A DNA stretch of 64,000 nt from an uncultured Olsenella sp. Lineage in GTDB: Bacteria; Actinomycetota; Coriobacteriia; Coriobacteriales; Atopobiaceae. The stretch spans positions 1 to 64,000 of the forward strand of contig CASEVE010000001.1 of the NCBI GenBank assembly GCA_949291295.1, in the 5' to 3' direction. Shown here in pieces: positions 1-64,000 of the stretch (positions are counted from its first letter, which is position 1; each line of letters opens with the position of its first letter). Both the position numbers and the translations under genes were made by a program. The notes under the pieces were generated by a model, which was not told where the DNA came from, ran no database searches, and saw only the letters and a list, made by a program, of their open reading frames with translations.

Positions 1-654
1 GGAGACGTCGCGCGTGATGGAGAGGTTCTCGGCCTTGCGGGCGATCTTGTCGATCTCGTCCACGTAGACGATGCCAACCTGCGCGCGCTCCACGTCGCCG
101 TCGGCGGCGGTAATGAGCTTGAGCAGGATGTTTTCAACGTCCTCGCCCACATAGCCGGCCTCGGTGAGGGTGGTGGCGTCGGCGATGGCAAACGGCACCT
201 CGAGGAAGCGCGCGAGCGTCTGTGCGAGCAGCGTCTTGCCGGTGCCGGTGGGGCCCAGTAGCAAGATGTTGCTCTTTGCGATCTCAACCTCCTCGGCGCC
301 CTCCTCCACCTCGTCGTTTCCGGAGAGGATGCGGCGATAGTGGTTGTAGACGGCCACGCTCATGGCGCGCTTGGCCTGCTCCTGACCCATGACGTACTGG
401 GAGAGCTCGTCGTAGATCTCGTGCGGCGTTGGGAGGTTCTTGATGGGCGGCTCTGGGACCTCGTCGATCTCGGGCTCGTCGGCCACGTGATCAACCTCGT
501 CAATCATGTCGGAGCACGCGTGGACGCACTCGTCGCAGATGTAGACGCCACCCGGGCCCGCGATGAGCTTGCTCACCTGGCTGCGGGTCTTCCCGCAAAA
601 CGAGCAGAACATCTCGCCCGTTCCCGGTCCGCCGTACTGGTCGTTCGTGGCCAT
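1..654 (-). CDS. clpX: ClpX, ATP-binding subunit of ClpXP (partial)
   Basis: ATP-dependent unfoldase that recognises substrates and feeds them to the ClpP chamber in the cytoplasm. The first 218 codons are present; the C-terminal part lies beyond the window edge. The N-terminal zinc-binding domain is visible as CSFCGK followed by CDEC, which separates ClpX from ClpA and ClpC. The Walker A motif GPTGTGKT and the Walker B region IVYVDEIDK follow. The ATG is 3 nt past the clpP stop codon, so the two are almost certainly co-translated from one clpP-clpX message, downstream of tig. Nothing about the visible part is unusual. Identity is very secure; only the truncation by the window limits it. Confidence 0.97.
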
Positions 655-657
655 GTG

Positions 658-1275
658 CTACTCCTGGCTCTGCTCGGTGCGGGACGTGATGACCTTGTCA
701 ACAAGGCCGTAGGCGCAGGCCTCTGCGGCGCGCATGTAATTATCGCGTTCGGTGTCAGCGTTGATCTTCTCGATGGGCTGGCCGGTGGCCTCGGAGAGAA
801 TCTCGTTCAGACGCTGACGAATCCAGCGGGTCTCGTCTGCCACGATTTGGATGTCCGTCTGCTGTCCGGAGACGCCCGAGCTCGGCTGGTGGATGAGAAC
901 CATCGAGTTGGGCAGCGCGAGGCGCTTGCCCTTGGCGCCACAAGCGAGGATGGCGGCGCCCATGGAGGCAGCCATGCCAACGCAGATGGTGGAGACGTCG
1001 GGCTTGATGAAGTTCATCGTGTCGATGATGCCCAGACCCGCGTAGACGTCACCACCGGGCGAGTCGATGTAGAGCGCGATGTCCTTGTCGGGGTCCTGGC
1101 TCTCGAGGTGCAGGAGCTGCGCAATCACGAGGTTGGCGGAGTCACGCGTGACCTCCTCGCCAAGAAACACGATGCGGTCGTTGAGCAGGCGGGAGTAGAT
1201 GTCGTAGCTGCGCTCGCCGCGCGGGGTCTGCTCCACGACGTAGGGGATGAGTGGGATGTTGGTTGGCTGATGCAT
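658..1275 (-). CDS. clpP: ClpP, ATP-dependent Clp protease proteolytic subunit
   Basis: Serine protease subunit that forms the tetradecameric chamber used by ClpX and other Clp ATPases. The product is 205 residues, the normal size. The nucleophile serine lies in GMAASMGA, the catalytic histidine in LIHQPSSG, and the IDSPGGDV segment is typical. I chose the ATG at 1275 ([16 protein letters not shown]) because it matches the family N-terminus and has GGAG a few bases upstream. A longer reading to 1413 adds 46 low-complexity residues and is rejected. Order on the minus strand is tig, clpP, clpX, with 76 nt between tig and clpP and 3 nt between clpP and clpX. Confidence 0.97.
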
Positions 1276-1351
1276 GCAGGCTCCGTTTCTTGTAGAAGGC
1301 CCCGGACGAGCTGGCTCGCCCGGGGCGCTCATGCCTTGCTGGTGCAAGAGG

Positions 1352-2707
1352 CTACTCGGCGTCCTCGGACTTATCGCCCTCGGCCGCGGCGGCGCGCTCG
1401 GCGACCTCGTCAACGATGTTCACCTTGGCGTTCTCGACCAGCCAGTCGAGGGCCTTGGTGCGGCGGATGGAATCGCGGATGGCGGGCAGGCGGCCCTGGT
1501 CCTTCCACTCCTTGATGGAGGCGTCGACGTCCTCGACGCCGGCCTTCTCAAACTCGGAGCGGACGTCCTCGTCCGTGGCGTCGAGGCCGAGCTTGGCGGC
1601 AACGGCGTCGAGCGCGAGGGACTGACGGGCGCGATCGTCGGCCTGAAGACGGAGGTCGGCGATGAAGTCGTCGGACTTGAGGCCGCGGGCGCGCAGGAAC
1701 ATGTCGAGGGACACGTTCTGGCGCTGAAGCTGGTTCAGGAACTCGGAGGCAAGCTCGTTGAAGACCTCGTTCTTGTAGTCCTCGGGGACAACCTCAAGAT
1801 CGAGAAGCTTGCCCACGGCGTCAACGACGCGGTCCTCCTTGAGGTTGGGGATCGTGGTCTTCTTGTCGGCCTCGATCTCCTCCTTGACGGCGGCGCGGAG
1901 GGCAGCAACGTCGTCATAGCCAAACTTCTTGGCAATCTCATCATCAAGCTCAGGCTTGACGGCCTTCTTGATGGCGTTGAGGGTCACCTTGACTGAGAAG
2001 GTGTGGGAGTGGACCTCGCCCTCGTGCTCGTGGCTGCGAGTCCACTCGATGGCCTTCTCCTCGCCCTTCTTCATCCCGACGATGCCATCCTGGAGCTGCT
2101 CGGGAATCTGCTGGCCGTCAAGCGCGAGGATGCGGTTCTTGCCGGCAAGGTGGCCAGCGCCGTCGACGTTCTCGATGTCAACGGAAACGATGTCGCCGGG
2201 CTCGGCGGCGCGGTCCTCGTCGATGTCCTCGTAGGTCACCTGGTAGTTGAGAAGCTGGTCGATCTGCCAGTTGATCTCGGCCTCGGTGGCCTCCTCGGGC
2301 GGGAGGTTAATCTCAGGGGCGTCATAGGAGGTGAGCTCCGCGGCAGGACGGACGCGAATCGTGGCGGAAACCACGTAGTCGGCGCCCTGGGCGGCAAACT
2401 CGGGATCGGCGTCCTCCGGGCCAAAGTTCACGCGACCCACGGGGGTGAGGTCAAGCTCCTCGAGCATGAGGGGCTCGATGGCGGTGAGGAGGTCGTTTGT
2501 GGCCTGGGCAAGCACAGCCTCGCGGCCGATGATGCCGTCGATCACCGGGCGCGGCGCGTGACCGCGACGGAAGCCCTGGAAGTTGTACTTCTTGGCGATG
2601 TCCTTGTAGGTCTTGGCGATTGCCTTGTCCACGTCGGCGGATGCGACGGTAACCGTGGCGGCCACCTTCTCGTCGACGGGCTTCTCAGCGGTAACGGTGA
2701 TCTTCAA
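1352..2707 (-). CDS. tig: Trigger factor, ribosome-associated chaperone and PPIase
   Basis: Folding helper that binds the ribosome near the exit tunnel. The 451 residues hold an N-terminal ribosome-binding domain with the signature [12 protein letters not shown], where E. coli has a GFRxGK-type loop. A central FKBP-like domain (about 165-245) and an acidic C-terminal chaperone domain follow, ending in a low-complexity Glu/Ala tail. The best start is TTG at 2707, giving (M)[15 protein letters not shown], with GGAGG four to five bases upstream; no ATG is placed better. An in-frame extension to 2875 runs through the tRNA-Leu gene and is rejected. It is first in the tig-clpP-clpX cluster. Confidence 0.96.
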
Positions 2708-2782
2708 CGTTCCTCCAGTGTCTCGTACGTGCCGGGCGGGAGCGCACAGGCTACCTGCCATTTTGCCTTGCTTCAGTGCGGG

Positions 2783-2866
2783 TGCGGGCGAAAGGACTCG
2801 AACCTTCACGGGGTCTCCCCCACTGGAACCTAAATCCAGCGTGTCTACCAGTTCCACCACGCCCGC
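2783..2866 (-). tRNA. tRNA-Leu (anticodon TAG)
   Basis: Cloverleaf on the minus strand with acceptor stem GCGGGCG/CGCCCGC, anticodon stem CTGGA/TCCAG around the loop TTTAGGT (TAG at 34-36), a long class II variable arm and a TTCGAGT T-loop. The long variable arm and the anticodon identify leucine. CCA is not encoded. It lies directly upstream of tig. Confidence 0.95.
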
Positions 2867-2956
2867 AGATTGCACAGCCTTATGAATATACCAAACTTTT
2901 GTCTTATACCCAGCGTGGACGGGATATTACCGTCTCTCCATGTTCTTCTCGCGCAC

Positions 2957-2983
2957 GATACGAAGGGACAGTCCCTTTGTATC
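2957..2983. repeat. Palindrome, family D copy 1 (AAGGGACAGTCCCTT core)
   Basis: Short palindrome with core AAGGGACAGTCCCTT inside a GATAC...GTATC frame, with one mismatched pair. Three close relatives lie at 17689-17715, 22234-22260 and 23272-23298. This copy is intergenic, upstream of tRNA-Leu, and is followed by unrelated sequence with no recognisable gene up to 3274. Confidence 0.85.
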
Positions 2984-3274
2984 CAAATGCGCTGATCCTA
3001 GCTACCAGCCGTAACCTGCCCGTAGGTCCCTGAGCGGACGGTAGGCCGAGAACACGGCACGTCAGACAAAATGCGAGCTCAACAACCCAGCGGAACGCGA
3101 TGACGACAACAGCCATCCGCCAGCACCTCGCCAACTTCGCTACAGCCACTCCCCCTGAGGCTCTCTCGCTGTGAGGAGCTTGTTTCTCAAACGGAGGCAG
3201 CCTCACGATCTCGGTCAGCGACCACTCCAAAGACGAGATCGAAGAATTATGACCATCGCTTTTCATCACCTGTA

Positions 3275-3498
3275 TGCGCAAAAACCTCGTTCGTGCCACA
3301 AACGGCGGTTCCCGTGTGCAAAAGTGGCGTTCGCGCCACATCAAACTAGCCTCTCAGGACAATTTTGATTCGGGATTTTATGTTGTTATCTTGGCTTTTA
3401 CACCTTCGATACTTTGCGTACTCCTGAAAACATGTGGCACGAGTGAGGACTTTGCACAAAGGTCTGCTGATTTGTGGCATGAGCGGAGATTTTGCGCA
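3275..3498. repeat. Twin-arm inverted element, copy 1 (26-14-26-92-26-14-26)
   Basis: Four 26-nt units share the pattern TGTGGCACGAG...TTTTGCRCA. Two read on the minus strand (3275-3300 and 3315-3340) and two on the plus strand (3433-3458 and 3473-3498). The 26-mers within each arm are 14 nt apart and the arms are 92 nt apart. The 14-nt spacers are not complementary, so a folded form would have two 26-bp stems separated by an internal loop. An element with the same geometry lies at 32374-32596. No credible gene lies between 2867 and 3530. Confidence 0.88.
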
Positions 3499-3530
3499 TG
3501 CGGGGTCTTGAGGGAATCGCTTCCTCAGCG

Positions 3531-4409
3531 TTACAGCGGAAGGCTGACCTCGGCGGCAAAGATTCCGGGTTCGTTGGCGAGGTTGAGAAACCCCTCATAC
3601 TTTTCCACCACTGCTGCCACGCGTTTCATGCCCAAACCGTGGTTACCGCGCTTCTCGGTGATGTAGTTGCGTGCGTTGAAGCTGGGGTCCTCCACGGCGG
3701 AGTTCTGTAGGCTCACGTAGAGCTGCGAGCCACGCGCAGCAATATAGACGCGCAGCCATCGCTCGCCTTCGTACAGCTTCTCACAGGACTCGAGCGCGTT
3801 GTCGAGGAGGTTGCCCCAAATCACGCAAAGGTCCACGTCGTCCACCGTCAACGCCTCCGGCACCACGGCCTTGCAGGTCACTGTCACGCCGCCCTTCTCG
3901 GCGAGGCTAAGCTTTGAGTTCAAGATGGCGTCCACCATGAGGTTGCCAGACTTGACGTAGGTGTCCACGCGGTCGAGGTCGCGCTCCAGCTCGTCGAGGT
4001 AAGCCGAGAGCTCCTTAAGGTGCCCGGCAGCAAGGTCGGCCTTCATGACCTGCAGGTGGTTGTGGTAGTCATGCCGCCAGCCGCGCATGTCCAGGTAAAT
4101 GCCTCGAATCTCGTCGTACTGGCGCGAGAGGACCTCCTGCTGGAAGCGCTCCGTCGAGGTCTCGAACCCGCGGCGCAGGCGCTCGAAGCCGCCTGTAAGC
4201 AGCAGGTAGACGAAAAGCTCCACCGCAAGCGCGCCCGCGGCGACCATAGGCTTGGCCAGGGCAACCGCGGCCGAGGAGAGCGCGAACACGCAGGCGAGAA
4301 GTGCCGTCTCACGGAGGCTCGCGCTCCCCCGCCGGCGAGCCGGAAGCACGAACATCAACCAGAGCGGGGCTCCGACAATCGCTGCAGCAACGCCTGCCGG
4401 GCGTGCCAC
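3531..4409 (-). CDS. GHKL-family sensor histidine kinase, N-terminally short
   Basis: Membrane sensor kinase of the AgrC/LytS-like GHKL class. Residues 1-75 give about three hydrophobic segments. Then come a coiled region, an H-box with RHDYHNHLQ (phospho-acceptor His), an N-box WGNLLDNALE, and a G-box near GNHGLGMKR. Relatives usually have five to seven membrane helices, so this one looks shortened at the N-terminus. The start is a GTG at 4409 with only a weak upstream purine run, and there is an in-frame stop a short way upstream. No LytTR or other response regulator is adjacent, so its partner is encoded elsewhere or lost. The 3' end lies 33 nt from the twin-arm repeat. Confidence 0.8.
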   Translation of the reverse strand: MARPAGVAAAIVGAPLWLMFVLPARRRGSASLRETALLACVFALSSAAVALAKPMVAAGALAVELFVYLLLTGGFERLRRGFETSTERFQQEVLSRQYDEIRGIYLDMRGWRHDYHNHLQVMKADLAAGHLKELSAYLDELERDLDRVDTYVKSGNLMVDAILNSKLSLAEKGGVTVTCKAVVPEALTVDDVDLCVIWGNLLDNALESCEKLYEGERWLRVYIAARGSQLYVSLQNSAVEDPSFNARNYITEKRGNHGLGMKRVAAVVEKYEGFLNLANEPGIFAAEVSLPL

Positions 4410-4498
4410 CCTTGGCCGAGCACTCCCAGAAAGCCGAGAAGAACCTCAAGTCCATACCTTAGAATTGTGTTCACATTCCGCGCGTCGAGGGAGGCTGC

Positions 4499-4969
4499 AT
4501 GGCAAAGGCCTGTCTTGGCAGGACGTCCTACGCCATCGTGTTCTGCTTGGTCATTGTGCTGGTGCTTCTCGCCTCTGGCCTCGGCTTCGTTACCGACATG
4601 CCCCTCAAGGGCCTCGACCCCGACGACGTCACCTCCATCACCCTGTCGGACGCCATGGGCGCGAACGAGCCCATCGCCCTCGAGGACGAGGACCGGGACC
4701 CCGTTCTCGCCGCGCTCGCGGAGCTCAGGGGGAGGCGCTTCGGCGCCGAGCAAGAGCTCAGGGACCTCCAGCTCATGGGCAGTCCGGCCGTCTACACACT
4801 GGAGACGACCTCAAACGGGACCATCGAGGTGCAGCTCGTCAGCTACGAAGGTGAGTCGTTCTTCTCGGTCGACGGCTCTTGGCGAAAGGCCACCGACGAC
4901 CAGGGGCCCATTACGTACCTAGTCGATCTCAACCAAGAGTACGCCGTTCGGAGCTACGCCAAGGAGTGA
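4499..4969 (+). CDS. Membrane-anchored protein of unknown function
   Basis: 156 residues that I do not recognise. One N-terminal hydrophobic helix (about residues 10-32) would anchor a short extracytoplasmic domain rich in acidic residues, apparently of mixed strands. The ATG at 4499 is preceded by GGGAGG at good spacing. It ends 7 nt before the next gene, a lipoprotein, and the two are probably one operon. Its upstream region is shared with the divergent kinase at 3531-4409. Confidence 0.75.
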   Translation: MAKACLGRTSYAIVFCLVIVLVLLASGLGFVTDMPLKGLDPDDVTSITLSDAMGANEPIALEDEDRDPVLAALAELRGRRFGAEQELRDLQLMGSPAVYTLETTSNGTIEVQLVSYEGESFFSVDGSWRKATDDQGPITYLVDLNQEYAVRSYAKE

Positions 4970-4976
4970 GTAAAAC

Positions 4977-5852
4977 ATGACGCGACGCGAAGTCCTTCTC
5001 GCACTGCTGTGCGCGGTCTGCTTGGCCGTACTGCCCGGATGCTCGGACGAGCTTATGGTCGGCGGCGCAAACGGCCCCGTCAGTCACAACGAACGCGCGC
5101 TCGTCCTCTCGGTTGACGAGGAGAGCCAGACCGCAGAGGTGCGCATCCTCGAGCGTCCGGACGACCTCACGCTCACATGGGGCACGCACCCGGCGGGCGC
5201 CGAGGGCACGGCGGACTTCTCCGAGTGGGGCTCGTCCGGCCTCCCAGAGGTGGGTGACGACGTGATTCTCAAGTGGATCGGGATTCCGGCCGAGGAGAGC
5301 TCCTTCCCCATCCTGGTCAACAGCTGGGAGCCCACCGTCAGCTTCTACGAGTCGCTCGACGACGCGCACGAGGTGCGTCTCCCCGCGTCCATGCTGAGGT
5401 TCTTCTCGCAGTCCGCCGAGGAGCTGGTCGCAGACTTCGAGGAGGAGCCGGAGCTCGCGCTTGAGGCGCGCGCGGACGGCGAGGACCTGGTGCTCACGTT
5501 CACCGGCAAGCAGCTTGCGGACTACCGCGCGGACGTCGAGCAGAGCCTCGCGGACTACGTCTCCTCGCTGCAGGACGCGGAGGACGTGGGCGCGGTGGAG
5601 GTCGCGGACGACCACGCGTCCGTCACCATAACCGCCTCTCCCGTGCTTCTCGACAAGCCGCTGCTCGTGGGCCAGGCGTTCATGGCCATCCCCGGGATGT
5701 GCGCCACCCTGCAGGCGCTCGACGGGGCCACAGACTGGCACGTCGATATCACCGTCATCGACGCCGAGAAGAACGTGGAGGTCGCACGCGTCACGCTGCC
5801 GGAAGAGTCCGTGACCATCACAGCCGAGAGCTGGGCCGAGGCTGTTGGCTAG
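4977..5852 (+). CDS. Putative lipoprotein of unknown function
   Basis: 291 residues. The N-terminus has a type II signal peptide with the lipobox LPGC (Cys at about residue 22), so the mature protein should be lipid-anchored outside the membrane. The rest is acidic and soluble-looking, with no domain I can name. It follows the membrane-anchored protein at 4499-4969 by 7 nt, with a purine-rich AAGGAG within the end of that gene serving as ribosome binding site. It converges on the ABC exporter gene with 3 nt between the stop codons, leaving no room for a separate terminator. Confidence 0.8.
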   Translation: MTRREVLLALLCAVCLAVLPGCSDELMVGGANGPVSHNERALVLSVDEESQTAEVRILERPDDLTLTWGTHPAGAEGTADFSEWGSSGLPEVGDDVILKWIGIPAEESSFPILVNSWEPTVSFYESLDDAHEVRLPASMLRFFSQSAEELVADFEEEPELALEARADGEDLVLTFTGKQLADYRADVEQSLADYVSSLQDAEDVGAVEVADDHASVTITASPVLLDKPLLVGQAFMAIPGMCATLQALDGATDWHVDITVIDAEKNVEVARVTLPEESVTITAESWAEAVG

Positions 5853-5855
5853 CCC

Positions 5856-7574
5856 TCACCCGGAAACGGCGCAGAGGCCGGCGAAGTAGCCGCCTGCCGC
5901 AGCGAGCTCGGCATAAGTGCCCCGTTCGACCACGCGGCCCTCGCGCAGGACGAAGATCTTGTCGTAGCGCGCAAGCAGCGCCGGCTCCAGCCGGTGCGTC
6001 ACCACCAGGCGCGTGGGCCCCTCGAGGTCCAGGATCGCGCCCGCCACCTCGGAGGCCGTCCTCGCGTCCAGCGCCGACGTCGCCTCGTCGACGAGAAGGA
6101 CCGGCGTCTCTCGCAGCAGCGCACGTGCGATGGAGACGCGCTGCCGCTCCCCTCCCGAGAGGTTGGCGCCGCCCTCGCCGCATGCGTACCCCAGGCCCTT
6201 CTCGGCGACGAGCTCACCTAGGCCCGCGCGGCGGCACGCGTCCAGCACGGCGGCCTCGGGGAAGTCACGGAACATCGTCACGTTGTTTCCGAGCGTGTCG
6301 TCGAAGAGGAAGACCTGCTGGTCGATGAGGCCCATGAGGTCGCAGAGGCTCCCGGCGTCGACGTCGCGCAGCTCGTGGCCGCCCACGCGGACGCTGCCCG
6401 CGTAGCCGTCCTCCCCGCCCATGAGGAGGTTGAGCAGCGTGGACTTGCCGCTTCCGGAGGCGCCCACGAGCGCGTAGCGGCCGCCCGGGGCGAGCTCCAG
6501 GTTCACGTCGGAGAGCACGGGCTCCCCGCCGTCGTAGGCAAACCCCACATGGTCCAGCACGACGCCGCCCGCAAGGTCGCGCCCGACCCTCTCGCCGCGG
6601 CGCGCCTCGTTCCTCTCGGCCGCCGCCGCGAGCTTCTCGATGAGGCCCGCGGCGGCACGGCGGCTCGCCAGGAACTGCGGCAGCACGTTGATGGGCATGA
6701 TGAGGTAGTTGCACAGGTTCACGAAGACGAGCACCGTGCCGGCCGTGACCTCGCCCGTGACGGCGAGCCACGCGCCCGCGAGGAAGACGCCGAACTGCAG
6801 GAGCGACCCGCAGAGGTTCTCGCTTACCGCGCCGATCAGGCACTCCCACCAGTAGCGGCGGCGCTTGAGGCCCTCAACCTCGGCGTTGGCCTCGTCGAAG
6901 AGCCGGCGCGCCTCGGCCTCCGCGCGGAAGGCCTTGACCACGGAGAAGCCCGCGAGCAGGTCGCGCAGGCGGGAGACGAAGCGCTCGTTGCCGGCCGAGA
7001 CCGCCCGCTCGCGCTCCCCCATCTCGCGCCCCATGGCCACCGACACGGCGAGCGGCGCCGCGCTGAGCGCCACGGCCACCGCCGTGAGCGGCACCGAGAG
7101 CGCGAGCATCATCGTGAGCGACCCCACGAGCAGCAGGGCGTGGTAAACGATGAGGAAGCCGCGCTTGAGGTAGCCCTCCTCGATGGAGGTCACGTCGTTG
7201 GTGAGCAGCGAGAGGTAGCTGCCCGTGTTCTCGCGGGCAAAGGCGCGCACGCCCTTCTCGGAGAGGCGCTCGAACGCGAGCGACTTGTACTGCGCGAGCG
7301 CACGGTAGACGAAGGCGCACTTGGCACGGTACATCCCGAGGCTCACGGCGAGCGACACCGCGAGGAAGGCAGAGCAGAACACGGCCAAGCGCACGAGGGC
7401 GGAGGCGTCGCCGGTGCCGATGACGTCGATGATTCGGCCGAGTAGCCACGACCCAATGAGCGCGGCGGGCACGTCGAGCACCGTAAGCGCGAGGGCGACA
7501 GCAAGGTTGAGACGGTTGTCACGATAGAACGCGCGGACGTAGTCGCGCGCGGCGGCGGACATGGTCGACTTCAT
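5856..7574 (-). CDS. ABC exporter half-transporter (membrane domain fused to ATPase)
   Basis: 572 residues in the usual type I exporter order: six transmembrane helices in about residues 15-310, then a nucleotide-binding domain. Walker A is GASGSGKST, the signature is LSGGERQ, Walker B is VLLVDEATSALD and the switch histidine is in VTHRL, so the ATPase looks intact. It would act as a homodimer or with a second half encoded elsewhere; no second half is adjacent. The substrate cannot be told from sequence. The ATG at 7574 has GGGAG upstream. Confidence 0.9.
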   Translation of the reverse strand: MKSTMSAAARDYVRAFYRDNRLNLAVALALTVLDVPAALIGSWLLGRIIDVIGTGDASALVRLAVFCSAFLAVSLAVSLGMYRAKCAFVYRALAQYKSLAFERLSEKGVRAFARENTGSYLSLLTNDVTSIEEGYLKRGFLIVYHALLLVGSLTMMLALSVPLTAVAVALSAAPLAVSVAMGREMGERERAVSAGNERFVSRLRDLLAGFSVVKAFRAEAEARRLFDEANAEVEGLKRRRYWWECLIGAVSENLCGSLLQFGVFLAGAWLAVTGEVTAGTVLVFVNLCNYLIMPINVLPQFLASRRAAAGLIEKLAAAAERNEARRGERVGRDLAGGVVLDHVGFAYDGGEPVLSDVNLELAPGGRYALVGASGSGKSTLLNLLMGGEDGYAGSVRVGGHELRDVDAGSLCDLMGLIDQQVFLFDDTLGNNVTMFRDFPEAAVLDACRRAGLGELVAEKGLGYACGEGGANLSGGERQRVSIARALLRETPVLLVDEATSALDARTASEVAGAILDLEGPTRLVVTHRLEPALLARYDKIFVLREGRVVERGTYAELAAAGGYFAGLCAVSG

Positions 7575-7937
7575 GGTCTTCTCCCATCAGGCGGAACTGA
7601 CATGTCGAGAAGGACCTAGAGCATGTCGACCTTTCGCCGGGTACAGTACGCTACCACCCTACAATGCAGCTCCGACACTAGCAAGCCTCACTCGGCAAGT
7701 GGAGGCGAGCGGCAAAAGGCTACCTGCCGGCACCTATATGTGTCGGCTCGTCAGGGCATCCAAGACCGCACTTCTCGGCAAACGCCGAGAAGAACCCGGC
7801 ACTTCTCGCTTCAAAGCATCAAATATGCCGACACTCCTCGCCGACACTCATATGTGTCGGCCGCACAGCGACCTTCCAGCGGTAAGCGTTACCAAACGCC
7901 TATCTTTCACTATGATTGACGCGTCGAAGGGACTCCC
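7575..7937. other. Intergenic region with TGTCGG-type inverted repeats
   Basis: Region between divergent genes with no convincing ORF. It holds several short inverted repeats built on CCGACAC/GTGTCGG, the clearest near 7843-7862, with a related partial copy near 7733-7752. It also holds a small hairpin CTTCTCGGC/GCCGAGAAG near 7771-7792. Related TGTCGG hairpins occur at 14616-14690. Confidence 0.6.
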
Positions 7938-8429
7938 ATGACTCAGATTCTTCCCCTCGCCCCCGAGGACATCCCGGAAAAGGCGGCAGTTCATGCGCAG
8001 ACGTGGCAGGAGACATACCGGGGACTGCTTCCGGACGAGCTCAACGACACAATCACGCCGCAGTTCGCCGAGGACGTCACGCGCCGGCTCACCAGCCTGC
8101 GCACGCTCGTGGCAAAGATTGACGGGAGAATCGTCGGATACATCAGCTGGTCGGACCGGAGCCGAGAGCACTTCAGCGTCGACGGCGCGGCCGAGATCGG
8201 CAACCTCTATGTCCTCCGGGAGTTCCAGGGACGAGGCGTCGGCCGCGCGCTCCTTGAGACGGCACTCTCGCGCATCGGCGAGCGAGACGTCGTGCTGAGC
8301 GCGTTCTCCTCGAACGCCGCCGCGCTCGGCTTCTACGAGCATATGGGGTTCGAGAGGACCGGGGTCACCTTCGACGAGGGGTCCATGGAGGAGACCGAGC
8401 TGGTCCTTCGGCACAAGGGTGGCGCTTGA
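7938..8429 (+). CDS. GNAT-family N-acetyltransferase
   Basis: 163 residues with the GNAT fold. The acetyl-CoA binding motif A is visible as LYVLREFQGRGVGRALLE (consensus Q/RxxGxG/A), and motif B as AALGFYEHMGFERTG. These enzymes acetylate amines on small molecules or protein N-termini; the substrate is unknown. The ATG at 7938 follows AAGGGACTCCC. The gene ends shortly before a strong hairpin at 8455-8492. Confidence 0.88.
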   Translation: MTQILPLAPEDIPEKAAVHAQTWQETYRGLLPDELNDTITPQFAEDVTRRLTSLRTLVAKIDGRIVGYISWSDRSREHFSVDGAAEIGNLYVLREFQGRGVGRALLETALSRIGERDVVLSAFSSNAAALGFYEHMGFERTGVTFDEGSMEETELVLRHKGGA

Positions 8430-8454
8430 CCGCACGCACCCCGGATAGACAGCA

Positions 8455-8492
8455 AGGAGGGGCGGGCCGCTCACCTGCGGCTCGCCCCCTTC
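8455..8492. terminator. Bidirectional terminator hairpin between convergent genes
   Basis: GC-rich inverted repeat, roughly GGGGCGGGCCGC then a short loop then GCGGCTCGCCCC, flanked by A- and T-containing sequence. It lies between the convergent acetyltransferase (ends 8429) and DUF4179 gene (ends 8512). Confidence 0.7.
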
Positions 8493-8511
8493 ATCACAAG
8501 CTACATCGGTC

Positions 8512-9651
8512 CTATGCGGCGCTCACGGGGATCTCCACGTCCCCCACGGTCACGCTCACGATGTCATCCGTGTCCACGATGTGGTCGTAGGTCGTCGCCT
8601 TGGAGACGGTGGTCGTGCCGTCGCCGTGCTTCACCGCGGAGCCGTTGGCATCCGTGGCGTCGAACGTCGTCCCGTCCGCAAAGGTCACGATGACGGGAAG
8701 GCCAATCGTGGCGGCCTGCTCCTCCAGGGCCTCGTCGCTCACCTCACCGGGAAGCGCGAGGTCGCGCGTCTGCCGGTCGATCGTGTAGTCCACCGTGACG
8801 CCGAGGGAGGACACCGCCACGGCGTCGATCGTAACGTTCGAGCCCTGCCACGTTGTTGTCTGACCCGCTGGCAGGTCGACGGTCGTGTCCACGTAGTTCA
8901 TCTCAAACTTGAGGTTCCAGTTGCCGGTCGCCAGCGTCTTGAACTCCCCCTCATCGGTGAAAATCTCGAACTTGCTCATCGAGAAGCGCGCCGTGCGGCC
9001 CACAATGCCCGCGTCGTTCCACGTCTGTACCCCCATGACCTGCACGAGCTGCAGCGTGTTGTCATCGGGGTCGGCATCGTAGAGCCGGACGAGACCGCCG
9101 CCGCTCATCGCGCCGTCCACACGCAGGAACGCGTCCCCCACGTATGTCAGCGTGCCACCCTCGTGGAACTCAATCCCCTCGAGCGCGGCGGGATCGTCGA
9201 ACTCAATCGAGTAGGCCACGGCATAGTTGAACCGGTCGCCTGCCACGGCCTCGGCCGTCACGGTGACGCCGTTCGAGGTCGCGCTCGCACCGATCGGCCG
9301 ACCCACGTCGTTCAGGAGCTCGGTCTGGGCCAGCGCGCCGCCGAAGACGTCCGAGAGCACGTCGGCCGGGTTGGGCAGCACGCCCACCGCCACGGCGACG
9401 GTGGCGCCCCCGCCCAACGCAAGCGCCAGGACAAGCCCGGCGGCGACGCGGGCCCAGCGGCGCGCATTGGGGCGAGCGGGGCGGCGCGCGGGTATGGTCA
9501 GGACCTCGGCAGGGGCCGCAGGCCGCGCGTTCTTCTCGGCATCTCTTGCGGCTGCGGCCGCGCGCAGGCTCTCGGCCATGCGCGCCTTTGCCTCGTCGGA
9601 AAAGTGCAGGTCGCCCATCGAGGCGGTGTAGCTATCAAGCGGGGAAGTCAT
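8512..9651 (-). CDS. DUF4179-type membrane protein, probable anti-sigma partner
   Basis: 379 residues. A short cytoplasmic segment (1-65) is followed by one transmembrane helix (about 68-92) and a long extracytoplasmic beta-rich domain. This matches DUF4179 proteins, which are commonly encoded after ECF sigma factors. The start overlaps the end of the sigma gene by 17 nt, with GGGAG inside the sigma gene as ribosome binding site, so the two are translationally coupled. By analogy the cytoplasmic part should hold the sigma factor until an outside signal is sensed. The anti-sigma role is inferred from context, not seen as a motif. Confidence 0.78.
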   Translation of the reverse strand: MTSPLDSYTASMGDLHFSDEAKARMAESLRAAAAARDAEKNARPAAPAEVLTIPARRPARPNARRWARVAAGLVLALALGGGATVAVAVGVLPNPADVLSDVFGGALAQTELLNDVGRPIGASATSNGVTVTAEAVAGDRFNYAVAYSIEFDDPAALEGIEFHEGGTLTYVGDAFLRVDGAMSGGGLVRLYDADPDDNTLQLVQVMGVQTWNDAGIVGRTARFSMSKFEIFTDEGEFKTLATGNWNLKFEMNYVDTTVDLPAGQTTTWQGSNVTIDAVAVSSLGVTVDYTIDRQTRDLALPGEVSDEALEEQAATIGLPVIVTFADGTTFDATDANGSAVKHGDGTTTVSKATTYDHIVDTDDIVSVTVGDVEIPVSAA

Positions 9652-10162
9652 CGTAGTCTCCCTTCAGGTCGTCTCTGAGGCTCGCGCGGGCGCGGCTCAG
9701 GCGCTGGCGCACGGCGTCGTCGGTGGCGCCGACGATTCGCGCGACCTCGCGCGTGGGGTAGCCCTCGTAGTAATGCAGGTAGACCGCCTCGCGCTGCGGC
9801 AGCGGGAGTGCCATCACGGCGGCGAGCACACGGTCGTCGCGATGCCGGAGCGCGTCCTCATCCGGTGCCTCCGCTGCAGCGGGCTCCGGCACGGCGGTGA
9901 GGTCCGCCTCGGGGTGCGCGCCGCGGTCCCGCAGCAGGTTCTTGCAGGCGTTTATCGCCACGCGGACGACCCACGCGCGCTCGTGCCCGGGGTCGTGGAA
10001 CGGCTCCTCGCGCAGGAGCAGCTTTACGAGCGTGTCCTGGCAGACGTCCTCGGCGTCGGCCGTCGAGCGCAGGTAGGTGTAGCACACGCGCAGGACCAGG
10101 TCGGCGTAGTCGCGCACGAGCCGCTCGGGATCGCGGTCCAATGCGTTGCGGGGGATTTGCAT
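9635..10162 (-). CDS. ECF-type RNA polymerase sigma factor
   Basis: 175 residues with sigma-70 region 2 (about residues 15-80; the core contains DAEDVCQDT and ERAWVVRVAINACKN) and region 4 (about 110-165; LPLPQREAVYLHYYEGYPTREVARIVGATDDAVRQR-like, with a helix-turn-helix). I chose the ATG at 10162 because GGAGG lies about eight bases upstream; the ATG at 10180 lacks this. It overlaps the DUF4179 gene downstream and probably autoregulates its own promoter, as such pairs usually do. The regulon is unknown. Confidence 0.9.
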   Translation of the reverse strand: MQIPRNALDRDPERLVRDYADLVLRVCYTYLRSTADAEDVCQDTLVKLLLREEPFHDPGHERAWVVRVAINACKNLLRDRGAHPEADLTAVPEPAAAEAPDEDALRHRDDRVLAAVMALPLPQREAVYLHYYEGYPTREVARIVGATDDAVRQRLSRARASLRDDLKGDYDDFPA

Positions 10163-10499
10163 CGGCCAGCCTCCTCTCATGTACGCCTCTCATCTCTGGG
10201 ATGCGGCCGCCATCCCGTCACCTACTACACACGCTCGAGCGTGAAACGTGACAACCCAAACGAATCCTAGAGCGAGCTTTCCTTTCCATTTCCGTTATCG
10301 GCAAACTATCCGCCGAAGAAGTCAACAAATCTGATGATTATTCTGCCGATAACGAGGGATGACCATGGAGTTACTCTCGGTTGCAAAGGATGCACGACTG
10401 GGACGTCATCGCCAACGTTCAACAACGTCCGAGCCCCGGAGCAACCAATCTGAGATAGCAAAATGCGCGATAATCCTCTTGGGTGACTAAGGAGGCGCC
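10163..10499. other. Intergenic region with an 11-bp spaced inverted repeat
   Basis: No convincing gene. CGTTATCGGCA at 10293-10303 and its exact complement TGCCGATAACG at 10344-10354 are separated by 40 nt. This could be a hairpin or a pair of half-sites. The region should also hold the promoters of the sigma factor operon and of the divergent small gene at 10500. Confidence 0.6.
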
Positions 10500-10688
10500 A
10501 TGGACATTCCGCGCTGGCCGTACCTCAAGTTCAACGAGCTCGGCGGAACATCAATCTGGTTCACAGGCGTGCCCGACCCTCCTTGTGACGTCCCAGACGT
10601 CGAGGAGAAGGTCGAGGAGGCAACCGAGAAGATTCGTCGCCTCGAACTGCGACTTCAGGAGAGATCCGATGACACCAGACGTTCTTAA
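10500..10688 (+). CDS. Small protein (62 aa) coupled to an acetyltransferase
   Basis: 62-residue ORF with a near-perfect ribosome binding site (AAGGAGG, six bases before the ATG), which is why I believe it is translated. The N-terminal half is hydrophobic/aromatic (WPYLKFNELGG) and the C-terminal half is a charged, probably helical stretch. It overlaps the next gene, a GNAT acetyltransferase, by 20 nt, so translation is likely coupled. I recognise no family. Confidence 0.6.
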   Translation: MDIPRWPYLKFNELGGTSIWFTGVPDPPCDVPDVEEKVEEATEKIRRLELRLQERSDDTRRS

Positions 10689-11151
10689 CATAGCATCTGA
10701 CCTGCGACTTGTTCGACTTGACGCACCACCAGTCGAGGCGCTCTCGTGGTACCAAGACCCCGAGACGCTCTGGATGGTTGACGGCAAGCGCGAGCCCTAC
10801 ACGCCCGAGCGCCTGGCGCGAATGTACGACTGGCTCGCAGAGCGCGGCGAACTCTGGTACATCGAGGTGCGTAACGAGGGCGCGGAGAGCGGTTGGCGAG
10901 CGGTCGGCGACGTCACGCTCTGCCCGAATGACCTCCCCATCGTCATCGGCGAGAAGGACCTGCGGGCGCACCACGTGGGGCGGCGCGTGATCGGGGCGCT
11001 CTGCGAACGGGCGCGCGAGCTCGGCTGGAGCGAGGTCCTCGTGGACGAGATCTACGACTGGAACGTCGCGTCCCAACGGTGCTTCTCGGCGGCCGGTTTT
11101 AAGCCCTACGAGCGCACCAAGCGTGGCGCCCGCTGGCGACGGGAGCTCTGA
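10669..11151 (+). CDS. GNAT-family N-acetyltransferase
   Basis: 160 residues. The fold is indicated by GEKDLRAHHVGRRVIGALCE (the acetyl-CoA loop, with H/R variants of the Q/RxxGxG motif) and the C-terminal NVASQRCFSAAGF motif typical of the RimJ/RimL-like branch. I chose the internal ATG at 10669 because AGGAGAG lies just before it; the same frame runs back to 10483 without a good site. It overlaps the small ORF at 10500-10688. The stop codon is followed directly by a family C repeat region. Confidence 0.85.
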   Translation: MTPDVLNIASDLRLVRLDAPPVEALSWYQDPETLWMVDGKREPYTPERLARMYDWLAERGELWYIEVRNEGAESGWRAVGDVTLCPNDLPIVIGEKDLRAHHVGRRVIGALCERARELGWSEVLVDEIYDWNVASQRCFSAAGFKPYERTKRGARWRREL

Positions 11152-11165
11152 TGGTGACAAAGGTT

Positions 11166-11232
11166 GATGGTGACAAAGGTGACAGGGTTATCTGTCACCA
11201 TGACAGATAACCCTGTCACCTTTGTCACCATC
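11166..11232. repeat. 67-bp perfect palindrome, family C copy 1 (32-3-32)
   Basis: Perfect inverted repeat with 32-nt arms (11166-11197 and 11201-11232) around a 3-nt loop. The arms contain GTGACAAAGGTGACAGG. It lies between two convergent genes: the acetyltransferase stop is 15 nt upstream, and the FtsX-like reading frame's stop codon uses its last bases. It could act as a bidirectional terminator although no T-run follows. Confidence 0.9.
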
Positions 11233-12424
11233 AGTCCGCACGGAGCGCGTCGAGCAGCGGGACGGATCGCAGGCGGCGCAGAGCGTATGCGCAGCTGGCG
11301 AGAAGAACGAGTGCCACGAGCGCCACCGCTCCCGCAACATGCGCCCAGGGAACAACGAAGCCGAAGCTCCGCACGCTGATGCCGCCCTGCGCGTAGAGCC
11401 AGAGGTCGAACGCGAGCGCCGCGGCAAGCCCGAGCGCAAGTCCCCACGCTGCCATCCGCACGCACTCGTACGCGAGCATCCGCCGCAGCGCCCGCTCCCC
11501 CATGCCCACGGAACGCAGTACGGCAAAGTCGTGCGAGCGCAGCAGCACGCTCGCGGCGGAGGTGTTAAAGGCGCTCGCCAGGCCGACCGCTGCCGCGACG
11601 ATGCCAACGCCCGAGAACAGAACATCCAGCGCCGCATAGAACACCTGAGCCCGACGCGTCTCGGCACGCTCGTCCACGGCTCCGTCCCAGGCAGCAAGCG
11701 CGGGATCCTCCTCGAGCAGACGTTCGACGTCCTCAACGGCGTGCGCAGAGTCCTCGGCCGTGGCATAGAGCGTGACCATGCCGTACCCAACGAGTTCCTG
11801 GTCAACGTCCGCAACGGCAGACGCCGGCGCAAGCACCGTGGGAAGCACGCTTTCCAGCTCGCCGCGCGTGAGCCAGAACCACCCCGGCACACCGTCGAGA
11901 AGCCACACGACCTCCCACGACACGCCCGCCCCAACGACAGAGAGCCGCGTCCCGAGAAGCGCCTCGGAAAACGGACGCTCCCCCGCGCGGTCCGCGTCGG
12001 TCACCTCGTTCACGACGATGCAGCCATTCGGGTCCGCCGCAGCGCCCACCTCGTCGCACAGACGCGCCCACGTGACGTCGTCGGCGTAGAAGATCGTGCC
12101 AAAGACGTTACCGTCGGGACGCCAGATCTCCTCGTCGGCCCACGGCGCCGCGGCATCGTCATCCAGGTCCAGAGAGACCTGCGTCTTTGAGACGAAGCCC
12201 GCCTCGTCGATGCCGTCCTGCGCCCGCAGACGCTCGAGCAGCGCCGGCAGATAGGCCAGCTCGCTCTTCGCCCCCCAGCGCGGCCGCAGCTCCCTCGGTG
12301 CTCACGCTGGCGCTCACGTCTGCGTTCGTTCCCTCGAAGATGGTCTCTCCCTGGTAGGTCACCAGGATTCCGCCACCCACCAGGAGCGCCACGGAGAGCG
12401 CGAGCGCAGCGACCGTTGACCCTC
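11231..12424 (-). pseudogene. FtsX/MacB-like ABC permease, 5'-truncated and frameshifted
   Basis: The intact C-terminal part (11231-12049 and upstream in the same frame) has three to four hydrophobic segments and the RSVGMGERALRRMLAYE-type loop of FtsX permeases, ending in a LLDALRAD tail. Upstream, a second frame gives the N-terminal helix and start of the extracytoplasmic domain (LLVGGGILVTYQGETIFEGTN). The two frames join across 12271-12294, most simply by one extra G in a run of six at 12271-12276. The 5' end is lost where a family B repeat begins at about 12433. Truncation plus frameshift makes this a pseudogene. Its original partner was probably an ABC ATPase. Confidence 0.75.
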
Positions 12425-12432
12425 CGTGTCAT

Positions 12433-12474
12433 TTGGGGACGTGTTTTTCCGTGCAGAGTTTTTGGGACAGGTTT
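12433..12474 (+). repeat. REP-like element, family B copy (TTGGGGACG...GGGACAGGTTT)
   Basis: Begins TTGGGGACGTG and ends TTTTTGGGACAGGTTT. It is related to the copies at 34285-34388, 36236-36279, 37234-37277, 37313-37351 and 60031-60079. It lies exactly between two decayed permease fragments, so insertion or recombination at this element may have destroyed both. Confidence 0.8.
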
Positions 12475-12529
12475 GCGCGGCGCACACGCCAAGACGCTGC
12501 AACGCCCGAACCCGCTGGGCGCTGATAAG

Positions 12530-12982
12530 AACGGGGCAGCTGGCACTTCTCGCCGGGGCGTACGGAGCCCTCGCGCCAACGGCCGCTGCGGCGGTATGCC
12601 TTCCAGACTCCGGAGACGCCCTCGAAGACGTCGCCGCCGCGCTCGCGCAGGTCCTGCCGTTCTCCGTTGCCGCCTCCGTCCTGCTCGTCCTTCTCGTCAA
12701 CCTGCTCGCGCTGCGCCTGGACGCCGTCATGGCCTGGGCCATCGTGGCCGTGGGGCACGCAACGAGCCTCGTGGCCTGTGTCTTTCTCCCCGAGACCGCC
12801 GTCGCCGCGCTCACGCCCTGGCTGCCGAGCGCCGCCGCCACGGCCTCAGCCACACCCCGCCCATCGGCGCGAGCGCGCCCCTCTCGCTCGCCTGCCTGCT
12901 GCTGCTCGTCCTTCTCGCCTGCGCGCTCGTTGTCCGCGAGGCGCGCCGGCTCGACGTCCTCGGAGGTGACCGCCATGACTGA
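12530..12982 (+). pseudogene. ABC-2-like membrane permease remnant, frameshifted
   Basis: Two hydrophobic stretches (AASVLLVLLVNLLALRL and MAWAIVAVGHATSLVAC) are read in one frame to about 12827. The last transmembrane segment (LACLLLLVLLACALVV) is read in another frame, ending at a TGA at 12980-12982 that overlaps the start of the next gene by 8 nt. No start codon with a ribosome binding site is found, because the 5' end is replaced by the family B repeat. The position directly before an ABC ATPase gene suggests this was its permease. Confidence 0.65.
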
Positions 12983-13643
12983 CCCCACCATCACGACCGC
13001 CGGCACGGACAAGATCGTCATCAGCCACGCCACGAAGGTGATCCGCCGGCGCACGGTGCTCGACGACGTCTCGCTCGAGCTGCCTCGCGGGGGCATCTAC
13101 GGCTTTTCCGGCATCAACGGGTCCGGCGAGACGATGCTCTTTCGCGTCATCGCCGGCCTCATTCACCTCACGTCCGGCACGATCGACGTCTTTGGCCGGC
13201 GCATCGGGCGCGACGCGAGCTTCCCGGCCGGGCTTGGCCTCATCCTGGAGAGCGTTGGCTTCTGGGAGGAGTACACCGGCATCGACAACCTGCGCCTGCT
13301 CGCGAGCATCCGCGGCGCCATCGGCGAGCGCGAGATCCGCGCCGCGCTCGAGCGCGTTGGCCTGAACCCGGACGACGAGCGCGAGTACGGCGCCTACAGC
13401 CTGGGCATGAAGCAGCGGCTCGCAGTGGCGCAGGCGATGATGGAGGCACCCGAGCTCCTCGTGCTCGACGAGCCCACCAACGCGCTCGACGTAGACGGTA
13501 TCGCGCTCGTCTGCCGCATCATCCGCGAGGAGCGCGAGCGCGGCGCCACGGTGCTCCTGGCCTGCCACAACGAGCCCGACCTCGAGGCGCTCTTCGAGCG
13601 ACGCTTCCACATGGCGGACGGGCGCATCGTGCGGGAGGGGTGA
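12975..13643 (+). CDS. ABC transporter ATPase with altered Walker A
   Basis: 222 residues. The ATG at 12975 has GGAGGTGA upstream. The signature YSLGMKQR and Walker B LLVLDEPTNALD are intact. In Walker A, GINGSGET, the essential lysine is replaced by glutamate (codon GAG at 13128-13130), which should abolish normal nucleotide binding. Together with the broken permease fragment just upstream, this suggests a locus in decay; a single A-to-G change would explain the substitution. The closest functional family is the bacitracin/lantibiotic-type ATPase, as also encoded at 20346-21281. A moonlighting role cannot be excluded. Confidence 0.85.
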   Translation: MTDPTITTAGTDKIVISHATKVIRRRTVLDDVSLELPRGGIYGFSGINGSGETMLFRVIAGLIHLTSGTIDVFGRRIGRDASFPAGLGLILESVGFWEEYTGIDNLRLLASIRGAIGEREIRAALERVGLNPDDEREYGAYSLGMKQRLAVAQAMMEAPELLVLDEPTNALDVDGIALVCRIIREERERGATVLLACHNEPDLEALFERRFHMADGRIVREG

Positions 13644-13648
13644 TTCGC

Positions 13649-14542
13649 ATGGCGAGAAGAACGCTGAGGTTGCCAAGGCTCACGGGGCGCGTCTTCGCCG
13701 CAGCGGTGGCGCTCGTGCTCGCCGTGTGTGGCGCGCTGGCGCTCGCGTTTCACGCAAGCGTGACGGACTTCTCTGCGGACCCGGCCGCGCTCGACGCGCT
13801 GCCGTACGACGTCCGCACCGATCACGTGCTCCAGCTCGAACTCGCGACCGAGGACGACCTCGAGGCCACCCGTGCCGAGCGCGAGGCGATGGGCGCCACC
13901 CCGGCAGAGGATGCGGCCGACGAGCTCTACCTCACGAGCACCGCCGTGGAGAACCCCGCAGACTACGCGCCCGTGGTGGTCACGGCCACGTTCACCGGTG
14001 AGCGGGAGTACGTCTACCAAGCGTTTCGCTGTGCGTTCACCGTGACGGGCGTGGTGCGCGACGACGGAGCGGGCGTTGTCGCAGGCGACACGATCGACGT
14101 CTTTGAGAACCTGCAGATATCCACACCCGACCACAACCCCACCGGCAAGGGGCAGCAGGGCAACGAGCGCATGGTCACGTTCGGCTACGGGGACTGCTGC
14201 GTCCCCTACCGCGAGGGGCAGGAGTACCTGCTCTTCCTGGAGGAGAAGGACTACCCCGAGGGTATGCCGGACACCAAGCCTGTCTATAGGCTCATCTGGC
14301 ACCCGTACGCCGCGGTGCCCACGGATGCGCCCGAGCACCCCGAGCGCGTCTGGATGGATGAGACCCACGTCATCCACGAGGGCGTCGACGCCAACGGCAA
14401 CCCCTACAGCTGGGAAGAGGACGACGACGAGATGAGCTTTGGAGAGGCGCAGCACTATGACCGCCTCTGCTACGACGAGGCAGCACGCGACGCCTACCTC
14501 GAGGGCGCCACCACCATCATCATAAATACCCTGGGTTCATGA
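13649..14542 (+). CDS. Exported or membrane-anchored protein of unknown function
   Basis: 297 residues. An N-terminal Arg-rich stretch and one hydrophobic helix (about residues 12-32) look like an uncleaved signal anchor or signal peptide. A soluble acidic domain follows, with a CC pair in GYGDCCVPY and a segment EYLLFLEEKDYPEGMPD. The ATG at 13649 has GGGAGGGG upstream; a GTG at 13640 overlapping the ABC stop is less likely. It probably belongs to the ABC locus before it. I recognise no named family. Confidence 0.75.
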   Translation: MARRTLRLPRLTGRVFAAAVALVLAVCGALALAFHASVTDFSADPAALDALPYDVRTDHVLQLELATEDDLEATRAEREAMGATPAEDAADELYLTSTAVENPADYAPVVVTATFTGEREYVYQAFRCAFTVTGVVRDDGAGVVAGDTIDVFENLQISTPDHNPTGKGQQGNERMVTFGYGDCCVPYREGQEYLLFLEEKDYPEGMPDTKPVYRLIWHPYAAVPTDAPEHPERVWMDETHVIHEGVDANGNPYSWEEDDDEMSFGEAQHYDRLCYDEAARDAYLEGATTIIINTLGS

Positions 14543-14871
14543 CAGGGCGTGTGGTGTCGGGATGCGTCCTCGCACATAACATTGGGGACGTTTACCGACG
14601 CTCTGGGCTCCAAAAGTGTCGGCTTGGGTCCACGCTTTCGAAACCGTGGACCCTTCCCGACAATTCTCAGCATAATTGTGTCGGCAGGGGTCCACGTCAC
14701 AGATACGGCGAGAAGAACAAGCGACAGACGGTGCAACCAGATCGATAAACTCGCAAGACCCAACAATCAACTGAATGGTCTCATCCGTATACGGGTAGAC
14801 AAAACCATACGCTCGGCGGCGGGACCGCGCACTAGGCAGCGCCACTCCTTGCGAAAGGAGGTGAGTTGCCA
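14543..14871. other. Intergenic region with TGTCGG/GGGTCCACG hairpin
   Basis: No convincing gene. 14616-14662 is an inverted repeat in which TGTCGG and GGGTCCACG on the left pair with CGTGGACCC and CCGACA on the right. A third partial copy (TGTCGG then GGGTCCACG) lies at about 14678-14695. It shares the TGTCGG element with the region at 7733-7862. The 3' half should contain the promoter of the small ORF at 14872. Confidence 0.6.
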
Positions 14872-15003
14872 ATGGACCTCGCCATTCAAATCCTCAAGCT
14901 CCTGACCGCTCTTGTCGGGCTTGTGGCCGCGGTGGTGGGCACCCTTCCCAAAGTGCGTAGTCAACGACGTAAAACGGCGAGGGGCCGCAAGCGCGTGCGC
15001 TAG
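14872..15003 (+). CDS. 43-residue hydrophobic peptide with basic tail
   Basis: A short ORF with a very strong ribosome binding site (AAAGGAGGTGAG before the ATG). The peptide has one hydrophobic helix (about residues 4-26, AIQILKLLTALVGLVAAVVG) followed by a strongly basic tail (KVRSQRRKTARGRKRVR). It closes with its own terminator hairpin at 14981-15010. This plan, a single membrane span plus a positive tail in a monocistronic unit, is that of type I toxins and small holin-like peptides. I see no antisense RNA promoter with certainty. The toxin idea is inference only. Confidence 0.6.
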   Translation: MDLAIQILKLLTALVGLVAAVVGTLPKVRSQRRKTARGRKRVR

Positions 15004-15010
15004 CGGCCCC
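14981..15010 (+). terminator. Hairpin overlapping the end of the 43-aa ORF
   Basis: GGGGCCGC at 14981-14988 pairs with GCGGCCCC at 15003-15010. The stem spans the stop codon of the small peptide gene. No T-run follows, so its strength as a terminator is uncertain. Confidence 0.55.
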
Positions 15011-15118
15011 GAACCCAAAGACGACGCTGCCTAGGCCACCACGCGTAGGCCGCCGTCGAGCCCATTGTACCCTACAGAGAGGCGAGTCATTCAGCGGACG
15101 ACGTCTTTCACCTTGCCC

Positions 15119-15565
15119 TCACGCACTCTGCTCGCTGGCGACCCTAACGTAGGCGACGCACCCCATTGCGTCGCTGCGGGTAAATCCAAGCCTCTCGTAG
15201 AGCGCGCAGGCCCCCGACCCGTCGTCCACGAGAAGCTCCATCTGATAGACGTCCGAAAACCGATTAGTGACGGCGCCCATGAGCTGCGTCCCTATGCCCG
15301 TACGCTGGCGCGACGGAGCGACGATGAGATCCTGAACAAAGACGATCGTCGCACCGTCGCCCACGACACGCACGATTCCCACGAGCTTATCGCCCTCAAA
15401 GGCTCCCCAAACCGCGAGGGATCCGGTGTATCCCGCACGAAGTCTCTCGGGGCAAGTGGTGTAGTTCGTCCAACCGACCACTTCGTACAGGTCAAGAATC
15501 TCGTTTAACCGGGCTTGACACTCATCCGTGGAAAGCTCGCGCATCTCAACGACGTTCTTCCCCAT
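15119..15565 (-). CDS. GNAT-family N-acetyltransferase
   Basis: 148 residues with the acetyl-CoA motif VAPSRQRTGIGTQLM (consensus Q/RxxGxG/A) and the later ACALYERLGF motif. The VGWTNYTT segment near the N-terminus recurs in a subgroup of small Gram-positive acetyltransferases. The start is the ATG at 15565, with GAAGGAGGGG directly before it; the track back to 15604 would need an initiation site without one. The neighbour on the same strand at 15589-15855 is a small membrane protein, 23 nt away, and the two may be one operon. Confidence 0.87.
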   Translation of the reverse strand: MGKNVVEMRELSTDECQARLNEILDLYEVVGWTNYTTCPERLRAGYTGSLAVWGAFEGDKLVGIVRVVGDGATIVFVQDLIVAPSRQRTGIGTQLMGAVTNRFSDVYQMELLVDDGSGACALYERLGFTRSDAMGCVAYVRVASEQSA

Positions 15566-15588
15566 AGCCCCTCCTTCGCGTGAGTTCA

Positions 15589-15855
15589 TCATGAGCGCAT
15601 ACAATAGCGCGCCACGGCCACTCCGGAGCAGAGCGTCGCCCAGACCATGAGGAAGGCAGCGCCGAAGAACCAGGCATTGGCCGTGTCCAAAAGCGTCGAA
15701 ACGTCAGCAACAGTGTTGCCCCACAGCACCGACGTAAGGCACAGCGCCAGGAAGAAATAGCTCGCTGCAACAAGTCCCAGCGTGCGCGTGCCGGGCCGGA
15801 CAGCCACGGCAATCACGGGCAACACGAGCACGGGAGCACCGAGGACAAAGGGCAT
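15589..15855 (-). CDS. Small membrane protein (88 aa)
   Basis: 88 residues with three hydrophobic segments (about 3-18, 28-46 and 60-80), so a small integral membrane protein. The ATG at 15855 follows AAAGGAG. It is probably co-transcribed with the acetyltransferase gene at 15119-15565. No family recognised. Confidence 0.65.
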   Translation of the reverse strand: MPFVLGAPVLVLPVIAVAVRPGTRTLGLVAASYFFLALCLTSVLWGNTVADVSTLLDTANAWFFGAAFLMVWATLCSGVAVARYCMRS

Positions 15856-16053
15856 GGGGACTCCTTTCGGGCTGCGACCATACTTTCAATCTGCGAACAC
15901 TATATCTCGAGCCACGGACAAGCCACGCAAAAGAATGGTCGAGAAGAACATCATCCCAGCTCACAGCTATGGCAAAACCCTTTTCCATCCGCTCGCCGCC
16001 ACGCAGTCGCCGCCGGTCGGACGGGCGGGTACACTTGCCTCAAAGGAGGCGTC

Positions 16054-16716
16054 ATGGACGAGAAGGCAAGCGAGAGGGTCACTGACCAAGCGGCCGCGCA
16101 GAGAATCATCGGCGCGCGCATCCGCGAGTTCCGCGAAGCTGCCGGGCTCTCCCAGACCGAGCTCGCGCGGCGCGTCTACGTCTCTCGGCAGACAGTCGGG
16201 AACTGGGAGTCGGGACGCACGCTGGCGGACGTGCAGAGCCTCGTCCTTCTTGGCCAGGTTTTTGGAACGACGGTCGACGCGCTCATCGGCGATAAGGGCG
16301 CACGGGCCGTGCGGTCGACCGCAAACGAGCGTCACGAGCTCCTGCGACTGCTCGCGCTCTGCGCCGCGCTGCTCGTCATCTGCATCGCCCTTGTCTTCGT
16401 GCGCTATATGCTCTCGCCGCTGCGAAACACGAGCCCTGCGATTGAGCCCTTACGCGGCCTCATGCTTTTGGCAATGGTTGTCTGCGTGGCTATCCTCGCA
16501 CTCCGAAGCGTTCCCCGCCTCCGCGCGTTCATGCGAGAACACGACCTCGCGGGCGCGGGCGCTGCGACGGCGTTTCTCGAGGGACGCGACCCAACTGAGG
16601 AGATTCCGCGTGACTTCCTGTTTTGCTGGTTCATCCCCTACTGGAAGCTCTGGATGGTCGCAATCGTTGCCGTAGCGCTGGTTGCCGCCGCGCTCTACGT
16701 GGGAGAAATCCCGTAG
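16054..16716 (+). CDS. XRE-family helix-turn-helix regulator with membrane domain
   Basis: 220 residues. Residues 18-75 form a Cro/CI-type helix-turn-helix (IGARIREFREAAGLSQTELARRVYVSRQTVGNWESG). The C-terminal half has about three hydrophobic segments (residues 90-110, 128-150 and 190-215), so the regulator is probably membrane-tethered. Such one-component regulators with a membrane tail are common in Coriobacteria and Firmicutes. The ATG follows AAAGGAGG. It is divergent from the small membrane protein gene at 15589-15855. Confidence 0.85.
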   Translation: MDEKASERVTDQAAAQRIIGARIREFREAAGLSQTELARRVYVSRQTVGNWESGRTLADVQSLVLLGQVFGTTVDALIGDKGARAVRSTANERHELLRLLALCAALLVICIALVFVRYMLSPLRNTSPAIEPLRGLMLLAMVVCVAILALRSVPRLRAFMREHDLAGAGAATAFLEGRDPTEEIPRDFLFCWFIPYWKLWMVAIVAVALVAAALYVGEIP

Positions 16717-16769
16717 GCCCAAGTGAGATACTAGTACCGTCACAACTGCGGCGCAGACCGGAGGCCACC

Positions 16770-17324
16770 ATGTACGCTATCGACTCCAAGCCCACGCCGG
16801 ACGACCGGCACGTCTGCGTCATCTGGCTCTCGCGCGCGGGGTTTGTGATGGGTGCGGACGGGCGCCCCGTCGAGGCCGAGCCCTCCCCTGCCTCAGTCGT
16901 AGCCGAGGTTGCCGAGAAGCACCTCTGTGTACGGTTCTTTCCGCCCGGAAGGCACTGTATGAGCCGGGTGCAGATTGACGAGATCAGCTCGCTCCAGAGA
17001 GGACTCGAAACCTGGCCGGTCATGAAGAGCGTCATCGCGCACCATGAGTCCATCGTGCTCGCCACGCCCGTCTTTGACGGCCGCCTGCCGGGCATTGTCA
17101 CCGAGGCGCTCACGACTGGCGGCCCATACGATTTAACCGGCATCACGGTGCTGCCCGTCATCACGCTTGCCGACAGCACGGGCGAGCTCGGAGACGCTCT
17201 TCTCGCCGACCTGCGCGCCGCTCTTCCCGGCACCACGCTCGTCGAGCCGCTCGCCCTTCTGGGCGAAACGCATGAGGAAATCGCGCCCCAGCTCACGCCC
17301 CGTCTCAATGAGCTCACCAAATGA
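16770..17324 (+). CDS. Flavodoxin-like fold protein (tentative)
   Basis: 184 residues. The segment IVLATPVFDGRLPGIVTEAL followed by an alternating hydrophobic beta/alpha pattern resembles the P-x-Y/F loop region of flavodoxin-like NAD(P)H:FMN oxidoreductases, though the N-terminal phosphate-binding loop is not clear. I therefore call it flavodoxin-like only tentatively. The ATG at 16770 has CGGAGG upstream. It is followed by a short palindrome at 17332-17346 and converges on ybjQ. Confidence 0.55.
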   Translation: MYAIDSKPTPDDRHVCVIWLSRAGFVMGADGRPVEAEPSPASVVAEVAEKHLCVRFFPPGRHCMSRVQIDEISSLQRGLETWPVMKSVIAHHESIVLATPVFDGRLPGIVTEALTTGGPYDLTGITVLPVITLADSTGELGDALLADLRAALPGTTLVEPLALLGETHEEIAPQLTPRLNELTK

Positions 17325-17331
17325 TTCAAAA

Positions 17332-17346
17332 AGGGGTCTGGCCCCT
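17332..17346. repeat. Short palindrome AGGGGTCTGGCCCCT
   Basis: A 15-bp palindrome between the convergent genes ending at 17324 and 17353. It starts 8 nt after one stop codon, in the same position relative to gene ends as the family C and D palindromes. Confidence 0.6.
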
Positions 17347-17352
17347 ATTGGA

Positions 17353-17670
17353 TCATGCGCGGCGAAGGCGGACGGCGGTGCCGGAGCAGCAGGTCATGAT
17401 CATGCCCTCAAAGGTCTCATAGCCGATGGAGGCACCCACAATGGCGTCAGCCCCGAGTGCGTCTGCGCGGGCCTGCATCTCTTCCAGCACCTCGCTCCGA
17501 GCGCTCTGGAGCTCGTCCTCGTAACCGGCGGAACGACCACCAAAGATGTTGCGCACGCTCGCGCCGAGGTCGCGGAACATGTTGATGCCACTCACGGCCT
17601 CGCCGGTAACAATGCCCAGGTAGTCCGTAATCTGATAGCCCTCGACGGAGTTGGTGGTTGTGACAATCAT
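17353..17670 (-). CDS. YbjQ/UPF0145 family protein
   Basis: 105 residues, the normal size of the YbjQ (UPF0145) family. Typical features are the start [12 protein letters not shown], the [19 protein letters not shown] segment, and [14 protein letters not shown]. These proteins form pentamers and were once called heavy-metal-binding; the function is not established. The start codon overlaps the stop of the histidine kinase gene by 4 nt, so it is the last gene of the kinase/ABC operon. That overlap exists because a palindrome is read into the end of the kinase. Confidence 0.88.
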
Positions 17671-18731
17671 GAGATCTCCCTTCTCGATGATACGAAGGGA
17701 CTGTCCCTTCGTATCGTCAGCGTGATGGTGAGGGTTGAGGCGGAAAGGCGGGCGGTGAGGTCCATCCCCTGAGCGGCGGCGAGCTTGGCGGCAACGGAGA
17801 GGCCAAGGCCGGAGCCCGAGGTCGCACGCGAGGCGTCGGCCTGGTAGAAGCGCTCGAAGAGGCGGTCGGCGTTGATGGCTGAGGGATCGGCAACGGGGTT
17901 GGAGAACTCCACGATTACGCCGTGCTCGTCGTTCTTCTCGTCTGCGGGATGCACGCGCACCGCAAGCGGACCGGATCCATGTCGCAGGGCGTTGACCACG
18001 AGGTTCTCGACGATGCGCGTGAGCGCCTCCCGATCTGCCGTCACCTCGACCGACGAGTCCGCCAGCTCGAGCACGGGCTCCCAGCCGCGCGCCTCAAACT
18101 CCGGATAATGGCCGAGAAGCACCTGTTCAAGCACCGGTCGCAAAGCAACCGAGCCCAGCTCAAGTGGGGTATCCGGGTCCGCAGCACGAGCATACGAGAA
18201 GAGCTCGTCCAAAAGCCCGGACATCGCCGCCAGGCGCGCGTCCACGGCTGCGAGCTGCTCGTCTTTGCGCGAAGGGTCCGCCTCCTCGCGAGCAAGCTGC
18301 AGGTAGCCTCGCGCTCCGGTGAGCGGCGTGCGAACGTCGTGGCTGAGCGCCGAGAGCCCGCGCGAGAACTCGTCAGCCGCGCGCAGGGCTCGCACGCGCT
18401 CCGCGTCCGCAGCGTCAATCTCGGCGTTCACGGCATCTACCATGCCCACCATGCCCGGAAGGCGGCTCCCGCAGGTGAGCCGCGCGTTGCTCAAACGCTC
18501 ACGTCGCGCGAGGAAGCGCGTCTGACGTCCGAGCTCGCTCGCGTAGCAACCCACGACAAAGACAGCGCCCAGGCACGCGCCGAGCGCGAGCATCGCCACG
18601 AGCATGAATCCCTCTGCCATGTGAAACCTCTCCGTGAAGCTGGCAAGCCACTCCATCCTAGAGCTTGTGAGAAGCCAGTCGACGAGCGGCTCCAGCCAGC
18701 GGTAGAGCTGCTCGAGGAACGCATCGTGCAT
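17667..18731 (-). CDS. Sensor histidine kinase, palindrome-derived C-terminus
   Basis: 354 residues. One N-terminal region with a membrane segment (about 40-65) is followed by a HisKA domain with H-box [12 protein letters not shown] and by an HATPase domain with the N-box [13 protein letters not shown] and the G-box [11 protein letters not shown]. It pairs with the response regulator at 21509-22219. The last residues, [14 protein letters not shown], are encoded by the family D palindrome at 17689-17715 and its flank, so the natural C-terminus has been replaced by repeat sequence. GTG at 18734 and ATG at 18731 are both possible starts; the ATG overlaps the permease stop. Confidence 0.88.
17689..17715. 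repeat. Palindrome, family D copy 2, inside a coding sequence
   Basis: Perfect palindrome GATACGAAGGGAC-T-GTCCCTTCGTATC, read in frame as the C-terminus of the histidine kinase. Other copies are at 2957, 22234 and 23272. Confidence 0.9.
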
Positions 18732-19552
18732 CACGTGAGGTCACGCCTCGTGCCAACGAGGGTGCCGAGCCCGCCGCACGCAAGGCAGAGCGGGACGCAG
18801 ACGATGAGCGCGCGAACAGCCGGGGTAAAGCCGGTGGCGTCCACGGCGAGCATGTCAGCGGCGCCGTTGCCCACTGCGGCCGTGGTGACGTAGGGCATCC
18901 AGGCGATGGCAGCCTCGAGCGCGGGTTCCCAACCCAAGCCAAACACGTTGCTCACGAGCAGGAGGAAGGTGAAGAAGCCCTGTTCCACGGCTGCCGAGAG
19001 CAGCAGGAACGCGACGATAAAGGCAATTGCCCGGCTGCGCGTGAGCTGTCCTGCGAGCAGCACGACGAGCGCATAGGCACACCCCGCGAGCCAGCCCTCG
19101 CCCGCCCACGCCGCGACCTGCCAGAGCGGCTCAACGTTTTCCACGGGGCGCAGGGTCACGAGAACGCCAAGCCCGCTGAACACGAGGTAGACAAGCAGGA
19201 TGGTGCCCGAGAGGAGAACCGTGAGCAGGTACTTCTCGGCAAAGTATGCGGCGCGGCCGCGCAGGGACGCAAGCAGCGTGCGGTCAAAGCCGGAATCGGA
19301 GTCCGCGCAGGAGAGGTGCGCGGCCACAAAGGGGGCGATGGTCGAGACGAGCGCGATGGAGCACCCGCGCCCGGCGAGGCGAAGCGCCCCGGCGCGCCCG
19401 GTGAGGCTGTCGTAGACGATGCCGGGCTCGAGCGGCCACCAGACGGTGAGGACAGCGCTACCCAGGGTGGCAAGCGCAACGAGCACGAGCACCACCCACG
19501 GCCAGCGGGAGCGCAGCGTGCGATAGAGGTCCGACTTGAGCAGCGCGATCAT
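18731..19552 (-). CDS. ABC-2-type permease subunit (second of pair)
   Basis: 273 residues with six hydrophobic segments. The N-terminus MIALLKSDLYRTLRSRWPW is shared with its neighbour at 19549-20349, showing a tandem duplication followed by divergence. Permeases of this type work with the ATPase encoded at 20346-21281, usually in export of or immunity against peptides. The stop overlaps the kinase start and the start overlaps the previous stop by 4 nt, so the whole set is one tightly coupled operon. Confidence 0.85.
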   Translation of the reverse strand: MIALLKSDLYRTLRSRWPWVVLVLVALATLGSAVLTVWWPLEPGIVYDSLTGRAGALRLAGRGCSIALVSTIAPFVAAHLSCADSDSGFDRTLLASLRGRAAYFAEKYLLTVLLSGTILLVYLVFSGLGVLVTLRPVENVEPLWQVAAWAGEGWLAGCAYALVVLLAGQLTRSRAIAFIVAFLLLSAAVEQGFFTFLLLVSNVFGLGWEPALEAAIAWMPYVTTAAVGNGAADMLAVDATGFTPAVRALIVCVPLCLACGGLGTLVGTRRDLT

Positions 19553-20349
19553 GCGACATCCCTCCTCGAGACGAGCAGCGCGTCGGCGGCGACGGTCGCC
19601 ACGGTAAGCGGCAGGCAGACGATAAGCGCGCGGATAGCGGGCGCCAGATTCGCAGCGTTGCCGGCAGAGAGCATCGTCTGCGCGCCGGCGCCCACCGCAG
19701 AGGCGATCTCAGCGGGCATCCACGGGCCTACGGCGGCCGTCACCGTGAGGAACTCGCCGCCGAGCAGCGCATACAGGAAGTCGACACCGATGAGCAGACC
19801 GCCCTCGAGCAGGCCCCCGGCACTGAGCACCGCAAACACCGTGGTCACGCCCTCGCTGCGCGTGAGATGGGCCACGAGCACCGTGAGCACGACGTAGGGC
19901 GCGGCGCACAGCCACGTGCAGCCGAGCCAGGCCGCCACCTGCCACGCGGGCTCGGGCGTCATCACGGGCACCCCAGAGACCAGCAGGCCGAGAAGCCCCA
20001 CCACAAACGCAAACACAATGAGGACAGCAGCCAGCGCCAGCGAGAAGACGCACTTCTCGGCAAACCAGACCATTCGGGCGCGCTCGCCGAGGGACGAGAG
20101 AATCGAACGGGAAAACCCGATGTCGGTTCGATCGCAGCACACGATTGATGCCATGGCCGCGGCAAGTATCTGGATGCCGCTCATGGTGAGCGCCGAGCTC
20201 GTAAGGTCGTCATAGTAGATGGGTCCCATGCTGGTCCAATGCATCATAAGGCCTGGTGCAAGCAGAAGAAACGCCACAATGGCGGCCACGGCCCAGATCC
20301 AGCGGGAGTGCAGGACGCGATAGGCGTCCGAGCGGAGCAGGGCGATCAT
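19549..20349 (-). CDS. ABC-2-type permease subunit (first of pair)
   Basis: 266 residues with six hydrophobic segments. It is a paralogue of the next gene: MIALLRSDAYRVLHSRWIW near the N-terminus, PAWQVAAWLGCTWLCAAPY in the middle, and an ALIVCLPLTVA segment near the end match the same positions there. It overlaps the ATPase gene by 4 nt upstream and the second permease by 4 nt downstream. Probably forms a heterodimer with the second permease. Confidence 0.85.
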   Translation of the reverse strand: MIALLRSDAYRVLHSRWIWAVAAIVAFLLLAPGLMMHWTSMGPIYYDDLTSSALTMSGIQILAAAMASIVCCDRTDIGFSRSILSSLGERARMVWFAEKCVFSLALAAVLIVFAFVVGLLGLLVSGVPVMTPEPAWQVAAWLGCTWLCAAPYVVLTVLVAHLTRSEGVTTVFAVLSAGGLLEGGLLIGVDFLYALLGGEFLTVTAAVGPWMPAEIASAVGAGAQTMLSAGNAANLAPAIRALIVCLPLTVATVAADALLVSRRDVA

Positions 20350-21281
20350 CGGACGTCACCGTCCTTCTCGCCGTCTACGCCGCCCATGAGCTCGACGAAG
20401 TACTCCTCGATGTCGCGCTCCTGCTGGGCGAGCTCGCGGACCTCGATGCCGGCCGAGAAGCACGCGGCGCTGACCTTCTCGAGCGCAGCGCCCGTGACCA
20501 CGAGCGCGCCGTCGGGCTCCGCGCGGAAGGCCGCCTGCGGGAGCGCCTGCTCGAGCAGGGCGAGGCCGCGCTCCGGCTCGGCGAGGCGCAGGCGCACCGA
20601 GCTCCCGCAGCGCTCATGGAGCTCCTCGTCGGTGAACTCGGCCGTGAGGCGGCCGTCCGCGATGACGCCGAAGCGCGTGGCCACGCGGTCGAGCTGGTCG
20701 AGCACGTGGGAGGAGATCATGATCGTGACGCCGTGCTCGTGATTGAGGCGCACGAGCGCGAGGCGCATGGCGCGCGTGGCCTCCGGGTCAAGTCCGTTGA
20801 AGGGCTCGTCCAGAAGCAGCAGGTCGGGGCTGCCCACGAGCGCGAGGGCCAGGCCCAGGCGCTGCTTCATGCCGAGCGAGTAGGCCTTCACGCAACGGTG
20901 GTCCGCCGGGTCCAGGCCCACGAGGACGAGCAGGTCGTCCGCCACCTGGCCCGCGTGGGTCATGCCAAGCGCGAGCGCCTTGGCGACGAGGTTGTCGCGC
21001 GCGGTGAGGCTCTGCAGCACGCCCGGGCTCTCGATGAGGGCGCCGATGCGCGAGAAACCCTGTGGCGTGGCGCCGCCACGCTCAGGGTCGCCGAAGAGGA
21101 TGATCTCGCCGGCCGTTGGGCGCGCGAGCCCCGCGACCATCTTCATCGTGGTCGACTTGCCAGAGCCGTTCTTGCCCACAAAGCCGTAGATGTCGCCGGC
21201 GGCGACGGTCATGTCCAGGTTGTCCACGGCCAACTTGCGACGGTAACGCTTGGTGAGGCCGTGCGTCTCGATGACGTTCAC
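20346..21281 (-). CDS. ABC transporter ATPase, bacitracin/lantibiotic-resistance type
   Basis: 311 residues. Walker A is GKNGSGKST (intact, unlike the ATPase at 12975-13643), the signature YSLGMKQR, Walker B LLLLDEPFNGLD and the switch histidine SSHVLD. The extra C-terminal domain (about 225-311) is typical of BcrA-like ATPases. The GTG start at 21281 has AAAGGAG upstream. With two permeases and a kinase/regulator pair in one operon this fits a sensor-controlled antimicrobial peptide detoxification or immunity module. The substrate is not known. Confidence 0.92.
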   Translation of the reverse strand: MNVIETHGLTKRYRRKLAVDNLDMTVAAGDIYGFVGKNGSGKSTTMKMVAGLARPTAGEIILFGDPERGGATPQGFSRIGALIESPGVLQSLTARDNLVAKALALGMTHAGQVADDLLVLVGLDPADHRCVKAYSLGMKQRLGLALALVGSPDLLLLDEPFNGLDPEATRAMRLALVRLNHEHGVTIMISSHVLDQLDRVATRFGVIADGRLTAEFTDEELHERCGSSVRLRLAEPERGLALLEQALPQAAFRAEPDGALVVTGAALEKVSAACFSAGIEVRELAQQERDIEEYFVELMGGVDGEKDGDVR

Positions 21282-21402
21282 GCGTGCTCCTTTCTAGAGG
21301 CTGTCTCCTAGTCTGGCAGCCAAACCTTTAGAAACCGTGAGCCAAATCTAAAGAAAGCTTGAGGATACAATTGGTGACGGCGTTCTTTTGTGACAGGGGT
21401 GA

Positions 21403-21469
21403 TGACAGGGGTGACAGGCACTTTTGTCATGAAATACTTTCATGACAAAAGTGCCTGTCACCCCTGTCA
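21403..21469. repeat. 67-bp perfect palindrome, family C copy 2 (32-3-32)
   Basis: Perfect inverted repeat with arms 21403-21434 and 21438-21469 around the loop TAC. The geometry is identical to 11166-11232, and it shares the TGACAGG motif, but the rest of the arm differs. It sits between the response regulator gene (ends 21509) and the ATPase gene (starts 21281) of the same operon, so it may attenuate or process the message. Confidence 0.9.
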
Positions 21470-21508
21470 AAAGCCCCCGTCACCGCCGTCACGCCGCCGT
21501 CTCGTCCC

Positions 21509-22219
21509 CTATGCGAGTTTGAAGCCCATTCCCCAGACGGTTTTGACGTAGCCATCGGTCCCGGTCTCGCGCAGCTTGGCACGGATGTTGGAGACGTGCA
21601 CCGCCACCGTGGAGTCATCACTGGCAAAGGGCTCACCCCATGCCAGCTCAAAGAGCTCAGACTTAGAGAACACGCGGTTCGGACGACGGACAAGCGCCTC
21701 CAGGATGTTGAACTCTATCTTGGTGAGCGAGACCGCACAGCCCTTCTCGCCGCCTTCTCCCGGGGCCACCGTGAGCGTGCGGGCCTCCGGGTCGAGCGTC
21801 CAGCGATGCCAGAGCAGAAGCTCGCCAGAAGAAGCAGCGCCGCCCCGATGACGCAGCTGCACCTCAACGCGCACCGCCAGCTCATCAAGGTCGAAGGGCT
21901 TGGTGAGGTAGTCGTCGGCACCCAGACGCAGCAGCCCAACCTTGTCGGCAGGCGTCGTGCGCGCTGAGATCACAATCACGGGAGTCGAGACATCGCGCTC
22001 GCGGATGAGCCCAACGAGCTCCTCGCCTGTTGCACCGGGCAACATGAGGTCGCAGACGACGAGATCAAACGCCGCGTCCTCCTCGCCAGCCCCACCCAAA
22101 ATAAGGCGTGCCTCAGAGCCGGAGAACGCCTGGGTCACCGAATGGCGGTCACGAGAAAGTCGCGTGGCAACCACGTCGTTGATTGCCGCGTCGTCCTCTA
22201 TCACCAGCACCCGCGCCAT
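21509..22219 (-). CDS. OmpR-family response regulator
   Basis: 236 residues. The receiver domain (1-120) has the acidic pair in IEDD, the phospho-acceptor Asp in VVCDLMLPG, and Lys in DDYLTKPFD. The C-terminal winged helix (about 145-236) has the LTKIEFNILEAL and VHVSNIRAKL pattern of OmpR/PhoB regulators. The ATG follows GGGAGGAAC. It is first in the operon with the ABC transporter, two permeases and the kinase at 17667-18731, its likely partner; the kinase-to-regulator distance across the ABC genes is a known arrangement. Confidence 0.92.
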   Translation of the reverse strand: MARVLVIEDDAAINDVVATRLSRDRHSVTQAFSGSEARLILGGAGEEDAAFDLVVCDLMLPGATGEELVGLIRERDVSTPVIVISARTTPADKVGLLRLGADDYLTKPFDLDELAVRVEVQLRHRGGAASSGELLLWHRWTLDPEARTLTVAPGEGGEKGCAVSLTKIEFNILEALVRRPNRVFSKSELFELAWGEPFASDDSTVAVHVSNIRAKLRETGTDGYVKTVWGMGFKLA

Positions 22220-22233
22220 GTTCCTCCCAAAAT

Positions 22234-22260
22234 GATACGAAGGGACTGTCCCCTCGTATC
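22234..22260. repeat. Palindrome, family D copy 3, touching a stop codon
   Basis: Near-perfect palindrome (one mismatched pair) between the response regulator start (22219) and the phosphatase stop codon (22259-22261), which overlaps its last two bases. Confidence 0.88.
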
Positions 22261-23098
22261 ATAGCGGCATGGACTCCCAGCTGCCGTCCGCGCGCGGAAC
22301 CTCGATGGAACGATAGCCCAGCTCCCACGCGTGTGCGTATGCCTCACGAATGCCGCTACAGATGTCCCCGGGAACGTGCGCGTCGGAACCAACAGTGATG
22401 GGGACGCCAGCCCGGCAGAAGCGCTCAAGCAGGCCACGCGAGGGATAGTAGTCCCCCACCCCCTTGCGCCAACCGGCCGTGGAGAGCTCCACGCGACGGC
22501 CGGTATCGTGCGCACAGGCTGCCATCTCATCCCAGAGCGGCGCAAGGTCGATCGTGGCGGCAAAGCCCTCGTTGCGCATGCGCTCGGGAAGGTCGGGGTG
22601 CGCCATGGTTCCAAAGGGCAGCGGACTCTCGCAGGCACGGCACCACGCATCCACGTAGCGGCGCCAGAGCTCATCCGGCCCCAGCTCATGCCAAATGGAG
22701 AGGTCCGAGGTATCGTCGATCCACGCGCCATCGTCCTTCTCGCCCAACCAGTGAACGCTACCGAGAAGGACCTGCGCACCCTCGCTCCACCGCAGCACGT
22801 TTTCCTCGCAGCCGGGATACCAATCCGCCTCAAAGCTGTAAATGAACTCAAGCTCAGGGTGGTTGTCGCGCGCAGCTTCCCACTCGCTTCGATGGACAGC
22901 GAGGTTGGCCTCCACGACCTGCACCTCCCCCGCTGGGTCCATCTCCGCAGGCAGCGTGAGGTGGTCGGTCGAGACCAGCACAGAACAGCCCGCCGCCACG
23001 GCGGCGCGCGCGTTCTCCTCAAACGTCCCGACGCCATCCGAGAAGCGCGTGTGCGTGTGGGTGTCCACAATCGATCCGGGCGCAAGCGGTTTTGCCAT
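22259..23098 (-). CDS. PHP-domain histidinol-phosphatase-like hydrolase
   Basis: 279 residues of the HisJ/HisK-type PHP family. Metal-site motifs are visible: DTHTHTRFSDG near residue 12, STDHLTL near 42, a YSFEADWYPG segment, LLGSVHWL, GTMAHPDLP and TVGSDAHVPGD near the C-terminus. These hydrolyse histidinol phosphate or related phosphate esters using bound metals. No other histidine biosynthesis gene is nearby, so a different substrate is possible. The ATG at 23098 has GGAGAG upstream. The stop codon lies in a family D palindrome. Confidence 0.85.
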   Translation of the reverse strand: MAKPLAPGSIVDTHTHTRFSDGVGTFEENARAAVAAGCSVLVSTDHLTLPAEMDPAGEVQVVEANLAVHRSEWEAARDNHPELEFIYSFEADWYPGCEENVLRWSEGAQVLLGSVHWLGEKDDGAWIDDTSDLSIWHELGPDELWRRYVDAWCRACESPLPFGTMAHPDLPERMRNEGFAATIDLAPLWDEMAACAHDTGRRVELSTAGWRKGVGDYYPSRGLLERFCRAGVPITVGSDAHVPGDICSGIREAYAHAWELGYRSIEVPRADGSWESMPL

Positions 23099-23119
23099 AG
23101 CTATCTCTCCGTGCCAGAA

Positions 23120-23208
23120 ATTAACGGACATTGGTTTTGTGAAAATGACATTCAGGCCAAAGAAATCCCAGTTGGCTGTCATTTTTCAGCAAACCAATGT
23201 CCGTTAAT
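23120..23208. repeat. 89-bp imperfect hairpin (ATTAACGGACATTGG ends)
   Basis: Terminal inverted repeats ATTAACGGACATTGGTTT and its complement at the other end, then imperfect pairing inwards (GTGAAAATGACA with TGTCATTTTTCAG), with a loop around GGCCAAAG...GTTGGC. It has the size and shape of a miniature inverted-repeat element and lies upstream of the PHP gene. Confidence 0.75.
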
Positions 23209-23233
23209 TCTACCCTTCACCGAGTAGCGCTCC

Positions 23234-23267
23234 ACACGAAAGGGCCGCCGGGAAAACCCGACGGCCC
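23234..23267 (-). terminator. Probable terminator of the carAB operon
   Basis: Minus-strand hairpin GGGCCGTCGGG-TTTT-CCCGGCGGCCC at 23242-23267 followed by TTTCGTG. It lies just after the carB stop codon and the family D palindrome. Confidence 0.7.
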
Positions 23268-23271
23268 GAAT

Positions 23272-23298
23272 GTTACGAAGGGACTGTCCCTTCGTAAC
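23272..23298. repeat. Palindrome, family D copy 4, abutting the carB stop
   Basis: Perfect palindrome (GTTACGAAGGGAC-T-GTCCCTTCGTAAC) immediately next to the carB stop codon at 23299-23301. Confidence 0.9.
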
Positions 23299-26517
<3,219 letters not shown>

Positions 26518-27786
26518 CTAGAAGCGCCTCCCCTCGCGGACGTCGATGGCGAGGTAGTCGTCCTCGCCGCGCATGAGCTTGGCAAACGCCGAGAAGGCGT
26601 ACGTGGAGTCGTTGGGGCCGGGCTTGGCCTCGGGGTGGTACTGCATGGAGAAGGCAGGGATGTCGAGGAACTGAATGCCCTCGGGCGTGCCGTCGTTGAG
26701 GTTGACGTGTGTGAGGCGCACGCGGCCATACTCCTTGGTGGTGACGACGGGTGCCACGTGGCAGCGGGACCAGAAGCGCAGGTCCTCGTCCGCCGGGTGC
26801 TCGGAGACGCCGCCGGAGAGCTCCGGCACGAGCGGGCCGAAGGACGAGAAGACCGGCCCGTAGTTATGGTTCTGCGCGGTGATCTCCACCTTGCCCGTGA
26901 GCAGGTTCATCACGGGCTCGTTGCCGCCGTGGTGGCCGTACGGGAGCTTCTCGATCTGGGCGCCGGCCGCCATGGAGATGACCTGGTTGCCGAGGCAGAT
27001 GCCAAAGACCGGGAGCTTGCCGAGGCAGGCGCGCACGGCGTCGACCACGGGCGGCACGCTGACGGGGTCGCCAGGGCCGTTGGAGAAGAACACGCCGTCG
27101 GGGTTCATCTCGAGGACCTTCTCGGCGGGCGTGTCCCACGGCACGACGGTGACCTCGCAGCCAGCGGCGGAGAGGCGCTTGGCAATGCCCTTCTTCTCGC
27201 CGCAGTCGTAGGCAACCACGTGCAGGCGCGGCTGGCCGTCGGCGTCCTGGCCGGGCACGACGTAGGACTCCTTCGTGGAGACATCGGCCACGTAGTTGTG
27301 CTCGGCGATGGCCGGCGATTCCTTGACGCGGCGAATGAGGCTCTCGGGGTCAAGGTCGGTGGTTGAGATGGCCGCCTTCATGGCGCCGCCCTCACGGATG
27401 GCGATGGTAAGCGCGCGGGTATCCACGTCCTCGATGGCAACAACGCCGCGCTGCGCGAGGAAGTTGGGCAGGGTCTCCACGGACTGCCAGTTGCTCGGCG
27501 TGTAGCACATGTCGTGCACCACAAGGCCGGCAAGGTGCAGCGGGTCGCCCTGCATGTCCTTCTCGTTGATGCCATAGTTGCCGATCTGGGGATACGTGAG
27601 CGTGACAATCTGGCCCGCATAGGAGGGGTCGGAGATGATCTCCTGATAGCCCACCATCGAGGTGTTGAACACAATCTCGCCAAAGGTCTCGCCCTCGGCG
27701 CCGGCAGAGCGCCCAAAGAAGTACATCCCGTTCTCAAGCGCGAGAAGCGCCCTCGGATGCCTGCCGTTGTCCACCAGTAGGTTCAC
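26518..27786 (-). CDS. carA: Carbamoyl-phosphate synthase small subunit (glutaminase)
   Basis: 422 residues, somewhat longer than the usual 360-380. It hydrolyses glutamine and passes ammonia to CarB. The class I amidotransferase triad is present: catalytic Cys in GICLGNQ and the His/Glu pair in MQYHPEA. The N-terminal small-subunit domain is intact (YFFGRSAGAEGETFGEIVFNTSMVGYQE). The start is a GTG at 27786 with AAAGGGCGG upstream. A PyrR-like RNA structure and terminator precede it at 27838-27927, so expression should respond to pyrimidine supply. Confidence 0.97.
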   Translation of the reverse strand: MNLLVDNGRHPRALLALENGMYFFGRSAGAEGETFGEIVFNTSMVGYQEIISDPSYAGQIVTLTYPQIGNYGINEKDMQGDPLHLAGLVVHDMCYTPSNWQSVETLPNFLAQRGVVAIEDVDTRALTIAIREGGAMKAAISTTDLDPESLIRRVKESPAIAEHNYVADVSTKESYVVPGQDADGQPRLHVVAYDCGEKKGIAKRLSAAGCEVTVVPWDTPAEKVLEMNPDGVFFSNGPGDPVSVPPVVDAVRACLGKLPVFGICLGNQVISMAAGAQIEKLPYGHHGGNEPVMNLLTGKVEITAQNHNYGPVFSSFGPLVPELSGGVSEHPADEDLRFWSRCHVAPVVTTKEYGRVRLTHVNLNDGTPEGIQFLDIPAFSMQYHPEAKPGPNDSTYAFSAFAKLMRGEDDYLAIDVREGRRF

Positions 27787-27837
27787 AGCAACACCGCCCT
27801 TTCAGCCGTGTGCGCCCAGTGGCCGGCCGCAGCTTAC

Positions 27838-27927
27838 AAAAAACGGAGCACCCGCACGCGAGGACTCCGAATAGGCTGCGACGTAAGTTGTGGACGCCTT
27901 TTCGGTCTCTCGTACCGTCTTAAAGGT
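27838..27927 (-). promoter_or_regulatory. PyrR-type attenuator leader of carAB
   Basis: On the minus strand the leader first forms a hairpin at 27898-27927 with lower stem CCTTT/AAAGG, upper stem CGGT/ACCG and the loop ACGAGAG, close to the PyrR binding-loop consensus (loop CNGNGA). About 30 nt later a hairpin CGGAG...CTCCG (27845-27870) followed by seven T forms a terminator. This is the classical layout for pyrimidine-dependent termination. A likely -10 box TATGCT lies upstream near 27944. No pyrR gene is in the window. Confidence 0.6.
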
Positions 27928-28078
27928 CGAATAAGAGCATAGCAGATTGCGGGTGCCCGCGCCGCGCGAACCGCCGGCTTTGTCTTCGAGAAGTGCACTA
28001 CGCGAAACTTCTCTCCGAAAACCCGCTTTCGCGCGGCACTCGCAGCTGCTTGCAGGTCTTGATACCAGGAATATGGGC

Positions 28079-29314
28079 CTAGAGGTCCAATGCCGCACGT
28101 GCCTCTGGGAAGGGGGTGAGGCTGCGGCGCAGGATGCCGTGCATGTGGGCGATCGCAACGCCGTAGTTGGTCATGGGGACTCCCTGCTCGGCGGCGCGCG
28201 CCTGGCGAGAGCGCATCTCGCGCGCGTTGAGCATGCAGCCGCCGCAATGGACGATTGCGTCATAGGGCGTCAGGTCACAGGGAAAATCAGCCCCACTGGT
28301 AAACGAAAACTCTAGGTTTGCCCCCGTATGCCCCTGCAGCCATGCCGGCATCTTGACGGTGCCGATGTCCTCGCACTGGCGATGATGCGTGCATCCCTCG
28401 CTGATGAGCACGCGGTCGCCGTCACGCAGGCGGTCGAGCGCCGCCGCGCCACGGACCGCAGGCACAAGATTGGCCTTGTAGCGCAGCATGAGAATCGAGA
28501 AGGACGTGAGCGAAACGTCTTCCGGGACAATGCCAGCAACAAGCCCAAACACCTGAGAGTCCGTAACCACGAGCGCGGGCGGCTCGCTAAGCGCGCCGAG
28601 GGCGGAGGAGAGCTCCGTCTCTCGGCAGACGATTGGCAGGCACCCTCCATCGAGCAGATCGCGAATGGTCATCTGCTGGGGCAAGATGAGGCGTCCCTTG
28701 GGTGCGGACGCGTCGGTGGGACAGACGAGAACGACCGTGCTTCCCGGCTCGACAAGGTCCGCCACGATGCGGCGCTCGCGGCCGTCGGGGCGCACCAGGT
28801 GAGCCAGTCGCTCCTTGAGCTCGAGGATGCCCTCCCCTGTGGTCGCGCTCACGGGGACGGCGCGCGCAGCGAGGTCCTGGTCCTTCTCGCCAAGGGTCTT
28901 GAGGGCGGGGCGGGCGGGAGCAAGGTCGCACTTGTTCCATGCGATGACATAGGGGAGCTTGCGTTCACCAAACTCGCGCAGGAGCTCTTCGTCCGCTGCA
29001 CAGAGGCCACGTGCGCCGTCCACCACGAGCACCGCAACGTCACAGCTCGAGAGCGTGCGGCGTGTGCGGTCCACGCGCTTCTCGCCAAGCGAGCCCTCGT
29101 CGTCAACGCCCGGAGTGTCAACGATCACCACGGGACCGAGGGGCAAAAGCTCCATCGCGCGCTTGACTGGATCTGTGGTGGTGCCCTCCACCTCTGAGAC
29201 GATAGAGAGCTCCTGACCAGTGACGGCATTTACCACGCTCGACTTCCCGGCGTTTCGAACGCCAAAGAATCCGATGTGAACACGCTCGCCCGAAGGCGCC
29301 TCGTTGAGGCTCAT
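28079..29314 (-). CDS. hydF: HydF, [FeFe]-hydrogenase maturation GTPase
   Basis: 411 residues. HydF is the scaffold on which the H-cluster precursor is built. The N-terminal GTPase domain has G1 GVRNAGKSS, G3 DTPGVDD and G4 NKCD. The C-terminal cluster-binding domain has the cysteine motif CTHHRQCED followed by HCGGC. Length and motif order are normal. The ATG at 29314 has GAGGAACG upstream. It is the last of the hydrogenase maturation genes on the minus strand; carA is downstream with its own leader, so they are separate units. Confidence 0.96.
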   Translation of the reverse strand: MSLNEAPSGERVHIGFFGVRNAGKSSVVNAVTGQELSIVSEVEGTTTDPVKRAMELLPLGPVVIVDTPGVDDEGSLGEKRVDRTRRTLSSCDVAVLVVDGARGLCAADEELLREFGERKLPYVIAWNKCDLAPARPALKTLGEKDQDLAARAVPVSATTGEGILELKERLAHLVRPDGRERRIVADLVEPGSTVVLVCPTDASAPKGRLILPQQMTIRDLLDGGCLPIVCRETELSSALGALSEPPALVVTDSQVFGLVAGIVPEDVSLTSFSILMLRYKANLVPAVRGAAALDRLRDGDRVLISEGCTHHRQCEDIGTVKMPAWLQGHTGANLEFSFTSGADFPCDLTPYDAIVHCGGCMLNAREMRSRQARAAEQGVPMTNYGVAIAHMHGILRRSLTPFPEARAALDL

Positions 29315-29370
29315 GCGTTCCTCGATTCTCGTTGAGGGCGGCCCGCGTCGCCAGGCCGCCCGCGCCGTTG

Positions 29371-30819
29371 CTAGAAGCGGAAGTCTCGACGATTTGAGTT
29401 GCGAATGTCAGCAACGTGCTGGGCAGCGATGCCACGCGTACGCTCGTTGGGAATGCGAGCCAGCTCACGCTCGATCATCGGCCAGCCAACCTCGGCCGTT
29501 GCGGGTGAGGCATAGTCCACGAGGTACTCCGCGAGCGTCATGAGCGCGTTGGGGTGGCAGCAGTTGAGAATCTGGCCGCTCTTGCAGAGGCTCATGAAGC
29601 GGTCTCCGGTACGACCCTCGCGATAGCACGCCGTGCAGAAGCTCGGAATGTGGTCGAGCTGCATGAGCCAGCGCACGACCTCGTCAAGCGAACGCTGGTC
29701 AGAGACGTCAAACTGCTCGGAGTCGTGCGGGCGGACCTCTTCGTCGTAGCCACCCACGCTCGTGCGCGATCCGCCCGAGATCTGCGAGATACCAAGCTCC
29801 AGCGCCCGGCCGCGCACCGCCTCATTCTCGCGCGTGGAGATGATCATGCCCGTGTACGGAACGGCGATGCGGATGCACGCGATGATCTTCGCAAAGGTGT
29901 CGTCATCGATGCCGTTGTCAAACTGATCCGGGTCGATGTCGTCCGCGCACTTGAGACGCGGCACTGAGATGGTGTGCGGACCCACGCCGTGCACGGCCTC
30001 GAGGTGCTCTGCGTGCATGAGCAGACCCGCAAACTCGTAGCGGTACTTCTCCAGGCCAAAAAGCACGCCCAGCCCCACGTCGTCAATGCCGCCGTCCATG
30101 GCGCGGTCCATCGCCTCGGTGTGATAGTCGTAGTCGTGCTTGGGCCCCGTGGGATGGAGCTCGAGATAGCTCTTCTTGTCGTAGGTCTCCTGGAAGAGGA
30201 TGTAGGTCCCGATGCCCGCGTCCTTGAGCATCCGGTACTCCTCCACCGTGGTGGCGGCAATGTTCACGTTCACGCGACGGATGGCGCCGTTTTTGTGCTT
30301 GATCGAATAGATCGTCTGGATACACTCGAGGATGTACTCGATTGGATTCATCCTCGGGTCCTCGCCGGCCTCTATCGCCAGACGCTTGTGACCCATGTCC
30401 TGAAGGGCAATGACCTCCCGCCGCACTTCGTCCTGCGTGAGCTTCTTGCGGGCGATGTGCTTGTTCTTGGCGTGGTACGGGCAGTACGTGCAGCCGTTGA
30501 CGCAGTAGTTGGAAAGGTAGAGCGGGGCAAAGAGTACGATGCGGTTACCGTAGTAGGCGAGCTTGATCTGACGCGCAAGATCAAAGATCTTCTCATTTAG
30601 CTCGGGGATGTCACAGGCAAGAAGAACGCTCGCCTCGCGATGAGTGAGCCCGGCGCAATGATAGCCGTTGCCCCGACGGATTGGCTTGGCCTTCTCGAGC
30701 AGGCTCTCGATGAGTGCCACATCATGGGCGTGAGCCGCGGCATAGTCGAGCGTCTCGCGAATTTCCTCGTCGTTGATGAAGTCCTCGGCATAGCGGGACT
30801 TAGGGTCATACGTCGCCAT
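29371..30819 (-). CDS. hydG: HydG, [FeFe]-hydrogenase maturation radical SAM tyrosine lyase
   Basis: 482 residues. HydG cleaves tyrosine to give the CO and CN ligands of the H-cluster. The radical SAM motif CVNGCTYC (CxxxCxxC) near residue 107 binds the first [4Fe-4S] cluster. The C-terminal CTACYREGRTGDRFMSLC segment with the following NCCHPNA binds the auxiliary cluster characteristic of HydG. The ATG has GGGGAGGA upstream. It lies between hydF (56 nt) and hydE (82 nt) on the same strand. Confidence 0.97.
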   Translation of the reverse strand: MATYDPKSRYAEDFINDEEIRETLDYAAAHAHDVALIESLLEKAKPIRRGNGYHCAGLTHREASVLLACDIPELNEKIFDLARQIKLAYYGNRIVLFAPLYLSNYCVNGCTYCPYHAKNKHIARKKLTQDEVRREVIALQDMGHKRLAIEAGEDPRMNPIEYILECIQTIYSIKHKNGAIRRVNVNIAATTVEEYRMLKDAGIGTYILFQETYDKKSYLELHPTGPKHDYDYHTEAMDRAMDGGIDDVGLGVLFGLEKYRYEFAGLLMHAEHLEAVHGVGPHTISVPRLKCADDIDPDQFDNGIDDDTFAKIIACIRIAVPYTGMIISTRENEAVRGRALELGISQISGGSRTSVGGYDEEVRPHDSEQFDVSDQRSLDEVVRWLMQLDHIPSFCTACYREGRTGDRFMSLCKSGQILNCCHPNALMTLAEYLVDYASPATAEVGWPMIERELARIPNERTRGIAAQHVADIRNSNRRDFRF

Positions 30820-30901
30820 TGAATCCTCCCCTTTGCGGTCGGGCCGCGGCCCTCCCCCTCAGATGTGTCCGCGTCGAGCAGGCGATTGCCCGACGCCTCT
30901 G

Positions 30902-31951
30902 CTAGCGACGCCTCACGTCGCCACGATCGACCACCACCCGGCAGCCAATCTCCCCCATGCTACGCCTCAGCTCGGCCAGCCCCTCGGCGGCCTCGCTCCC
31001 GGCGTGCGCCTTATTATCGTACAGCTCGTACTTCTTGCGTACGTCCATCGGCGAAAGGTTGGGCATGACCACGTTGGCGCCAGCGAGCATACCGCGCTCG
31101 CGACCATGTTCGTCGAGCGTCCCGAGCGCCGTCGTGGCAGGCAGCAGCAGGGACGGCTCAATCAGACGCAGGAGTGAGAGCAGATAGCACGTGAGCGCCA
31201 CCGAGCCCGCCGGCTCCCCCGCAAACGGCGTTGCGTGATGGGGGACAAAGGGTCCGATGCCGCACATGGCGGGACGAAGCTCCTCAACGAGCTTGAGGTC
31301 CTTGGCAAGCGTCGAGGCAGTTTGCCCTGGGGAGCCCACCATGAACCCGCAGCCAACCTGATACCCAATCTCCAAGAGATCGCGCAGACACGTAAGGCGA
31401 TGCTCAAGCGTAAGCTCAGAAGGGTGCAGGCGAGCGTAGTGCGCGTGGTCGGCGGTCTCGTGCCGCAGGAGATAGCGATCTGCTCCCGCATCAAAAAGCG
31501 CCTGGTAGCTCGCGCGGGTGCGCTCACCGAGCGAGAGCGTCACGGCGCAGTCGGGGTGCGCGGCCTTGATAGCGGACACGATCTTGCAGAGAAGCGTGTC
31601 CGCGAGCGCCGCGTCCTCCCCTCCCTGAAGCACAAAGGTGCGAAAACCAAGCTCGTAGCCCCTCTCACAGCACGCGAGAATTGTCTCGGGACTCAGGCGA
31701 TAGCGCTCCGCGCTCTGGTTGGAGCGACGAAGGCCGCAGTAGAGACAATCGTTTCTGCAGTAGCTGCTAATTTCGATGAGTCCGCGAATAAAGACATCGT
31801 CGCCATACACCACGCGGCGAGCCGCAACGGCACGCTTTGCCGCATACTCTGCCAGCTCGGGAGTATAGGACCCCACAAGCTCCTCGTACTGCCCAAGAGA
31901 GAGCGTGTGCCGCTCGACCAGAAGATCTATGAGCTCGCGGACCTCACGCAC
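30902..31951 (-). CDS. hydE: HydE, [FeFe]-hydrogenase maturation radical SAM protein
   Basis: 349 residues. HydE helps make the H-cluster from iron-cysteine precursors. The radical SAM motif is CRNDCLYC (CxxxCxxC) near residue 65. The start is the GTG at 31951 with AGGAGG seven bases upstream; an upstream TTG in frame at 31969 would include the ribosome binding site in the protein. The start overlaps the stop of the upstream TM1266-like gene by 8 nt, so it is co-translated. The three maturation enzymes HydE, HydG and HydF are all present, but no HydA hydrogenase gene is in the window. Confidence 0.95.
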   Translation of the reverse strand: MREVRELIDLLVERHTLSLGQYEELVGSYTPELAEYAAKRAVAARRVVYGDDVFIRGLIEISSYCRNDCLYCGLRRSNQSAERYRLSPETILACCERGYELGFRTFVLQGGEDAALADTLLCKIVSAIKAAHPDCAVTLSLGERTRASYQALFDAGADRYLLRHETADHAHYARLHPSELTLEHRLTCLRDLLEIGYQVGCGFMVGSPGQTASTLAKDLKLVEELRPAMCGIGPFVPHHATPFAGEPAGSVALTCYLLSLLRLIEPSLLLPATTALGTLDEHGRERGMLAGANVVMPNLSPMDVRKKYELYDNKAHAGSEAAEGLAELRRSMGEIGCRVVVDRGDVRRR

Positions 31952-32219
31952 GCACGTCCTCCTCAGCAATCACGTTGGAATAGAGCGTTTTTACGCTCAC
32001 TCCTGGCAACGAGCCAACCCTGCCCGCAAGCGCGGACGTCACGTCCTGGGGAGCATCGAGCGCCACGGAGATAACGCTCACGCCGCGCTCGCGATACGGA
32101 ACGCCCATCCGTCCAAAAATGTGGTCTCGAAACTCGTGAAGAAGCTCGTTCAAGGCCTCAACGGACTCCGGGTTCTCGACAATGATTCCCATAATGGCAA
32201 CGCGCGTGGTGGCTGGCAT
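31944..32219 (-). CDS. TM1266-family iron-only hydrogenase system regulator
   Basis: 91 residues. Small alpha/beta protein of the TM1266 family: the start (TTRVAIMGIIVEN), GRMGVPYRERGVSVISVALDA and LPGVSVKTLYSNVI match the type described as putative regulator of the iron-only hydrogenase system. It resembles ACT/NikR C-terminal folds and is encoded first in the hydrogenase maturation operon, consistent with a sensing role. The ATG follows GAAGGAGGGG. What it senses is not known. Confidence 0.88.
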   Translation of the reverse strand: MPATTRVAIMGIIVENPESVEALNELLHEFRDHIFGRMGVPYRERGVSVISVALDAPQDVTSALAGRVGSLPGVSVKTLYSNVIAEEDVRA

Positions 32220-32373
32220 GGCGCCCCTCCTTCACGAAATGATCGTCCGCCCATCATAGTTCTTCCTAGGGACTGCGTAGTCCGGTCAAACGCATTCAAC
32301 GGTCGACTGTCCAACAAAAAATGCCGGGCAGCTACGACGGAAGGCAGGCCTGCACTCCGGAGTGATTAAAATA

Positions 32374-32596
32374 TGCGCAAAATCCTCGCTCGTGCCACAA
32401 AGGAACAATCTCGTATGCAAATACCTCGCTCGTGCCACAGGTTTTTGAGTGTGGGTCAAGTAGCTCAACTACAAAAGGCCAGTTGTCATCATCAGTTCAT
32501 GAACTAGTTTTCGAGTTTCACCAAAAATGATGTGGTACGAGCGAGGTTTTTGCACATCGCAGAAGGAATTTGTGGCACGAGCAAGGTTTTTGCACG
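32374..32596. repeat. Twin-arm inverted element, copy 2 (26-14-26-91-26-14-26)
   Basis: Units on the minus strand at 32374-32399 and 32414-32439, on the plus strand at 32531-32556 and 32571-32596. Unit sequence (TGTGGCACGAG...TTTTGCRCA), unit length and 14-nt spacers match copy 1 at 3275-3498, while the central 91 nt and the spacers do not. It lies in the otherwise gene-free 32220-32651. Confidence 0.88.
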
Positions 32597-32651
32597 CCGG
32601 CACAGCATGACAAAGAACACAGGGTGCGGAGAGATCTAGACCCAATGACCC

Positions 32652-32694
32652 GGACCTCGGGGAAGGAGCTTTATAGGCTCCTTCCCCGAGGTCC
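32652..32694 (-). terminator. Perfect 18-bp hairpin downstream of gdhA
   Basis: Arms 32652-32669 and 32677-32694 (GGACCTCGGGGAAGGAGC and complement) around a 7-nt loop TTTATAG. No T-run follows on either side. The position just past the gdhA stop codon makes a terminator or a stabilising 3' structure likely. Confidence 0.75.
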
Positions 32695-32725
32695 GAGAAC
32701 CGCAATTAACCTAGATTCGTATGAA

Positions 32726-34243
<1,518 letters not shown>

Positions 34244-34284
34244 TTATTCGAAAAGAAAGCCCCGACGTGTGCCCGAGGTTGCCC

Positions 34285-34388
34285 TGCAAATTGGGGACGG
34301 GTTATTTGTCACAGATTTTTTGGGACAGTCCTGGCACGTCAGGCCTGTCCAAAAAAATCTGTGACAAATAACCCGTCCCCAATTTGCA
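34285..34388. repeat. 104-bp palindrome of two family B REP units
   Basis: Two 44-nt arms (34285-34328 and 34345-34388) are complementary with one mismatch around a 16-nt loop. Each arm begins TGCAAATTGGGGACGGG and runs to TTTTTTGGGACAG, the family B repeat. It lies between gdhA and the upstream kinase gene, so it could end the upstream message. Confidence 0.9.
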
Positions 34389-34410
34389 GGTCGCCCAAAC
34401 GGCGGGGCAA

Positions 34411-35334
34411 CTAGCAGATGACGTTAAGCGCGTGGGGAACGACGTCAATCTCAAAGTGCGTGCCGGTGAGCTTCTCGCCATCCACCTGACACGGAGGCTC
34501 CTCTGCAAAGTCGAGAACCGCGTGCTGGATGCGACGCAGGCTCACGACACGCGACTTCGCGTGTCGTCCGGACCGTGCAAGCCCAAAGAGAGCGAGCAGG
34601 TGCGGAAGCATCGGCTTGCGCACGTTGTAGCAGACGTCGAGAAGACCGTCGGTGGGGTCCGCATCCGGACAAATCATAAAGCCGCCGCCGTAGCTCGGCC
34701 CCACCTGCACGGCAAAGATAAGCGTCTTAAGATCAAGGGGCTTCTCGCCGTCAAAGCTCGCCGTGCAGGGAAAGCCATCGCGCGCCCTCGAGAGAATCTT
34801 GAGGCCGGAGGTGATGAAGAGCGCCTCGCCCTCCTGAGAGGTGTTTTCCGCGCGTCGGGCGGTCGTGTCGATTGCGATGGCAGCATCGAGTCCAAACGAA
34901 AGGGTCTGCATGAAGTGGACCCCATTGACGCAGCCCACCTCCATGCTATGCACGCTGCCACGCACGAGCTGGGCAAACGCTCCTTCAACGTCGTTTTTCA
35001 CCATGCCGAGCGTGCGCGCGTAGTCGTTTCCGGAGCCAAGCGGTATGACGCCGAGCTGCGCGCGCCTCACCAGGGGACGCCTCATAAGGCCGTTTACGAC
35101 CTCGTGAATGACGCCGTCACCGCCCAGAGCCAGCACGGTGTCAAAGCCATCTGCTTCGGCGGCAATCTCTGTGGCATCGCCCGGGCCCTCAGTGAGGCGA
35201 ATCTCGTATCCGCGCGTAGCTGAGGTGAAGCTGCCTAGAAAGTGCCGGGCAAAATCGGCGCCGGCGGCGCCCTTGCCGCTGTGTGCGGCGGGGTTTGCTA
35301 TCAGGAGCGTGCGTCCAAGCGGAGAGTGAGCCAT
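34411..35334 (-). CDS. Diacylglycerol/lipid kinase-like protein
   Basis: 307 residues of the DagK/YegS-like family. The N-terminal nucleotide-binding motif is GRTLLIANPAAHSGKG and the hallmark GGDGVIHEVVNGL follows at about residue 70; PLGSGNDYARTLG is the third typical motif. These enzymes phosphorylate diacylglycerol or related lipids with ATP at the membrane face. The ATG at 35334 was chosen because the conserved N-terminus starts there; a frame back to 35523 is not supported by a ribosome binding site. Confidence 0.9.
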   Translation of the reverse strand: MAHSPLGRTLLIANPAAHSGKGAAGADFARHFLGSFTSATRGYEIRLTEGPGDATEIAAEADGFDTVLALGGDGVIHEVVNGLMRRPLVRRAQLGVIPLGSGNDYARTLGMVKNDVEGAFAQLVRGSVHSMEVGCVNGVHFMQTLSFGLDAAIAIDTTARRAENTSQEGEALFITSGLKILSRARDGFPCTASFDGEKPLDLKTLIFAVQVGPSYGGGFMICPDADPTDGLLDVCYNVRKPMLPHLLALFGLARSGRHAKSRVVSLRRIQHAVLDFAEEPPCQVDGEKLTGTHFEIDVVPHALNVIC

Positions 35335-35395
35335 GACTGCCCTTCTCGAGGTTCTTCTCGCCCCGATTGTACGCCACGCATGGCCGTGGATATCG

Positions 35396-35851
35396 CTATG
35401 ATGCTGCTCCGTCAACCGGTCCGAGATACACGTTATTGTTTGAGACGAGCAGCGGATAGGCGACAAACGGAACAAAAACGAGACCCGCGGCATAACCAAG
35501 GCCGACGCCGAAGGACCGGGCAAGTCGCTCGCTCACGATAAGCTGGGTCACAGTGAAGAGCGCGAGCAAAAGCGCCGTGACCCACTCCGTCACGTAATAT
35601 CCGCCAAGGCCCAGGACGCCCCAGATGAAGTACGCTGCGCTTGCGGCCGAGGCAACCGTGCTCAGCGCGCGGTTCCCGGAAGCCCCCTCCGATACCTCCC
35701 AGGTCGAGAAGATCGGGATGAGGGCGGCCCAATGCCTCCTGCCCATCTTACCCAGCACCACCCACCTGCCGGCGGTGACGCTCAGCGAAAGAATCACGAC
35801 CGCGGGAAACCAGAGCGTGAGCATGGTGTTGGAAATAAACAGGTCATCCAT
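35396..35851 (-). CDS. Membrane protein, DUF5684-like (tentative)
   Basis: 151 residues with about four hydrophobic helices. The segment GRRHWAALIPIFSTWEV resembles the KxxWxALIPIYN pattern of small actinobacterial membrane proteins of the DUF5684 type; I give that only tentatively. The ATG at 35851 has GAGGGGGC upstream. Function unknown. Confidence 0.6.
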   Translation of the reverse strand: MDDLFISNTMLTLWFPAVVILSLSVTAGRWVVLGKMGRRHWAALIPIFSTWEVSEGASGNRALSTVASAASAAYFIWGVLGLGGYYVTEWVTALLLALFTVTQLIVSERLARSFGVGLGYAAGLVFVPFVAYPLLVSNNNVYLGPVDGAAS

Positions 35852-35998
35852 GGTGCCCCCTCTCATGGGTTATGGTCCGTCTACCCGTTTGAGGCGGGTT
35901 TAATCGCCTTTCCGGGAGGGGTCGACAAGCGGGCCGAGAAGCGCGGTGAGCATCTGTTGGCGGGTTATGAAAAATGAGAACCGAGCCCTTTTTCAAGA

Positions 35999-36027
35999 TT
36001 GCCTGCGCGGTGGAGCTCGCCTATACT
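35999..36027 (+). promoter_or_regulatory. Promoter of the tRNA-Pro/tRNA-Gly unit
   Basis: TTGCCT at 35999-36004 and TATACT at 36022-36027 with a 17-nt spacer, ending 13 nt before the tRNA-Pro gene. This is the best sigma-70-type promoter in the window. Confidence 0.75.
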
Positions 36028-36040
36028 AGTCACTTGCGAC

Positions 36041-36117
36041 CGGGGCGTGGCGCAGCTTGGTAGCGCATCTGCTTTGGGAGCAGAGGGTCGCTGGTTCGAA
36101 TCCAGTCGCCCCGACCA
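36041..36117 (+). tRNA. tRNA-Pro (anticodon TGG)
   Basis: Acceptor CGGGGCG/CGCCCCG, anticodon stem TCTGC/GCAGA around loop TTTGGGA with TGG at 34-36, TTCGAAT T-loop, encoded CCA. First gene of a two-tRNA unit. Confidence 0.96.
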
Positions 36118-36123
36118 CGCATT

Positions 36124-36197
<74 letters not shown>

Positions 36198-36206
36198 GAA
36201 CCCACC

Positions 36207-36239
36207 GAGCCCGGGCCTCCACCCGGGCTCTGTTGTTTT
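36207..36239 (+). terminator. Terminator of the tRNA-Pro/Gly unit
   Basis: Hairpin GAGCCCGGG/CCCGGGCTC with a 6-nt loop, followed by TGTTGTTTT. The T-run merges into the next repeat. Confidence 0.85.
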
Positions 36240-36279
36240 GGGACGTGTTTTTTCGCTCAGAGATTTTGGGACAGGTTTT
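36236..36279 (+). repeat. REP-like element, family B copy left of the RAYT gene
   Basis: TTTTGGGACGTG then GCTCAGAG then ATTTTGGGACAGGTTTT, on the plus strand. Copies in the opposite orientation lie on the other side of the transposase gene at 37234-37277 and 37313-37351. Confidence 0.85.
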
Positions 36280-36332
36280 GCCGCCCCAAAACGCCCGAGA
36301 GAAAGCGCGGAGTGCCTAATCCCGCAGGGCAT

Positions 36333-37092
36333 CTAGCCATCACTCGCAAGCAGAAGGCTCTTCTCGATTGCATAGCGCCCGATGCCCGTGGCTCGACTAA
36401 TCTGCTTAAGCGTGAGCCCCGCGTCTCGCAGCGCAAGCAAAGCACGACCCCTTTCCACGCCCTCTGAGTCCCTTAACGCGCGCGGGTCGGCCGGATACGT
36501 CACGGCGCGGGCGACGTCAAAGGCGTCCTCGTCGGGAATTCGAACACCGGAGCAAAAGTAATACCCCCGTCGGACGCGCCGCCTCGCTCATCGCGACAAA
36601 ACCCTCAACGCCGCCCACAAGATCAAGCACAACGCTAACATTAGTAATGAAGGGCACGCCAACGTACTCGCGATAGCTGCTCCACCCATACTCGGTCGCC
36701 GGGCAGATCCCGGCCTTCTCGGGATTGTTGTGAATATACCTAACGGCTGCAATGAGCTGAGCGTCCGACTCAACGGGCACGCTTTTAAGCCGACCGGAGA
36801 AGACAGAGCCCAGATGCCCCGTCCGGGAATTGAAGTGGCCTGCATACTTTGTCGCAAGGCTATGCATTACCGAGCTCAGGCAGCCCGACTCGTCCGACAG
36901 CAAGAGATGAACGTGCGTGGACATAAGACGCCATGCGATAAGAGAAAGCTCGGTCCCCTCAAGCGATGAAGAGAGCGCCGCGAGAAACGCACGACGATCC
37001 TCATCGTCATCGAAAATGGTCTGTCCACCGTTTCCCTTTAACATGACATGGTAAAAGCCAGATTCCGCAACTCTTCTCGCTATCCTTGACAT
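36333..37092 (-). pseudogene. REP-associated tyrosine transposase (RAYT), frameshifted
   Basis: The main frame (36517-37092, 191 codons) holds the Y1-transposase domain: GFYHVMLKGNGGQ, the HUH motif THVHLLL, and the tyrosine region AVRYIHNNPEKAG. It then runs off at a G run on the coding strand (forward C at 36564-36568). One base shorter, the reading continues to a stop at 36333 through a C-terminal helix-turn-helix (ALRDAGLTLKQISRATGIGRYAI), normal for this family. So it is either a pseudogene or uses ribosomal slippage at the run. The ATG at 37092 has GAGGAGG upstream. Family B repeats lie on both sides in inverted orientation. Confidence 0.85.
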
Positions 37093-37233
37093 ATGTGCCT
37101 CCTCTCTCGGTGGAGACACGATAGCACGGAGTTGGACCACTCAACATTGAGAAATGGCTTCAGCGAAGTGTAAAAGTTATTAACTAGCGGAATTAATGCT
37201 GCGCTATATTCATTTCTGCATCTGTATGACGAG

Positions 37234-37277
37234 AAAACCTGTCCCAAAAACTCTGAGAGAAATAACCCGTCCCCAAA
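37234..37277 (-). repeat. REP-like element, family B copy right of the RAYT gene
   Basis: Minus-strand copy (AACCTGTCCCAAAAA...CCGTCCCCAAA on the plus strand). It is the partner in inverted orientation to 36236-36279. Confidence 0.88.
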
Positions 37278-37282
37278 CAGCA

Positions 37283-37312
37283 GAGACGGCGCCGCAGGTG
37301 CGACGCCGTCTC
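37283..37312 (-). terminator. Hairpin between two family B copies, terminator of ptsI
   Basis: GAGACGGCG at 37283-37291 pairs with CGCCGTCTC at 37304-37312. It lies between the direct family B copies at 37234-37277 and 37313-37351, downstream of ptsI. Confidence 0.7.
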
Positions 37313-37351
37313 AAACCTATCCCAAAAACTCTGAGAGAAATAACCCGTCCC
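37313..37351 (-). repeat. REP-like element, family B copy next to ptsI
   Basis: Second minus-strand copy, nearly identical over CCCAAAAACTCTGAGAGAAA to the one at 37234-37277. It ends 3 nt before the ptsI stop codon. Confidence 0.88.
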
Positions 37352-37354
37352 GTT

Positions 37355-39058
37355 TTAGCGGGCAGCGGCCTGGAGCATGGCCTTGACCTCGGTGGCGGTC
37401 TTGAGCTTCATGACCTTCTCGGTGAGGGCGTCGGCATCTGCCTTGGTCCACTCAGAGATGATGCGGCGCGTGCGCAGAATCGACGGCGCGCTCACGGAGA
37501 ACTCGTTCAGGCCAAAGGAGAGCAGCACCGGGATGAGCAGCGGGTCGGCCGCGGCCTCACCGCACATGCCAACCATGATGCCGGCCTTGCGGCCCTCCTC
37601 AATGATGCGCTTGAGCGAGCGCAGGACGGCGGGCTGATAGACATCGTAGAGGTAGCCCACGCGGTCGTTGCCGCGATCGGCGCACATGGTATAGCCAATG
37701 AGGTCGTTGGTGCCAATGGAGAAGAAATCGCACTCAGCGGCAAGGTCATCGGCGATGAGGGACGCGGCGGGCGTCTCGATCATGGTTCCGACCTCAATCT
37801 CCTTGTTGTAGGCAACGCCACGGGCGTCAAGATCGGCCTTGCACTCCTCCACGAGCGCCTTGACCTGACGAATCTCGTCAAGGTTGGTGACGAGCGGAAT
37901 CATGATCTTGATGTCACCAAAGGCAGACGCACGAAGCAGCGCCGTAAGCTGAACCTTGTACTGATCCGGGTTGTTGAGGCAGTAACGAACCGCACGGTAC
38001 CCCATGAAGGGGTTCTCCTCCTTCTGGAGGTTCATGTACGGAATCTCCTTGTCGCCGCCCACGTCGAGCGTGCGGATGATGACCGGCTGGTCCTTCATGC
38101 GCAGGGCGACCTTCTGGTACGCGGCAAACTGCTCGTCCTCCGTCGGAAGCTCCTTGGCATCCATGAACAGGAACTCGGAGCGGAACAGACCCACACCCTC
38201 GCAGTCGTGCTCAGAGGCAACGTTGGCGTCGTCCGGGTTGCCGATGTTGGCAACAAGAAGGACCTTCTCGCCGTCGCCGGTCACGGTCTCCTTGCCGCGA
38301 TAGGCCTCGAGCGCGAGCTTCTCCTCGGCATACTGCTTGGCCTTGGCACGATAGTGCGTGAGGTCGTTGTCGCCGGGGTTCACAAGCACGCGGCCGCGAG
38401 AGCCGTCAACGATGACCATGTCGCCGCTCTTGATGTTCTTCGTGACATCGGCCACGGAGAGAACGGCAGGAATCTCGAGCGCACGGGCAATGATCGCGGA
38501 GTGAGAGGTGCGACCACCGGTCTCGGTAACGATGGCGGCCACGTTGTCCTTGTCGATGTCAGCGGTCATGGACGGCGTGAGCTCGTGGACAACCACGACG
38601 GAGTTCTCGGGAAGCGTTGAGAGGTCAACGACCTCCTTGCCAAGAAGATCGGCGAGAAGCCCGGTCTTGACGTCGGCGACGTCTGCCGCGCGCTCGCGGA
38701 AAAGCTCGTCCTCCATGTTGGCGAACATGTTGTAGTACATGTCGTAGGCCTCGGAGACAGCCTGCTCGGCGCACATGCCGCTCTCGATGGAACCGTTGAC
38801 CATCTCCTGGATGCCCTCGTCCTCGGCAAACTCGATGTGAGCGCCCATGATGGCGGCGGCCTCCTCGCCCACCGTGACCTTCATGCGCTCAATCTGCGCG
38901 TTGGTCTGCTCGATGAACTTGGCAACAGCGGCGGCATAGCGCTGCTTCTCGTCACCGGCGTCATCGGGCTTGTGCGGGGTGAAGCTCAGGTCGGGCTCCA
39001 CGGCGACGCGTGCCACACCGATGCCGATGCCATCAGATGCGTTGACTCCCTCGTACAT
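37355..39058 (-). CDS. ptsI: PTS phosphoenolpyruvate-protein phosphotransferase (enzyme I)
   Basis: 567 residues, normal for enzyme I. It takes phosphate from phosphoenolpyruvate and passes it to HPr, the first step of PTS sugar uptake. The active histidine is in GGRTSHSAIIARAL near residue 189; the C-terminal PEP-binding domain has GVGLFRSEFLFM, the EVGTMIETPAA segment, and the MCGEAAADP motif. The ATG has GGGGGAG upstream. It lies 84 nt after the pfkB gene on the same strand; no ptsH is adjacent. Confidence 0.97.
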   Translation of the reverse strand: MYEGVNASDGIGIGVARVAVEPDLSFTPHKPDDAGDEKQRYAAAVAKFIEQTNAQIERMKVTVGEEAAAIMGAHIEFAEDEGIQEMVNGSIESGMCAEQAVSEAYDMYYNMFANMEDELFRERAADVADVKTGLLADLLGKEVVDLSTLPENSVVVVHELTPSMTADIDKDNVAAIVTETGGRTSHSAIIARALEIPAVLSVADVTKNIKSGDMVIVDGSRGRVLVNPGDNDLTHYRAKAKQYAEEKLALEAYRGKETVTGDGEKVLLVANIGNPDDANVASEHDCEGVGLFRSEFLFMDAKELPTEDEQFAAYQKVALRMKDQPVIIRTLDVGGDKEIPYMNLQKEENPFMGYRAVRYCLNNPDQYKVQLTALLRASAFGDIKIMIPLVTNLDEIRQVKALVEECKADLDARGVAYNKEIEVGTMIETPAASLIADDLAAECDFFSIGTNDLIGYTMCADRGNDRVGYLYDVYQPAVLRSLKRIIEEGRKAGIMVGMCGEAAADPLLIPVLLSFGLNEFSVSAPSILRTRRIISEWTKADADALTEKVMKLKTATEVKAMLQAAAR

Positions 39059-39142
39059 ACTCTCCCCCTACGTTACTGGTCGCGAGCGACCGAAACCAAA
39101 CACGTCACGTCCTTGCGGGACGAAAAACCCAGCCTGAGAGGT

Positions 39143-40150
39143 CTAGTTCTTCTCCGCTCCGCCCTCGGCTTCCTCAGCGGCGGCGCGGTCCTTGTTTGCC
39201 TGAATGTCACGGGCAATCGTGCCGGGGATGGCGATGCCCATCTTCTTGTAGAGAGCGGTTACCACGCGATCGATCGTCGCGCGCTTTGCGATGCCCTTGC
39301 TCGCCGCCGTGGCGGTTCCGCAGGCGGACGCAAAGATGAGCGCCGTCTCATAGTCAACGCCACGCGTGACCTGAGAGAGGAAGCCGGCGACCATGGAGTC
39401 GCCAGCACCCGTGGCGTTGACGAGCTTGATCTTTGCGGTGGGAACAACGTGCTCCGCGCCATTCTCGTCGAGCAGCAGCGAGCCGTGTCCGCCGCAGGAA
39501 ATGATGACGTTGCGCGCGCCCGCCTCCTGGAGCTTGTGCGCGTAGGGCATGCACTCCTCGGGCTCCTCGATGTCCACGCCGTAGATGCGGCCAACCTCGT
39601 GGTTGTTGGGCTTGATGAGAAACGGGTGCATCTCAAGGGACTCCATGAGAAGCTGGCCCGGAGCGTCAACGACAAACTGAATGCCGCGGCCGCCGAGGCG
39701 CCTCATGATCTGCATGTACATGTCCTCGGGAAGGGAGTTGGGGATGGAGCCCGTAAGAACGAGCGTGTCTCCCGCACCCACGACGTCCATGCGCCCAAGA
39801 AGCTCGTCGACCTTCTTCTCCGGAATCTTGGGGCCCATCCCGTTGACCATGGTCATGACAATGCCCTGAAGCTTAATGTTGATGCGCGTGTAGCCGCGGT
39901 CAAGCACCACGAAGTTGCTCGCCACGCCCTTTTGCTGGAGACGGTGGAGCAGATACTCGCCCGTGAAGCCAGCAGCGATGCCCATGGCGATGCTCGGGAC
40001 GTCAAGCTCATTGAGAAGCGTCGAGATGTTGATGCCGTTTCCACCGCAGTGGAGCTCCTCCACGGAGGAACGGTTCGTGAATCCCATGTCAAGCGTCAGC
40101 GGATGCATAACGTAGTCGAGGGCGGGGTTCAACGTCATTGTGTAAATCAA
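39143..40150 (-). CDS. PfkB-family sugar kinase, 1-phosphofructokinase-like
   Basis: 335 residues. The N-terminus (M)IYTMTLNPALDY is the hallmark of 1-phosphofructokinase/tagatose-6-phosphate kinase. HCGGNGINIS is the substrate-binding loop and NATGAGDSMVAGFL carries the catalytic Asp and the anion hole. The start is a TTG at 40150 with AAGGAG seven to eight bases upstream; the internal ATG four codons later is less consistent with the family. Placed before ptsI, it fits fructose or tagatose use through the PTS. I leave the symbol open as fruK and lacC cannot be told apart here. Confidence 0.9.
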   Translation of the reverse strand: MIYTMTLNPALDYVMHPLTLDMGFTNRSSVEELHCGGNGINISTLLNELDVPSIAMGIAAGFTGEYLLHRLQQKGVASNFVVLDRGYTRINIKLQGIVMTMVNGMGPKIPEKKVDELLGRMDVVGAGDTLVLTGSIPNSLPEDMYMQIMRRLGGRGIQFVVDAPGQLLMESLEMHPFLIKPNNHEVGRIYGVDIEEPEECMPYAHKLQEAGARNVIISCGGHGSLLLDENGAEHVVPTAKIKLVNATGAGDSMVAGFLSQVTRGVDYETALIFASACGTATAASKGIAKRATIDRVVTALYKKMGIAIPGTIARDIQANKDRAAAEEAEGGAEKN

Positions 40151-40261
40151 CGCGCGCTCCTTCCAACGGGCAGAATCACACTTGTCTAGTATGCCTTACG
40201 GAACCGTGCACTTACTAAGAATTACGCGAGCGCGCCCGACCTGTCCGCCAGAGGTGGTATT

Positions 40262-40292
40262 CGAGCCGGATACCACTGCGGTACCCGGCTCG
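40262..40292. terminator. Hairpin between tRNA-Arg and pfkB
   Basis: CGAGCCGG...CC pairs with GGTACCCGGCTCG around ACTGC, with one weak pair. It lies downstream of tRNA-Arg on the minus strand; no T-run follows. Confidence 0.55.
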
Positions 40293-40301
40293 AGAAGTCT
40301 C

Positions 40302-40378
40302 TGGTGCGCCCTGAGGGATTCGAACCCCCGACCTTGAGATTAGAAGTCTCCTGCTCTATCCAGCTGAGCTAAGGGCGC
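40302..40378 (-). tRNA. tRNA-Arg (anticodon TCT)
   Basis: Acceptor GCGCCCT/AGGGCGC, D-stem GCTC/GAGC, anticodon loop CTTCTAA with TCT, TTCGAAT T-loop, encoded CCA. The lowest anticodon-stem pair is a G/A mismatch. Confidence 0.94.
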
Positions 40379-40401
40379 TTTGAACGAGCGCGGGGAACAT
40401 T

Positions 40402-40995
40402 TTAGAGCATCCCGTAAGCCTTCGCGGCGAGAATGCCCGATACGGTCTTGGCATCATCGATGAGACCGGCTCGAATGGCGAGAATGGCCACGTCAACGGG
40501 CACCCACACCACGTTGAGGAACTCCCCCTCGTCCAGGTGCGCGGCGCCCTGCTCAAGCCCGTGGGCAAAGTAGACCGAGGTGTGCTCGTTGGTAAATCCA
40601 GGAGCCCCATAGGATTCCGTAAGCAGCTCGAGGCGTTCGGCGACAAGCCCCGTCTCCTCGGTGAGCTCCCGGGAGGCACAAAGCTCGCGCGGCTCTGTAG
40701 GGTCAACCTTTCCGGCGGGAATCTCGAGCGTCATGCGACCAAGCGCCACGCGGTACTGACGCACGAGGCAGACCTTGCCGTCAATCACGGCGACCACGCC
40801 CGCGCCCCCGTGGTGCTTCACAATCTCTCGCCAGTCGAGCGTACCGTCGGAAAGCTCGACCCGCTGATGCTCAACCGAGAAGATCTTACCCTCCCACTCA
40901 ACGCTGGAGTCGACGATCTTCTCGTACATCACGTCGTCCAGCTCGAGCGCCCGGCGCACACTATCAAGTTCCCCAGCCACCACAGCTCCCCTCAT
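40402..40995 (-). CDS. Nudix hydrolase, ADP-ribose pyrophosphatase-like
   Basis: 197 residues. The Nudix box reads GKVDPTEPRELCASRELTEETGL, a full match to GX5EX7REUXEEXGU. The preceding LEIPAGKVD and the GYxxPGFTNE-like SYGAPGFTNE segment place it with ADP-ribose/ADP-sugar diphosphatases. These hydrolyse NDP-sugars to the sugar phosphate and NMP. The start is uncertain: ATG at 40995, GTG at 40983 or 40980 after GAGGGGAG, or the internal ATG at MYEKIVD. A pair of small family C palindromes lies upstream. Confidence 0.9.
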   Translation of the reverse strand: MRGAVVAGELDSVRRALELDDVMYEKIVDSSVEWEGKIFSVEHQRVELSDGTLDWREIVKHHGGAGVVAVIDGKVCLVRQYRVALGRMTLEIPAGKVDPTEPRELCASRELTEETGLVAERLELLTESYGAPGFTNEHTSVYFAHGLEQGAAHLDEGEFLNVVWVPVDVAILAIRAGLIDDAKTVSGILAAKAYGML

Positions 40996-41006
40996 GACAA
41001 AGATGC

Positions 41007-41070
41007 TGACAAAAGGTGTCTGACACCTTTGTCAGGTTTTTTGTGACAAAGGTGACAGGCACCTTTGTCA
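41007..41070. repeat. Two small family C palindromes in tandem
   Basis: 41007-41034 (TGACAAAAGGTG...CACCTTTGTCA) and 41044-41070 (TGACAAAGGTG...CACCTTTGTCA), separated by GGTTTTTTG. They share the TGACAAAGGTG core with 11166-11232 and 61459-61497, but have shorter arms. They lie between the Nudix and nuclease genes. Confidence 0.85.
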
Positions 41071-41089
41071 GGTTTTCAGTCACTTGCAG

Positions 41090-41866
41090 TTACCGCTCGT
41101 AGAACTTACCAGTAGCGTAGTCGATATCAAACCCCAAGACGGCATTGTAGACCTCGACCTCCTGGTCGATGGTCCCATCAGAGGAGCGAACGTCCACGAT
41201 CACGCTACGAGGCAAAAGCTCGTCTCCCTCATAGACGGGCAGCGCGGAGTAGAACACGGTGCCGTCAGGGTTGTCATAGAGCCAGTCGCGCGCGATGCCC
41301 TCCGTATAGGCCATGCCACCGTCCTGCCCGCGGTTATCGCCCACATTCTGTGTGCGCGTGCCCGTCACAAGGTTGTAATCGGCGTCATCGCCGCCAAGAG
41401 ACTTGGCAAGCAGGTGGCTACGATTGAAAAGAGCTCCGTGATAGGTATTGCCCCCGGGCATCTCGATGTCAACCTCACGGTTATGCCCCCAGCCGGAGGG
41501 GTGGATGTCAGAGATGTCCTCTCGCTCTCGCTCGCTGCCATCTCGGGCCATCTCCAATGTCACGTTGCCAACCACGCGTCCCGTACGACCAAGGTGATCA
41601 AGACCTTCGTAGATGACCTCACCCGGGTCAAGCTCAACATCAACCACGGCAGTGCCGACAACACGATAGTAGTCAGGGTACTTATCCGCATCCCACTCGG
41701 TATAGCTGGCCTGCCGCTCCGTTAGCTTCTCAAGCTGAGGCTGGGGATCAAGAACCCCCTGAAGCGCCCCCGCGAGGCCAAAGAAGAGCACCGTAACAAA
41801 GAGTGCGGCAAAAAGGCCGGCGACGCCCTTGATTCCAGGCTGGGTTTTCGGTCGTCTGCGCGCCAT
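41090..41866 (-). CDS. DNA/RNA non-specific endonuclease, membrane-anchored
   Basis: 258 residues. One N-terminal membrane helix (about 16-38) anchors an extracytoplasmic beta-beta-alpha-metal nuclease domain. The active-site segment is FNRSHLLAKSLGGDD (RSHL replacing DRGH, as in streptococcal EndA/DNA-entry nucleases), with the metal-binding Asn in TGTRTQNVGDN. Such surface nucleases degrade extracellular DNA and, in naturally transformable bacteria, make single strands for uptake. The ATG at 41866 has AGAAGGGAG upstream. No other competence gene is in the window. Confidence 0.9.
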   Translation of the reverse strand: MARRRPKTQPGIKGVAGLFAALFVTVLFFGLAGALQGVLDPQPQLEKLTERQASYTEWDADKYPDYYRVVGTAVVDVELDPGEVIYEGLDHLGRTGRVVGNVTLEMARDGSEREREDISDIHPSGWGHNREVDIEMPGGNTYHGALFNRSHLLAKSLGGDDADYNLVTGTRTQNVGDNRGQDGGMAYTEGIARDWLYDNPDGTVFYSALPVYEGDELLPRSVIVDVRSSDGTIDQEVEVYNAVLGFDIDYATGKFYER

Positions 41867-41911
41867 GCTTCTCCCTTCTCTCCAACCGCAGGATAGCATG
41901 ACGACAAGACA

Positions 41912-41943
41912 CAAAAAGGACCGGACGTTTACGCGTCCGGTCC
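41912..41943 (-). terminator. Terminator after tRNA-Lys copy 1
   Basis: GGACCGGACG/CGTCCGGTCC hairpin (41918-41943) with a 6-nt loop, followed on the minus strand by TTTTTGTG. Confidence 0.85.
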
Positions 41944-41953
41944 TATCACTCAA

Positions 41954-42029
41954 TGGTGGATCGTCAGGGGTTCGAACCCTGGACCTTGGGATTAAGAGTC
42001 CCCTGCTCTACCAGCTGAGCTAACGATCC
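41954..42029 (-). tRNA. tRNA-Lys (anticodon CTT), copy 1
   Basis: Acceptor GGATCGT/ACGATCC, anticodon loop CTCTTAA with CTT, TTCGAAC T-loop, encoded CCA. Identical over its whole length to the copy at 43169-43244. Confidence 0.96.
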
Positions 42030-42119
42030 GTCTGCGAAAGAGGCCAGCAGGCCACTCAGCAGAAGGTATTCTTACACAACTCAAATGAGATTTCAAGAGC
42101 CCGGCAAAGAGAGAAGTCC

Positions 42120-43013
42120 CTACTCACGGAGCACGTCCACGACCGCCTCGTTGTACTGGCTCTCCACGTACTCGGGAAGGTCAAAGTCTTTGAGCTCAGA
42201 GGCGCTTCCCTTCTTGTTCTTGGTCCAGAAGAGGCCGTCGCGATAGTACGGCCAGCGAACAGCCGCGACACTCGCCGCAATCACGTCGCATTGGGACATG
42301 AGATAATCGGGCCAGTTGCTGTCAAACGGAGATGCCTCTTCCTGTACCTCTTCCAACATCGAGTCGTAATCGAAGTCCTCCTCGAACTCCGGATCCACCT
42401 CAAGATTCTCCTCAGCCCATCCCTCGACTCCATAGGTCATGTTCATGAGGTAATCAAGGTCCTCGCAGGTGTACTTCTCGTTTATATAGGGCTTCTCAAG
42501 ACTGAAGAGAGGCGCGGCACCCTCATGCTTGACACAGAAGAAGTTGATGCTCTTGAAGTGGTTTCTCGTTGAGGCCTCGAGAAGCGAGACACCGTAGAGA
42601 CCGGAGCCCAACGTCTCGAAGAACGCGTCAACGCTCTCGTGAGAGAGCTCCTGCGCGGTTTCGAAACAGAGCCTGAACACATAGTAATCACCCTCATCCA
42701 CGGAGAAGAGGCCCGTGGCAGCGGTGTTGCCGGGAGCAATCTCGTCGATGTACTCGCCACCAAAGAAACGGTAGCCATCCGACGTTCCCGCTGGCTCTGC
42801 AGGGCTTGCATCAAAGAGAGCAGCCGCATGCTCCACAAGGGATGGGTAGAGGGCGCGGTACAGCTCCTCGACAGAGCCGGCGCCAGCGAGCAGGTCAGGA
42901 TCTACCGCCGAGTCGCACCTCTTTGCAATGATGTCCGCCGCATGCAGAAGAAACGTCCGCATATCCTCGTCCGTCGCAACGCAAACCAAGAAATTCGCAC
43001 AGCGCTTACCCAT
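42120..43013 (-). CDS. Hypothetical protein between two tRNA-Lys genes
   Basis: 297 residues, acidic and without membrane segments. The sequence begins MGKRCANFLVCVATDEDMRTF, has a central SVDEGDYYVFRLCFETAQELSHESVDAFFETLG stretch, and a C-terminal part rich in Glu/Asp (about 200-235). I do not recognise a family. The ATG at 43013 has GAGGGGAG upstream. It lies alone between identical tRNA-Lys genes, which suggests it arrived with a duplication or integration at that tRNA. Confidence 0.75.
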   Translation of the reverse strand: MGKRCANFLVCVATDEDMRTFLLHAADIIAKRCDSAVDPDLLAGAGSVEELYRALYPSLVEHAAALFDASPAEPAGTSDGYRFFGGEYIDEIAPGNTAATGLFSVDEGDYYVFRLCFETAQELSHESVDAFFETLGSGLYGVSLLEASTRNHFKSINFFCVKHEGAAPLFSLEKPYINEKYTCEDLDYLMNMTYGVEGWAEENLEVDPEFEEDFDYDSMLEEVQEEASPFDSNWPDYLMSQCDVIAASVAAVRWPYYRDGLFWTKNKKGSASELKDFDLPEYVESQYNEAVVDVLRE

Positions 43014-43126
43014 GACACTCCCCTCGTCAGACGCCTAACTCTTGACATTGACTATGGGCCTTCCGGGCGCAAGAACGTTGATACAACTTTTTCTCTTTCG
43101 GCGAACGACGCCGTGGAACCCGCAAA

Positions 43127-43159
43127 CGAAACGGCCGGGCGTCCAATGTCGCCCGGCCG
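43127..43159 (-). terminator. Terminator after tRNA-His/tRNA-Lys copy 2
   Basis: CGGCCGGGCG (43132-43141) pairs with CGCCCGGCCG (43150-43159), followed on the minus strand by TTTCGTTTG. Confidence 0.85.
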
Positions 43160-43168
43160 AAGCTTTCG

Positions 43169-43244
43169 TGGTGGATCGTCAGGGGTTCGAACCCTGGACC
43201 TTGGGATTAAGAGTCCCCTGCTCTACCAGCTGAGCTAACGATCC
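43169..43244 (-). tRNA. tRNA-Lys (anticodon CTT), copy 2
   Basis: Same 76 nt as 41954-42029. It follows tRNA-His by 3 nt on the minus strand, so His and Lys are one transcript. Confidence 0.96.
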
Positions 43245-43247
43245 GCA

Positions 43248-43324
43248 TGGGGTGGGCGAAGGGTCTCGAACCCTCGACCTACGGAGCCACAGTCCGTCGC
43301 TCTGCCAACTGAGCTACACCCACC
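43248..43324 (-). tRNA. tRNA-His (anticodon GTG)
   Basis: Acceptor GTGGGTG/CGCCCAC with the extra 5' G(-1) opposite C73, anticodon loop CTGTGGC with GTG, encoded CCA. Confidence 0.95.
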
Positions 43325-43464
43325 ATGTATGCCGCCTTGCTAAGCAGCTCGATTATTATGCAAAACCCTACGGCCCGATGCAAGGACTTTTTTTCGCCGG
43401 GCGAGCAGACAAGAAGAACATGTGAAGACCGCACGCAGCCGAGGCGACGTCCAAACGAGACCGT

Positions 43465-43650
43465 CTACAGGACAATAAGGATAAACGCCACCAATGCGGC
43501 GAGAAGAACGAGCGCACAGCCACAGCCGCCGCAACCAGACCTCCCCCCGCCTCCACCGCACATGAGTGGGTCCACGCCATAGTGCGAAAATGCGCGCTCG
43601 GGCGTGGACCAGCTGCCGTCACGGTTGAAATCGAAGGGGTTGCCCGCCAT
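43465..43650 (-). CDS. Small membrane protein with Cys/Gly-rich segment
   Basis: 61 residues: a soluble N-terminus (MAGNPFDFNRDGSWSTPERAF) with a predicted loop, a CGGGGGRSGCGGCGC stretch, and a C-terminal hydrophobic helix (about 44-61). This layout could bind metal or a cluster beside a membrane anchor, but nothing proves it. It starts 10 nt after the 74-residue gene at 43661-43885, with AGGGGCG upstream, so the two are probably co-translated. Confidence 0.6.
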   Translation of the reverse strand: MAGNPFDFNRDGSWSTPERAFSHYGVDPLMCGGGGGRSGCGGCGCALVLLAALVAFILIVL

Positions 43651-43660
43651 GAACGCGCCC

Positions 43661-43885
43661 CTAGATCAGGGTCTCGATGCCGTTATCGCTCGAGAAGCGC
43701 AAGGAGCCAACCTGGTTCTCCAAGGCCGTGGTGCCATCCGGCCGCACGACCGTGCGCAGAGGACTGCGCGGGCTGCCGATGATGGTGGACATCTCTCCCG
43801 TCGTAAGGTTCCAGCGCATGTTGCCGAGTTCCTGCTCCATGTGGGTCCCATCTGGCCCAAGGACCGTTCTGATCCTGTTGTCCAT
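43661..43885 (-). CDS. Small hypothetical protein (74 aa)
   Basis: 74 residues with two similar halves: RIRTVLGPDGTHMEQELGNMRW and LRTVVRPDGTTALENQVGSLRF. Each reads R-T-V-x-x-PDGT followed about ten residues later by G-x-x-R-W/F, so it looks like an internal duplication of a short beta unit. The ATG at 43885 has GGGAGGGGG upstream. No family recognised. Confidence 0.65.
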   Translation of the reverse strand: MDNRIRTVLGPDGTHMEQELGNMRWNLTTGEMSTIIGSPRSPLRTVVRPDGTTALENQVGSLRFSSDNGIETLI

Positions 43886-43979
43886 GCGTGCCCCCTCCCT
43901 AGGAAGGACAAGAAACGCCCGTCGAGAAGTCCAAGGCACCGGCCGAGAAACGCTAGTCTCCAGCCGGGAAGCTCAAACG

Positions 43980-44729
43980 CTAGTCGAGCAGCCCCTCCCA
44001 CGTGAGCAGGGTCTCGTTTCTCAGGAAGCGACGGAAGGGACTGAGGTCCCCCTCCAGGTGGAAGAGGTCGAGGCCGCTGTAGTAGGAGGTGCGATCCTGC
44101 TCTCGGATGACGATGGGCGGCATCCCCATGATGAGCAGGGCCATGTTCATGAGCAGGCGTGCCACGCGGCCGTTGCCGTCCGCAAACGGGTGAATCTCGG
44201 TGAGGCGCGCGTGCAGGAAGGTGGCAATGGTAAGCGAGCGACGCCCCTCGTCGAGGAAGGAGTTGACGTCGTCCACGAGCTCCCCCACCGCATGAGGCAC
44301 GTGCACGGCGGGAGCACCTATCTCTGCCGGGCCGCTCACATAGTTCTCCAGCTTGAAGGAGCCGGGCTTCTCGCCGCGCATCCTGAGATCAACGTCGTAG
44401 GCGCCCATGGTCATGAGCTCGTGGGCCTCCTGAACAAGCTCCTCGGAGAAGCTAAGGTCGGGGGTGGCGAGCTGGCGCGCCCACTCCCAGGAGACCTTGA
44501 GGTCCCAGATGTCAAAGAGGGTCTTGACCCTGCCGGAGTAATCTTCGACGCCCCCCGTGGAAAAGACGCGACTCACGTCCTTCCACTCAACCTCTTTGTT
44601 CTTGATCTTTCCGGAGTTATAGGCATACCTGACGCCAAAGTCATCCAGAAGCGCGGAGCGGCGCTCCTCGGGAAGCGCCACCCAAGTGGCGACGAGGTTG
44701 TCGTAACGCTCCTTTAGCACGTTTGCCAT
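43980..44729 (-). CDS. Fic-domain protein with altered inhibitory motif
   Basis: 249 residues. The Fic core HPFADGNGR (about residue 190) has all residues needed to transfer AMP or another nucleotide part to a target hydroxyl. The N-terminal motif that inhibits class II Fic proteins, S/TxxxEG/N, is seen in the paralogue at 45323-46078 as SGKIEN, but here reads SGKIKN: Glu is replaced by Lys at residue 43 (codon at 44601-44603). The ATG at 44729 has GGAAGG upstream. The two genes are tandem paralogues of nearly the same length. The change could release inhibition; this is inference. Confidence 0.88.
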   Translation of the reverse strand: MANVLKERYDNLVATWVALPEERRSALLDDFGVRYAYNSGKIKNKEVEWKDVSRVFSTGGVEDYSGRVKTLFDIWDLKVSWEWARQLATPDLSFSEELVQEAHELMTMGAYDVDLRMRGEKPGSFKLENYVSGPAEIGAPAVHVPHAVGELVDDVNSFLDEGRRSLTIATFLHARLTEIHPFADGNGRVARLLMNMALLIMGMPPIVIREQDRTSYYSGLDLFHLEGDLSPFRRFLRNETLLTWEGLLD

Positions 44730-45322
44730 GGGGCACCTTCCGTCAGCAATGTTTGTTATCACTTTATAAGCCCATGGGGACCACAATGCGAGGGCTACTC
44801 CGTCAGAGGTGCGGACGTTTCGGCAGAGGGATGGTGTTGTCGGGGCGGGGGCAACCTTTCTGCGCCGCCCCCGCCCCGCAAAACCATAAGAACGCAATCT
44901 GTTCGCACCCTAGTATGAGAACCGAAGGAAAGAAGACATTGATATTCGCCGAGTTTGGCCCCGTGCCATAGAGTTCTCCGTTAATAGCCGGCGAATTCTT
45001 TTCCAAACCAAACGACTACCTTATCTCCTAGGGAACGAACTCAGAAAACTGAAGAATCGCGAATCCCTACTTCCGAGAGCTTGACGCACGGTTTGACTGC
45101 GTCCACCGACCCCTCGGAAACAAAGCTTAGACAGGTACAGCCGACTCGTTTGCACCCTATTGAGAGTCATTCTCATAAGAGCACACCCCTAAACTTTGAG
45201 TGCAATCGGTTTCACTCCTTGGGTTATATTCCCCAAAGACCATAAGCTAGTTCCAGCAGGCATTTATATCCGTCCGTTTGCTTCTCAGGGTAACTACAAT
45301 ACCCCGCTCTACAGTTCCCACG
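44730..45322. other. Gene-free region between two Fic genes
   Basis: 593 nt without a convincing ORF. It contains a GC-rich hairpin at 44841-44878 (CGGGGCGGGGGC and complement, 14-nt loop). From about 44880 it becomes clearly more AT-rich than the surroundings. It should contain the promoter of the first Fic gene. I see nothing else in it. Confidence 0.65.
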
Positions 45323-46078
45323 CTAAGCGAGCTCCACAGACCTGCCCCAAGTGAGAAGGCACTCGGTCATGAGGAACTGCTTGAAGGGCTCGAGGTCCCC
45401 GTCGTCGTGGAAGGCGTCGAGCGCGCCGTAGTACGCCATCCGGTCCCGCTCCCTAATCACCACCGGAGGATGGCCCATAGCGAGAAAGACCATGTTCATG
45501 AGCAGGCGAGCCACGCGTCCGTTGCCGTCGGCGAAGGGATGGATGTCGACGAGCGTGGCGTGGAGGTAGGCGGCAACGGTAAGCGCGCGGGCGTCATCGG
45601 AAAGATGCGCGCTCACATCATCAAGAAGGTCTCGCATGAGCTCCGGAACGTCGGACGCGTCAGCGCCGACCGCCTTGGCGCCAACAACATAGTCACCCAG
45701 TTTGTACGAGCCGGGCCTCTCCCCACTCCCCCAGCGCTGCTCATCATAGGTGCCATAGGTCAGGAGCTCGTGAGCCTTAAGGACAAGGTCCTCCGTGAGC
45801 CGCAAATCGGGAGTCGCAAGCGGCCTCGCCCACTCCCAGGAGATCTTGAGGTTCTGTATCTCAAAGAGCGTCCGAACATCACCCGTGAAGGCAATGATGC
45901 GTCCGTTCTCAAAGACCTCGTGAGTGTCGTGGTACGTGATGGCGTCGTTTTCGATCTTTCCGGAGTTGTAGGCGTAGTTGAGGACAAAGTCGTCCACATG
46001 CGCCTCACGCGAGGGGGCGGAAAGACCCCTCCACCTCGAGACGAGACCCTCGTAACTAGCGAGAAGAACGTCGGCCAT
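45323..46078 (-). CDS. Fic-domain protein with intact inhibitory motif
   Basis: 251 residues, paralogue of 43980-44729. The Fic core HPFADGNGR is complete and the N-terminal inhibitory motif SGKIEN (Ser39, Glu43, Asn44) is present, which marks it as a class II, self-inhibited Fic protein. Both an ATG at 46078 (GAGG upstream) and a GTG at 46087 are possible starts. It begins about 12 nt after the small gene at 46091-46288 and is probably translated with it. Confidence 0.88.
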   Translation of the reverse strand: MADVLLASYEGLVSRWRGLSAPSREAHVDDFVLNYAYNSGKIENDAITYHDTHEVFENGRIIAFTGDVRTLFEIQNLKISWEWARPLATPDLRLTEDLVLKAHELLTYGTYDEQRWGSGERPGSYKLGDYVVGAKAVGADASDVPELMRDLLDDVSAHLSDDARALTVAAYLHATLVDIHPFADGNGRVARLLMNMVFLAMGHPPVVIRERDRMAYYGALDAFHDDGDLEPFKQFLMTECLLTWGRSVELA

Positions 46079-46090
46079 CAGCCTCACGCC

Positions 46091-46288
46091 CTATAGGTAG
46101 TCAGCTAGACGCGGATGCCTGACGGACTGGCCGTTGGAACGCGGGCGGCTCGCCGACTCCCCGCTATCACTCACGAGCACAAAATCGCCCGATGCTAGGG
46201 CCTCGGAGAGACTGCCGTGAGCGCTCACGTATGCAAGGAGGTGCTGATCGTCCACGAGGTTGCCGCTTGGGTCCTTCCATATGCGCAT
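46091..46288 (-). CDS. Small protein encoded before a Fic gene
   Basis: 65 residues, starting MRIWKDPSGNLVDDQHLLAYV, with no membrane segment. The ATG at 46288 has GGAGGG upstream. It lies directly before the Fic gene at 45323-46078. It carries no S/TxxxEG/N motif, so it is not a class I Fic antitoxin in the usual sense. Function unknown. Confidence 0.65.
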   Translation of the reverse strand: MRIWKDPSGNLVDDQHLLAYVSAHGSLSEALASGDFVLVSDSGESASRPRSNGQSVRHPRLADYL

Positions 46289-46538
46289 GTGACATCCCTC
46301 CAATCTAGTTGCAACTAGGACGATTGTACTCGCCTATGAGATTGGCAAGGTGGACTCCTAAACACGGAAAACCACGAGCTCTACAGAATCGAGTACTCAC
46401 CGCACCATCTTGGCGAAGCCTCATCCGAGCAAAGCCAAGACTCGCTGCGTCGACAAACTCGGCTTTAGGCTCATGAAGTAGAGTAGGACAATTTCCGAAC
46501 TGGTCTCGGTTCAAGACCATGCAACACACCTAGTCACG

Positions 46539-47492
46539 TTAGCCGCAAGCCAACAGCTCACCTTCTATTTTATTGAAAACAAGCTGGTAACCCTCAGGGT
46601 ATGTTTTAGCTGGTATCGGTTGATAGTCAACATCAAGTCCATTAAGTGCAATTGCTTTTGCCGATTTTTTTGCATAAGCAATCGTTCGGCGTTTATCGTT
46701 GTCTTCATCTATTATGACATCATAATAGATGATATTGTTTTTAAGCTCTTTATGGGCAGAATCAGCTGTTTCAAAATAGGCCTTTCTAATTGTCAAGAGC
46801 CACCAGAAATCAATCTCTGAGAACCCTAGACCAAATCCAACAATATGAACGTCTGAGGAGAAAAACAGCTCCGGCCAGAGACGCCGATCTTCATTCTCTC
46901 CTGCCACCACAGAGTCAATTGTCTTTGTGGATGACGAGCCCTCCTCTTCTCCCTTCTTTAAGAAGTGGTTTCTCATTTTTTGAACATAGCCAATATAGTG
47001 CTCGTAGCCAATACATATTGATGGGGCTATGTTTTGCTCACCATGCGCGTGAAAAAACCTCACTCCGCTTCGAATGCTCGAAACCTCGAGGGTATATTTC
47101 TTTGTTCCACCCCAAGACGCTTTATATGACTCGGATTCTTCGGGGAATACCTGTTCGAGGCAATAGTCGTAGTTTGTTGTTATCACGTTATCCGGATGGA
47201 TTCCGATTATTCTCCTGTGGGCCTCACCAACGCGCAGTCCCATGCCCTTCAACTCGTCTCGTACCCGTTTCTTTAATTCGGTATAAGGGTCGCTTCCGGC
47301 AGCAGATGATCTAATGCCTCCGCTTGCCCCAATCATCTCAAATTGAATTGGGAGGGGGATGGACTCCTCGTCCAACCCTCCGTCGAGAGTAAGGCAAGGA
47401 GGGCGCAGGCTCTCGATTAAGTCGTTCCAAAAGGCGGCGCCTTCAGCAAGATTGAGCCCATTGCCAATAAGTAGTGTAGTCTGCCGCTTCAC
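46539..47492 (-). CDS. SIR2-like domain protein, last gene of the defence operon
   Basis: 317 residues of the SIR2-like (SIR2_2) type. GNGLN near residue 11 is the nucleotide-binding loop, ITTNYDYCLE (about residue 105) carries the conserved Asn and Asp, FFHAHGE the conserved His, and GFGLGFSEIDFWWLL matches the GxSxxD region. In other defence systems such domains degrade NAD when infection is sensed. The GTG start at 47492 lies 2 nt after the stop of the restriction subunit, so it is part of the operon. Base composition is clearly more AT-rich than in the neighbours, which suggests separate recent origin. Confidence 0.8.
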   Translation of the reverse strand: MKRQTTLLIGNGLNLAEGAAFWNDLIESLRPPCLTLDGGLDEESIPLPIQFEMIGASGGIRSSAAGSDPYTELKKRVRDELKGMGLRVGEAHRRIIGIHPDNVITTNYDYCLEQVFPEESESYKASWGGTKKYTLEVSSIRSGVRFFHAHGEQNIAPSICIGYEHYIGYVQKMRNHFLKKGEEEGSSSTKTIDSVVAGENEDRRLWPELFFSSDVHIVGFGLGFSEIDFWWLLTIRKAYFETADSAHKELKNNIIYYDVIIDEDNDKRRTIAYAKKSAKAIALNGLDVDYQPIPAKTYPEGYQLVFNKIEGELLACG

Positions 47493-47494
47493 GA

Positions 47495-50400
47495 TTACTC
47501 ACCCACAATCCTCAGCAGCTTCTCGAAACTGTCAACCACGTCGTATTGTACGTCGACATCACCCATCTCGTTGAACAGCTTCCTCGCGCACGCGATCTTC
47601 GCCTGCTCTATAGGCCTCAGGTCCAGCGTATTCATTGACCCCTTCGTCTCCGCGACGAAGAACACATGCTTCACACTCCCTTGCTTGAAGGCGATTGCCC
47701 AGTCGGGAGCGTAGTTGCCGACCGGTGTCGGTATCTGGAACGAACGCGGCAGCTTGGCGTAGACGACCACCTCGTCAGCAGCGTCTAGATCCTCGGCAAA
47801 CCGGTGCTCCACGGACTTCACAGCCGTCCCGTCCGGGAACACGTAGTCCTGCACGTTCTTCTTGGAACGGTAGGCGCGCGCCATGCTCTCCGGCATGGTC
47901 TCCGTGAAGATGGCGGCGTCGTAGCGCTCCTCGAGCCGGTTGTAGCTGATGTGCTCCACGATCATCGTCGCTTTCTCGTCGACGATGGCGTCTCCCACCT
48001 TGGCGATAAACTCCTCGGGGTTCTCCTTGAAGAGCGCAAACTTCACGGGGCTCATCTCGGAGAGAATCCTCGCTGCGCTTCGACGGGTGATCTTCGCACG
48101 CTTGGCAACCTCACCCACCAGGTCGTACTTGACGTGGATAGGAGACACCTCGGAGAGGTTGTGCGTCTCAGTTCGCCTCATCTCGAAGTGGCTCTTCGAG
48201 TCAAGCTGCTCGGCGCTCCCCTCCTCGGCCTGTTCGCCCGTGACGATGCGATACGTCACCTTGGAGACCATGAGGTTGCGGTCGATGTTGTCCACCGCCT
48301 TGCGGCGCAGCTCGTCGTCATCAAAGTGAACGGTATAGGCCTGCTTGAAGTTGATCTTGTTCCAGAGCTCCTGGAACTCCCTCTTTCCGAAGTTGTCGTT
48401 CAGGGGGTTGGAGAGGACCTTCGCCTCGAGGCCGTTGCCCACCATGTCATCAAGCACCGAACTGTCAAAGACGCTCGTCAGAGCGGTCTCAATAAGCGGA
48501 AGCTTCTGCTCAATCACCGTGCGCGCGGCAACGGGGAGTGTCTCGATCTCCTCACGCCTGATGCCCTCAGCCTTGAACTTGTCGGTGACGCTGCCGTCGA
48601 GCCCGACGTACTCGAGCTTCACCAGCACGTTGTGCACGAGCTCGGCCTGCTCGCCATCCAGCTCGAGCTTTACGCCGCCCGAGCCAACAAAGTGGAAGTC
48701 CCGGAGGAACTCCCTCGTGACCTTCTTCGGGCGCTCGCGCAGCTCTGCGCGGATGTCCTTCTGCAGGTCGTTCACAAAGCTCGAGTAGCTCTCGGACGCG
48801 ATAACCGTAAGCAGGTTCACCTTCTGGACCATGTCCTCGCCGAGCGCGCCGACGTCCTGACGGTCGCCCTCTTGGTTCACGCACAGGCGCATGCCACGCC
48901 CGACCTCCTGTCGCTTGCTCGTCTCTGAGCCGGACTCCTTGAGCGTGCAGATCTGGAAGACGTTGGGATTGTCCCACCCTTCGCGAAGCGCCGAGTGGGA
49001 GAAGATGAAGCGCGTGGGCTCCTCGAAGGAGAGCAGGCGCTCCTTGTTCTTGAGTATGAGGTCGTAGGCGCTTTCATCATCGGAGCCCTCGGAGCCGCGC
49101 TTGGTGGTGCTGTTAATCGCGTGACCCTTCTTGTCAATCGAGAAGTACCCCTTGTGCACCTGGTTCGGCTTAAACTGCTTGAGATACGAGGCATAGGAGC
49201 CAGGCGCGTCGTCCCCAATGCGGGGTGAGTCGAGACGCTCGGCAACGGCGGCAGCGTACTCCTCCTCAAACACCTTGCCGTAGCCGACCGTCAACTCCTC
49301 TCCGTCATCCGAGTAGACCCGATACTTCGCTACTTCGTCGATGAAGAAGAGCGAGAGGCACTTGATGCCCCGCGAGAAAAGCTGCTCCTCCTTCTGAAGG
49401 TGACTCTTTATGGTCTCGCGAATCTGTACGCGACGGATGTCCTCGCCCGCGGAGTCGCCAACAACCTCGCCGCAACGCAGCTCCTCACCATTGCGGAAGC
49501 GCACGTAGCCAAGGGTGCCATCCTGATCGGCGCGAATCTCAGAGACGACGAAGTCGTTGCGATATGCCTCGAGCTCGCCCGAGGCAACGTAGATGTCGTC
49601 GCCCTCGTTGAACGAGCCGATGACCTTCTTCACGCTGCCGTTGGCCATGAGCTTCTTGAACTCAATGCGCGCGACAGGAGCGGCCTTACTCACCTTGATC
49701 TCCTGCAGGCAGAGGTAACCGTCTGTGCCGCGCATGCCGCGCACCTCGAAGCCCTTGACCTCGATCCGCTTCACGAGACGCATGTTGTAGGCATCGAGCG
49801 CGTCAAGCGCATAGACCTCGTTATGGTGCTCTGCGTGCGTGGCCGAGTAGTTGAGCGAGAAGAGCGGGTGGAACTGCTGCATCGCCTTGCGCGTGGCGCT
49901 GTTCTTCTTCCCCATTTTCTGAGGCTCATCGAGGATGAGGATGGGGTTGGTGGCTGCAAGAACGTCAATGGGGCACCGGCTGCCAAAGTCGTCGCGTTCG
50001 GAGAACATGATGCGGGCGGTCTTGTCTCCCCCGCGCCCCTCCTTGCTCTTGGACTCGTCAAAGGCGTTGAACGCTTGCATGTTGATGACCATGACGGAGA
50101 TGTCACTCCTGCTGGCAAATGCATCAAGCTCGTTCAGGCGCGAGCTGTTGTAGACAAACCACCAGATGCGCTTTCCGTAACGATCGGCAAAGTGTCGCTC
50201 AGTGATAGCGAGCGACTTCGCCACGCCCTCGCGAATGGCGACGCTCGGTACCACGATGATGAACTTGGACCACCCATAGCGCTTGTTGAGCTCGAAGATC
50301 GTCTCGGTGTAGACGTACGTCTTTCCGGTACCCGTCTCCATCTCAACATCCAGTTCGCAAGCGCCGAGCGCATGGCTGAGCTTGATCGAGCGCTCGATGC

Positions 50401-50662
50401 CATTGCGGTCCTGGACCTTCTTGATATTGTCGAGAAGAACGTCGGGGCCCATCGTTAACGAAGCGTTCTTGTAGCCATCGGAAGCATCGGCATCAAGGCT
50501 GTCGAAGTTGCCAATGAACGCCTGGCCTCTCTTGTCATAGAACCCAACTCCCAGGTCTCGAACGAACTGCTGGCCATCAATTTTGGGCTGGCCTTTGAAG
50601 ACATCGGCAACCGCGTCTGCCGCCAAAGTCTGGTACTGCTGGACCTTGAACTTGAACTCCAT
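47495..50662 (-). CDS. Type III restriction subunit (helicase-nuclease, Res)
   Basis: 1,055 residues. Helicase motif I is METGTGKTYV near residue 112, motif II ILDEPQKMG, motif III NYSATH, and motif VI QEVGRGMRL. The C-terminal nuclease is of the PD-(D/E)XK type: the core is NYAPDWAIAF...FFVAETKG. It translocates or switches along DNA and cuts when two unmodified sites face each other, working as a complex with the Mod subunit. The ATG at 50662 is 3 nt past the mod stop. All motifs look intact. Confidence 0.93.
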   Translation of the reverse strand: MEFKFKVQQYQTLAADAVADVFKGQPKIDGQQFVRDLGVGFYDKRGQAFIGNFDSLDADASDGYKNASLTMGPDVLLDNIKKVQDRNGIERSIKLSHALGACELDVEMETGTGKTYVYTETIFELNKRYGWSKFIIVVPSVAIREGVAKSLAITERHFADRYGKRIWWFVYNSSRLNELDAFASRSDISVMVINMQAFNAFDESKSKEGRGGDKTARIMFSERDDFGSRCPIDVLAATNPILILDEPQKMGKKNSATRKAMQQFHPLFSLNYSATHAEHHNEVYALDALDAYNMRLVKRIEVKGFEVRGMRGTDGYLCLQEIKVSKAAPVARIEFKKLMANGSVKKVIGSFNEGDDIYVASGELEAYRNDFVVSEIRADQDGTLGYVRFRNGEELRCGEVVGDSAGEDIRRVQIRETIKSHLQKEEQLFSRGIKCLSLFFIDEVAKYRVYSDDGEELTVGYGKVFEEEYAAAVAERLDSPRIGDDAPGSYASYLKQFKPNQVHKGYFSIDKKGHAINSTTKRGSEGSDDESAYDLILKNKERLLSFEEPTRFIFSHSALREGWDNPNVFQICTLKESGSETSKRQEVGRGMRLCVNQEGDRQDVGALGEDMVQKVNLLTVIASESYSSFVNDLQKDIRAELRERPKKVTREFLRDFHFVGSGGVKLELDGEQAELVHNVLVKLEYVGLDGSVTDKFKAEGIRREEIETLPVAARTVIEQKLPLIETALTSVFDSSVLDDMVGNGLEAKVLSNPLNDNFGKREFQELWNKINFKQAYTVHFDDDELRRKAVDNIDRNLMVSKVTYRIVTGEQAEEGSAEQLDSKSHFEMRRTETHNLSEVSPIHVKYDLVGEVAKRAKITRRSAARILSEMSPVKFALFKENPEEFIAKVGDAIVDEKATMIVEHISYNRLEERYDAAIFTETMPESMARAYRSKKNVQDYVFPDGTAVKSVEHRFAEDLDAADEVVVYAKLPRSFQIPTPVGNYAPDWAIAFKQGSVKHVFFVAETKGSMNTLDLRPIEQAKIACARKLFNEMGDVDVQYDVVDSFEKLLRIVGE

Positions 50663-50665
50663 AAC

Positions 50666-52576
50666 CTAGATCACCTCGACCTCGGTAATGGAGCTGTAGT
50701 TCTTGAAGATCTCAGCGAAGTTCGAGACGGCATCGTCGCCGGCGAAGGAGGCGTCGCGCATGACCGCGTAGTCGGGCTCCATCTTGGCCATTGCCGTCAT
50801 GACCTCGACGGGCACGTCTCTGTCGAAGCAGGCGACAAGACGGCAGCCGTCGACCGAGAAGACCGTGCAGCCATCGACATCAAGCCGCTCGATGGGGGCT
50901 GAGAGTTCAATCTGCTTCTTAAGCATCACTTGGATAATGAGGTCATCCGCTGTGCGCCCCGGTTTGAGGTTGTCCGCCATGCCGGCGAGCATTCGCTGGG
51001 AATACTCCGCGGGTTCTGCGGACACGTCTTCGAAGTTCGAGGAGTCAATCTTGAGTACGCGAAAACCGATATCGGGGACTTTTTTGGACTCAGCGCCGAG
51101 CTCAAGCTGGCGGTTGGATTCCTCTACTTCAGCAACAATCTTCCTGCCAGCACGACGGATGCGCTCCTTACCGATCTCGCAGATGTTTTCGTAGCCCGCC
51201 TTAACCGCCTCGGACTTTTCGTCGCAGAGCTCTGGCAGCTGGACCATGATGAACTTGCGGTTGCCCCCGTCCTCGGCGTTGAGCTGCATGACGGCATGGG
51301 CGGTCGTGGCTGATCCGGAGAAGAAATCGAGAATGAGTGCGTCCCGCTCACAGAATCTCATCATGCGAGTTATCAACCGAGTTAACTTCGCAGTATCAAA
51401 AACGCGAGAATCAAACAGGCCTGCTATCTCCGATGAAGAGCCGACGAGCAAATCTGTCCACGAGCTATTCAGCAGGGTCATATCTGTAGGGGGAATATAG
51501 TGTTCAGGCTTCCCGCTCTTGGACAGTCTTAGCAAATCGCAGTTATTTCCTTTTTTGTGATACCAGTCATCAATCTGCCCGTCACTCGGATTATCCGTTC
51601 CCATGTCTTTAAGCAGACACCTATAATTCTCGATTGCGCGCTGACTTCTCTCCTCGCTCCACCGCCATTGTCCTGACGTAGGGGTAATTCCAAAGAGCTC
51701 ATAGCGCATCGTAGGGCGATTCGACCCTCTCCAATGATTGTTCCAAGCCCCCTTTTTGCATGAAGCCAGCTTCTTGAATTGGGTCGGAAACCTATAGTCA
51801 GCTTTTTTTGAGAAGAGCAGCACGTATTCGAAATCTTTCCCCAAGCGCTCGCATGTCTCAAACTGAGCTTGAACCGACTTTGCGCCCCTTCTTACAACAA
51901 TCGAATTCCTAAAATTACTCATTCCGAATATTTCAACGCAAATATCTATCAGAGTATTAATCTCCTCGTCACCCATGCTGATGAACAGTAGCCCGTCCTC
52001 GCTCAGTAGGTCCCTCGCGAGCAGCAGACGCGGGTACATCATCGAGCACCAGTCGGAGTGGAAGCGGCCGTTGGACTCGGGGTTGGCGACGAGGCGGCCT
52101 CCCTCCTCGTCGTAGTCGCCGCTCTCTGCGTCGTAGTCGGCCTTCGTCTGCGCGAAGTCGTCGTCGTAGATGAAGTCATGACCCGTGTTGTAGGGCGGAT
52201 CGATGTAAATCATCTTGACCTTGCCAGCGTAGGTATTGCGCAGGAGCTTGAGCGCATCGAGGTTGTCGCCCTCGATGTAGAGGTTGCCGGTCGTGTCCCA
52301 ATTCACGCTCTCCTCGGGGCACGGGCGCAGGCACTTGTCGATCTGGCGGTACGCCTCCTGCTTGGCCTCTCGCTTACCCGGCCAGGTGAACTGGTAGCGC
52401 TCGCGCTGGCCCTCGGCGACGTCACCCACGCGCTCCTTCAGCGCGTCGACGTCGACGGTGCGGCGAAGGCTCCCGTCGGGCTCGCGGACCTCGGTCACGA
52501 CCTCGGGGAAGAGCTCTGCCAGCCTCTCGACATTCTCGTCGATGATGCTCTCGGTGGTGTGAGACAGCTTCTCCAT
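50666..52576 (-). CDS. Type III DNA methyltransferase (Mod)
   Basis: 636 residues. The catalytic motif IV is IDPPYNTGHDF near residue 123 and the S-adenosylmethionine motif LDFFSGSATTAHAV near residue 425; this order marks the beta class used by type III systems, which methylates adenine N6. Between the two motifs, residues about 210-400 form the target recognition domain. That middle section (about 51370-51960) is more AT-rich than the flanks. The stop of the DUF4391 gene and the mod ATG share a base (TGATG), so translation is coupled. Confidence 0.94.
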   Translation of the reverse strand: MEKLSHTTESIIDENVERLAELFPEVVTEVREPDGSLRRTVDVDALKERVGDVAEGQRERYQFTWPGKREAKQEAYRQIDKCLRPCPEESVNWDTTGNLYIEGDNLDALKLLRNTYAGKVKMIYIDPPYNTGHDFIYDDDFAQTKADYDAESGDYDEEGGRLVANPESNGRFHSDWCSMMYPRLLLARDLLSEDGLLFISMGDEEINTLIDICVEIFGMSNFRNSIVVRRGAKSVQAQFETCERLGKDFEYVLLFSKKADYRFPTQFKKLASCKKGAWNNHWRGSNRPTMRYELFGITPTSGQWRWSEERSQRAIENYRCLLKDMGTDNPSDGQIDDWYHKKGNNCDLLRLSKSGKPEHYIPPTDMTLLNSSWTDLLVGSSSEIAGLFDSRVFDTAKLTRLITRMMRFCERDALILDFFSGSATTAHAVMQLNAEDGGNRKFIMVQLPELCDEKSEAVKAGYENICEIGKERIRRAGRKIVAEVEESNRQLELGAESKKVPDIGFRVLKIDSSNFEDVSAEPAEYSQRMLAGMADNLKPGRTADDLIIQVMLKKQIELSAPIERLDVDGCTVFSVDGCRLVACFDRDVPVEVMTAMAKMEPDYAVMRDASFAGDDAVSNFAEIFKNYSSITEVEVI

Positions 52577-53190
52577 CAGGACTCTCCCTCCAGACGGGAC
52601 AGCTCAGCCTCGATCGCGCGCTTGCGGTCGAAGAGGGCGTTCCTCTTGGCAATTTGCTTTTCTGATTTGCGTTTCCGTTCAACCTGCTCGAGCTCGAGCA
52701 GCAGCGCTTCACTTCTCCTCTTGCGCTCGAGGCGACCGTCGAGGTCAACGGGACTAGCGCTGCCGAAAACTACTTGGGACGAAATCGAGTCCCACAGCTC
52801 CCCTAAAGTCGATCCCACCAACTCAAGCTTGGCGCTATCGGTCGACATCCATTCCGTCTCATAGAGGCGGTCTCGCCTGACAAGCAGCTTGCAGGACTCG
52901 TCCGTTAGACAAACGAAGAGCAGCTTGTTAGGTATCGAACGGGCAACCAGCTCGATTGCCTCGTAGGGAACGTTGGCACCCTTGAGGTGGAGCGCGAGAA
53001 CGTCTATCTCCGCCACGTCCTTGTCACCAGGGATGTGAATGCTGGCCTCCTTGATGGAGGCGACCATCTCGATGCGCTCAATCTGCTGGACGAACTGCTC
53101 CTTGATGGCAGCCGTCGTCTTAAGGTGCTCGTAGAACACCTTCTTGGGCATCACGCGGTTGACGAGCACCGTGCTCGGCAGGTTAAGCAC
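52576..53190 (-). CDS. DUF4391 domain protein
   Basis: 204 residues. The N-terminus (LNLPSTVLVNRVMPKKVFYEHL) and the following IPGDKDVAEIDVLALHLK segment are typical of DUF4391, a family of unknown function found beside type III-like methyltransferases and helicases. The C-terminal third (about 140-204) is charged and probably coiled-coil (ELEQVERKRKSEKQIAKRNA). The GTG start overlaps the helicase stop by 8 nt. It may link the helicase to Mod; that is inference from position. Confidence 0.82.
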   Translation of the reverse strand: MLNLPSTVLVNRVMPKKVFYEHLKTTAAIKEQFVQQIERIEMVASIKEASIHIPGDKDVAEIDVLALHLKGANVPYEAIELVARSIPNKLLFVCLTDESCKLLVRRDRLYETEWMSTDSAKLELVGSTLGELWDSISSQVVFGSASPVDLDGRLERKRRSEALLLELEQVERKRKSEKQIAKRNALFDRKRAIEAELSRLEGES

Positions 53191-56100
53191 GAGGCCTCAC
53201 CACCAGGAAGCAGACGAGCTCGAAGTCGTCGAGGCCGGCGACGTCGTTCTCGAGGAAGCTTGTGGTGCCGCCGGAGAAGAAGCTGTCGAGGTCGGCCTCG
53301 GCCTTTTCCTCCACGATCGACTCGATGGCACTGCGCAACAGGCCCGATGCGGCGCGCATGTCTCGCCCGTTCTTCGTGGCTTTGTTGTAGGCGCGGCAAA
53401 GTGCTGCGTCAGGCTCGGACTTGCCCTTGCACAGGCGTCTCATGGCGTCGAGAGACTCCTTGGGATCGAGGTAGCCGTGCACGACCTCGCCCTCGTTGCT
53501 CACGTACACCAGGTAGAACGGGTGAATCTGGTTGCGCGTCTTGGCGTCGAGCTCCTGGTTCACGTTGCGGAGCACAAAGATGATGCCTGGCGCGTCACCC
53601 TCCACCACGGCATCAATGCCCGTGGGAACGCTGTCGATGTTCGGGTTCTCCTGGTAGTAGGAGACCAGGTCCATACGGAAGTCGTTGAGGCCAAGGTCAG
53701 TGATGGAGACGCCGCCCGAGACGTCCTCGAGATCCACGACCTCGTGCTTCATCTGCTCGAGCTGCTGCTTGCGGTATTCGAGGTCGCCCTTCTCGTCCTC
53801 GTTGATGTAGTCGTCGTCGCCAGTCGAGGTCATGACGACGACGTGCATGCGGTTCTCGACGCGCGCCTTGAGGTTGATGTAGTTGTCCAGATCATCATCG
53901 GGCCAGAAGTTGACGAGCTGAATGACGTCGTTCTTGGAACCGATACGGTCCACGCGACCAAAGCGCTGGACGATGCGCACCGGGTTCCAGTGGATGTCGT
54001 AGTTCACGAGATAGTCGCAGTCCTGGAGGTTCTGGCCCTCAGAGATGCAGTCCGTTGCGATGAGGATGTCAATATCCTTACCGCGCAGGCGCGGGTAGAC
54101 TTTGTCGCGGTCCTTTGAGACGGGTGAGAAGCAGGTGAGAATCTCGGAGAGATCACCGCGAACCCCGTCAACGCTGGTCTTGCCGCCGCCCGATCCGGTG
54201 ACCTCCGCCACCCCCAAGCCGAGCTCACGGGATGCGAACTCAGAAACGTGCTCATAAAGGTAATTCGCAGTGTCAGCGAAGGCGGTGAAGACAATGACTT
54301 TCTTGTTGCCCGGGTTGATGGGGTTCTCGACCTTCTCGGCAATGAGTCGTTCGAGGCGCAGGAGCTTGTCGTCGTGCTCGGCGTCGATACCCCGAATCAT
54401 CTCGAGCAGGCCCTCGATGGTCTGGGCGTCGTCTCGAACGTCCTTCTCCCAGCTCTTCCAATCGAGATCACGGAGGTCGAACTGCGTCTTGCCGCCCACA
54501 GAGAAGTCCATGAAGTCAGCGTCCTCGTAGTCGAGGTCAAAACCGTCGCCATAAGCGGACGAATCGATACTCTTGGAGACAGCTCCCTCGGCCTTGAACA
54601 CCTCAATGGTATTGAGGCACTGGTTCATGACCGAGAAGACGCGCTCAAGCGTGAGTCTGAACGACGAGATAGAGCTCTCGAGACGCTTGAGCAGGTTGGC
54701 GGCCATGAGCTTGCGGACACCCGTCTCACGACCGCTCGTGGTGAGGTTGCCGTTCTTGTCCTCGTACTTGCCTCGAGCCGAAGCCAACAGATAATGCGAG
54801 GGAATGTAAACCGCAAGCTTAAGCAGATCAAGCGAGTTGGCAATCTCGCTGTATGTAGTGCTGTTGGGTAGCGTTGAGAGCTTGGGGTAAATCGAGATGG
54901 GGTCGTTGCGACGCGGGAACGGACCGATGGCGCTCACGTCGTAGTAGCGCTGAATGTGCTTGCGCGAACGGGCAACCGTCACCTGGTCGAGGACCTTGAA
55001 GAAGTCGAAGTCGAGCGAGTCGGTGAGCGCCTCGGTGCTGCGCTCCTCAGCGGGAAGCTTGGACCAGACCGTGAAGGCGCCCTGGGCGCTCTTGAAGACG
55101 TCCTCTATGTTGGAAGAGAGCCCCAGCTTCTCCGACCACCCAGCCGGATCTCCCTGATAGGCAAGCCTCAGCTGGTTGCGCAGGTCACGGAAACGGTTGT
55201 TGACGGGAGTAGCGGAGAGCATGAGAACCTTGGTGGGGACTCCACCGCGAATGACGTGGTTGATCAGACGCTGATAGCGGTTCTCGGTGCCACCTGTCCC
55301 GTCGTCCTTTGCCGCAGTTGCCGTGTCCTCACCGTTGCGGAAGTTGTGGGACTCGTCGATGACAACAAGGTCATATCCGCCCCAGTTGATTGTCTCCAAG
55401 TCCATGCCCGTGACGGTCTTGCCTCGCTTGCGCGAAAGGTCGGTGTGATAGAGCACGTCATAGCGGAGACGATCGCTGGCAATGGGATTGTTGACCTGGT
55501 TGTTGCGATACATCGTCCAGTTATCAGAAAGCTTCTTTGGACAGAGGACGAGCACGTTGCGATTGAGCGACTCGTAGTACTTGATGACGGCGAGCGCCGT
55601 AAACGTCTTGCCAAGGCCCACGCTGTCAGCCAGGATACAGCCATCGTAGGTCTGGAGCTTGTTGATGATGGCAAGAACCGCATCCCTCTGGAAGTCATAG
55701 AGGAGGTTCCAAATGGCGCTTTCGCGAAAGCCGGCACCCTCCTTGGGAAGGTTGTCCGCCGAGACGTCATCGAGGAACTCATGGAAGATTCGATAGAGCG
55801 CAGCATAGTAGATGAGCTCGGGCGCATTCTCCCGATACATTGCCTGGATGTTGTCCACGACTGTATCCGTGACGTCTTCCAGTCCTCCGTTTTCCCATGC
55901 TTGATCGAACATGGCAAGGAACTGTCGAGACGTCGAGGTGTCGAGACGTGATACACCCGTCACAGTGGGGTGATCACCCACACCAAGCTCTCCCACCGTA
56001 AAGCACTGGAAGGGCATGTAGGTAGACGCGTCTCCTTTTCCGCTCACAGTCAGGGCGGGCGCAACAGGTGCCTGACCGGTTATCGCGGACCTAAAACGAG

Positions 56101-56440
56101 CCCTCTTCCTAATCCAGCTCGCACATTCCGACGCAACGGCTTTCTGGGTAAGCTCGTTGCGGAGCTTGATCTCGAACTCTGTGCCGTAGAGCCCCTGCTC
56201 GCGCGAAAGGCGCGGGATGTAGAACTCGCGCTGCTCCTTCTTGGCGCGTTCCTTGGCAAAAGTCGGCTCGGTGTAGATGAACCGAAACTCTTCGAGCAAC
56301 TCAAGCTGTTCGCGAAGCTCGTTGAATGCGTACATCGAGAACACCGATGCCGCCACGGAAACGGTATCTCCCTCTCGTATGACCTTGACGAGGTCATCTT
56401 TGAGAATGCTGGTCTTGTTGTCGAAGAAGGCGTTGTCCAT
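53183..56440 (-). CDS. SNF2-type helicase with PLD-like N-terminus
   Basis: 1,085 residues. Helicase motif I is DSVGLGKTF near residue 273, motif II VIDESHNF, motif III LSATPVNNRF, and motif VI QRFGRVDRIGS, so the ATPase should be active. Residues 1-120 resemble the phospholipase-D-like N-terminal part of related helicases, but I do not see the HxKxxxxD nuclease motif. It is the first large gene of the five-gene operon. The ATG at 56440 lies 3 nt after the stop of the 35-codon leader ORF, in the same frame. Function with Mod/Res is unproven; anti-phage activity is the likely role. Confidence 0.9.
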   Translation of the reverse strand: MDNAFFDNKTSILKDDLVKVIREGDTVSVAASVFSMYAFNELREQLELLEEFRFIYTEPTFAKERAKKEQREFYIPRLSREQGLYGTEFEIKLRNELTQKAVASECASWIRKRARFRSAITGQAPVAPALTVSGKGDASTYMPFQCFTVGELGVGDHPTVTGVSRLDTSTSRQFLAMFDQAWENGGLEDVTDTVVDNIQAMYRENAPELIYYAALYRIFHEFLDDVSADNLPKEGAGFRESAIWNLLYDFQRDAVLAIINKLQTYDGCILADSVGLGKTFTALAVIKYYESLNRNVLVLCPKKLSDNWTMYRNNQVNNPIASDRLRYDVLYHTDLSRKRGKTVTGMDLETINWGGYDLVVIDESHNFRNGEDTATAAKDDGTGGTENRYQRLINHVIRGGVPTKVLMLSATPVNNRFRDLRNQLRLAYQGDPAGWSEKLGLSSNIEDVFKSAQGAFTVWSKLPAEERSTEALTDSLDFDFFKVLDQVTVARSRKHIQRYYDVSAIGPFPRRNDPISIYPKLSTLPNSTTYSEIANSLDLLKLAVYIPSHYLLASARGKYEDKNGNLTTSGRETGVRKLMAANLLKRLESSISSFRLTLERVFSVMNQCLNTIEVFKAEGAVSKSIDSSAYGDGFDLDYEDADFMDFSVGGKTQFDLRDLDWKSWEKDVRDDAQTIEGLLEMIRGIDAEHDDKLLRLERLIAEKVENPINPGNKKVIVFTAFADTANYLYEHVSEFASRELGLGVAEVTGSGGGKTSVDGVRGDLSEILTCFSPVSKDRDKVYPRLRGKDIDILIATDCISEGQNLQDCDYLVNYDIHWNPVRIVQRFGRVDRIGSKNDVIQLVNFWPDDDLDNYINLKARVENRMHVVVMTSTGDDDYINEDEKGDLEYRKQQLEQMKHEVVDLEDVSGGVSITDLGLNDFRMDLVSYYQENPNIDSVPTGIDAVVEGDAPGIIFVLRNVNQELDAKTRNQIHPFYLVYVSNEGEVVHGYLDPKESLDAMRRLCKGKSEPDAALCRAYNKATKNGRDMRAASGLLRSAIESIVEEKAEADLDSFFSGGTTSFLENDVAGLDDFELVCFLVVRPRA

Positions 56441-56443
56441 CCG

Positions 56444-56551
56444 TTACGCCACCCCCTCGGAGCGGCGCGACGGAATGTGCAGGATTAGTCGGACTCCCCT
56501 ACTCGGAGAACCCCCCCCCGCTATTATTTTGCAGGTCACATGCTCAAACAT
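56444..56551 (-). CDS. Leader ORF (35 aa) with a G9 tract, upstream of helicase
   Basis: Short ORF with a strong ribosome binding site (AAAAGGAGCGAG before the ATG at 56551). It begins MFEHVTCKIIAGGGS, where the glycines come from the G9 run, and stops at TAA at 56444-56446, 3 nt before the helicase ATG. With the run at 9 it reads to that stop; with 8 it stops at 56485-56487, with 10 at 56499-56501. So ribosomes would reach the helicase start only in one of the three states. I infer translational coupling under phase control; the peptide itself shows no domain. Confidence 0.6.
   Translation of the reverse strand: MFEHVTCKIIAGGGSPSRGVRLILHIPSRRSEGVA
56511..56519 (-). repeat. Homopolymer tract of nine G (coding strand)
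   Basis: Nine C on the plus strand, so nine G on the strand of the defence operon, about 71 nt before the helicase start and inside the leader ORF. It is the longest single-base run I noticed in the window. Runs of this length are prone to slippage during replication. A weak promoter (TTTGAG-16-TAATAG) lies just upstream. Confidence 0.85.
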
Positions 56552-56756
56552 GTACTCGCTCCTTTTGGTGCTGGCACGCATTTATCATTGCAAAGCGCCA
56601 GACATAAGTTCAACTCTCCTAATGATATAGGTTGGAGCGGCTGCGGTGTGTAAGACCCTTCAGCGGCGCTCAACAGCTGAATCCAACGGTAACGATAGAC
56701 TCTTGCATATTGTTGATACAACATCGTGAACGGTAGCGGCGAAGCTTGCCCCTGAG

Positions 56757-56993
56757 CTAGTCCTCGACCTCGATGTCCCCCACGATGCGCTTTAGGTACG
56801 ATGGCAGCTCGTCGTAGCTTTGCCCGTAGAGATCGAGCAGTGCCTCCACGCGGGCGCGGTCCACAGGTGCGCTTTGACTCTCGCGCAGCAGCGCCTCGGC
56901 CTCACCGGCAAGCTGCTCCTCGGCGAGACTCCCCCACGCCGCCCAGCCATGCATGCCGCCGATCATGAGAGCCTCCGTCCTTCTCGCCAGCAT
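56757..56993 (-). CDS. Small hypothetical protein downstream of DUF4160
   Basis: 78 residues, acidic helical C-terminus (EEQLAGEAEALLRES...RVEALLDLYGQSYDELPSYLKRIV). The ATG at 56993 overlaps the stop of the DUF4160 gene (TAATG), so it is translated with it. An internal ATG at MIGGMHGW is possible. No family recognised. Confidence 0.65.
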   Translation of the reverse strand: MLARRTEALMIGGMHGWAAWGSLAEEQLAGEAEALLRESQSAPVDRARVEALLDLYGQSYDELPSYLKRIVGDIEVED

Positions 56994-57271
56994 TAGCAGA
57001 AGTAAAGCACCGACCCAAAGTAAGAAAGCCAGAGGTCGATGATTTCCGCGCTGCGGGCCTCGATGATTCTCATGATGTTACGCAGCGCCTTAGGAAGAAT
57101 CTTCGAGTTGTTGTTGCAGAGATACGCCTTCCCGGCCCGAGTAATCCAAATCTTCGTGGCATTTGCCGTTGGAGAACCCTCCGCGACATGAACGTGAATA
57201 GGCTCGAGGGGATCACTTTCATTCGTCCAGAAGTAAACCCAATATGATCCAATTCTAAAAACCTGAGGCAT
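56993..57271 (-). CDS. DUF4160 domain protein
   Basis: 92 residues. The segment MPQVFRIGSYWVYFWTNE...PIHVHVAEGSP and the C-terminal NIMRIIEARSAEIIDLWLSYFG match DUF4160, a small family often paired with another small gene and sometimes listed with toxin-antitoxin-like pairs. I chose the ATG at 57271 at the family's usual start; a start at 57295 is also open. It overlaps the preceding gene by 17 nt. More AT-rich than its surroundings. Confidence 0.8.
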   Translation of the reverse strand: MPQVFRIGSYWVYFWTNESDPLEPIHVHVAEGSPTANATKIWITRAGKAYLCNNNSKILPKALRNIMRIIEARSAEIIDLWLSYFGSVLYFC

Positions 57272-57527
57272 TCTCAAATCCACCGCCATCCGCAAACTCG
57301 AGAATCAGGTTTGCCGTTGAGCAGATGACGTCCTCGATGTGAGCCAGCTCCTCCTCAGAGAAACCAAACTCGTCCTCCCAAGAATAGTCCGGGAGATAGC
57401 AGGTGGCGTGATGAAAGCAGTCTTTTGGGTCGGGCTTCTCGATGTAAACCTTAACTCGACCGTCCGAGAGCCTCTCTGAATGGACGATTTCCGTCCCATC
57501 GTTAAGTGTCATAAACGGATACATCAT
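57255..57527 (-). CDS. Small protein preceding DUF4160, DUF2442-like position
   Basis: 90 residues, starting MMYPFMTLNDGTEIVHSE, with two charged beta-type stretches (GRVKVYIEKPDPKDCFHHATCYLPDYSWE). It occupies the place often held by DUF2442 proteins beside DUF4160, but I cannot match the domain firmly. The ATG at 57527 has GAGGGGGTGG upstream. The three genes 57255-57527, 56993-57271 and 56757-56993 overlap and are one operon. Confidence 0.7.
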   Translation of the reverse strand: MMYPFMTLNDGTEIVHSERLSDGRVKVYIEKPDPKDCFHHATCYLPDYSWEDEFGFSEEELAHIEDVICSTANLILEFADGGGFENASGF

Positions 57528-57651
57528 GAGAGCCACCCCCTCAAGAGAGAACTTACTTAGGACTATACCCGATTGTTCCGGTGGGGAGATTCGGTTACAC
57601 ACGCGTTTTGCGGGCTATACTGTCACGGGTCAAAACGACGAAAGGACTTCC

Positions 57652-58725
57652 ATGAACGTCAACAACGACGAGCTCGCGGCGCTTCTCGGCGCGCTCTCCA
57701 ACGCAAAGGCGCCGTCTGGCTTTGAGGACGAGACCCTGGCCGTGGCGCGCGAGTTCTGCAACGGCTGGGCCACGTTTGACGAGAACACGCTGCGCGACGG
57801 TTTCATCACGCCGAAGAACTTCTCCGGCAAGAAGCCGGTCCTCATGCTGGACGCCCACGGCGACGAAGTGGGCGGCATGGTCAAGGCTGTCCTCTCCAAC
57901 GGCACCATGAGCTTTGTGCAGCTGGGGCACTTCTCCCCCGGCACGCTGGCCGGCCAGGGCGTGTTGGTGCGCGCGACCGACGGCTCCTGGGTGCGCGGCG
58001 TTGTTGGCGTGAAGCCCCCGCACTTCTGGACCGAGGCCGAGCGCGCCTCCGGCAAGGCGGGCATGATCTTGGACGTGGGCGCCCGCTCGCGCGAGGAGGC
58101 CGTCGAGAGCTTCCACATGGGCATGGGCGAGCCGTTTGTGCCGGACACGGCGTTCTCGTTTGACGCCGAGCGCGACGTTGCCTTTGGCAAGGCGTTCGAC
58201 TGCCGCGCGGGCGTGTGCTCGATGCTCCTGGCGCTGCGCGAGCTCGCTGGTCGCGACGACCTGCCCGTCGACGTGGTGGCCTCGATCTCCGCGCAGGAGG
58301 AGGTCGGCGAGCGCGGGGTCGCAGCGGCCGCGAGGCACTTCTCGCCCGCCCTGGCGTACCTCTTTGAGGGGTGCCCGGCCGATGATACCTTCACGCCCGC
58401 GGACGAGGTCGGCGCCGCGCTGGGCCGGGGCCCGATGTTTCGCTACTTTGACGTCTGCATGATCACTCACCCGCGCTACCAGCGCTTTGTTCTTGACATT
58501 GCGGCCGAGCGCGGACTGCCCGCACAGACCTCCGTGCGCGAGGGCGGCGGCACCAACGGCGGCATCGTGCACCAGCTCGACATCCCGAGCGTCGTTGCGG
58601 GCATCCCCTGCCGCTACATCCATGCGGGAACGTCCGTCTGCGCGCCGGCCGACATCGTGAGCGCGGCGGAGATCGCCGTCGCCGTGGCGGAGCGCATGAC
58701 GCCGGAGGTGCTTGCGAGCTTCTAG
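57652..58725 (+). CDS. M42-family metallo-aminopeptidase
   Basis: 357 residues. M42 peptidases (PepA/glucanase-like) are cytosolic dodecamers that remove N-terminal residues from peptides. Metal-site motifs are visible: LDAHGDEVGGM near residue 68, FDCRAGVCSM with the bridging Asp, QEEVGERG with the catalytic and metal Glu, and IHAGTSV near the C-terminus. The ATG at 57652 has AAAGGA upstream; a -10 box TATACT lies at 57616-57621. It is divergent from the DUF4160 operon and converges on asd. Confidence 0.93.
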   Translation: MNVNNDELAALLGALSNAKAPSGFEDETLAVAREFCNGWATFDENTLRDGFITPKNFSGKKPVLMLDAHGDEVGGMVKAVLSNGTMSFVQLGHFSPGTLAGQGVLVRATDGSWVRGVVGVKPPHFWTEAERASGKAGMILDVGARSREEAVESFHMGMGEPFVPDTAFSFDAERDVAFGKAFDCRAGVCSMLLALRELAGRDDLPVDVVASISAQEEVGERGVAAAARHFSPALAYLFEGCPADDTFTPADEVGAALGRGPMFRYFDVCMITHPRYQRFVLDIAAERGLPAQTSVREGGGTNGGIVHQLDIPSVVAGIPCRYIHAGTSVCAPADIVSAAEIAVAVAERMTPEVLASF

Positions 58726-58785
58726 CCACTGCGCCGGGCAACGCCAAACACCGTCTTCAGAGACGTTTGTTTTCGAGGCAGATAC

Positions 58786-58840
58786 GGGCAGGTTGTGGAC
58801 GTTATTCTCACTGGAATCGTCCACAACCTGCCCATTTTTT
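58786..58840 (+). terminator. Strong terminator after the M42 gene
   Basis: GGGCAGGTTGTGGACG at 58786-58801 pairs perfectly with 58818-58833 and is followed by ATTTTTT. A second, weaker repeat with the same GCAACCTGCCCGTTTTT end follows at 58870-58912. Confidence 0.88.
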
Positions 58841-58928
58841 CGTCTGGGTACCGATGGGGCGGATTCCGGACGGTCCGAACTCAAAAACCGTCCGCAACCT
58901 GCCCGTTTTTCTCGCCACATCACACAAA

Positions 58929-58962
58929 GGCGCGGGGCCGAGAAGGGCCTCGACCCCGCGCC
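58929..58962 (-). terminator. Terminator of the asd gene
   Basis: GGCGCGGGG...CCCCGCGCC hairpin with an internal GCC/GGC pair, lying 27 nt past the asd stop codon; followed on the minus strand by TTTGTGTG. Confidence 0.75.
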
Positions 58963-58989
58963 AACCACGCGTTCTTCTCGCCGGCCGTC

Positions 58990-60000
58990 CTATACCAGGT
59001 GCTCCGCGATCTGCACGGCGTTTGTCGCCGCACCCTTGCGGATCTGGTCGCCGCAGCACCAGAACGTGAGCGAGCTCACGCCCTCCGGCGCGGAGAGGTC
59101 GCGGCGCAGACGGCCAACGTAGATGAGGTCCTGGTCGGAGGTCTCGAGCGGCATGGGGTAGCGGCTCGCCGCCGGCTCGTCCACCACCTTCACGCCCGGC
59201 GCGGCCTCAAGCAGCGCTCGCGCCTCCTCCACGGAGAGCGGGCGCTCAAACTCGCACGTGATGGACTCGGAGTGCGAGCGCACCACGGGCACGCGCACGC
59301 AGGTGCAGTTCACGCGCAGCTCGGGAAGGTGCATGATCTTGCGGCCCTCGTTTTGCATCTTCATCTCCTCGGAGGTGTAGCCCTCCTCGTTGAAGCCGCC
59401 GATCTGCGGGATGAGGTTCTCCGCGAGCTGGTACTGGAAGGGCGCGCTCTCCCCCACGGGCTCGCCGGCCGCCACGCAGCGAATCTCGCGCACGAGCTCG
59501 TCGAGGCCCGGCTTGCCCGCGCCGGACGCCGCCTGATAGGTGGAGACGATGAGGCGCGTGAGGCCAGCCGCCTGGTGGAGCGGCCACACCGGCACAAGAC
59601 CGATGATCGTGGCGCAGTTGGGGTTGGCAATGATGCCGTGATGCGCGGCAATGTCGGCGGCATTAATCTCCGGCACGACGAGCGGCACGTCGGGCTCTAG
59701 GCGGAAGGCGTGCGAGTTGTCCACGCACACCGCGCCGCGCTTCACGGCCTCGGGGAGCAGCGCGCGGGCGGTGGCGTCATCGGCGGCACCGAGGACGATG
59801 TCGACGCCCTCAAAGGCCTCCGGCGCGGCGAGCTGGCACGGCACGTCCTCGCCGCGGAAGGTCACGGGCTTGCCCACGGAGCGCTCGGATGCCAGCGGCA
59901 CGAGGCGTCCCACGGGGAAGTTACGCTCCTCGAGGCACTGGAGCATCTGCTGGCCCACCACGCCCGTGGCGCCCAGGATGGCAACGGTCTTCTCGCTCAT
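58990..60000 (-). CDS. asd: Aspartate-semialdehyde dehydrogenase
   Basis: 336 residues. It reduces aspartyl phosphate to aspartate semialdehyde, the branch point to lysine, threonine and methionine. The NADP loop is ILGATGVVGQQML at the N-terminus, the catalytic cysteine is in NPNCATI near residue 128, and the VRSHSESI segment holds the catalytic His. The ATG has AAAGGAA upstream. It lies just after lysC on the same strand with 81 nt between, containing a family B repeat. Confidence 0.96.
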   Translation of the reverse strand: MSEKTVAILGATGVVGQQMLQCLEERNFPVGRLVPLASERSVGKPVTFRGEDVPCQLAAPEAFEGVDIVLGAADDATARALLPEAVKRGAVCVDNSHAFRLEPDVPLVVPEINAADIAAHHGIIANPNCATIIGLVPVWPLHQAAGLTRLIVSTYQAASGAGKPGLDELVREIRCVAAGEPVGESAPFQYQLAENLIPQIGGFNEEGYTSEEMKMQNEGRKIMHLPELRVNCTCVRVPVVRSHSESITCEFERPLSVEEARALLEAAPGVKVVDEPAASRYPMPLETSDQDLIYVGRLRRDLSAPEGVSSLTFWCCGDQIRKGAATNAVQIAEHLV

Positions 60001-60030
60001 GGCGTTTCCTTTCTTTTGCGCGGGGCTCGC

Positions 60031-60079
60031 AAAACCTGTCCCTTTTTCTCTGAGAGAAATAACACGTCCCCAAATTGCA
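60031..60079 (-). repeat. REP-like element, family B copy between lysC and asd
   Basis: AAAACCTGTCCC...CTGAGAGAAATAACACGTCCCCAAATTGCA on the plus strand, shown in parts. Same orientation as the two copies beside ptsI. It ends 2 nt before the lysC stop codon. Confidence 0.85.
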
Positions 60080-60081
60080 GA

Positions 60082-61413
60082 CTAGCTGGCGGTAACCATT
60101 TCGTCGCGGACAAAGCGGTCGTAAATCACACGGATGGCGCGGTCAAAGTCATCGTTGTTGACGCCCATGATGATCGAGATCTCCTGCGAGCTCTGCGTGA
60201 TCATGCGGATGTTGATGCCCGCCTCGCCAAGCGCACCAAAGATCTTGCCCGAGGTGCCGCTGCGCTTGGACATGTTGCGGCCAACCACGGAGATGAGCGC
60301 AAGCTTGTCCACCATCGTGATGTCGTCCGGCTCAAGCTCGCGGCGGATGTCTGCCACGATTGAGTAGATCGAGTCGCGCACGTCGGCGCCGTTGACCACC
60401 ACGGAGAATGAGTCGACGCCCGTGGGGATGTGCTCAACGGAGACGCCGTAGCGCTCCAGGATAGTGAGGGCGCGGCGAACAAAGCCCACCTCGTTGGACA
60501 TGTGAGCCTTCTTCACGTGCACGGATATAAAGTCGCGCTTGCCAGCAATACCGGTGATGAGGTGCTCGTCCTCGCCCGCACGGGCCTTCTCGCGGATGAT
60601 CGTGCCCACGTCGTCCGGGCGATTGGTGTTCTTGATCTGGATGGGGATATTCACCTCGCGCACCGGGAAGATGGCCTCCTCCTGAAGGACCGAGGCTCCC
60701 ATGTAGGAGAGCTCGCGCATCTCGTCAAAGGTGATGCGGCGGATGGAGCGCGGGTTCTCCACGATGCGCGGGTCCGCCGAGAGAAAGCCGGAGACGTCGG
60801 TCCAGTTCTCGTAGAGGCCGGCGTCGATGCAGCGCGCGAGGATGGCGCCCGTGATGTCACCTCCGCCGCGCTGGAAGAGCTTGATCTGGCCGTCCACCGT
60901 GGCGCCGTAAAAGCCGGGCAGCACAAAGGAGCCCTGGCGCACCATGACGTCCTTGAGGCGCACGGCGGTGCGCTCCATGTCCACCTCGCCGTTGTGGTGG
61001 AAAACCACCACGTCAGCCGCGTCCACAAAGGGCATCTGCAGGTACTCGGCCATGAGGTGGGCGGTGAACCACTCGCCACGGGAGACCACGTACTCGGGCG
61101 AGTGCTTCTTGATGTTCTTGGCAAAGAGCTCAAACTTCTCGTGAACCGGCCACTTGAGGCCCAGCTCGTCGGCAATGTCAACAAAGCGCTGCTCGATGTC
61201 GGCGAGAAGGGCGGTGCAGTCCACGTGGTACTGGATGTGCGCGTTCACCAGCAGGAGCAGGTCAGTAATCTTGTTGTCCGCCGAGAAACGCTTGCCTGCC
61301 GCGGAGACAACCACGAAGCGACGGTCCGGGTCGGACTCGACGATGTCCTTGACCTTGCGGAACTGCTCGGCGGACGCGACGGAGGACCCGCCGAACTTTG
61401 CGATCTTGATCAT
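60082..61413 (-). CDS. lysC: Aspartate kinase
   Basis: 443 residues. It phosphorylates aspartate, the first step towards lysine, threonine and methionine. The N-terminal kinase motif is KFGGSSVAS and the second conserved block is LFQRGGGDITG near residue 200 with SADPRIV after it. Two ACT domains follow (about 300-440: VEHIPTGVDSFSVVV and INIRMITQSSQEISIIMGV), which give feedback control by end products. The ATG at 61413 has a purine-rich AAAGGAUG-type site upstream. Order on the minus strand is hom, lysC, asd. Confidence 0.96.
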   Translation of the reverse strand: MIKIAKFGGSSVASAEQFRKVKDIVESDPDRRFVVVSAAGKRFSADNKITDLLLLVNAHIQYHVDCTALLADIEQRFVDIADELGLKWPVHEKFELFAKNIKKHSPEYVVSRGEWFTAHLMAEYLQMPFVDAADVVVFHHNGEVDMERTAVRLKDVMVRQGSFVLPGFYGATVDGQIKLFQRGGGDITGAILARCIDAGLYENWTDVSGFLSADPRIVENPRSIRRITFDEMRELSYMGASVLQEEAIFPVREVNIPIQIKNTNRPDDVGTIIREKARAGEDEHLITGIAGKRDFISVHVKKAHMSNEVGFVRRALTILERYGVSVEHIPTGVDSFSVVVNGADVRDSIYSIVADIRRELEPDDITMVDKLALISVVGRNMSKRSGTSGKIFGALGEAGINIRMITQSSQEISIIMGVNNDDFDRAIRVIYDRFVRDEMVTAS

Positions 61414-61458
61414 GAGAAAAACTCATCCTTTCTGGATGGGACTAGAGCAAAACCTGGT

Positions 61459-61497
61459 CGATGATGACAAACTACCCTGTCACCTTTGTCATCATCG
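61459..61497. repeat. Palindrome, family C copy 4, containing the hom stop codon
   Basis: CGATGATGACAAA at 61459-61471 pairs with TTTGTCATCATCG at 61485-61497. The right part is read as the C-terminus of hom and the TAG stop codon (61472-61474) lies in the loop region. Confidence 0.85.
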
Positions 61498-62611
61498 CGG
61501 CCATGAACGAGGTGGGGTCGGCGAGAAGCGCCTCGGAGAAAATCGCCCGCGCGCCCTCGGCGGTGAGATCGCGCACGAGGTAGGCACCCTTGCCGTATGG
61601 CTCCTCCCCGTCGAGCTCTGCCGCGGTGCGAAACACGTAGTCGCCACGCAGCAGCGTGGGATCGTAGGTAAGGCCGCGTGAGAAGTCGTAGGCGGGGCGG
61701 CGCGCACCCGTGGCACAGTCGAGCACGTCCTGCACGATCGCGTTTCCCGTGGGCAGGCTCCCGGCACCCTGGCCGTAGAACTTGAGCTCCCCCACCGTGG
61801 TGGCGTCAAGCGTCACGAGGTTGAAGTTGCCGGGAACGTTGGCCTCGAGCGACTCCACGGGAACGGCCACCGGCTCAACGGCCACCGCGTAGCGCTCGCC
61901 CTCCCTCACACCACGGCCGAGCAGCTTCACCGTGCGCCCATGGGCGGCAAAGAGGTCGAGATCGGCCTTGGTGAGGGTGCGGATGCCCGTCACCGGGAGG
62001 TCCTTCTCGCATGCCACGTCAAAGGCCACGCTGGCCGAGATGATGGTCTTGTTGGCCACGTCGATGCCGTCGATGTCCGCGGAGGGGTCGCGCTCGGCGT
62101 AGCCAAGACGCTGTGCCTCGGCAAGGACGTCGTCAAACTCGGCACCTTGCTTGCGCATGGCGTCGACAATGTAGTTTGTTGTCCCGTTCATGATGCCCGA
62201 GAAGGACGTGATCTCGTCGACGCGACGGGCCTTCTCGATGCCCGCGATCCAGGGGATGCCGCCGCCAACCGCAGCCTCGATGTAGAGGCCCACGCCAGAG
62301 GCCTGCGCCGCAGAGGCAAACTGCGCAAAGTGCGCCGCCACAACGGCCTTGTTGGAGGTCACAACGTGCTTGCCGGCAGCCAGGGCAGCCATGATGTAGG
62401 TATGCGCGGGCTCGACGCCTCCCATGCACTCCACCACGAGCTCAATCTCGCCGTCGGCGACAATCTCGTCAAAGCTGGACGTCATGCGCGGGTCAGAGAG
62501 CCTATCGGGCAGCTCGAGGATGCGGGCCACCTCCACCTGGGGCACGCGTGCGGAGATGATCTCGTCCACGCCGCGGCCAACCGTACCGTAGCCGAGAAGG
62601 GCAATCTTCAT
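61472..62611 (-). CDS. hom: Homoserine dehydrogenase
   Basis: 379 residues. It reduces aspartate semialdehyde to homoserine. The NAD(P) loop is LLGYGTVGRGV, and the catalytic segment GGGIPWIAGIEKA...SGIMNGTTNYI is typical. The protein is shorter than the usual 420-440 because it lacks the C-terminal ACT domain, so feedback control by threonine may be absent. The last residues, MMTKVTG, and the stop codon come from the family C palindrome at 61459-61497. The start is the ATG at 62611; the ribosome binding site (GATTGGA) is weak. It is divergent from thrC. Confidence 0.95.
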   Translation of the reverse strand: MKIALLGYGTVGRGVDEIISARVPQVEVARILELPDRLSDPRMTSSFDEIVADGEIELVVECMGGVEPAHTYIMAALAAGKHVVTSNKAVVAAHFAQFASAAQASGVGLYIEAAVGGGIPWIAGIEKARRVDEITSFSGIMNGTTNYIVDAMRKQGAEFDDVLAEAQRLGYAERDPSADIDGIDVANKTIISASVAFDVACEKDLPVTGIRTLTKADLDLFAAHGRTVKLLGRGVREGERYAVAVEPVAVPVESLEANVPGNFNLVTLDATTVGELKFYGQGAGSLPTGNAIVQDVLDCATGARRPAYDFSRGLTYDPTLLRGDYVFRTAAELDGEEPYGKGAYLVRDLTAEGARAIFSEALLADPTSFMAAMMTKVTG

Positions 62612-62711
62612 TGACGTCCAATCTTTCGAATGTGTGTCCATCGAGCGGGGCGCGGCGCCCGAAGGCTATGATACTTGCATCCAAAGCAACGCCCCGGAGC
62701 AAGGAGCACCC

Positions 62712-64000
62712 GTGAACACGTTCTACCACAGCACGCGCTCTGCCGCTGATTCCGTAACAAGCAAGCAAGCAATTCTCGCCGGAATTGCACCAGACGGGGG
62801 CCTCTACGTCTCCGACGAGCTGGGCGAGAAGTCCATCTCGCTCGAGGCCGTCTGCAACCGCGGCTTCCAAGATACGGCCACCGACGTGCTGGGAACGCTG
62901 CTTCCCGACTACACGGAAGACGAGCTCACCAGCTGCGTAAACGCCGCCTACGGCGTCCAGTGGGACAGCGAGGCCATCTGCCCCGTGACGCCCCTCGGCA
63001 CCGACTGGCTGCTCGAGCTCTACCACGGCCCCACCTGCGCCTTCAAGGACGTGGCCCTTCAGATGCTGCCGCAGCTCATGCGCGTGGCGCGTGCTGGCGA
63101 CGGCCGCAAGATCATGGTGGTCACCGCCACCTCCGGCGACACCGGCAAGGCCGCACTCGACGGCTTTGCGGGCGTGGAGGGCACGGGCGTCACCGTGTTC
63201 TACCCGCACGGCAAGGTCTCCGACATCCAGCGCCTCCAGATGGTCACGCAGCTTGGCGGCAACGTGGCGGTGTGCGCCGTGCGCGGCACCTTCGACGACT
63301 GCCAGGGCGAGGTCAAGCGCATCTTCTCCGACCGCAATCTCGCCGCGCGCCTTGCCGAGAAGGACGTGGTGCTCTCGAGCGCCAACTCCATCAACGTTGG
63401 CCGCCTGGCGCCGCAGGTCACCTATTACTTTGACTCCTACGCGCAGCTCGTCCGCCGTGGCGCTGTGCGTATGGGCGAGGAGGTCACCTTCTGCGTGCCC
63501 ACCGGCAACTTCGGCGACGTCCTCGCGGGCTACTACGCCAAGCGCCTGGGCCTGCCCGTCCGCCGCCTCATCGTGGCATCCAACGCCAACAACGTCCTCA
63601 CGGACTTCCTCACCACCGGCACCTATGACCGTCGTCGCGACTTCCACAAGACCATCTCGCCCTCCATGGACATTCTCGTCTCGTCCAACCTCGAGCGCCT
63701 GCTCTACTTTGCCTCCGAGGGCGACTGCGAGCTTGTCTCCTCCCTCATGGCAGACCTTGCCGAGAAGGGCGTCTACACGGTGCCCGAGCGCGTGATGGAC
63801 AAGATTCAGAGCCTCTTTGCCTGCGGCTGCGCCAACGACAAGGACACGCGCGAGACCATCCTCAACACCTGGCGCGAGCTCGACGTGCTCATCGACCCAC
63901 ATACCGCGGTGGCAAAGCACGTGCTCGACGCGTTCCCCACCGACGGCACCGAGCGCGTCTGCCTCTCCACGGCAAGCCCCTACAAGTTCTGCTCCGACGT
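62712..64000 (+). CDS. thrC: Threonine synthase (partial)
   Basis: The first 429 codons are present; the gene continues past the window. It converts O-phosphohomoserine to threonine with pyridoxal phosphate. The cofactor lysine is in GPTCAFKDVALQ near residue 115, followed by TATSGDTGKAAL and by SSANSINVGRL. The GTG start at 62712 has AAGGAG upstream. The fold with an N-terminal FYHSTRSAADSVTSKQAILAG segment fits the longer bacterial type. It is divergent from hom, so both sides of this region serve threonine synthesis. Confidence 0.96.
   Translation, partial: MNTFYHSTRSAADSVTSKQAILAGIAPDGGLYVSDELGEKSISLEAVCNRGFQDTATDVLGTLLPDYTEDELTSCVNAAYGVQWDSEAICPVTPLGTDWLLELYHGPTCAFKDVALQMLPQLMRVARAGDGRKIMVVTATSGDTGKAALDGFAGVEGTGVTVFYPHGKVSDIQRLQMVTQLGGNVAVCAVRGTFDDCQGEVKRIFSDRNLAARLAEKDVVLSSANSINVGRLAPQVTYYFDSYAQLVRRGAVRMGEEVTFCVPTGNFGDVLAGYYAKRLGLPVRRLIVASNANNVLTDFLTTGTYDRRRDFHKTISPSMDILVSSNLERLLYFASEGDCELVSSLMADLAEKGVYTVPERVMDKIQSLFACGCANDKDTRETILNTWRELDVLIDPHTAVAKHVLDAFPTDGTERVCLSTASPYKFCSD

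What the first reader, a model, noticed from the sequence alone, without database searches (positions are those of the whole stretch)
56444..56551. Possible phase switch: G9 tract inside a leader ORF that couples to the defence operon
Seen directly: a 35-codon ORF with an AAAAGGAG site, nine G in a row, and a TAA 3 nt before the helicase ATG. In the two other tract frames the leader stops about 45-60 nt before that ATG. Known: type III systems are often phase-variable through repeat tracts, usually inside mod. Here the tract would act at a leader and control all five genes. That is inference. The leader is too short to appear in normal gene predictions, so it could have been missed elsewhere.
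Basis: partly seen in the sequence, partly recalled or inferred. Interest (0 to 1): 0.85.

Follow-up and report, generated by a model that had tools for sequence, protein, structure and literature searches.

The report
Phase-variable leader switch for defence operons
A short throw-away gene with a slippery run of nine or ten Gs sits in front of a bacterium's anti-phage genes, and it appears to turn the whole set on or off by deciding whether ribosomes reach and open a hairpin that hides the start site; the same switch sits in front of two unrelated defence systems in sister species.

Summary
A 35-codon leader ORF (56444-56551, minus strand) holds G9. It ends 3 nt before the ATG of a SNF2 helicase that starts a five-gene type III R-M operon; with other tract lengths it ends 44 or 58 nt before. 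The organism is a Thermophilibacter/Olsenella (Coriobacteriia). Eight of 30 congeneric species carry the same leader, with 9 or 10 G. It precedes the same operon in five and a BREX operon in three. Similarity between the two kinds of locus stops exactly at the leader's stop codon.

Two near-identical leaders (one SNP in about 270 nt) differ by one G. Seven of nine assemblies are in the coupled frame and two are out. In one, a base missing before the tract is balanced by a tenth G. Both out-of-frame stops are kept in all nine. The first gene's Shine-Dalgarno lies in a conserved 10-bp hairpin, far more stable than at 63 other gene starts. No other long homopolymer lies in these loci.

Best reading: slippage sets the leader frame. 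In frame, ribosomes melt the hairpin and hand over to the first gene; out of frame, the operon stays off. Switching within a strain and expression were not tested. It is a new variant of phase-variable defence.

The parts
56559..56566 (-). Shine-Dalgarno (AAAAGGAG) of the leader ORF, 7 nt before its ATG
   Evidence: Read directly. The GGAG and the 7-nt spacing are kept in all nine loci.
56444..56551 (-). Leader ORF of 35 codons plus stop, in the same frame as the helicase. Phase-normalised length is 108 nt in all nine congeners, while the peptide sequence is not conserved as a protein.
   Evidence: 12 variable codons after the tract: 1 synonymous, 11 nonsynonymous.
56511..56519 (-). G9 tract, the proposed slippage site that sets the leader frame (9 or 10 G in relatives)
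56498..56510 (-). Invariant TTCTCCGAGTAGG block after the tract; carries the stop (TAG) used when the tract is G7/G10
   Evidence: Invariant in 9/9 loci. Out-of-frame stop 58 nt (55 nt in BREX loci) before the operon start.
56485..56488 (-). CTAA (CTAG in relatives): the stop used when the tract is G8/G11, 44 nt (41 nt in BREX loci) before the operon start
56440..56474 (-). Hairpin that buries the operon's Shine-Dalgarno and the leader stop. Core of 10 bp: arms 56459-56468 and 56446-56455, loop GAG 56456-56458.
   Evidence: Core kept in 90 of 90 cells, with five pairs varying only by G-U/A-U-preserving changes. MFE of the 39 nt to the start codon -18.8 to -28.4 kcal/mol in nine loci, versus mean -8.6 and minimum -16.5 at 63 other gene starts.
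56452..56458 (-). GAGGGGG, the Shine-Dalgarno-like site of the first operon gene, inside the hairpin loop and 3' arm
   Evidence: Read directly. Invariant in all nine loci.
53183..56440 (-). Gene 1: SNF2-like helicase, 1085 aa
   Evidence: PF00176, PF00271 and PADLOC C3a139.
52576..53190 (-). Gene 2: DUF4391 protein, overlapping gene 1 by 8 nt
   Evidence: PF14335; overlap.
50666..52576 (-). Gene 3: type III Mod methyltransferase, overlapping gene 2 by 1 nt (TGATG)
   Evidence: MTase_III 1.5e-189.
47495..50662 (-). Gene 4: type III Res, 3 nt after mod
   Evidence: REase_III 5.6e-277.
46539..47492 (-). Gene 5: SIR2-like protein, 2 nt after res
   Evidence: PF13289 SIR2_2.

Best explanation
A slippage-driven translational switch. 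Replication slippage adds or removes a G in the leader tract and so sets the frame in which ribosomes leave the tract. In the ON frame they translate all 35 codons, melt the hairpin that buries the Shine-Dalgarno of the first defence gene, stop 3 nt before its ATG (0 nt before the brxA GTG in BREX loci) and re-initiate or let new 30S subunits bind. In either OFF frame they stop 41-58 nt upstream, before the hairpin, which stays closed, so the first gene is poorly translated. The remaining genes overlap or abut and would follow. The peptide itself has no function; being translated does. Shown here: the anatomy, its conservation, tract-length differences between near-identical loci, the predicted hairpin, and the shared use by two different defence operons. 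Inferred: within-strain switching, the size of the ON/OFF effect, and propagation down the operon.
For: Nine congeneric loci carry it. Every close helicase homologue (6/6, at least 93% identical) and every close BrxA (3/3) has it, and none of the distant homologues was found to carry the leader; no run of 7 or more G was seen in the distant helicase loci examined. Frame table: 7 ON, 2 OFF; G008 has one base fewer before the tract and one more G, which restores ON; both OFF stops are kept in 9/9. G013 and G008 differ by one SNP and one G over about 270 nt; G011 and G004 by four mismatches and one G. An SD-burying hairpin with pairing kept in all nine, outside the range of 63 other starts. Homology between type III and BREX loci ends at the leader stop codon. 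The leader tract is the only run of at least 7 G/C or 8 A/T in the 13-29 kb examined around each locus. No MutS_I hit in this genome, while the control search rang in 11 of 14 genomes. Precedent: an 8-G tract in Streptomyces pglX, a BREX relative in another actinobacterium, contracts or expands and switches phage resistance at 1e-2 to 1e-4 (PMC4365076).
Against: No same-strain reads or multiple strains of one species were available, so length change is seen only between species. The nine loci share ancestry, so 7/9 in frame is not nine independent events. The hairpin's 3' arm is invariant and there are no two-sided compensatory changes, so the structure is supported by kept pairing and stability, not by covariation. 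No sigma-70-like promoter was found by the simple scan. Assembly error of one base in a homopolymer cannot be excluded for any single genome. The genome is about 91% complete, so the missing MutS is not certain.
Confidence: 0.77

Rival explanations
1. The tract is a recoding site, not a genetic switch: RNA polymerase or the ribosome slips on the G-run in every cell, so a constant fraction of transcripts or ribosomes reaches the hairpin whatever the DNA length.
For: Runs of 9-10 identical bases can cause transcriptional or ribosomal slippage (general knowledge). The tract is 9 in seven of nine loci, which is more uniform than the promoter-type G-tract elsewhere in the genus (8-12).
Against: Length differs between near-identical leaders. 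The compensated 31+10 arrangement suggests that frame matters. G-tracts of similar length switch genetically in a Streptomyces defence gene.
Confidence: 0.12
2. A static leader: the leader and hairpin couple translation to some other signal (attenuator-like control of defence expression), and the G-run is only a glycine-rich stretch that slips by neutral drift.
For: A leader ORF plus an SD-burying hairpin is a common design for translational control (general knowledge). 7 of 9 loci are in the coupled frame.
Against: The homopolymer is pure in all nine, although GGN third positions could drift and the preceding codons have diverged strongly. Two genomes are out of frame. There is no conserved peptide or run of regulatory codons.
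Confidence: 0.1
3. Chance ORF: an untranslated 5' leader with a G-run, where the apparent coupling is coincidence or assembly noise.
For: Short ORFs are common, and a simple Markov model allows such a G-run. Peptide sequence shows no purifying selection.
Against: SD, start, spacing, 108-nt normalised length, stop position and both off-frame stops are kept in nine species, and the module ends at its stop codon in front of two different operons.
Confidence: 0.03

Closest known systems
Phase-variable type III mod genes (phasevarions; Haemophilus, Neisseria, Helicobacter)
   Same: A type III R-M system proposed to be switched by slippage in a simple repeat
   Different: The repeat is not in mod or its promoter but in a separate leader ORF before a helicase that heads the operon. 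mod and res have no long homopolymer here.
Pgl/BREX phase variation (G-tract in Streptomyces coelicolor pglX; homopolymer in brxX)
   Same: An actinobacterial G-tract switching a phage defence; BREX is one of the two cargoes here (PMC4365076; PMC6326788)
   Different: In Pgl/BREX the tract breaks the methyltransferase gene itself. Here it sits upstream and would silence the operon from its first gene.
Translational coupling with an SD-sequestering hairpin opened by leader translation (for example erm-type leaders and ribosomal-protein operons)
   Same: Access to the downstream start depends on a ribosome reaching and opening a hairpin (general knowledge)
   Different: Here the deciding variable is a heritable tract length, not a drug, an amino acid or a protein.
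Homopolymer tract in a promoter spacer (for example Neisseria porA/opc)
   Same: G-tract length as an expression switch outside the coding gene (general knowledge)
   Different: The leader tract acts through reading frame. A promoter-spacer type also seems to occur in this genus, upstream of an ABC transporter gene.

Membership tests
Phase variation by slipped-strand mispairing | Hypermutable simple repeat present | tested here: met
   G9/G10 in nine loci.
Phase variation by slipped-strand mispairing | Tract length differs between close relatives more than flanking DNA does | tested here: met
   G013/G008: one SNP and one G in about 270 nt; G011/G004: four mismatches and one G.
Phase variation by slipped-strand mispairing | Reversible length change within one strain | not testable with these tools
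   No reads and no multiple strains of one species available.
Phase variation by slipped-strand mispairing | Expression depends on tract length | not testable with these tools
   Needs reporters or proteomics.
Translational coupling through a leader ORF | Leader stop within a few nt of the downstream start, conserved | tested here: met
   3 nt (helicase) or 0 nt (brxA) in the normalised frame, 9/9.
Translational coupling through a leader ORF | Downstream SD weak or sequestered | tested here: met
   Predicted 10-bp hairpin over the SD in all nine; more stable than at any of 63 other starts.
Type III restriction-modification | Mod and Res adjacent | tested here: met
   PADLOC MTase_III and REase_III, 3 nt apart.
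Phasevarion-type phase-variable mod | Repeat tract within mod or its promoter | tested here: not met
   No run of at least 7 G/C or 8 A/T, and no di- to hexanucleotide array of five or more copies, in mod.
BREX type 1 (cargo in three relatives) | BrxA, BrxB, BrxC, PglX, PglZ, BrxL | tested here: inconclusive
   BrxA, B, C, PglX (in two ORFs) and PglZ met by PADLOC in G025. BrxL was judged only from an ORF start sequence in G003, not by an HMM; the G027 contig ends within the operon.

The most novel reading that the evidence does not exclude
A portable phase-switch module: the leader, with tract, hairpin and stop, acts as a docking site under which unrelated defence operons (type III R-M with helicase, or BREX) are exchanged at the leader's stop codon, so that whichever defence is acquired becomes phase-variable at once.
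Probability: 0.5. Interest if true: 0.85.

Novelty: new variant of a known kind. Interest (0 to 1): 0.74.

Why it matters
Known phase-variable defences break one enzyme gene at a time. A tract in a separate leader would silence a whole operon from the first gene, avoiding half-made systems such as Res without Mod, and would work for any cargo placed behind it. Gene callers ignore such leaders and searches for phase-variable genes look inside genes or promoters, so the class could be widespread and uncounted. It can be tested directly with a few reporter constructs and with existing sequencing reads.

Tried and rejected
(1) A G9 run as significant by itself: rejected, because a first-order model gives about 16 per genome. 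(2) Conserved peptide function: no excess of synonymous change. (3) The leader as a wider family: an exact core scan of 84,980 species genomes found eight Thermophilibacter/Olsenella loci; the seven hits in other taxa and the one viral-contig hit lack the rest of the leader. (4) Intrinsic terminator or simple sigma-70 promoter near the leader: none by the scan; a TTGAAC-N18-AATGAT pair at 56613-56584 is only a candidate. (5) G-quadruplex: considered from the sequence alone; the second G-run (GGGG at 56496-56499) is broken (GGAG) in most relatives, so it is not conserved. (6) TTCTC after the tract as a leader-specific signature: not so; G8-TTCTC also occurs at unrelated loci, in 22 of 31 genomes in all. 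(7) The first alignment (A1) mixed strands by my error and was redone as A2. (8) Literature searches for a phase-variable leader coupled to a downstream gene found no clear precedent in the open-access library held; subscription papers are not covered.

Full report
The finding was checked at the sequence level and every stated detail holds. On the minus strand, AAAAGGAG lies 7 nt before an ATG at 56551. The ORF reads MFEHVTCKIIAGGGSPSRGVRLILHIPSRRSEGVA and stops with TAA at 56446-56444, and CGG separates it from the helicase ATG at 56440. The leader is therefore in the helicase's own frame, interrupted only by its stop. Changing the tract by one base sends the reading to a stop 44 or 58 nt before the helicase.

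By itself the G9 is weak evidence. A first-order Markov model built on the window expects about 0.5 such runs per 64 kb, although real runs of 6 or more are rarer than that model says. The genome has eight runs of 9 or more G, two of them in low-complexity sequence at contig ends.

The comparison across species decides the matter. The window's genome belongs to a genus for which 30 other species genomes are held. An exact search of named genomes places the relatives in Thermophilibacter/Olsenella (T. gallinarum, T. provencensis, Olsenella sp. An270 and An290, and several MAGs). Eight of the 30 carry the leader. In all nine loci the Shine-Dalgarno and its 7-nt spacing, the start, a pure G9 or G10, the following TTCTCCGAGTAGG, the end CGAGGGGGTGGCGTA(A/G) and the normalised length of 108 nt are kept. 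The peptide is not kept as a protein: of 12 variable codons after the tract, 11 change the residue. What is conserved is that the leader is translatable and where it ends.

The frame behaves as a switch would. Six loci have 32 nt before the tract and G9 (in frame); one has 32 nt and G10 (out of frame); one has 31 nt and G9 (out of frame); one has 31 nt and G10 (back in frame). The last two, G013 and G008, have otherwise identical leaders and differ by a single SNP plus one G over about 270 nt. G011 and G004 differ by four mismatches plus one G. Both off-frame stops are present in all nine, one of them as TAA in the window and TAG elsewhere.

A hairpin explains how frame could matter. The last third of the leader is predicted to fold into a 10-bp stem with a GAG loop whose 3' arm contains the operon's Shine-Dalgarno. 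All 90 pair cells are kept, and five pairs vary only between G-C/G-U or A-U/G-U. The 39 nt up to the start codon fold at -18.8 to -28.4 kcal/mol, against a mean of -8.6 and a minimum of -16.5 at 63 other gene starts with a recognisable SD from the same loci. In the off frames the ribosome stops about 10 nt or more before the base of this hairpin; in the on frame it passes through it. The genes that follow overlap by 8 nt and 1 nt or are 3 and 2 nt apart, so an effect on the first gene is likely to reach the others; that step is inferred.

The leader is shared by two kinds of defence. In six species it precedes the SNF2 helicase, DUF4391, Mod, Res operon. In three it precedes a BREX operon: BrxA in all three, and BrxB, BrxC, PglX and PglZ confirmed by profile in G025. 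Between G003 (BREX) and G004 (type III) the DNA is 97% identical for 238 nt upstream and 94% from the tract to the leader's stop, and unrelated from the leader stop onward. All close homologues of the helicase (6/6) and of BrxA (3/3) carry it, and none of the distant homologues was found to carry the leader. No other homopolymer of the searched lengths lies within the examined stretches, so mod and pglX do not have their own switch.

The genus appears rich in G-tracts. 30 of 31 genomes have runs of 9 or more that fit the pattern used. A second tract, between TTG and TAnAAT elements upstream of an ABC transporter gene, varies from 8 to 12 G among 16 genomes. No MutS_I domain was found in this genome while controls were positive. 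In another actinobacterium an 8-G tract in pglX changes length and switches phage resistance at 1e-2 to 1e-4 (PMC4365076).

What is not shown: within-strain variation, promoter position, leader translation, and any effect on expression. The nine loci are related, and there are no two-sided compensatory changes in the hairpin. A recoding model, in which slippage occurs during transcription or translation in every cell, remains possible, and so does a static leader. Against what is known, phase-variable type III mod genes and the Pgl/BREX pglX tract are the nearest relatives in function, but their tracts are inside the enzyme genes or a promoter. A phase-variable leader working through translational coupling, shared by unrelated defence operons, was not found in the literature available here. 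I rate it a new variant of a known kind.

Noticed in passing
L013:5933-5942 (own genome C15) and L073, L074, L076, L078, L080, L082, L085-L089, L093, L094, L098, L102: A second genus-wide G-tract (8-12 G) lies between a TTG element and a TAnAAT element upstream of an ABC transporter ATPase gene, giving a spacer of 17-22 nt in 16 genomes: a candidate promoter-spacer phase switch.
   Followed up: partly
L014:7986-7994 (own genome C15): A G9 tract at about codon 74 of a stop-to-stop frame of 2738 codons with a signal-peptide-like start: a candidate phase-variable surface protein.
   Followed up: no
L138:2567-11724 and L137: The BREX PglX is in two ORFs (profile positions 1-869 and 877-1170) with a SIR2-like gene and two other ORFs, one of about 1140 aa, between them; a similar arrangement is seen in G003.
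   Followed up: partly
Genus-wide, 33 places in 22 of 31 genomes: G8 or more followed by TTCTC occurs 33 times, whereas the pattern read backwards occurs 0 times. It is at unrelated loci too (promoter-like, coding, leader), and why this follower is common is unexplained.
   Followed up: partly
L099:about 1499 (minus strand): A G9 tract in a short ORF that would be fused in frame to a secreted-protein start if the tract were G8 or G11: possibly another leader-type or N-terminal switch.
   Followed up: no
L109:about 1290-1490: In G005 the 62%-identical helicase starts within the stop of a short upstream gene (ATGA), so coupling of this helicase to a small upstream ORF also occurs without a tract.
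   Followed up: no
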